Positions 1-39,555 of a DNA stretch of 39,555 bases are shown piece after piece (positions within the stretch are counted from its first letter, which is position 1; every line of letters starts with the position of its first letter). This stretch comes from Synechococcus sp. SB0662_bin_14 (lineage in GTDB: Bacteria > Cyanobacteriota > Cyanobacteriia > PCC-6307 > Cyanobiaceae). The notes beneath the pieces were generated by a model, which was given only the letters and a program-made list of their open reading frames with translations, was not told where the DNA came from and ran no database searches. The stretch lies in the NCBI GenBank assembly GCA_009840445.1, contig VXNS01000006.1, forward strand, positions 1-39,555, written 5' to 3'. The position numbers and the translations under genes were made by a program.

Positions 1-1214
1 GCGCTGCCGTGGGGGGGGTGTTGGGGGCGCTCACCGCCCGGCTGGTTCCCATGACCGCCATGCCGGAGACCGTGGCGCTCTTCAACGGCTGTGGCGGCCT
101 CTCGTCCCTCCTGGTGGCTCTGGGGGTGATGTGGGCCGCCAAGGGGGACGGCGGCGTCTCCCCCGGCTTGCTGGTGCTGGTCTCCATTGGTTTCTCCATT
201 GTGGTGGGCGCCGTCACCTGCACCGGCTCGGTGGTGGCCATGGGCAAATTGCAGGGATGGTTGGCCACGCCCGGCTGGATGATGAGCCGCTGGCGCCATG
301 GGTTCAACATTGCCCTGGCCACCGTGGTGCTGCTGGCCGCTGTGCTGACGGTGGGTGGCTCCAGTGATGCCTTGTGGCCTTTGATCATCAGCGCCAGCCT
401 GCTGGGCGTTGGCCTGACGCTCCCCGTTGGCGGCGCCGATATGCCCGTGGTCATCTCACTCCTGAACTCCTATTCGGGTGTGGCGGCGGCAGCGGCCGGC
501 TTTGTTGTGGGGCAGCGACTGTTGATTGTGGCCGGGGCCATGATGGGGGCCGCAGGCTTGATCCTCACCCAGGTGATGTGTGCCGGCATGAACCGCAGCC
601 TCACTGCCGTGCTCTTTGGGGGTGCGCTGGGGGCGGCGTCTACGGGCAGCAAAGAGAGCAGCGAATACACCAACATCACCTCCTGCTCAGCCGAGGAGTG
701 CGCCTTGACCCTGGAGGCCGCGGAACGGGTCGTGGTTGTTCCCGGCTACGGCCTCGCCGTGGCGCAAGCTCAGCACACCCTGCGGGAGGTGGCCCGCCTC
801 CTGGAAAAGCACGGGGTGACGGTCACGTACGCCATTCATCCTGTGGCTGGGCGCATGCCGGGACACATGAACGTGCTACTGGCGGAGGCCGACGTGCCTT
901 ATGAGCAGCTCAAGGAGATGGACATCATCAATCCCGAATTCCCCGCAACGGATGTGGTGCTGGTGTTGGGGGCCAACGACGTGGTGAATCCCCAGGCAAA
1001 AACCGACCCTGATTCGCCGCTCTACGGGATGCCGGTGCTGGACGTGCAGGAGGCGCGGACCGTATTTGTGGTGAAACGGGGCATGAGCGCCGGCTACTCC
1101 GGCATCAAAAACGATCTCTTTGAGCGTCCCAACACGTCCATGCTGTTCGGGGATGCCAAGCAGGTGCTCAGCACGATCCTGGGGGAGTTGAAGGTCTTGG
1201 GCGTTGGGCAGTGA
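1..1214 (+). CDS. pntB: NAD(P) transhydrogenase subunit beta, 5'-truncated by window edge
   Basis: Membrane subunit of the proton-translocating transhydrogenase, which moves hydride between NADH and NADP+ using the proton gradient. The reading frame is already open at base 3, and about 403 residues are present against about 460-480 for the family, so the N-terminus lies upstream of the window. The first half is a run of Gly/Ala/Val/Leu-rich membrane helices with the family stretch MTAMPETVALFNGCGGL. The last 180 residues are the NADP-binding domain III, with VVPGYGLAVAQAQ, HPVAGRMPGHMNVLLAE and LGANDVVNP. It ends at TGA 1212-1214. The alpha subunit genes would be expected just upstream. The internal GTG at base 9 is not the true start. 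Confidence 0.95.
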   Translation, partial: AAVGGVLGALTARLVPMTAMPETVALFNGCGGLSSLLVALGVMWAAKGDGGVSPGLLVLVSIGFSIVVGAVTCTGSVVAMGKLQGWLATPGWMMSRWRHGFNIALATVVLLAAVLTVGGSSDALWPLIISASLLGVGLTLPVGGADMPVVISLLNSYSGVAAAAAGFVVGQRLLIVAGAMMGAAGLILTQVMCAGMNRSLTAVLFGGALGAASTGSKESSEYTNITSCSAEECALTLEAAERVVVVPGYGLAVAQAQHTLREVARLLEKHGVTVTYAIHPVAGRMPGHMNVLLAEADVPYEQLKEMDIINPEFPATDVVLVLGANDVVNPQAKTDPDSPLYGMPVLDVQEARTVFVVKRGMSAGYSGIKNDLFERPNTSMLFGDAKQVLSTILGELKVLGVGQ

Positions 1215-1295
1215 GGCCGTCCAATGGAGTCCATCCGATGCAGACTGTCCGAATTCAGATGTTGAGCGGGACCGAGGTCCCTGAGACGGAACACC

Positions 1296-2222
1296 ATGGA
1301 CCATCAACACGGTCGCTTGTTGCTGGTGGGGGGCACCCACGGCAATGAGCGCACAGCACCCTGGATCTTGCAGTGCAGGCAGGCCCAACCCGGGCTGTTG
1401 GCATCCCCCCTGCCCACTACCACCTGCATCGGCAATCCCGAAGCCTATGGGGCCAATCGCCGCTACATGGATCGAGACCTGAACCGCTGTTTCACCGAGG
1501 CGCTGTTAAGGGATCAAAGTTGCACCATCCGCGAGGTGATCCGTGCCCGGGAGCTGGTGGACGCTTACGGACCAGGCGGCAGGGATCCCCACCGCCTGGT
1601 GCTGGATATGCACACCACCACGGCTGCCATGGGCTCATCGGTGGTGACTGTTGGGGAACGCCCGGCGGATCTTGCCTGGGCCGCATTGGTGCACCAGGCC
1701 GTTGGCATGCCGGTCTATCTCTTCCGCATCAATGAGGATCACCCTGAGGAGTGTGGTTTTCTGGTGCGGCGCTGGCCCTGTGGCCTGGTGCTGGAGGTGG
1801 GTCCGGTGGCGCAAGGAATTGTGGCCGTGGGGACCGTCCAGAAAACAACTGCTTGCCTGGAGGGTGTGCTGGCGGTGCTGGGGGACTGCCTGACCGGCAA
1901 GGCCAAGCTGCCGGAGACCATGGTGGTTCACCGTCATCTGGCCAGCCTGGACTGGCCACGGGACAGGGACGGGCGCCAGATTGCCTGTCTGCATCCGGAT
2001 CGCCCCCAGTGGGATTGGACCCCGTTGCACCCAGGAGACCCGTTGTTCCTCATGGAGACCGGTGAGACCGTCACCTACCAGGGTGAAGAAACTGTCTGGC
2101 CAGTGTTTTGCAACGAAGCCTCCTACGGGGAAAAGGGCATTGCCCTGAGCTTGACCAAGCGGGACACCATGACACCACCCGCCCATGGACTGGAGGTTTT
2201 GTTGGGCTTACTCAGGCCCTAG
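1296..2222 (+). CDS. Aspartoacylase-family zinc carboxypeptidase (AspA/AstE)
   Basis: A 308-residue member of the AspA/AstE family, zinc enzymes that hydrolyse N-acyl amino acids such as N-acetylaspartate. The zinc signature GGTHGNE is at residues 12-18, giving ligands His15 and Glu18, with the third ligand His106 in LDMHTTTAAMGSS. NRRYMDRDLNR (55-65) matches the substrate-binding Arg/Asp/Asn block, and Glu167 in LVLEVGP fits the catalytic glutamate. Length is normal for the cyanobacterial 'probable aspartoacylase'. It follows pntB by 81 bases. A small inverted repeat (GGGAC/GTCCC, 1268-1281) lies just ahead of the start. The physiological substrate in cyanobacteria is not evident from sequence. 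Confidence 0.9.
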   Translation: MDHQHGRLLLVGGTHGNERTAPWILQCRQAQPGLLASPLPTTTCIGNPEAYGANRRYMDRDLNRCFTEALLRDQSCTIREVIRARELVDAYGPGGRDPHRLVLDMHTTTAAMGSSVVTVGERPADLAWAALVHQAVGMPVYLFRINEDHPEECGFLVRRWPCGLVLEVGPVAQGIVAVGTVQKTTACLEGVLAVLGDCLTGKAKLPETMVVHRHLASLDWPRDRDGRQIACLHPDRPQWDWTPLHPGDPLFLMETGETVTYQGEETVWPVFCNEASYGEKGIALSLTKRDTMTPPAHGLEVLLGLLRP

Positions 2223-2241
2223 GTGCCCACTGTTCCTCAAG

Positions 2242-2263
2242 CCATGGCCACGGCCGGCCATGG
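2242..2263 (+). terminator. Perfect 8-bp hairpin downstream of the aspartoacylase gene
   Basis: CCATGGCC and GGCCATGG flank a 6-base loop, 20 bases after the aspartoacylase stop codon. The stem is GC-rich, but no T-run follows it, so it may be a transcript-end or stability structure rather than a classical intrinsic terminator. Confidence 0.35.
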
Positions 2264-2449
2264 CCATTAGCAAGGATGATGGTGGTGGACTCTTTCACTC
2301 CAGTAGACAACCGCACCCTGTTCCTCCAGTTCACGGCGCCGGTGACGCGCCTCATGGAAAGCCACGGTTTCGTGATTTCGATCACCAGAGAGAGACCAAC
2401 TGATCCGAACCATTGCGCCTCGGAGCGGAAACAACAGCACCCCCATCCT
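2264..2449. other. Intergenic stretch with no supported gene
   Basis: Between the aspartoacylase hairpin and the tRNA terminator I see no convincing gene. A plus-strand frame starting MMVVDSFTPVDNRT can be read here, but it runs through the tRNA gene, resembles no family I recognise and has no ribosome-binding site, so it is not called. Confidence 0.5.
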
Positions 2450-2484
2450 AAAACAGTGACAAAGAACACAATTCCTGGTCACTG
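2450..2484 (-). terminator. Intrinsic terminator of tRNA-Thr
   Basis: Read on the minus strand, CAGTGAC (7 bases) pairs with GTCACTG. Inside, after one C/T mismatch, AGGAA pairs with TTCTT around a TTGTG loop. TTTT follows directly (AAAA at 2450-2453 on the plus strand). The hairpin begins 8 bases past the 3' end of the tRNA-Thr gene, as expected for a Rho-independent terminator of a single tRNA transcript. Confidence 0.75.
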
Positions 2485-2492
2485 CCCCATCA

Positions 2493-2565
2493 AGCCGCTG
2501 ACCGGACTTGAACCGACGACCCACGCTTTACGAAAGCGTTGCTCTACCAACTGAGCTACAGCGGC
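2493..2565 (-). tRNA. trnT: tRNA-Thr(CGU)
   Basis: The reverse complement folds as a complete 73-base cloverleaf. The acceptor stem is GCCGCTG/CAGCGGC with discriminator U, and the D-arm is GCTCAGTTGGTAGAGC. The anticodon arm is ACGCT-TTCGTAA-AGCGT with anticodon CGU (reads ACG, Thr), and the T-arm contains GGTTCAAGTCC. The 3' CCA is not encoded. It stands alone, in the opposite direction to the genes on both sides, with its own terminator. Confidence 0.95.
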
Positions 2566-2608
2566 TAACCATGGAATCCTAATTTAGCGCCAGTTCCAAG
2601 TCCCCCCC

Positions 2609-2896
2609 ATGGCTCCTCAACCACCACATTCCCTGGATCCTCAACTCAAAGCCAAGCTTCAAAAAGAATTAAGGACTCCATGGCAGAGCCTGCGGCGGGC
2701 ATTGTGGATTGCGCTGGAGGCCTCGGCAGCCTTGGGGCTGGTGATCATGGCGTTGCGGCTTGTTGGCGGAGAAGCAGTGCGTCTGAACGACGTGCTCATC
2801 CAGGTGGGTGCAGTGGTGCTGTTTGGGTATTTGCTCTGGAAGGATCGGTCCCCAAAACCGGGGGCCAACCCTGGTCAAACCCAAGACAGCCGGTAG
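2609..2896 (+). CDS. DUF3493-family small membrane protein
   Basis: A 95-residue protein of the cyanobacterial/plastid DUF3493 family. Visible features are a polar N-terminus, a family-like block LRTPWQSLRRALWIALEAS (about residues 21-39), and two hydrophobic helices (about 33-53 and 63-78) separated by a short polar turn, then a KDRSPKP tail. This predicts a two-helix membrane protein with both ends on the same side. Plant relatives have been linked to photosystem II accumulation, which is family knowledge and not shown here. It is convergent with infB, with about 33 bases between the stop codons, a neighbourhood I remember from other picocyanobacteria. Confidence 0.75.
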   Translation: MAPQPPHSLDPQLKAKLQKELRTPWQSLRRALWIALEASAALGLVIMALRLVGGEAVRLNDVLIQVGAVVLFGYLLWKDRSPKPGANPGQTQDSR

Positions 2897-2929
2897 CAGA
2901 AGGGTCTCTGACGCTGGGGAAGGTCCACC

Positions 2930-5900
2930 TCAAACATTCAACTTGCGCTTCACCATGACCATCGAGAAAGCTTCCAGCCGGTCCCCCTCCCGCCAATCCG
3001 TGAAACGACTCACGCCCACGCCACACTCGTAACCGGCATTCACCTCCTTCACCCCGTCCTTGATGCGACGGAGAGAGTCCAGATCCCCTGCATGGACAAC
3101 CTGACTGCCCCGGTGTACCCGTAACCGACAGTTGCGCTGCAGCTTGCCTTCCGTGACGTAGCACCCGGCAACGGCGCCGTTGCCAACGGAGAAGACGGCG
3201 CGCACCTCTGCCCAGCCCAGGGGCTCTTCCACCAACTCCGGTTCCAGGAGGCCCTCCATGGCTCCCTGGATATCCTCCAGAAGTTTGTAGATAACGTCAT
3301 AGTTGCGCACATCCACGGATGCGGCTTCTGCGGCTCGTCGGGCGCCACTGGCCATGGAGGTGTTAAAGCCAATGACCACGGCGCCGGAGGCTGTGGCCAA
3401 GTCAATGTCGGTTTCCGTGACCTCGCCAGGGGACGACAACAAGACACGAATCTGCACCTCTTCCTGGGAAAGCTGTTCGAGGGACCCCAGGATGGCCTCC
3501 AGAGACCCCTGAACATCGGTCTTGAGAATCAGGTTGAGTTCCTTGAGCTCACCCTCGGCGGCTTGATCCGACAGGGCCGTAAGGCTGACGCGACGACTGG
3601 CCATTTGCTGGGCCAACCGGGCTGCACGGGCATCACTGACCCTGTCACTGACCACGGCGCGGGCAGCCTTCTCGTCTTCGAACACCTCAAAGGCATCTCC
3701 CGCCGTGGGCACTTCACTGAAGCCAAGGGCCTCCACGGCAGCAGAGGGGAGAGCCTCCACGAGCCGCTCACCCCGGTCGTTGACCATGGCCCGAATCTTG
3801 CCCAGAACCGGACCGGCGGCGATCACGTCACCAAGTCGCAGGGTGCCGTTCTGCACCAGCAGGGTGGCCACCGGACCCTTGGCCTTGTCCAAGTGGGCCT
3901 CCACCACGGTTCCTCGGGCCAACCGCTCGGGATTGGCCTGTAGATCCTCCACATCGCTCACCAGGAGAATCATCTCCAGCAGCTTGTCGATGTTCTGGCC
4001 CTTGAGTGCGCTGACAGGGACCATGACCGTGTCACCTCCCCACTCTTCACTCGTCAAATCGTGGTCAGCCAGCTCCTGGCGCACCCGATCCGGATTGGCC
4101 CCCTCCTTGTCCATCTTGTTGATGGCCACCACAATCGGCACCTCCGCAGCGCGGGCATGGCTGATGGCTTCAATGGTTTGTGGGCGAACCCCGTCATCGG
4201 CGGCAACCACCAGCACGGCGATGTCGGTCACCTTGGTGCCCCGGGCCCGCATGGCTGTGAAGGCTTCGTGACCGGGCGTGTCCAGGAAGGTGATGAGGGC
4301 AGGCTCCTCCCCATGGACCACCTCCACTTGGTAAGCGCCAATGTGCTGGGTGATGCCACCCGCCTCTCCCGCCGCTACACGGGTGCTGCGAATGGCGTCC
4401 AGCAGACTGGTCTTGCCATGGTCAACATGGCCCATCACCGTCACCACGGGCGGACGTCGGCTGAGGTTTTCAAGGTCCTCCTCCTCAATCATGGCAACCG
4501 TCTTCTTGGCGGCGGCCTCGACGTCATCTTCCACAACGGGCACCCCAAACTCCTCGGCCACCTTCTCGATGGCAGGCAGGTCCAGGGATTGGGTCACCGT
4601 TGCCGAGATGCCTTTGAAGAACAAGGACTTGATGATGTCCGAACTGTTGACGCCAAGGGCCTCCGCCAACTCCTGGACCGTCAAGTTGCCTTCCGGAACC
4701 ACAAGCATTTCAGGGCGCTGCTGCTTGGCCTCCCGCGCTTGGCGCAGTTCCATGGCCCGCCGCCGTTGCCGTTGCCGGGCGGTCTCCTTGGACTTCTTGC
4801 GCCGTTTTGCCTTGATTGCAGGTTGCTCCGTCGCACCCTGGGGCTTGCCGGAAGGACGGGCCAGGGAGGCGGAAAGCACCGCGGCAGTCCCTTCGCTGGC
4901 AAAGCCTTCGCCAGCATTCACGTCTTCGTCATGGATGCCAATGATGTGAACCTTGGTGCGCTGCTTGCTGGCGCCGCCGCCATGCCGTAACTGCTCCAGA
5001 CGCGCCGAATCATCCCAATCCTGCCGCCTGGCCCGCCCGCCAGCGCCAGTACGGGCGCGGCCGCCGCCAGGGGCGCCGCTGCGGGGCGGACCAGGGCGGC
5101 GAGGTGGCGTGGGGGAGGCCGTCGTGGTTTTGGGCTCGGCCTTGGGACGGGCCACGGTCGTGGTGGATCCCGAGGTGGCCTCCTTGCCCAGAACTTCACT
5201 TGGGGCCGCGGGACGGCGCACCCCTGGTGGCAGCCCTCCCTGAAAGCGCTCGGACCCCGACTCTCCCGGACGGCTAACCCCCGGAGGCCCACCTGAGGTG
5301 CGCCGCAGAGGACGACCAACAAGCTCTGCCGAGCGGGGGGCAATGGGCTTGGCGCGACGCTCGCCAGTGGCGGGGCTGGGGCGCACGGCTGAGGCGCCAC
5401 TGGCGGCGCCAGAACGCTGAAGCTGCCCCATGACTTCCGGACGATTATTCTGCTGTGGTGGTGCATCCACCCCTCCGGCGCGCTGTGGTGTGCCGGGGTC
5501 GCTTACCCTGGCGATGGGGCGGCGCGCCACGATTTGGGGTTGCCGTACAGGTGGCTGTGCCTGGGGTGTGGATTGGGTGGATCGGGCGCCGTCAGGGCGT
5601 CCCGCTAACGCTGATGACCGGGACCGCGGCATCCCGGACGCCACCACGGAGCGTGGCGGCCTTGCGCTGGGGCGCCGGGGTGGTTGATCCACTGCCTTTG
5701 CCGGCAGCGGGGGACGACCGGGTCCCTCAGGGGCGGCAGACAGGACTGGTTTGGCTGGGGGGACCGATGCTGACTTGCTCCCTGGTCGAGCACGTTGATC
5801 TTTTACCGGCTTCCTGGGGCGTGGTGTGGAGGTTGCGGATAGGGGGCTGGTGGGACCGTCCGACTTGCGAACAGGTTTCTCGGCCACCGGGGATTTGGCG

Positions 5901-7045
5901 GCCGCAAGCTTAGGCGGCGCCATGAGCTGGGGCGGCTGCTTGACCGGCTTCTTGGCGGCCGGCTGCTTGCTCGCCTTGTCCGCTAGACGTGCATCCTTGG
6001 AACGGAGGTTGCTGGCTACGGAGGATTGTCGGGTCACCTTGGCCTGCTTGGCGGCGGCCGCAGACTCCTTGAACGGCTTATCGGCTAACGGCTTACCGGA
6101 AACGGATGATGACCTGACCACCACGGGACTTGCCTTTGTCCTGGACGGCTTGCCCCCCACGGCAACTGCGGCTCCGGGAGCCTTGGGCGCCGTGGGCTGG
6201 ACCACGGTGGGCCGCACTGGCTTGGGCTTCTGGGACGGACGTGATGCAGCGGATGGTTGTGTCTTCGTCTTCACCGCCGCAGAGGCCGCCTTTGCCGACG
6301 ACTTGTCCTTGGTGGCAGCCGCAACTCCAGGAGCCTTTGGTGCAATGGGCTGGACCACGGTGGGCCGCACCAGTTTGGGCTTCCGGGACGGCTTGGGTTC
6401 CATGGATGGCGGCTTCGCCATCGCAAGACCTGTATTGACATTGGTTGTCGTCCCCTTGCCAGTGGTCTTGCCTGTGGTGGGCTGGTCCGCTGTTTTGGCC
6501 TTGAGTTTGACCACATTGGGGCGCCGGGGACCTTTGTTGGCCGTGGCGGTGCTGTTGGTCGCGCTAGCGTTGGCCAGCCTGACAGGGTCGGGAGCCGGCT
6601 CCCTGGCTGGTGGGGAGGGCTTCCTATGAAGTGTCCGGGTGGCCGATGGTGTCGCGCCAGGGGTGAGTTTACGTGGAGCGGTGGGTCGTGGTGGCGTGGG
6701 TCGTGCGGTCGGCACTGCCTTGGATTTCAGCCGGACCGTGAACGCTTTGCCGGTGGGTTTGGCCTGCTGCCCGGGGGCTGGTTGAGCTGGATCAGGTTTG
6801 TCTGATCCAACAGCCTTCTCCTTTTGGGCGGCCTTGATTTTGTAGGCGGTCGCCAAGTCTTCAGTCAAGTGACCTTCAGCAACAAGGTGGCCAATGATGG
6901 TTTGGGCCTGCCCTTCACTGATGGAGCTGCTGTGGCTCTTGACGGGGATGGAACGCGTCTCCGCAGCATCAAAAACAATGCGCCATGACGGAAGGCCAAG
7001 GTCGCGTGAAAGCTCATTGATACGGACTCTGCCGCTGTTGGTCAT
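2930..7045 (-). CDS. infB: Translation initiation factor IF-2, with enlarged N-terminal region
   Basis: GTPase that delivers initiator tRNA to the 30S subunit and promotes subunit joining. The start is set at ATG 7045 because the conserved cyanobacterial N-terminus ([18 protein letters not shown]) begins there and GGAG lies 5 bases upstream; the longer open frame to 7168 is rejected. The protein is 1371 residues, against roughly 1000-1130 in relatives. About 780 N-terminal residues are Lys/Pro/Ala/Arg-rich low complexity, with an internal duplication. The IF-2N fold follows (near 785-835), then the G domain from about residue 870 ([22 protein letters not shown]), then domains II-IV to the end. 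It is the last gene of rimP-nusA-ylxR-infB, 249 bases after ylxR. Confidence 0.95.
6165..6405 (-). repeat. 51-residue in-frame duplication in the IF-2 N-terminal region
   Basis: Two near-identical coding blocks lie 153 bases (51 codons) apart. They encode [19 protein letters not shown] and [19 protein letters not shown], each followed by an Ala/Lys/Ser-rich spacer. The spacing keeps the reading frame. This looks like a tandem duplication in a disordered linker and partly explains the long protein. Confidence 0.7.
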
Positions 7046-7294
7046 GCGTACTCCAAACGAGCGATGAGGGATTCCCCATCGAGCCCTCCTGATGCAAGGG
7101 CCGTTACCATCTTGCCCTAGGGAAGGCGAGTACTCCTTGAGAATCTCACCAAAACCTTGGCCCCACAAGACTTCCCTTCAGAAAAGCTTGCAGACGAGGA
7201 CCACTTGGGCCTACAGGACAGAAGCCGGGGGGCTTGTGGTATCGGCCTGGAGCGTGAGCGTAAGACCAAACTGCTGCGGCACTTGAGAGCGGTG

Positions 7295-7597
7295 TCATTC
7301 TACAGGAGAATCTTGAACCGGTTTCCCGTTGTCCGATGCGGGGTTGTCCAACTCGGCCGCCAGGGTGGCATCAATGGTGGGATGATTGGGGATGCGCAGG
7401 CTTTTCTGGACCCGTTTGCGTCGCCGTGCGTCTTCCAGGCAACGCTGGGAACGGCACACATAGGCGGAGCGGCCAAACCCCTGACCCAGGCCAATCTTCC
7501 CGTCCGCCAACCGCACCAGGCGCAGCATCCGGGTGCGGTCCTTCAGGTGTGCGCAACTGACACAACGCCTCACCACGGGCCTGTGGGTGGTGCTCAT
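7295..7597 (-). CDS. ylxR: YlxR/RnpM-family RNA-binding protein
   Basis: A 100-residue DUF448/YlxR protein. These small basic proteins sit between nusA and infB in most bacteria; the Bacillus member modulates RNase P and has been renamed RnpM. The family core is visible: RRCVSCAHLKDRTRMLRLVR near the N-terminus, then GRSAYVCRSQRC, then a basic helix ARRRKRVQKSL. The start is placed at ATG 7597, whose ATGA overlaps the nusA stop by 4 bases, indicating translational coupling. An upstream in-frame ATG at 7612 is possible, but would add only five residues and enlarge the overlap. About 25 C-terminal residues beyond the core look disordered. Confidence 0.88.
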   Translation of the reverse strand: MSTTHRPVVRRCVSCAHLKDRTRMLRLVRLADGKIGLGQGFGRSAYVCRSQRCLEDARRRKRVQKSLRIPNHPTIDATLAAELDNPASDNGKPVQDSPVE

Positions 7598-8922
7598 GGC
7601 TGTTGTTGCCAAAGGGTTTGACCATCCAGTTCATCCCGCTGTGGATAAAGCTCCCGCAGGCGGGCGTCTTCCTCGGCGCGCATGGCCTGTTCCGCCTTGA
7701 TGCGCGCTTCCGTTTCAACTTGCGCTTTTTCCTCCTTCTGCCGCTGGGCAATGAGCTTGGCCACCACGGCTTCCTCTTTCCCCTGGTCGTACTCCGCCGA
7801 ATTTTTAATATCGATCTTCCAACCCGTGAGTCGCGCAGCCAGACGGACGTTTTGCCCCTGGCGGCCAATGGCCAGGCTCAACTGATCCGGGGGGACAAGC
7901 ACGTGGGCGTGGTGCGCTTCGGGATCCACCAGCCGCACCTGACCCACCTTGGCGGGGCTTAAGGAATGGGAAATGTATTGGGCCGGGTCTGCCGACCAGC
8001 GGATCACGTCAATCTTCTCGCCCCGCAACTCGTTGACCACCTGCTGAATCCGCGAGCCACGGGCTCCAATACAAGCGCCCACAGGGTCCACTTCCCGCTC
8101 CGTGCTGTCTACGGACACCTTGGTCCGTGTTCCCACGGAGCGGGAGGGAGGATTGGCTTCCCGGGCCACGGCCACAATGCGCACAGATCCCTCCTGGATT
8201 TCCGGGACCTCGTTCTCAAACAGGTAGACCACCAGCCCCGCATTGGCGCGAGAGACAAACAACTGGGGTCCGCGCCGCGGCACCTCCGACACCTCCTTGA
8301 GAAACACCCGGAAGGTGGCATTGGCGCGATAGTTGTCATTGGGAAGCTGATCTCGCCGTGGGAGCTCCGCCTCCACTTCCGGCCGTCCAAGACCGGAACT
8401 GACAGCCATGATCACGCTCTGGCGCTCAAAACGCAGGACCCGGGCGGTGAGCACAGGGTCCTCCAGGTCCGCGAACTCCTCCTGGATCATGTGGCGCTGG
8501 TGGTCCCGTAGCCGTTGGGCCAACGTCTGCTTCGTTTGTGTGGCGGCCATGCGGCCGAAGTCGTCCCGATCCGGCGTCACGTCCAGCACCACCGTGTCCC
8601 CAATCTGGGCATCCTCCGCCACCTGCTGCACGTCGGCCAGAGCAATCTGATGGTCTTCACTATCCACTTGGTCGACAATGATCTTGCTGGCCAGAACCCG
8701 AAAGCCTTCCTCGTCAAGGCTGAGGGAGACGTCAAAATTCGCGAAATAATCCCCGTCAAACGGATCTTTGCCACTTCCCAGCATCTGCGTGCGCCGGTAC
8801 TTTTCATACCCCTTGAGAAGGGATTCCCTCAGGGCTTGCTCAACCGTACTGGGGGGCAGCTTCTTCTCTTCGCTGATGTTCTCGATCAGGGCCGCCAGGC
8901 CCGGAAGCATTACGAGCGCCAT
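7594..8922 (-). CDS. nusA: Transcription termination/antitermination factor NusA
   Basis: RNA polymerase-binding factor acting in pausing, termination and antitermination. The 442 residues begin MALVMLPGLAALIENISEEK, the typical cyanobacterial N-terminal polymerase-binding domain. An S1 domain follows (about 130-200), then two KH domains containing GACIGARGSRIQQVVNELRG and LAIGRQGQNVRLAARL. The C-terminal acidic repeats of the E. coli protein are absent, as is usual in cyanobacteria. A charged, probably coiled tail rich in Lys, Glu and Ala ends in LWQQQP. It lies 37 bases after rimP and overlaps ylxR by 4 bases. Since NusA binds the polymerase core, it is a direct partner of the enlarged polymerase encoded in this window. 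Confidence 0.95.
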   Translation of the reverse strand: MALVMLPGLAALIENISEEKKLPPSTVEQALRESLLKGYEKYRRTQMLGSGKDPFDGDYFANFDVSLSLDEEGFRVLASKIIVDQVDSEDHQIALADVQQVAEDAQIGDTVVLDVTPDRDDFGRMAATQTKQTLAQRLRDHQRHMIQEEFADLEDPVLTARVLRFERQSVIMAVSSGLGRPEVEAELPRRDQLPNDNYRANATFRVFLKEVSEVPRRGPQLFVSRANAGLVVYLFENEVPEIQEGSVRIVAVAREANPPSRSVGTRTKVSVDSTEREVDPVGACIGARGSRIQQVVNELRGEKIDVIRWSADPAQYISHSLSPAKVGQVRLVDPEAHHAHVLVPPDQLSLAIGRQGQNVRLAARLTGWKIDIKNSAEYDQGKEEAVVAKLIAQRQKEEKAQVETEARIKAEQAMRAEEDARLRELYPQRDELDGQTLWQQQP

Positions 8923-8959
8923 GGATGGTCAGGTTGTGAATAACGAAAGAGAGGTTGGC

Positions 8960-9523
8960 CTAGCCGGATTCGCCGGTGGTGAGTCGTACCTGAAGCACAT
9001 CACCACGGGGAATACGGGTGATGCGGCCCTTGCGGTTCAGCCAGACCGCGGTCTCGTCCCGGCCCATTAAGGTGCCGTGGACAACATCATGACGTCCCTG
9101 CCGCTGGCGGTGGAGTTCCACGGGGAACCCACGGAAGCTTTGGAAATCACGATCACTGACCAGGTCCTCGCTAAGACCGGGGCTGGACACCTCCAGGACA
9201 AAGGCTGTTGTGAACAGTTCGGCTTCGTCAAGGAAAGCCCCCAGGCGATGGCTGAACTGTTCACAGTCAACGATGGACACGTCGTCTCCATCCAGGCGGC
9301 GGATGGCCACAACCACCGTCAGCGGTTGACGGTGGGCCTGAATGGCCACATCAGAGACAACCAGAGCGAGGGAGGTGGCGGCTGTCTCGGCGTGACTGCG
9401 AATTGTGGGAATTAAGGCGTGAGCCAAGGCACTGGACCGGACAGACTCCCTGAGCCAACTTAGGGGAAGACTCCTTGCCCAATCTCCACAACTGCACCGT
9501 GCTCCGGCAATGGGCACGGACAC
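8960..9523 (-). CDS. rimP: Ribosome maturation factor RimP
   Basis: Assembly factor for the 30S subunit, first gene of the rimP-nusA-ylxR-infB operon. Characteristic blocks are VAIRRLDGDDVSIVDCEQFS, FVLEVSSPGLSEDL and the C-terminal SH3-like part with NRKGRITRIPRGDVLQVRL. From ATG 9523 the protein is 187 residues, but family members are about 155 and the first 30 residues (Cys/Trp/Ser-rich) do not look like RimP. A TTG at 9427 would give 155 residues beginning with the expected amphipathic helix (AHALIPTIRSHAETAA), so that start is quite possible. The stop is firm. Confidence 0.88.
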   Translation of the reverse strand: MSVPIAGARCSCGDWARSLPLSWLRESVRSSALAHALIPTIRSHAETAATSLALVVSDVAIQAHRQPLTVVVAIRRLDGDDVSIVDCEQFSHRLGAFLDEAELFTTAFVLEVSSPGLSEDLVSDRDFQSFRGFPVELHRQRQGRHDVVHGTLMGRDETAVWLNRKGRITRIPRGDVLQVRLTTGESG

Positions 9524-9582
9524 CGTGAAAATCGAACGGACCCAGTGGCAACGTGAGGAAAAACTAGCAACCTTTCAGACCA

Positions 9583-10374
9583 TTGGCACATCCAACGGCA
9601 TGGACAGTGGCTCAACTGACAGACCCCCACCTGCTGGCCGGCCCTGGGGGACGTTATCGCGGCGTCAACAGTCATGTCCGGTTCCAGACCTGTCTTCACG
9701 CTGTCTGCAGCGCGGATCCCGACCTTATCCTGTTGACGGGTGACCTGGGCCAGGATGAAACCTGGGCAGCCTACGGGTTGCTTCGGGATCAGTTGGCCAC
9801 CTGTGACAGCCCTGCCCTGGTCATGGCTGGAAATCATGATCAACCCCAGTTGCTGAGAAGTTGCCTGGCTCGACACGCCTCGGTTGCGCCCTGTGGGGTG
9901 GCCGTGGGCAACTGGCTGGTGATCGGCCTGGATTCCCACGTGGCCGGTTGCATGGGTGGCCGTCTCTCCACTGTGCAACTGGACTGGCTTGTGGGCACTC
10001 TCCGCGCCCATCCAGGCCCCTGCCTGGTGGCCCTTCACCATCCACCCACCGCCATTGGTTCCCCGCGCATGGATCCCATCGCCCTGGAGGCACCTGAGCG
10101 TTTCCTGAGCCTTCTACAAAGCTTCCCCCAGGTGAAGGGGGTGGTGTTCGGCCATGTGCATCAAGCTTGGCGGCAGCAGGCCCCCCTGCCGCTGATGGCC
10201 TGTCCATCCACGGCAATGCAGATTGCGCCAACCCAGCCCAGTGCCTATCCCGACGCCCCGGGCTGGCGCCTTCTGCGGTTGGAGGCCGACGGCCGGCTGC
10301 ACACCCAGGTGATGCGGATCGTCCACGGGCAAGTCACCCCTGAGGAGCCCCTGACCCAGGGTGTACCCGGCTAG
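9583..10374 (+). CDS. CpdA-like metallophosphoesterase (putative cyclic-nucleotide phosphodiesterase)
   Basis: Calcineurin-like dimetal phosphoesterase of 263 residues in the CpdA/Icc group, whose founding member hydrolyses 3',5'-cAMP. All metal-binding motifs are present: QLTDPHL (Asp14, His16), TGDLGQD (Asp54), AGNHD (Asn84, His85), ALHHPP (His152-His153) and FGHVHQ (His191, His193). The start at TTG 9583 keeps eight residues before the first strand; GTG at 9607 is the main alternative. It is divergent from rimP. The next gene starts 3 bases after its stop, so the two are probably co-transcribed. The substrate is unproven; other phosphodiesters are possible. Confidence 0.85.
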   Translation: MAHPTAWTVAQLTDPHLLAGPGGRYRGVNSHVRFQTCLHAVCSADPDLILLTGDLGQDETWAAYGLLRDQLATCDSPALVMAGNHDQPQLLRSCLARHASVAPCGVAVGNWLVIGLDSHVAGCMGGRLSTVQLDWLVGTLRAHPGPCLVALHHPPTAIGSPRMDPIALEAPERFLSLLQSFPQVKGVVFGHVHQAWRQQAPLPLMACPSTAMQIAPTQPSAYPDAPGWRLLRLEADGRLHTQVMRIVHGQVTPEEPLTQGVPG

Positions 10375-11655
<1,281 letters not shown>

Positions 11656-11707
11656 GGCGGAGGAGACACCACTGCCCTGCTAACATCTTCCCGTCTGTCC
11701 GTGGAGA

Positions 11708-12430
11708 ATGAGCGACCTGGAGAGCCGTGTCAAGCAGGCTGTGGCCGAGGCAGCAGTGGAGCAGGTCCGGAGCGGCATGGTGCTGGGCCTGGGATCGGGA
11801 TCAACCGCTGCTCTCATGATTCAAACCTTGGGGAAGCGGTTGAGCCAAGGTCAACTTGACAACATCACGGCGGTGCCCACCTCCTTCCAAAGCCAGGTTT
11901 TGGCCAGCAGGCTGGGCATTCCCCTGGTGGATCTCAACCATGTGGAGGTGGTCGATTTGGCCATCGATGGCGCCGATGAGGTGGATCCCGGGTTCCAGTT
12001 GATCAAAGGAGGGGGCGCCTGCCACGTGCAGGAAAAACTGGTGGCCTCGGCGGCGCGCCGCTTCGTGGTGGTGGTGGATGCCAGCAAGCTGGTGGACCGC
12101 CTGAATCTGGACTTTCTCCTGCCGGTGGAGGTGCTCCCTGGTGCTTGGGCCCTGGTGAGTCGCCGTCTTCGGGCCATGGGGGCCGAGTGTGAGTTGCGGA
12201 TCGCACAACGGAAGGCCGGGCCGGTGGTGACCGATCAAGGCAATCTGGTGCTGGATGCCCGCTTCCCGGGGGGCATTGGTGATGGCGCAGAGTTGGAGCG
12301 TCAACTCAACTCAATTCCTGGCGTGGTGGAAAACGGCCTGTTTGTCAACCTGGTGGACCAAGTGCTCGTGGGAGAGGCGACGGAACAAGGCATTCATGTG
12401 CGGACGCTGGTGCCCCCTGGTTGCCCCTGA
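11708..12430 (+). CDS. rpiA: Ribose-5-phosphate isomerase A
   Basis: Interconverts ribose 5-phosphate and ribulose 5-phosphate in the Calvin cycle and pentose phosphate pathway, so it acts in the same pathway as the transketolase encoded later in the window. The 240 residues show the RpiA blocks [12 protein letters not shown] (phosphate binding), [10 protein letters not shown] and [16 protein letters not shown], with [12 protein letters not shown] and the C-terminal GVVENGLFV. The gene starts 52 bases after the protease. Its last 37 bases overlap the 3' end of hisD, which runs the other way. Confidence 0.96.
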
Positions 12431-13770
12431 TTCTTGCTTCCCGCCCATTCTTTTTGAGTCTTGAGCCGCCGCCGCACGGATTCCCCATGACTGTGGAGAC
12501 CCTCGCTGGCCGCCATGGCCATCACGTGTTGACCCGTGGCCTCCAGTGCCCCATGGGTGTAGCGGATCAGGCTCATGTTGGTCATGAAGGCTTCCACACC
12601 AAGGGCGCCGGCAAAGCGGGCCGTGCCGCTCGTGGGTAACGTGTGGTTGGGACCGGCCAGGTAGTCCCCAACCGCCTCGGGCGTCTCGGGGCCGATGAAG
12701 ACGGCTCCGGCATGGCGGATGCGGGGCAGCAGTTCATCTGGCTGGGCCACCAGGAGTTCCAGGTGTTCCGGCGCAAATTCGTTGGCCAAATCAACGGCCT
12801 CCGCCAAGGTGGCCACCTTGGCGGCCAGACCCCAATCTTGTAGGGATCGGGCGCTGGTGGATGGCTTGGGGTGCTCGTCCAGTTGCTGGGCTAGACAGGA
12901 GGGGAGACGGGACAGCAGATGGTCGCTGGTGGTGAGAACAATGGCGGCAGCCAGGGGATCGTGCTCGGCCTGTGCCAATAGATCAGCCGCCACCAACTCC
13001 GGGGATGCCGTCTCGTCGGCAATTACCAGCACTTCACTGGGGCCAGCCAAGGCATCAATGGCCACCGTGCCGTACACCGCCTTCTTGGCCATGGTCACGT
13101 AGACGTTCCCAGGTCCCGTGATCACGTCCACGGCAGGGACGGTCTCCGTGCCATAGGCCAGGGCAGCAATGGCCTGGGCTCCTCCGATCCGGTAGATCTG
13201 GTCCACACCCGCCAGGGCTGCGGCCGCCAACACCACCGGATTGACCGAACCGTCCTTGGAGGGCGGAGTCACCATCACCACCTGCTCCACCCCAGCCACC
13301 TTGGCGGGGACAGCGTTCATCAAGACGGTGCTGGGATAGGCGGCTCGGCCGCCGGGAATGTAGAGGCCCGCCCGGGCCATGGGCCGCCACCGGCGTTGCA
13401 GCCGTTCTCCGTAGGGGCCGGTCATGTCAATGTCCGGGGGGCGCTGTTGGCGGTGGAACGCCTCAATGCGGCTGTGGGCGGCTTCCAGCGCCAGTCGCAA
13501 CTCCGCTGGCAAGCTGGCCAAGGCCCGCACACCGGCCTCCGGGGCCACCAGCAACTCCTGGGCGGCAAAGCGCTGCCCGTCAAAACGGGCTGTAAAGTCC
13601 AGAAGGGCGGCATCTCCCTGTTCCCGCACGGCAGCAAGGATTGTCTCCACTTGCCGGGCGTGTTGCTGGTTGTTGTGGAGGCGCGCTGCAATCTGCCGCA
13701 GACGGGCCCGGGCATCTTGGGCCGTCTGCAGAATCGACAGACCGGGCAATGCCGTTATTGCGGCACCCAT
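12394..13770 (-). CDS. hisD: Histidinol dehydrogenase
   Basis: Zinc enzyme for the last two steps of histidine synthesis (histidinol to histidine, NAD+-dependent). The start at ATG 13770 gives 458 residues, close to the family norm of about 430-440; the open frame continuing to 14154 only reads antisense to rpsT and is discarded. Family blocks are [20 protein letters not shown] split around residues 200-220, [47 protein letters not shown] and [14 protein letters not shown]. It is divergent from rpsT and convergent with rpiA, overlapping it tail to tail by 37 bases. The last 20 or so residues (Lys/Gly/Gln-rich) are an extension within that overlap. Confidence 0.95.
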
Positions 13771-13788
13771 TGCAGAGGCGATGGCTGA

Positions 13789-15019
<1,231 letters not shown>

Positions 15020-15291
15020 TGCTGGCCCCAAACACCATGACCCACTATAGACTAGGCTTTCGGATAGGACTTGGTGATGCCCTGTGGCAAACCGAGTCGG
15101 AATTACCCCCCACAAAAGGCATTTGTCCAAGGTTGAGGAACTTCACCACAGGTCTTGAGCGGCTCAGCAGGGTCGAGCGTCATCCCCTCTGAAGGACTGT
15201 CTGCCTCTTGCTGTTGCCGTGCATGAAGCCCTCTCCCGATCAACTTCCCACCCAACCGTCTTTGTCATTTCTTCAACAGGGACACCACCCT
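15020..15291 (+). promoter_or_regulatory. Leader and probable promoter region of rpoB-rpoC1-rpoC2
   Basis: This 272-base gap separates the TatD gene from rpoB and is by far the longest gap in the rpsT-rlmN run, so a promoter for the polymerase genes is expected here. A TATAGA hexamer at 15046-15051 resembles a -10 box, but I find no good -35 partner. An in-frame ATG-containing extension of rpoB can be read from 15208, but its sequence is not RpoB-like. Confidence 0.35.
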
Positions 15292-18579
<3,288 letters not shown>

Positions 18580-18665
18580 CCCCCACACGGTGACCGGAAG
18601 GCGCTGCTGCCTCCCTGAACCACTCTTCTCCCCTCCTCTTCCTCTGACCCTGACTCTTAAAGGCC

Positions 18666-21506
18666 ATGTCCACCAGCAACATCCGCTCCGAAAACCACTT
18701 TGACTACGTCAGGATTACCCTGGCCTCTCCGGAACGGATCCGTTCCTGGGGGCAACGCACCCTGCCCAACGGCCATGTGGTTGGTGAAGTCACAAAACCG
18801 GAAACCATTAACTACCGTACATTGAAGCCGGAAATGGACGGTCTTTTCTGCGAAAAAATCTTTGGTCCTGCTAAGGACTGGGAATGCCATTGTGGCAAAT
18901 ACAAGCGGGTGCGCCACCGGGGAATCGTTTGCGAGCGCTGTGGCGTTGAGGTGACTGAAAACCGGGTGCGGCGCCATCGCATGGGTTATATCAAGCTAGC
19001 GGCACCTGTATCCCATGTATGGTATTTGAAAGGGATTCCAAGTTACGTGGCGATTATTTTAGATATGCCATTGCGAGATGTGGAGCAAATTGTCTATTTC
19101 AATTGCTATGTTGTTTTAACAAAAAATCAACAATATAATAAAATGATTGATCAATTTTTCAACATGGCCACCTATTCTATTACCTTGGGTGAATTGCCGA
19201 GCTCTGATGTAACCGTTAATCTTGATGTCAGAAGTAATAGCTCTTCCACTGCAAAAATTAATGCAGATAAATTAGTCTTCAATGCAACTAACTGGAATGT
19301 GCCACAAAAAGTAGAAATCATGGGAAATAACAATAAAGATAAGCAGCGCGATTTTACTGTAAGTTACTCAATCTCTAGTCAAGATAATAGATATAGAAGC
19401 GAATATGCTTTAGTCAATGAAGTCAGTATTAACGCAACTGATGAAGATGTTAAGAATGTTGTGATTACTCCTGGTGTGACTCCGACTGAGCCAGGAACAT
19501 ACAACATCAGACTGAGTGCTGTCCCTGTCGCTGATGTTCAAGTTACTGCTATCCCCATCATCGATGGAGAGTCACGCTATCCGATTGGCAAAAAAAATCT
19601 AAATCTGACAGGTGAAAATCTTAGCACAAAAACAAACAAAGAACTCAAGAATCTTTGTAAACAGTATGGCCTAAAAGGATCCGGGACGAAAGCCGAACTT
19701 TGTCAAAGACTTGAACAAGTTAACGGAACAGGCCAATTCGTGGAGGATCAGCCACCGACACTGGAGGGATCTGATCTAGTCGTCAATCCCCAGACACTGG
19801 TCTTTACGCCTGACAATTGGGACAGCCCTCAAAAGGTCGTTATTAAAAATATCAACAAGAACGATCACCAAGCTCATGTGGATATTGGTTATTCTATTGT
19901 TAGTAATAATGTCCAATACAATGGTAAGGTAAACATCGAAACCAATGAAGATGACAGCATTGAAGCAATGATTATTTCATTGGAAAATAATAAAACACCA
20001 GTTACGCTTATGGATTCAGAGAAATATAAACTAGAATACAAGCAACTTCTGACCGAAGATGAATGGCTTGAAATTGAGGATTTTATTTACACAGTAGAAT
20101 TTGATATTGACCAGGAACCAGAAGTTGACATCGGAGCTGAAGCGTTAAAACAGCTCTTGAAGGATTTGGACTTACAAGCTATTGCAGAAGAAATTCGTGA
20201 AGACGTGATAAAGAGTAAAGGTCAAAAGAGAGCTAGACTAATTAAACGCTTGAGGGTAATTGATAACTTTATCGCTACCAAATCCCGACCAGAGTGGATG
20301 ATTCTGGATAACTTACCGGTGATTCCACCAGACCTGCGTCCAATGGTGCAGTTGGATGGTGGACGTTTCGCTACCAGTGATCTGAATGACCTTTATCGAC
20401 GTGTAATTAATCGCAATAATCGCCTGGCTAGATTACAGGAAATCCTTGCCCCTGAGATCATTATCCGAAATGAAAAGCGGATGCTTCAGGAAGCCGTCGA
20501 TGCCTTGATTGACAATGGACGACGGGGCCGTGTGGTTGTGGGCGCTAATAATCGTGCCTTCAAGTCTCTCAGTGATATTATTGAAGGCAAGCAAGGCCGC
20601 TTTCGTCAGAATCTTTTAGGGAAGCGAGTTGATTACTCTGGACGTTCCGTGATTGTGGTGGGTCCTAGTCTCAAGATCCATCAATGTGGTTTGCCCAAAG
20701 AGATGGCCATTGAGCTATTTCAGCCTTTTGTGATTCATCGCTTAATTCGACAAAATATTGTCAATAACATTAAATCAGCTAAGAAAATGATTCAACGAAA
20801 CGATGATGAGGTGATGCTTGTTCTTCAGGAAGTGATTGATGGACATCCCATTTTATTAAACCGCGCTCCCACTCTACACCGTTTAGGTATCCAGGCTTTT
20901 GAGCCCAAGCTGGTGGATGGGCGTGCGATTCAACTGCACCCTCTGGTTTGCCCGGCCTACAATGCGGACTTCGACGGAGATCAAATGGCCGTCCACGTGC
21001 CTCTGGCTCTGGAGGCTCAAGCTGAAGCCCGACTGTTAATGCTGGCCAGCAACAACGTGCTTTCCCCTGCCACAGGTACCCCCATCATCACCCCATCCCA
21101 GGACATGGTTCTGGGTGCATACTACCTGACCGCCGAGTCTCCTGACGCCACCAAAAAACCACCCTACGGCAGCCATCGCCACACCTATGCCTCCTTGGCA
21201 GACGTGAGCAACGCCTATGGCCAAGGACTCCTTAACCTGCATGATTGGGTGTGGGTCCGTTTCCATGGGGACGTGGACAATCCTGACGAAGCGGATCGTC
21301 CTCGCCGTGTGGAGAAATTTAAGGACGGCACCCGACTTGAGCACTGGAAGTTTCGCTATGACCGTTTGGACAGTGGCGGCCGCCTGTTCAGTCGCATGGT
21401 CTTGACCACAGTGGGGCGTGTTGTTTTGAACTACGCTATTAATACGGTGATCAGTGCCCATGACGTCAAACCTCAACCACCTGATTCCGCCTTCACTGCC
21501 GCTTAA
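18666..21506 (+). CDS. rpoC1: RNA polymerase subunit gamma (RpoC1) with a ~300-residue SAP/beta-sandwich insert
   Basis: N-terminal half of beta-prime, separate in cyanobacteria. It has 946 residues, against about 630 usually. Conserved parts are intact: zinc ribbon Cys74, Cys76, Cys89, Cys92; the block [15 protein letters not shown] up to residue 151; [15 protein letters not shown] from about 459; [19 protein letters not shown]; and the catalytic NADFDGDQ at about 766-773 with three Mg-binding Asp. Residues 152-452 replace a stretch of only a few residues in normal RpoC1 and carry two beta-sandwich repeats and a SAP motif. Removing the insert gives about 645 residues, the expected size. The start ATG is preceded by AAAGG. 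The insert and the next 900 bases are unusually AT-rich. Confidence 0.96.
19119..20021 (+). other. In-frame insert in rpoC1: two adhesin-like beta-sandwich repeats around a SAP motif
   Basis: This encodes residues 152-452. Repeat 1 contains [10 protein letters not shown] then [17 protein letters not shown]; repeat 2 contains [20 protein letters not shown] then [18 protein letters not shown]. The pattern (TYxVxLxxxPxxDVxV, then LxFxxxNWxxPQxV) is that of Calx-beta-like repeats in large bacterial surface proteins. The SAP motif with linkers sits inside repeat 2, between its two halves. The flanking RpoC1 blocks join cleanly with no frameshift. There are no intein-type splice residues. Base composition is clearly AT-rich. 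Confidence 0.8.
19617..19715 (+). other. SAP DNA-binding motif in RpoC1
   Basis: Residues 318-350 read [18 protein letters not shown] followed by [14 protein letters not shown]. This matches the helix-turn-helix SAP pattern, with hydrophobic residues in helix 1, the Gly-Leu turn, and xxGTKAELxxRL in helix 2. SAP motifs bind DNA in eukaryotic and bacterial proteins. It most resembles the SAP units of RpoC2 in this window. Confidence 0.75.
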
Positions 21507-21572
21507 CGCTCCATCCTTCCACCACCCATCCACCTCCATTCTTCCTGTTCCTCACGTCTCCCTCTACCACCC

Positions 21573-24500
21573 ATGACTCTTAGCAACTCTCAGTCCACGA
21601 CTTCTTTGGCCAGTTCAACGACTGCTATGTTGAGTTCGTCGACCCCACTGACACAAAAAGGAGCCCACGAGAGGAAGTCTCGCCTTGTCTTTCGTAACCG
21701 GGTTATTGACAAGAAGGGGCTACGCAATCTCATTGCTTGGGCGTACAAGGAGTTTGGTACTTCGGCCACAACGGCTATTGCTGACGAGTTGAAGGACTTG
21801 GGATTTCACTATGCGACTCAAGCGGCTGTTTCCATCTCCGTAGATGATCTGAGAATCCCTGAAGAGAAGAAAGAGCTTCTCAACGAAGCTGAGGAGGAGA
21901 TTACCCGTACAGAAGAGCGTTATCGACTGGGGGAAATTACAGAAGTGGAGCGGCATACAAAAGTAATTGATACGTGGACAGAAACAAATGAGCGTCTTGT
22001 TGAAGCTGTCAAGAAAACGTTTACGCAACATGATCCCCTTAACTCTGTCTGGATGATGGCCAACTCTGGCGCCAGGGGCAATATGTCCCAGGTGCGGCAG
22101 TTGGTGGGAATGCGTGGACTGATGGCGAATCCTCAAGGAGAGATTATTGATCTGCCGATTCGGACAAACTTTCGTGAAGGTCTGACAGTCACAGAATACG
22201 TTATCTCTTCCTATGGGGCGCGTAAAGGTCTGGTGGATACAGCTCTACGTACGGCTGACTCCGGCTACCTGACCCGCCGCTTGGTGGATGTTGCTCAGGA
22301 CATGATTGTCCGTGATGAAGATTGTGGTACTCAGCGAGGTATCATTATCAATGCTGATGAAAAAGGACATTATCAAAGCAAATTAGTGGGACGCTTGACA
22401 TCTGAAGATATTAAACAATTAGTTAAAGTAACGCACGTGATAATCCTTGGCGGTACGTTGCACTTCTGTAGTGATAAAGCGGTTTTGAAGCGCTTTGACA
22501 AGGGTGTTTTGGTGCGGCCAGGGGACGAGTTGCAGGGAGAACTGAAGAGTTCATCACTGGCTCTCGTACAAGCTGTCAAAACTCGGGAAGGATCCGCATT
22601 GCTTGTAAGCGAGCTTCCTCAAAAAACGTGGAAAATTGAACCTGGGACTTCCCTTAAGATTGCTGATGGCACTTGGGTTGAGGCGGAAACCATGCTGACT
22701 GAAAAAATCGTTAGCCCTAATAAAGGCCTTGTCGTTGTGAGTGAGAACAACGGAATCTCATATGTTAGTTTACTTGAGGGCTCTTTACATGTTTGTGAAG
22801 ACAAAAAAACCTTAAAACGATTTGAAAATGGTTCATTAGCTAAACCAAAAGATACTCCGATGAAAAATATAGTAGTGAATCGATACACATACGTACAAGC
22901 TATTGTATCTGATCAAGATAGTGCTTTGTTTCTTAGCGAATTTGCCTCTCAAAATGATTACACTATCAATACAAATACTCTTCTTGTTAAAAAAAATCAG
23001 TGGGTTGAGCGCGACACTAAACTTTCTAATGATGTATTTAGTATAATCACAGGACTTGTTAGTACCTATCCAATTAAAAAAGAGAAAGAAGAACTTCTAT
23101 GGCCTCGCAACACAGAAATTAGTTTGGAGATCAGTAAGCAGCTTGAAAAACGTCAGGTCAAAGCAGTGAAGGTCCGCTCGCCCCTCACCTGCGAGACGCC
23201 AAAATCCGTCTGCCGCCGTTGCTATGGCTGGGCTTTGGCCCACAACAAGCTGGTTGATCTGGGGGAAGCTGTAGGCATTGTGGCTGCCCAGTCCATTGGT
23301 GAGCCTGGTACCCAACTGACCATGCGTACCTTCCATACCGGTGGCGTGAGCACGGCGGAAACAGGTACTGTACGCTCTACCTTGGCGGGTATCGTCAGCC
23401 TTGGTGACCAGGCTCGGGTACGCCCCTACCGCACGTCCCATGGCGTTAATGCTTACATTGCGGAGACAGATTTCCCGTTGACCGTCAAATCTGCCTCCGG
23501 AGAAAAGCAAGCTGTTTCTATTACTTCCGGCTCTGTTTTGTTTGCCGAAAACGGCAGCGCCGTCAAGCGTGACGATGTGCTGGGTCAGATTGCAGGTGGC
23601 AACGTGAAGAAGAGTGTTGAGAAAGCAACTAAGGATGTCATCTGTGACTTGGCTGGCCAGGTCAAGTACGACAAGGAGATTCAACCCCGAGAAGCCACGG
23701 ATCGCCAAGGCAACGTTACCGTCAAGGCACAGAGGCTAGGTCAGCTCTGGGTACTTAGTGGGGATGTTTATAATCTACCTCCCAACGCCGAGCCAGTCGT
23801 TGAGGCTGGTTGTGCAGTGAAAGCTGGGGATGTGCTTGCAGAAAGTTGCTTGCGTAGCGAGTATGGTGGTGATGTGCGCTTGCGGGATGCCACAGGTGAT
23901 TCACGTGAAGTCCAGATTGTTACAGCTAAACTCACCATCAAGGATCTCAAGCTAGTCCATGAAAGTAGTCATGTTGGCGAGCTATGGAACTTGGAAACTG
24001 AAGACGGTTTAAGCTATCGCCTACATACTAATCCAGGTAGTAAAATTAGCCACGGTGAGGTTATTGCTGAACTGAGCGATGAGCGCTTCAGAACCCAAAG
24101 CGGCGGCCTGGTAAAATTCAGCCCAGGTTTGAGCATCAAAAAAGCCCGTTCGGCAAAGCATGGCTTTGAGTTATCTCATGGGGGAACTTTATTGTGGATT
24201 CCTCAAGAAACCCATGAAATTAACAAAGATATTTCTTTATTAATGGTTAAAAATTATCAAAGAATTGAAGCTGGAACTGAAGTGGTTAAAGATATCTTTA
24301 GTCAAATCTCAGGAATTGTAACTGTTGTTCAAAAGAATGATATTTTAAGGGAAATCACTGTACGCAATGGCAGTGTGCATTACTGTGATGTAAATAATTC
24401 TAATCACCGAGAAGCTCTTGAGCGCTTCTCGGAAGAGGGTATGCTTGTTAACCCTGGAGATGTACTGATCGAAGATGAGCTGATTGCTGAGAACATCTAC

Positions 24501-27500
24501 TATGTGGAATCTGTGATGGATCCATCTGAGGGTAGTCCTTTTCTTCTCCTGCGTCCCGTTGAGGAATTTGCCATTCCAGACGATGCTTATGTTCCTGCCA
24601 CTACCCAAGTCAAGCAGCCCCAAGGACCGTCCATGGCCTTGAAAGCACAGCAGCGTTTGATGTTTAAGGATGGTGAACTGGTTAAGTCTGTGGAACCGGT
24701 GGAGCTTCTGCGCACTCAAGTTATTTTGGAAACCTTCGACACAACGCCGCAGATGACCGTTGATGTGGAAGTGGTTCCCGGCCGCACCAAGAGGAGTCAA
24801 CGTCTCAGCATGGTTATTTTGGAAAGCCTCTTGGTGCGCCGTGATACCCTGTCTGATGCAACTCATGGCTCCACCCATACGGAATTGAAAATAGAAGATG
24901 GAAAGCGTGTCAAGCCAGGCCAGGTGATCGCCACAACTCAGATTCTCTGTAAAGAAGACGGTGTGGTACAAATTCCGCCACTTGAGGCACGCATTAATAA
25001 ACCTGGAGATACTACACTTGAGAAAGATACTGTCATTGAACTTTCTAAAATAAAACAATTGAATGGAGAAATAAAGAGTAAAAATAAAAAACCAGCTGAA
25101 TTTGAAGCTGAGCCAGTCCGAAGATTAATTGTAGAACGAGAGTCAGATACCTGCAACATTGTAGTTTCAAACGAAGCCTCCATGGATGTGAAACCTGGAG
25201 AACGACTTGTTCAAGGAGATACTTTGGTGAAGCATCAGGAGGGCTTGTCTGACTGCCAAGTAAAAATACGTAGCGGTAATGTACACTTTTGCCAAGACAA
25301 GCATGCTCACGAGCCTTTCCGCAAAGGCCAACTGGTCTACCCATGGCAGCCTATCACTGAAGACCTTCGGACAGATGCCTTAGCATGTGTCGAGGCTGTC
25401 GAGACCCCGGAAGGCCCTGCCTTGTTAATCAGTCCCTTTGATCAGCAACAGACCTGTCCCATTCACGCAAGTACCCAACAGGTTCACCGTCATGGCCAGT
25501 GGGTGGACAAGAGTACGGAACTGGTGGCTACAAGCAGTCGAGTCTGTGGTCTTGCCAAAGTCACTAAAAGCCCCCACGATCAGACGGTGAGTATTCGTAG
25601 TGGCCAGTTAGTACCTTGCACGAATAAAAATACCTTGGAGTGTTTCCAGCACGGCCAACTGGTGATAGAAGGCCGTGCTTTGAGTGAAGATGTCATATTG
25701 GACACATTGACGTTCGTGGAATCTGTTAATGGACCAGAAGGAGCAATGTTGCTGTTGAGCCCTGTTCAGGAATTTACCGTTCCACAGGAATTCTATTCAC
25801 TCAATCAGGATACCTCTCTTCTTGTTGTCAATGGCCAGTGGATTGAGGCTGGTACTGAAATCATGCCGAATATCTATAGTAAAATATCTGGCGTTGTAAT
25901 GATTGATTATAATGAACAAGAGCTAATAATTTGCCATGGTACTCTACAAATATGTCAAGAACATTTGGTTCTAGATCACTTCAGAGAAGGTTTACTTTCT
26001 GACATGAACGATAAAATGATTCCTGAAAATCTATCTGAAAATTCAGAAAAACCACAAAACTTCTCTGCAATCTATGTTCAATCTGTTGATACTCCAGAAG
26101 GTTCTGCTCTTTTGCTTAGTCCAGTATATGCTAAAACGTTTAATGTTCCAGATGCCGTTTATGTGTTTAACTTGGACGTGAATTTGTTAATTACTGAAAA
26201 GCAATGGGTAGAGTCTGGAACACGCCTGACCGAAGCCCCTATTACCAGCCACAGAGAAGGTGTGACAGTTCTTACAGATAATAGCATCACTATTCTTTCT
26301 GGAGAACAGCATCTCTGTGATAATCAAAATATCTTGAAACGCTTTCGTAAAGGTGTTTTGATGAATCCAGGTATCGCCTTATTGGATGACTTGATTACAG
26401 ATGCGTTGACCTATGTTCAGTCTGTGGATACCCCGCAAGGCTCTGCTCTGTTGATCAGTCCCCTCTCGCAAGATGTTCACCAGATTAACCGTACCAAAAC
26501 CCCGCTTCAGGTTCAACAAGGGCATTATGTCCAAAGTGGCGATATGCTGGCTTCAGGTTTGAAGGCGGAACGATCCGGTGTGGTGGTGGTGGGGGAGGTT
26601 CATGCCATCTCCCCCACCAGTGGTGTTGTGGAAGCCATTCGTCCCGGTTGGCTGCGTCTCCGCGTTGGCCGCCCGTATATGATTTCCCCGGAATCCATTC
26701 TTCATGTTCGAGATGGTGGTCTGGTGCAGCGCGGGGATGCCCTTGCTCTGCTGGTGTTTGAGCGCGCCAAAACAGGTGATATTGTGCAAGGCCTGCCCCG
26801 CATTGAAGAATTGCTTGAAGCCCGTCGGCCTCGTGATGCTTCTGTGCTGTGTCAGAGTTCGGGGCACGTGAAACTGGAGATTGGTGAGGATGAAGAAGTG
26901 TTGGTCAAGGTTATTGAAGATCAACAAGGAGATGGCTCCTATGATCTCCCTGCTGACCACAACATGTTTGGAGGAGCGACTAAAGTAAGTAAGCCGGCCC
27001 CATGGAATGAAGATCAATATAAGACAGCACTCCTGGGTGTGGGTGAATTGAGTACAATGATGGTCAAGGCCCTGCAGGACCTTTGCCGTCGCCATGGTCT
27101 GAAGGGCTACACTCAGTGGAAGAAGCCAGAGCTGTGCCGTAAGCTGGAGCGGGCTGGCGTCGCGGCGCCACCCCCAGCCTTGCAGGACCTCAGGGCTGAG
27201 CAATTGATTGAGCTTGTGGAGAAGCTGGATCCTTCCAAAGCGCAGTGTGCCAAGCTGCTTAAGGGCGACTTCAACCAGAAAACACTTGCTGAGTTGGAAG
27301 AACTGGCCAAACAACACCAACTCAAGACCATTACTTATCATAAGGCTACAGAGAAAAAGGCTGGTCTTGTTCAGCGCTTGAAAGACGCGAATGTCTCCAT
27401 GCCAACCCCTTCTCTCAACACACAGAGTAAAAAAGATCTTATTACCTTTATTAGTAAGATTGATCCTTCTAAAGAGAAACGCGCAGCCTTTCTGGAGGGT

Positions 27501-28991
27501 AGCTTTGCCGATGAGTCGTCTCGACAGCTCAAGCAATATTGCAAGGTCCATGGACTGAAGGCTTATTCCAAGCTCAGTAAGCCAGCGCTTTGCGCGGCCC
27601 TGGAGAAGGCCGACGTGCAGGCGCCGCCCCGTCCCTTGGAGAAGTTGGATCAGCCGCAACTCGCACAACTTGCCGGCAAGCTCGACCCCACAGGAGAAAA
27701 AGCTGCAACTTTGCTTCAACAAAGTCTTAAGCAGCAACCGATCAAGGTGCTGCAAAAGCTGTGCAAGGAGCATGGCCTGAAATCGTCCCTGCAGCAGGGG
27801 CAGTCTGCCAAAAAGGCTGAGCTCTGCCAAAAGCTGAACCAGGCTGGTATTCTTCCCCCACCCCAGTCCCTGGATCAACTCAAGAAAGGTGATCTTATTG
27901 CGTTGATCCTGCAGATGGAGGCTCCAACGTCCACTGAGGCGCCTGCCTTGGCTCAGCCCATGATGACAGAAGATGATCGCGTTCACGTGTACGATATTCC
28001 CTTGGGACGCAATGTTATGGTTTCGGATGGTCACCAAGTCCAGGCGGGAAGTGCTTTAACTGACGGACCCATTAATCCCCACGACCTCCTGGATACTCAC
28101 TTCAAGGATCTGCTGCGCCGCCGTCACTCCATAATGGAGGCTGCCCAAGGAGCCATTGCCACTGTGCAACAGCGCTTGGTGGACGAGGTGCAGTCGGTGT
28201 ACCGGTCCCAGGGTGTCACCATTGACAACAAACATATTGAGGTGATCGTGCGCCAAATGACCAGCAAGGTGCGCATTGAAGATGCCGGGGACACCACGTT
28301 TCTGCCTGGAGAGTTGGTTGACCTGCCCCAGGTGGCCAAAACCAATGCAGCGATTGCCGAGACTGGTGGCATGCAAGCTCAATTCTCTCCTATGCTCTTG
28401 GGCATCACTAAAGCTTCCCTCAATACCGATAGCTTTATTTCCGCTGCCAGCTTCCAGGAGACCACGCGAGTGTTGACAGAAGCAGCAATTGAGGGCAAAA
28501 GCGATCTGCTCCGTGGCCTGAAGGAGAACGTGATCATTGGCCGTTTGATTCCTGCCGGTACAGGCTTTGACGGCTTTGACGATCAACTGAGGGACGAGGT
28601 CGGCCCCCATCCTGATATTCTTGATGATGATCAAACCGGCTACCGCCGTCTATCCAGCTTGCGACCGGACTATACGATAGAGATCCCCGTTCCCAGCCAT
28701 TCTGCTCCCGTTCTGGACGATCCATCCGACGAGCAGTTGCGCAAAGCCCGTCGCCGGATTGACGACACCAGTGGCAGCGCTGCCGCCTTGACACGTCCGG
28801 GTGAGCACCACGACCAGGGGACCACAATGTTCCCGTCAGAGATCCCTCCCGAGAAACGGGACGACAGGACGGAAGAGCCTGAGCAAAACTGGCAGAACCC
28901 GGAGGAGGACGAGGACCTCATCCACGACAGCACACGGGCGGAAGACCTGGACACGGAGCCTCAGCCCATGGATGAAGGGTTTGAACTTTAA
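21573..28991 (+). CDS. rpoC2: RNA polymerase beta-prime (RpoC2) with three large expansions, 2472 residues
   Basis: C-terminal half of beta-prime, about 1100 residues longer than the usual ~1370. The core is intact: FRNRVIDKKGLRNLIAWAY, MMANSGARGNMSQVRQL, zinc cysteines Cys251, Cys540, Cys547 and Cys550, trigger helices QLTMRTFHTGG (581-591) and AKTGDIVQGLPRIEE (1732-1746), and GITKASLNTDSFISAASFQE near 2277-2296. Expansions: residues 281-507 between the first two zinc cysteines; SI3 at about 593-1731 against about 650 usually; and 1783-2132 holding four SAP-like units in the jaw. An acidic tail follows residue 2373. It starts 66 bases after rpoC1. The frame is open throughout, which argues against decay. 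Confidence 0.96.
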   Translation: MTLSNSQSTTSLASSTTAMLSSSTPLTQKGAHERKSRLVFRNRVIDKKGLRNLIAWAYKEFGTSATTAIADELKDLGFHYATQAAVSISVDDLRIPEEKKELLNEAEEEITRTEERYRLGEITEVERHTKVIDTWTETNERLVEAVKKTFTQHDPLNSVWMMANSGARGNMSQVRQLVGMRGLMANPQGEIIDLPIRTNFREGLTVTEYVISSYGARKGLVDTALRTADSGYLTRRLVDVAQDMIVRDEDCGTQRGIIINADEKGHYQSKLVGRLTSEDIKQLVKVTHVIILGGTLHFCSDKAVLKRFDKGVLVRPGDELQGELKSSSLALVQAVKTREGSALLVSELPQKTWKIEPGTSLKIADGTWVEAETMLTEKIVSPNKGLVVVSENNGISYVSLLEGSLHVCEDKKTLKRFENGSLAKPKDTPMKNIVVNRYTYVQAIVSDQDSALFLSEFASQNDYTINTNTLLVKKNQWVERDTKLSNDVFSIITGLVSTYPIKKEKEELLWPRNTEISLEISKQLEKRQVKAVKVRSPLTCETPKSVCRRCYGWALAHNKLVDLGEAVGIVAAQSIGEPGTQLTMRTFHTGGVSTAETGTVRSTLAGIVSLGDQARVRPYRTSHGVNAYIAETDFPLTVKSASGEKQAVSITSGSVLFAENGSAVKRDDVLGQIAGGNVKKSVEKATKDVICDLAGQVKYDKEIQPREATDRQGNVTVKAQRLGQLWVLSGDVYNLPPNAEPVVEAGCAVKAGDVLAESCLRSEYGGDVRLRDATGDSREVQIVTAKLTIKDLKLVHESSHVGELWNLETEDGLSYRLHTNPGSKISHGEVIAELSDERFRTQSGGLVKFSPGLSIKKARSAKHGFELSHGGTLLWIPQETHEINKDISLLMVKNYQRIEAGTEVVKDIFSQISGIVTVVQKNDILREITVRNGSVHYCDVNNSNHREALERFSEEGMLVNPGDVLIEDELIAENIYYVESVMDPSEGSPFLLLRPVEEFAIPDDAYVPATTQVKQPQGPSMALKAQQRLMFKDGELVKSVEPVELLRTQVILETFDTTPQMTVDVEVVPGRTKRSQRLSMVILESLLVRRDTLSDATHGSTHTELKIEDGKRVKPGQVIATTQILCKEDGVVQIPPLEARINKPGDTTLEKDTVIELSKIKQLNGEIKSKNKKPAEFEAEPVRRLIVERESDTCNIVVSNEASMDVKPGERLVQGDTLVKHQEGLSDCQVKIRSGNVHFCQDKHAHEPFRKGQLVYPWQPITEDLRTDALACVEAVETPEGPALLISPFDQQQTCPIHASTQQVHRHGQWVDKSTELVATSSRVCGLAKVTKSPHDQTVSIRSGQLVPCTNKNTLECFQHGQLVIEGRALSEDVILDTLTFVESVNGPEGAMLLLSPVQEFTVPQEFYSLNQDTSLLVVNGQWIEAGTEIMPNIYSKISGVVMIDYNEQELIICHGTLQICQEHLVLDHFREGLLSDMNDKMIPENLSENSEKPQNFSAIYVQSVDTPEGSALLLSPVYAKTFNVPDAVYVFNLDVNLLITEKQWVESGTRLTEAPITSHREGVTVLTDNSITILSGEQHLCDNQNILKRFRKGVLMNPGIALLDDLITDALTYVQSVDTPQGSALLISPLSQDVHQINRTKTPLQVQQGHYVQSGDMLASGLKAERSGVVVVGEVHAISPTSGVVEAIRPGWLRLRVGRPYMISPESILHVRDGGLVQRGDALALLVFERAKTGDIVQGLPRIEELLEARRPRDASVLCQSSGHVKLEIGEDEEVLVKVIEDQQGDGSYDLPADHNMFGGATKVSKPAPWNEDQYKTALLGVGELSTMMVKALQDLCRRHGLKGYTQWKKPELCRKLERAGVAAPPPALQDLRAEQLIELVEKLDPSKAQCAKLLKGDFNQKTLAELEELAKQHQLKTITYHKATEKKAGLVQRLKDANVSMPTPSLNTQSKKDLITFISKIDPSKEKRAAFLEGSFADESSRQLKQYCKVHGLKAYSKLSKPALCAALEKADVQAPPRPLEKLDQPQLAQLAGKLDPTGEKAATLLQQSLKQQPIKVLQKLCKEHGLKSSLQQGQSAKKAELCQKLNQAGILPPPQSLDQLKKGDLIALILQMEAPTSTEAPALAQPMMTEDDRVHVYDIPLGRNVMVSDGHQVQAGSALTDGPINPHDLLDTHFKDLLRRRHSIMEAAQGAIATVQQRLVDEVQSVYRSQGVTIDNKHIEVIVRQMTSKVRIEDAGDTTFLPGELVDLPQVAKTNAAIAETGGMQAQFSPMLLGITKASLNTDSFISAASFQETTRVLTEAAIEGKSDLLRGLKENVIIGRLIPAGTGFDGFDDQLRDEVGPHPDILDDDQTGYRRLSSLRPDYTIEIPVPSHSAPVLDDPSDEQLRKARRRIDDTSGSAAALTRPGEHHDQGTTMFPSEIPPEKRDDRTEEPEQNWQNPEEDEDLIHDSTRAEDLDTEPQPMDEGFEL
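22413..23093 (+). repeat. Insert between zinc-site cysteines of RpoC2: two SI3-like modules
   Basis: This encodes residues 281-507. Two tandem modules can be aligned by eye: LHFCSDKAVLKRFDKGVL...LVQAVKTREGSALLVSE and LHVCEDKKTLKRFENGSL...YVQAIVSDQDSALFLSE, each followed by a beta segment with GTWVEAETM or NQWVERDTK. The same module occurs in tandem in SI3 (for example LCDNQNILKRFRKGVL). In normal RpoC2 this position has only a short loop. The flanks SEDI and LWPRNTEIS are conserved. The DNA is AT-rich. Confidence 0.8.
23349..26765 (+). other. Enlarged SI3 insertion in the RpoC2 trigger loop
   Basis: SI3 lies between the two trigger-loop helices in cyanobacterial polymerase. It is made of sandwich-barrel hybrid motifs and, from cryo-EM work, contacts sigma to form an arch. 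Here it runs from about residue 593 to 1731, roughly 1140 residues, some 490 more than I expect. The first part (593-870) and the last part (HAISPTSGVVEAIRPGWLRL onward) look like ordinary SI3; the middle is repetitive. Confidence 0.8.
25278..26591 (+). repeat. Four tandem ~110-residue modules within SI3 of RpoC2
   Basis: Residues about 1236-1673 hold four successive units, starting at VHFCQDK, LVPCTNK, LQICQEH and QHLCDNQ. The shared plan is xCxxxxxLxxFxxGxL, then YVQSVDTPEGSALLLSP, then a short linker, GQWVEAGTE and a beta segment ending in SIxSG. A degenerate fifth copy lies at about 868-1010 (VHYCDVNNSNHREALERF). The units differ enough that the duplications are not recent. Confidence 0.8.
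26919..27968 (+). repeat. Four SAP-like units in tandem inserted in the RpoC2 jaw region
   Basis: Residues 1783-2132 interrupt the normally continuous segment between EVLVKVIE and YDIPLGRNVMVSDG. Four units have cores LCRRHGLKGY, LAKQHQLKTI, YCKVHGLKAY and LCKEHGLKSS, centred near 1840, 1914, 1992 and 2066, so the spacing is 74-78 residues. Each SAP core ends in ELCRKLERAGV-like sequence. A Pro-rich linker and a second helical pair (DLIxLIxKIDPSKEKxAxxL) follow. Unit 2 is the most divergent. The DNA is less AT-rich than the rpoC1 insert. Confidence 0.85.
28689..28988 (+). other. Acidic low-complexity C-terminal tail of RpoC2
   Basis: After the conserved end (LRPDYTIE), about 100 residues follow. 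VLDDPSDEQLRKARRR is typical of marine relatives; the last 65 or so residues, with PEEDEDLIHD and a final PMDEGFEL, are highly acidic and longer than I expect. Probably disordered. Confidence 0.6.
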
Positions 28992-29031
28992 GCCCTGACC
29001 CCTTTGGTTTCCTTAACGCTTCCTTCTTTGA

Positions 29032-30302
<1,271 letters not shown>

Positions 30303-30342
30303 CCTGCCCCTATACCGTTTCCCCTGGAACTGTTTCCCCTGG

Positions 30343-32196
<1,854 letters not shown>

Positions 32197-32318
32197 ACCG
32201 CACCACTGCCGAGACTGGGCTCAGTTTGACAGCTTGGGCATGGCGGCGCCAGTGGCCATGGTCCTTGGGGTGGTGAAGCCGTGACTAACGAAACCGGCAA
32301 CCCTGAACCGCAAGGGGT

Positions 32319-32722
<404 letters not shown>

Positions 32723-32989
32723 ATGAGCGATCCTCTCGCCACCCTTGAACAGGACGTTATCGACATTGTCTCCGACGTGCTCAGTGTCACTGACAGGCCG
32801 GTCACCCAGGAGAGCCACTTCCAAAACGACCTGGGGGCGGATTCTCTTGACACGGTTGAGCTGGTGATGGCCCTTGAGGAAAAGTTCGAGATCGACATTC
32901 CGGACGAGGCTGCCGAAGGGATCACCACCGTAGGTGAAGCGGTGGCATACATCCGTGAGCAGCGCTCCTCAGCGTCAGAGGAGGGTTGA
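32723..32989 (+). CDS. acpP: Acyl carrier protein
   Basis: Carries growing fatty acyl chains on a phosphopantetheine arm. The 88 residues include the attachment site Ser41 in [10 protein letters not shown], followed by the acidic helix [17 protein letters not shown] typical of AcpP. The ATG at 32723 gives the conserved start ([10 protein letters not shown]); an upstream ATG at 32669 adds a non-conserved leader. It lies 39 bases before fabF, whose product condenses acyl-AcpP, so the pair forms a fatty-acid synthesis unit. Confidence 0.97.
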
Positions 32990-33028
32990 TGGCAGCTTCC
33001 CAGCCCACCGTTCTCACGCTCTGACATC

Positions 33029-34288
33029 ATGCCCACTTCCGCAGGACCACGCCGCCGTGTTGTGGTGACCGGCCTTGGCGCCGTGACCCCCATTGGCAAC
33101 GATGTTGAGAGCTATCGGCAAGCGTTGTGCGCCGGTGTCAACGGGGTGGGACCCATCACCCATTTTGACGCCAGTCACCATGGCTGCCGCTTTGCGGCGG
33201 AGGTGAAGGACTTTGACCCCAGTGGCCATCTGGACCGCAAAGAAGCCAAGCGTTGGGAGCGCTTTTGCCAGTTTGGCGTGGTCACGGCGAAGCAGGCTCT
33301 GGCCCAGTCCGGCCTCAAGATCACCGAGGACAATGCCGACCGTGTTGGCGTGCTGATCGGATCGGGGATCGGCGGCGTGCTGCTGATGGAAACCCAGGCG
33401 CTGGTAATGGACAAGAAGGGTCCTGATCGGGTCAGTCCCTTCACCGTGCCCATGATGATCCCCAACATGGCCGCTGGCCTCACCGCCATTGCCCTGGGGG
33501 CCCAAGGCCCGAGCAACGCGGTTTGCACCGCCTGCGCGGCAGGATCCAACGCCATCGGAGACGCCTTTCGCATCATCCAGTACGGCGATGCGGACGCCAT
33601 GGTCTGTGGCGGCACCGAGTCTCCCATCTCCCCCCTGAGCGTGGCGGGCTTTGCCAGCGCCCGGGCCCTGTCCTCCCGCAACGACGATCCAGCCCATGCC
33701 AGCCGGCCCTTTGATGCGGAGCGGGACGGCTTTGTGATCGGAGAGGGCTCTGGAATGCTTCTTCTGGAAGAGTTGAGCCACGCTCAGGCCAGGGGCGCCG
33801 GGATCCTGGCCGAACTGGTTGGCTACGGCAGCACCTGTGATGCCCATCACGTCACCGCTCCCCCCACTGGCGGCGGCCCTGCCGCCAAAGCCATGGCCCG
33901 CTGTCTGGCGGACGGACGCCTGGAGTCCGGCCAGGTGGACTACATCAATGCCCACGGCACCAGCACGGGAGCCAACGACAAGACGGAAACGGCCGCCATT
34001 AAAACGGCTCTGAGGGAAGATGTTGCCCGTTCCATTCCGGTGAGTTCCACCAAGTCCATGACCGGTCACCTGCTGGGTGGATCCGGAGGGATTGAAGCCG
34101 TGGCCACGGTATTGGCCCTCACCCATGGCTTTGTTCCCCCCACCATCAACCATATGGTCCCCGACCCGGACTGTGACCTGGATTACGTCCCCAACGAAGC
34201 TCGGGAGCTGGCGGTCAACGTTGCCCTCTCCAATTCCTTCGGCTTCGGCGGCCACAATGTTTGCCTGGCGTTCCGGCGCTGGAGTTAA
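33029..34288 (+). CDS. fabF: Beta-ketoacyl-[ACP] synthase II
   Basis: Elongating condensing enzyme of type II fatty-acid synthesis. It has 419 residues with the thiolase fold. The active-site Cys169 is in [12 protein letters not shown]. The two histidines are His309 in [15 protein letters not shown] and His347 in [13 protein letters not shown], and the Cys-His-His triad marks FabF/FabB rather than Fab[18 protein letters not shown] is the standard N-terminus. It stands between acpP and tkt in an order shared with other picocyanobacteria. No clear Shine-Dalgarno sequence precedes the ATG. Confidence 0.97.
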
Positions 34289-34355
34289 GTGGTGCTGGAA
34301 CGACGCTTGTTGCTCCCCCAATCCCCCTTCCCCACCATTCACCCCTTCCTGCCCC

Positions 34356-36368
<2,013 letters not shown>

Positions 36369-36371
36369 GCG

Positions 36372-37238
36372 CTAGGCGGCCAGCGCCTGCACAACGTCCT
36401 TGGGACGCAACCGGCTCAGGGGAGGCAGGGGTTTGATGGTATCCCGTCGGGGCAGGCGGCGGGGATCCTCCATTCCCGCCGCCACCAGGGCGGTTCCCGT
36501 GAGCACGGCCAACTGGGCCAAGCGGGGTTCATCGGTGAACACCACGTCCACACTGGCCACGGTGGCGGCCTCGGCCATCACCGTGGCCGCCCGGCAGCGC
36601 TGGACGCCGGCAGGCGCTTCCCCCTCCCGCGCCAGCCACAGCAAGCGCACCGAGGGCACGGCCCGACCCACGGCCTCCACCAACTCCCGCCAATCCTCCG
36701 TCGACCAGTCCAGGACTGCACCGGGCGCCAAGAGCAGAACGGGACCGTCCCCCTGGGGCAGGGCCGCTCTGGCCTCTGCCAGACCACTCTGGGGAAGGGG
36801 AAGGCGATAGGCGTCGGCATCACAATGCACCCCCAGGGGCTGGAGCCAGGTCTCCCATGCCTGACCACGCCACCCCTGCTGCTGCTGCTTGACCTGCTCC
36901 GTCGCGGAAAAACCGCCACTGGCCACCCGCATGGGGATGTGGGTCAGGCTCAGCAACAAGTCAATGGACCAGTCCGTGGACAGATTGAGGCTCACCTGAA
37001 AGTCCGGTTCCCGTACGTTTCCCAGCAGGTTCGTCCAATCCGCCAGGGACCAGCGCTGACCAAAGGCAAAGGGAATGCAGCGCTCCACTGCTGGAAGCAG
37101 GGTCCAGATGCTCCCCACCCTGGCCGGACAGACCACCTGCAACTGGGCTGATCGTTGTTCTCCCAGCGCGGCCAGGGCGGGTAGGGCCTGCAACTGGTCC
37201 TCTTCTCCTCCAGGCAGGAGAGCCAGCACCTGCATCAT
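36372..37238 (-). CDS. Glycosyltransferase family 9-like (heptosyltransferase-type) protein
   Basis: A 288-residue protein with the two-Rossmann GT-B layout of ADP-heptose:LPS heptosyltransferases, as annotated in many picocyanobacteria at this position. The N-terminus MMQVLALLPGGEEDQLQALPAL matches the family opening (PGGxGDQLL-like), but the usual small residues of the phosphate loop are replaced by Glu-Glu. The second domain contains GPVLLLAPGAVLDWSTEDWRELVEAV and a late acidic DEPRLAQLAVLTGT block, where GT9 enzymes bind the nucleotide sugar. The start is ATG 37238 or 37235; AGGA lies just upstream. The altered loop makes activity uncertain. It is divergent from ispD. Confidence 0.7.
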   Translation of the reverse strand: MMQVLALLPGGEEDQLQALPALAALGEQRSAQLQVVCPARVGSIWTLLPAVERCIPFAFGQRWSLADWTNLLGNVREPDFQVSLNLSTDWSIDLLLSLTHIPMRVASGGFSATEQVKQQQQGWRGQAWETWLQPLGVHCDADAYRLPLPQSGLAEARAALPQGDGPVLLLAPGAVLDWSTEDWRELVEAVGRAVPSVRLLWLAREGEAPAGVQRCRAATVMAEAATVASVDVVFTDEPRLAQLAVLTGTALVAAGMEDPRRLPRRDTIKPLPPLSRLRPKDVVQALAA

Positions 37239-37297
37239 GATCCTGCGTACCTGGAAAGTGTACGAATGGCAGGCTGGGGTGACCATCAAGGAGGACG

Positions 37298-37990
37298 ATG
37301 CACGTATTGGTTGCCGCAGCGGGCAGTGGCCGCCGCATGGGCGCTGATCGCAACAAGTTGCTGCTGCCGGTGGCCGGACAGCCTGTTCTGGCCTGGACTC
37401 TGGCCGCCGCATTGCAGAGCCGTCGGATCCACTGGATCGGGATCATTGGTCAGCCCCACGACCGGGAGGCCATCCTGGCCATCATCCATTCTCTGAAGCC
37501 CCCCTGCCCAATCCACTGGATTGCCGGTGGCCGGAGCCGCCAGGATTCCGTACAGCGGGGGCTGGCCGGCCTCCCTGCCGATGCCCGCCACGTGCTGATC
37601 CATGACGGGGCCCGTTGCCTCATTGCGCCCCATCTTTTTGATCGCTGCGCCGACGCGGTGGAGCGCCGTGGCGCCGTGATCGCCGCGATTCCTGTTACAG
37701 ACACCATCAAGCGGGTGTCCCCGGATCAGCAGGTGCAGGCCACCATTGATCGCTCCCAGCTTTGGGCCGCCCAGACACCCCAGGGTTTTCCTGTGGACCA
37801 ACTGCGCCAGGCCCACCAGCTTGCCCGTGAGCGCCAACTGGCGGTGACCGATGATGCGGCCCTGTTTGAAGCCCTGGGCTGGCCCGTGGTGGTGGAGCCG
37901 GGCAGCCCCCGGAATTTGAAAATCACCACCCGCTTTGATCTGGAGTTGGCGGCGTTGCTTCTGCTGGACGCCCACCCCCTGGCTCGTTAG
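37298..37990 (+). CDS. ispD: 2-C-methyl-D-erythritol 4-phosphate cytidylyltransferase
   Basis: Third step of the MEP isoprenoid pathway, coupling MEP to CTP; the products feed carotenoids, phytol and quinones. The 230 residues contain the nucleotide-binding N-terminus [15 protein letters not shown], the [13 protein letters not shown] block, [30 protein letters not shown] and the C-terminal [18 protein letters not shown] strong ribosome-binding site, AAGGAGG, ends 3 bases before the ATG, confirming the start. It is followed 23 bases later by murF and is probably co-transcribed with it. Confidence 0.96.
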
Positions 37991-38013
37991 GGTGGGCATG
38001 GTGTTGATGGATC

Positions 38014-39405
38014 GTGCCCTGCTCATTCTCCCCAGCAGACTGTGCCCGGATTCTGGGCTGCTCCATTTCCTCAGCCTCAGCCTCCTTCCTGCAGCGCCCT
38101 GGTTGCGGCATCAACACCGATAGCCGACAGCTAAGGGCCGGGGAGTTGTTCCTGGCCCTCCGTGGTGAGAACTTTGATGGACACCATTACCTGACGGCAG
38201 CGGCGGCGCGAGGGGCTTGTGCCGCCATTGTGGAGGCCACGGCTGTACCTGAATATCCGTCTCTGCCCCTGCTGCCGGTGGCCGATACCCGTCGGGCCTA
38301 TCAGGACTTGGCCCGGGCCTGGCGTCGGCAACTGGGCTTGCCCCTGGTGGCGGTGACGGGATCCGCGGGAAAAACCACGACGCGAGAGCTCATCAAAGCC
38401 CTGCTGGCGCCCTTGGGCGCCATTCATGCCAGCCGGGAGAATGAAAACAACGCTGTTGGCGTGCCCCGCACCATCCTGGCGGCGGATGAAACCACGGCGG
38501 CCATGGTGGTGGAGATGGCCATGCGGGGACCGGGAGAAATTGCTGAACTGAGCCGTTGTGCCGAGCCGGACCTGGCGGTGATCACCAACATCGGCTCCGC
38601 CCACATCGGGCGCCTCGGCAGCCGTGAGGCCATCGCCGCGGCCAAATGTGAAATCACCACGGCCCTGGCCAGCACGGGGCTTGTGGTGATCCCGGCCGGG
38701 GATCCCCTCCTGGAAGCCGGTCTGGCGGCCCGCTGGCATGGCGCGGTCCATCGCGTGGCCCTGAGCAATGACTCCCTTCCCTCCCGTCTACCCCCGGCAG
38801 ACCAGTACGGCCAACTGCAGGGCAACGACCTGCGCTTTGGGGGCCGCTACTGGCGTTTACCCCGGCCGGGCACCCACCAGGCCCGCAACCTGATACTGGC
38901 CCTGGCGTGTGCAGAGCGCCTGGGCGTTACGCCCGAGAACCGTCACCTGGCCCAGGTGCGGCTTCCGGGTGGCCGGGCCCGTCAACTGCTGCTGGGGGCC
39001 GTCACCGTCTGGGACGAGACCTACAACGCTGCTCCGGAGGCTGTGGTGGCCACCACGGACATGGTGGCGGAACAACAGGGCCACCACTTTGCCGTGTTGG
39101 GTCCCATGTTGGAACTGGGCTCCTTTGCCCTGGACTGGCATCAGCGCATTGGGGAGCACGTGGGCCGACGGGGCTTTGACGGGCTGGTGGTGGTGGACGA
39201 CGGTCCCCTTGGCGATGCCCTGGTGGCTGGCGCGGGCCGAGCGCTGCCGGTGGTGCAGGTGGCTGAACCCCAGGCGGCCCTCAGCCCTGTGCTGGCCTGG
39301 CTGAAGCCCGGTGATCATCTGTTGCTGAAGGCCAGTCGCGGTGTCGCCCTGGAGCGCCTCATTCCCCTCCTGCAGGCCCGTTTGAATCCTGCTGAGGACG
39401 GCTGA
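38014..39405 (+). CDS. murF: UDP-N-acetylmuramoyl-tripeptide--D-alanyl-D-alanine ligase
   Basis: Final cytoplasmic step in making the peptidoglycan pentapeptide precursor: ATP-dependent addition of D-Ala-D-Ala to the UDP-MurNAc tripeptide. The 463 residues have an N-terminal substrate domain (INTDSRQLRAGELFLALRGE), the Mur ligase ATP loop VTGSAGKTTTRE (114-125), ENNAVGVPRT, MAMRGPGEIAELS, TNIGSAHIGRLGS and the C-terminal DETYNAAPEA. The start is GTG 38014; the nearby ATG at 37998 is in another frame. The C-terminal GDHLLLKASRGVALE is typical of MurF. Confidence 0.96.
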   Translation: MPCSFSPADCARILGCSISSASASFLQRPGCGINTDSRQLRAGELFLALRGENFDGHHYLTAAAARGACAAIVEATAVPEYPSLPLLPVADTRRAYQDLARAWRRQLGLPLVAVTGSAGKTTTRELIKALLAPLGAIHASRENENNAVGVPRTILAADETTAAMVVEMAMRGPGEIAELSRCAEPDLAVITNIGSAHIGRLGSREAIAAAKCEITTALASTGLVVIPAGDPLLEAGLAARWHGAVHRVALSNDSLPSRLPPADQYGQLQGNDLRFGGRYWRLPRPGTHQARNLILALACAERLGVTPENRHLAQVRLPGGRARQLLLGAVTVWDETYNAAPEAVVATTDMVAEQQGHHFAVLGPMLELGSFALDWHQRIGEHVGRRGFDGLVVVDDGPLGDALVAGAGRALPVVQVAEPQAALSPVLAWLKPGDHLLLKASRGVALERLIPLLQARLNPAEDG

Positions 39406-39427
39406 CCTTCCTTTTAAGTTAAGGAGG
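39406..39427. terminator. Weak hairpin between murF and the convergent gene
   Basis: CCTTCCTT pairs with AAGGAGG (one bulged T) around a TTAAGTT loop, directly after the murF stop and ahead of the convergent gene's end. No T-run follows in either direction, so terminator function is only possible. Confidence 0.3.
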
Positions 39428-39450
39428 TGGGTGGTGGGAATGACCAGGTG

Positions 39451-39555
39451 TCAGAAGAGCAGAGAGAAGCGAAGCCCGAGGGAGTGATCCACGGCAGCAC
39501 CTGTGGAGGAGGTTTCCTGCCGCTCGCCTTCGAGGGAGAGTTGCCAAGGTTGTGC
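39451..39555 (-). CDS. C-terminus of a probable outer-membrane beta-barrel protein (partial)
   Basis: The last 34 residues of a minus-strand gene entering from beyond the window; the stop is TGA at 39453-39451. The sequence ends in two amphipathic beta-strands, PWQLSLEGER and HSLGLRFSLLF. It terminates in Phe after alternating hydrophobic residues, the classic C-terminal beta-signal recognised by the BAM complex, as in autotransporters and porins. A short turn (ETSSTGAAVD) joins the strands. Nothing more can be said of its type without the upstream part. It is convergent with murF. Confidence 0.6.
   Translation of the reverse strand, partial: AQPWQLSLEGERQETSSTGAAVDHSLGLRFSLLF

Follow-up and report, generated by a model that had tools for sequence, protein, structure and literature searches.

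A tandem array of four SAP/Rho_N-like units in the RpoC2 jaw of Synechococcus sp. SB0662_bin_14 and its relatives, a candidate nucleic-acid grip beside downstream DNA

We describe a 350-residue insert in the jaw of RpoC2 (beta-prime-2) of Synechococcus sp. SB0662_bin_14, carrying four tandem units related to the SAP and Rho_N families, and propose, with about an even chance of being right, that this array serves as an auxiliary, flexibly tethered, sequence-nonspecific nucleic-acid grip beside the downstream DNA. The window, i.e. the whole stretch of DNA analysed (39,555 nucleotides of contig VXNS01000006.1), encodes rpoB, rpoC1 and rpoC2 of a cyanobacterium according to the ORF translations and to Pfam and NCBIfam. 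Few proteins are as conserved as the catalytic subunits of RNA polymerase, and the genus, as far as sampled, has added about 300 aa to beta-prime-1 and about 1,070 aa to beta-prime-2, in the form of recognisable modules (SAP-like, SI3-head-like and surface-protein-type repeats). The jaw array is one of several genus-specific inserts in beta-prime, a point omitted from the original prediction. The genome of the window, 99.6% complete, gave one match for RpoB, one full RpoC1 and one match for the RpoC2 C-terminal part, and therefore the cell seems to depend on this polymerase. The genes and the parts of the jaw region are as follows.

15208..18579, forward strand: rpoB, without a comparable insert; one genome match
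18666..21506, forward strand: rpoC1 (beta-prime-1), 946 aa; NCBIfam NF002729, 1227.3 bits
21573..28991, forward strand: rpoC2 (beta-prime-2), 2472 aa without internal stop; NCBIfam TIGR02388 (rpoC2_cyan), 1962.9 bits
26607..26918, forward strand: conserved RpoC2 core preceding the jaw insert (SI3 end, second half of the trigger-loop region, jaw start)
26919..27968, forward strand: whole jaw insert, RpoC2 residues 1783-2132, 350 aa; present in 0/5 aligned outgroups
26919..27044, forward strand: N-terminal linker of the jaw insert with a conserved PW-ED stretch; low model confidence
27048..27164, forward strand: SAP-like unit 1, net charge +6; the best conserved unit (mean identity 0.86)
27165..27269, forward strand: spacer half-unit 1, net charge -1
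27270..27395, forward strand: SAP-like unit 2, degenerate, without Pfam match, net charge +3
27396..27503, forward strand: spacer half-unit 2, net charge +2
27504..27620, forward strand: SAP-like unit 3, net charge +3
27621..27725, forward strand: spacer half-unit 3, net charge 0
27726..27854, forward strand: SAP-like unit 4, net charge +6
27855..27968, forward strand: half-unit 4 and C-terminal linker of the jaw insert, net charge -2
27969..28988, forward strand: remainder of the jaw and conserved C-terminal part of RpoC2 (alignment)

The original prediction of four SAP-like cores spaced by 74-78 residues was borne out by the translation, in which the cores LCRRHGLKGY, LAKQHQLKTI, YCKVHGLKAY and LCKEHGLKSS follow each other at spacings of 74, 78 and 74 residues. 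The residue-similarity autocorrelation of the array was highest at an offset of 152 (1.04), followed by 74 (0.07) and 78 (0.04), against a maximum of -0.16 for 300 shuffles, indicating a repeat above chance; because the similarity peaks at offset 152, units 3 and 4 look like a copy of units 1 and 2.

After Pfam profile search of the 350-aa array stretch, both Rho_N (PF07498; 34.4 bits, cut-off 24.9) and SAP (PF02037; 29.3 bits, cut-off 23.9) passed their cut-offs, and both families were matched at E <= 0.01 by 7/7 aligned genus members. For the full 2472-aa RpoC2, Rho_N still passed (28.1 bits) and SAP fell below its cut-off (12.8 bits), the SAP score on a 636-aa stretch containing the array being 23.9 bits, equal to the cut-off. 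When single units were searched alone with SAP, units 1, 3 and 4 scored 20.6, 15.8 and 18.4 bits (E-values 3.4e-4, 0.011 and 0.0017, respectively), all below the curated cut-off, while neither unit 2 nor any of the four spacers gave a SAP match; Rho_N on single units gave 14.0 and 16.1 bits or no match. Judged from sequence profiles, the array as a whole is well supported, whereas the units taken singly have weak support, and unit 2 has none. The kinship was also seen in a profile-profile comparison, in which an RpoC2-unit profile built from 37 sequences was paired with the SAP motif of RpoC1 (see below) with a probability of 98.6 and an E-value of 7.5e-16 for that single pair. Hidden SAP motifs in the spacer half-units were considered and rejected, the profile-comparison probabilities being 0.73 and 0.25 (of 100).

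Canonical SAP domains carry a loop glycine shortly before helix 2 (PMC9399289, in excerpt). This glycine is found in unit 1 (HGLKGY), is missing in units 2 and 3 and is not conserved in unit 4, so that the array as a whole departs from the SAP domain at this position; for this reason we term units 2-4 SAP-like only, and the array, with units 2 and 3 lacking the canonical glycine, SAP/Rho_N-like. An AlphaFold2 model of 636 residues including the array (mean pLDDT 46.8) predicts the array to be all helical, with helix pairs where a helix-extended loop-helix fold would have them; between model residues 131 and 420 the pLDDT of 10-residue blocks is 60-77 except for one block of 40. The jaw core was modelled from an alignment with only six relatives and reached a block pLDDT of 23-46; with the core this poor, the model gives no position of the array relative to DNA. 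A structural second-look alignment ranked the Rho N-terminal domain first, against unit 1 (Z 6.0, rmsd 2.1 over 43 residues), and FAN1-DNA complexes second, fourth and fifth, matching units 1 and 3 (Z 5.3-5.7), with the tool's own warning that such values (Z near 6) can reflect a common arrangement when the matches are short and helical; the third rank was an unrelated match of the core, not of the array. The matched part of FAN1 is what we take to be its SAP domain. A PDB sequence search with the array gave nothing convincing (best E 0.14), and the best 50 Foldseek matches of the jaw model included RNA polymerases and none for the array. Taken together, the profile matches of the array stretch, the paired model helices and the basic charge resemble SAP (PF02037) and Rho_N (PF07498), both nucleic-acid binders of helix-extended loop-helix type, from which the array differs in consisting of four divergent units with spacers of about 35 residues inside an RNA polymerase subunit.

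The original prediction placed the insert in the RpoC2 jaw, and an alignment that included E. coli RpoC and RpoC2 from four outgroups agrees, locating it at about D1181/G1182 of E. coli beta-prime, although the loop is variable and the precise junction shifts with where the gaps are placed. In Synechococcus elongatus beta-prime-2 (8syi chain Z), the site falls between residues 1039 and 1044. The insert is missing from 5/5 aligned outgroups; the flanks, taken in the original prediction to be adjacent in ordinary RpoC2, stand about 7 residues apart in the outgroups shown. The host RpoC2 sequence is intact on both sides, as in a lineage-specific insertion. The jaw is the same subunit place where dsDNA contact is known for E. 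coli: in the excerpted text of PMC3778932, the jaw fragment 1153-1213 binds dsDNA with T1169, R1174 and M1180 shifting on binding by NMR, deletion of 1149-1190 shortens the open-complex life, and pausing is suppressed by jaw deletion. By the alignment, the insert would start within one or two residues of the DNA-responsive M1180, subject to the same doubt over gap placement. The E. coli jaw itself has no insert at this place. For the array, DNA binding, the position at the duplex and the effects on open complex and pausing are inferred.

The grip is proposed to work as follows. Four SAP/Rho_N-like helix-loop-helix units would hang from the RpoC2 jaw loop on two flexible linkers, about 40 and about 25 residues long and both of low model confidence; each unit is probably weak, and four in a row beside the DNA-contacting face of the jaw would raise the local affinity for the downstream duplex. 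As removal of the E. coli jaw does the opposite, added jaw grip should stabilise open complexes and favour pausing, and the hold on DNA would increase in both open and elongation complexes. The clamp side may be where the SAP motif of the RpoC1 insert acts. The gripping of downstream DNA put forward in the original prediction is partly supported, being favoured by the SAP/Rho_N kinship, the jaw location, the lineage restriction within the genomes searched and the basic charge; a preference for double-stranded or AT-rich DNA is less certain, as some SAP domains, those of SDE2 and RAD18, prefer ssDNA (PMC9399289, in excerpt).

This last observation is one of several that point to another target, such as the ssDNA non-template strand, nascent RNA, the ribosome or another protein, by which the array would link the polymerase to another machine. 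Rho_N, the better-scoring family, is named after an RNA-binding termination factor, the low-confidence linkers on both sides suggest reach, and a stand-alone protein with two SAP/Rho_N motifs, which occurs in the genus, might be a partner. We regard this as unlikely, given that the array site lies beside the duplex-contacting face of the jaw and that NusG (9/10) and HU (10/10) are present in the genus genomes, so that neither looks replaced; a direct replacement of a lost NusG or HU by the array was not supported on the same counts. NusG was not found in genomes G007 (73% complete) and G010. In E. coli, the jaw around the insert site is bound by the phage T7 inhibitor Gp2, and the site is flanked by the Gp2 interface residues V1176 and Y1186-M1189 (PMC3778932, in excerpt), raising the idea that the array remodels a docking site for phage inhibitors. 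Such shielding is very improbable: no relative of the array was detected in viral_contigs or phages, which also led us to reject a phage origin of the array, and 350 aa with conserved basic parts exceed the needs of steric shielding.

The array was found without stops in RpoC2 of 10/10 genus genomes searched (Candidatus Synechococcus spongiarum and MAGs), the other nine showing 64-86% identity to that of the window. Six named records (Candidatus Synechococcus spongiarum SP3, LMB bulk15M, isolate 1 and three MAGs) also contain it; they overlap with the ten genomes, at least some being the same contigs. An assembly artefact or chimera of RpoC2 was rejected on these grounds. Candidatus S. spongiarum are cyanobacterial symbionts of marine sponges, according to published abstracts. 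With the array as query, 13/40 genomes gave matches, the three from outside the genus being weak and located in short frames (82-199 aa). When the query was the RpoC2 C-terminal part, 374/400 family genomes matched and 26 did not; each of the 10 genus genomes gave a single match, and a second, ordinary rpoC2 copy was rejected for this reason. Genus RpoC2 frames not cut by a contig end (n=8) measure 2182-2636 aa, and the largest frame outside the genus was 1446 aa among the matches listed. An intein was rejected, as none of the families listed among the Pfam and NCBIfam matches is an intein family. In a phylum-wide scan, 9/292 genomes gave a SAP match at E <= 0.001, with the match in a polymerase-size frame only in the genome of the window and in frames of 140-467 aa in the others; this sample included one genus genome, whose RpoC2 array went unreported, and the scan would therefore miss equally divergent arrays.

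In a 15-sequence tree built on shared RpoC2 columns, G001 is sister to the other nine genus genomes (support 0.998). The array of this earliest-branching member is 229 aa long, a single SAP-like unit preceding repeated spacer motifs, which counts against the grip; the array was therefore either built up after the G001 split or reduced in G001.

The array has a pI of 9.53 and a net charge of +13, against a pI of 5.12 for the rest of RpoC2, and it is the SAP-like parts (+6, +3, +3, +6), not the spacers (-1, +2, 0, -2), that carry the basic charge. Across the ten genus genomes the pI of the array ranges from 7.85 to 9.59, the lowest value being that of G004, whose array is nearly neutral (net +2) and thus speaks against the grip. 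The median dN/dS of the array was 0.177 (36 usable of 45 pairs), which, as estimated from sequence comparison, points to purifying selection; within the array, unit 1 is the most constrained (0.117) and unit 2 the least (0.240; nine genomes). Similar values were obtained for insert C (0.172) and insert A (0.193) of RpoC2, described below, with a range of 0.15-0.25 over the inserts, as compared with 0.032-0.062 for four RpoC2 core blocks (0.032 for residues 1697-1782 and 0.042 for residues 2133-2340) and 0.151 for the short block 505-560. The weaker conservation of the array relative to the main core blocks (0.18 versus 0.03-0.06) is another point against the grip.

The remaining inserts of the two beta-prime subunits, together with the native module to which some of them are related, are as follows.

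19119..20018, forward strand: genus-specific insert of RpoC1, 300 aa; Calx-beta/fn3-protein-like repeats on both sides of a SAP motif
19620..19718, forward strand: SAP motif of canonical type within the RpoC1 insert; 41.1 bits by genome scan and 42.5 bits on a 43-aa stretch (cut-off 23.9)
22419..23084, forward strand: insert A of RpoC2, residues 283-504, 222 aa; two SI3-head-like copies
24243..24608, forward strand: native SI3 module, RpoC2 residues 891-1012, overlapping the SI3-head (alignment to 8gzg chain Z)
24987..25103, forward strand: insert B of RpoC2, residues 1139-1177, 39 aa; G001 is without it
25239..26606, forward strand: insert C of RpoC2, residues 1223-1678, 456 aa; C-terminal part of SI3, with four SI3-head-like copies

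Inserts A, B and C are, like the array, absent from all 5 outgroups. Eight genomes have insert A in full (222-228 aa), and in G006 and G007 it is cut by the contig; insert C is shorter in G001 (296 aa) and longer in G009 (603 aa) than in the other eight genomes (456 aa). A blastp search of RpoC2 with the native SI3 module detected six more copies, at residues 289-373 and 369-469 in insert A (E 5e-9 and 4e-6) and at 1229-1291, 1309-1408, 1417-1531 and 1539-1633 in insert C (E-values 6e-13, 5e-11, 3e-10 and 1.5e-5 among them), all E-values, from 1.5e-5 to 6.5e-13 overall, being for a one-protein database. The native module overlaps the SI3-head of Syn6803, for which the limits 619-729 were taken from the excerpted PMC10120043; the same source describes the SI3-head as contacting sigma and stabilising the open complex.

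The 300-aa insert of RpoC1 lies in the loop at E. coli 148-153. Its SAP motif scores higher than the jaw array and stands well over the cut-off of 23.9 bits, also in the full RpoC1 (34.7 bits); it is over cut-off in 9/10 genus genomes, namely those whose RpoC1 was examined (all but G007). On either side of the motif, the insert is similar to repeats found in a large protein that the same genome encodes (blastp E 4.9e-14 and 4e-9), other large frames giving E-values of 2e-5 to 1e-3. Pfam found Calx-beta and fn3 in another part of that large protein and neither of them in the RpoC1 insert, so that the Calx-beta/fn3-protein link rests on similarity to repeats outside those domains. A model of the insert had a mean pLDDT of 39.7, the SAP hairpin being best (62-67), and a Foldseek search with the RpoC1 model gave two matches at E <= 0.001, both RNA polymerases, and no reliable one covering the insert. 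The RpoC1 frame of G006 is interrupted within the insert, 3' of the SAP motif, through error or decay, which again counts against the grip, though it concerns RpoC1 and not the array.

Such diversity of unrelated insert types in beta-prime (surface-protein-type repeats with SAP, SI3-head-like copies, the SAP-like array) is what would be expected if the inserts were neutral or nearly neutral decoration, i.e. modules of the same genome pasted into tolerant surface loops of beta-prime under the weak selection of a symbiont and with little harm. The dN/dS of the inserts, which exceeds the values of the main core blocks by a factor of about 3-6, the variation in size (the short array and insert C and the missing insert B of G001, the long insert C of G009) and the broken RpoC1 frame of G006 agree with this account. 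We nevertheless judge it improbable, though worth weighing, since insert A is present in 8/8 fully covering genomes and insert C and the array in 10/10, the array stays stop-free throughout at an insert dN/dS of 0.15-0.25, and the basic charge is concentrated in the SAP-like parts. In addition, the control proteins RpoA, GyrA/ParC and RpoB are without such growth, their frames being of sizes also seen in relatives, with the exception of contig-cut frames and a single RpoB frame of 1254 in G007 (RpoB was surveyed in nine genus genomes).

Returning to the grip, a broader scheme may be tentatively drawn in which the jaw SAP-like modules and the RpoC1 SAP motif form a DNA clasp holding the template from two sides, while the SI3-head-like copies strengthen the seal of the cleft, resulting in unusually stable open complexes and strong pausing by an enzyme that a sponge symbiont has assembled out of modules already in its genome; we consider this combination doubtful.

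Lineage-specific inserts in beta-prime are of a known kind (PMC11515920, in excerpt). The array shares with such insertions, including cyanobacterial SI3 (PMC10120043, PMC10802570, likewise in excerpt), the placing of a module in a beta-prime loop with host flanks kept, and growth by module copying is paralleled by the extra SI3-head-like copies found here. The insert folds described in the accessible part of PMC11515920 are barrel-sandwich (HABAS), BEAN and sLC; the jaw array is instead predicted to be all helical and SAP-like, and its model, of moderate confidence, speaks against a HABAS or BEAN fold. The other parallel, reached by another route, is PAP1/pTAC3 of the plant plastid RNA polymerase, by which a SAP domain is attached to a cyanobacterial-type polymerase (PMC9456514, in excerpt); PAP1, which has PPR repeats, is encoded in the nucleus as a protein of its own, whereas the SAP-like units of the genus are built into the polymerase subunits. 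A literature search, with most subscription journals outside it, gave no description of a bacterial RNA polymerase with SAP-like modules built into it and no occurrence of 'Synechococcus spongiarum' together with 'rpoC2'. The gene-reading enzyme of this genus may thus have a built-in extra grip on its template, and with such a grip added at the jaw, tuning of open-complex lifetime and pausing becomes testable.

Two minor observations concern the locus and the transcription apparatus. The GC content of rpoC1 and rpoC2 is below that of the flanks, core parts included, and lower GC is therefore not a mark of the inserts alone. The principal sigma factor carries 257-353 residues N-terminal to region 1.2, with a net charge of +26 to +34, in the ten genus genomes surveyed, and 147 residues with a net charge of +16 in G010, the frames having been taken stop to stop and some being contig-cut.

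The additional sequence in the two beta-prime subunits of the genus is not confined to SAP-like motifs, and the following features of these subunits were considered.

Window 22419-23084 and 25239-26606: RpoC2 inserts with SI3-head-like copies
Window 19119-20018: RpoC1 insert, with repeats flanking a canonical SAP motif on both sides
G006:C5:16500-20534 (locus L124): RpoC1 of genome G006, split over two frames

RpoC2 was found to carry six additional copies resembling its SI3-head module, two in the insert preceding the trigger-loop region and four in the insert within the C-terminal part of SI3, and these extra copies are genus-specific among the sequences compared. The repeats of the RpoC1 insert are similar to repeats in a large protein with Calx-beta and fn3 domains, encoded by a frame at locus L137 on contig C49 of this genome (E 4.9e-14). 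In G006, the break of the RpoC1 frame is located within the genus-specific insert, downstream of the SAP motif, and may represent an error or decay. The GC content of rpoC1 and rpoC2, core parts included, is 45-50% (window 18001-28000), with GC3 of 0.45-0.57 in the genus genomes read, while rpoB (GC 58%, GC3 0.71) and the flanks (GC 59-67%) are richer.

Outside these subunits, three further proteins were noted.

G000:C14:24500-30718 (L110), minus strand: stand-alone SAP/Rho_N protein, 246-aa frame
L126-L135 (contig G000:C42 and relatives from the genus), with L136 (G010) for comparison: principal sigma factor
Window 2930-7168, minus strand: IF-2, a very long frame of 1412 aa

The stand-alone protein, which carries two SAP/Rho_N motifs and was found in most genomes of the genus (also L112-L117), may be related to the RpoC2 array or act as its partner. 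In the principal sigma factor of the genus, region 1.2 is preceded by a long N-terminal stretch of 257-353 residues with a net charge of +26 to +34, against 147 residues with net +16 in G010. For IF-2, the IF2_N domain begins at residue 828, so the protein either has an extended N-terminal part or starts at a codon more internal to the frame.
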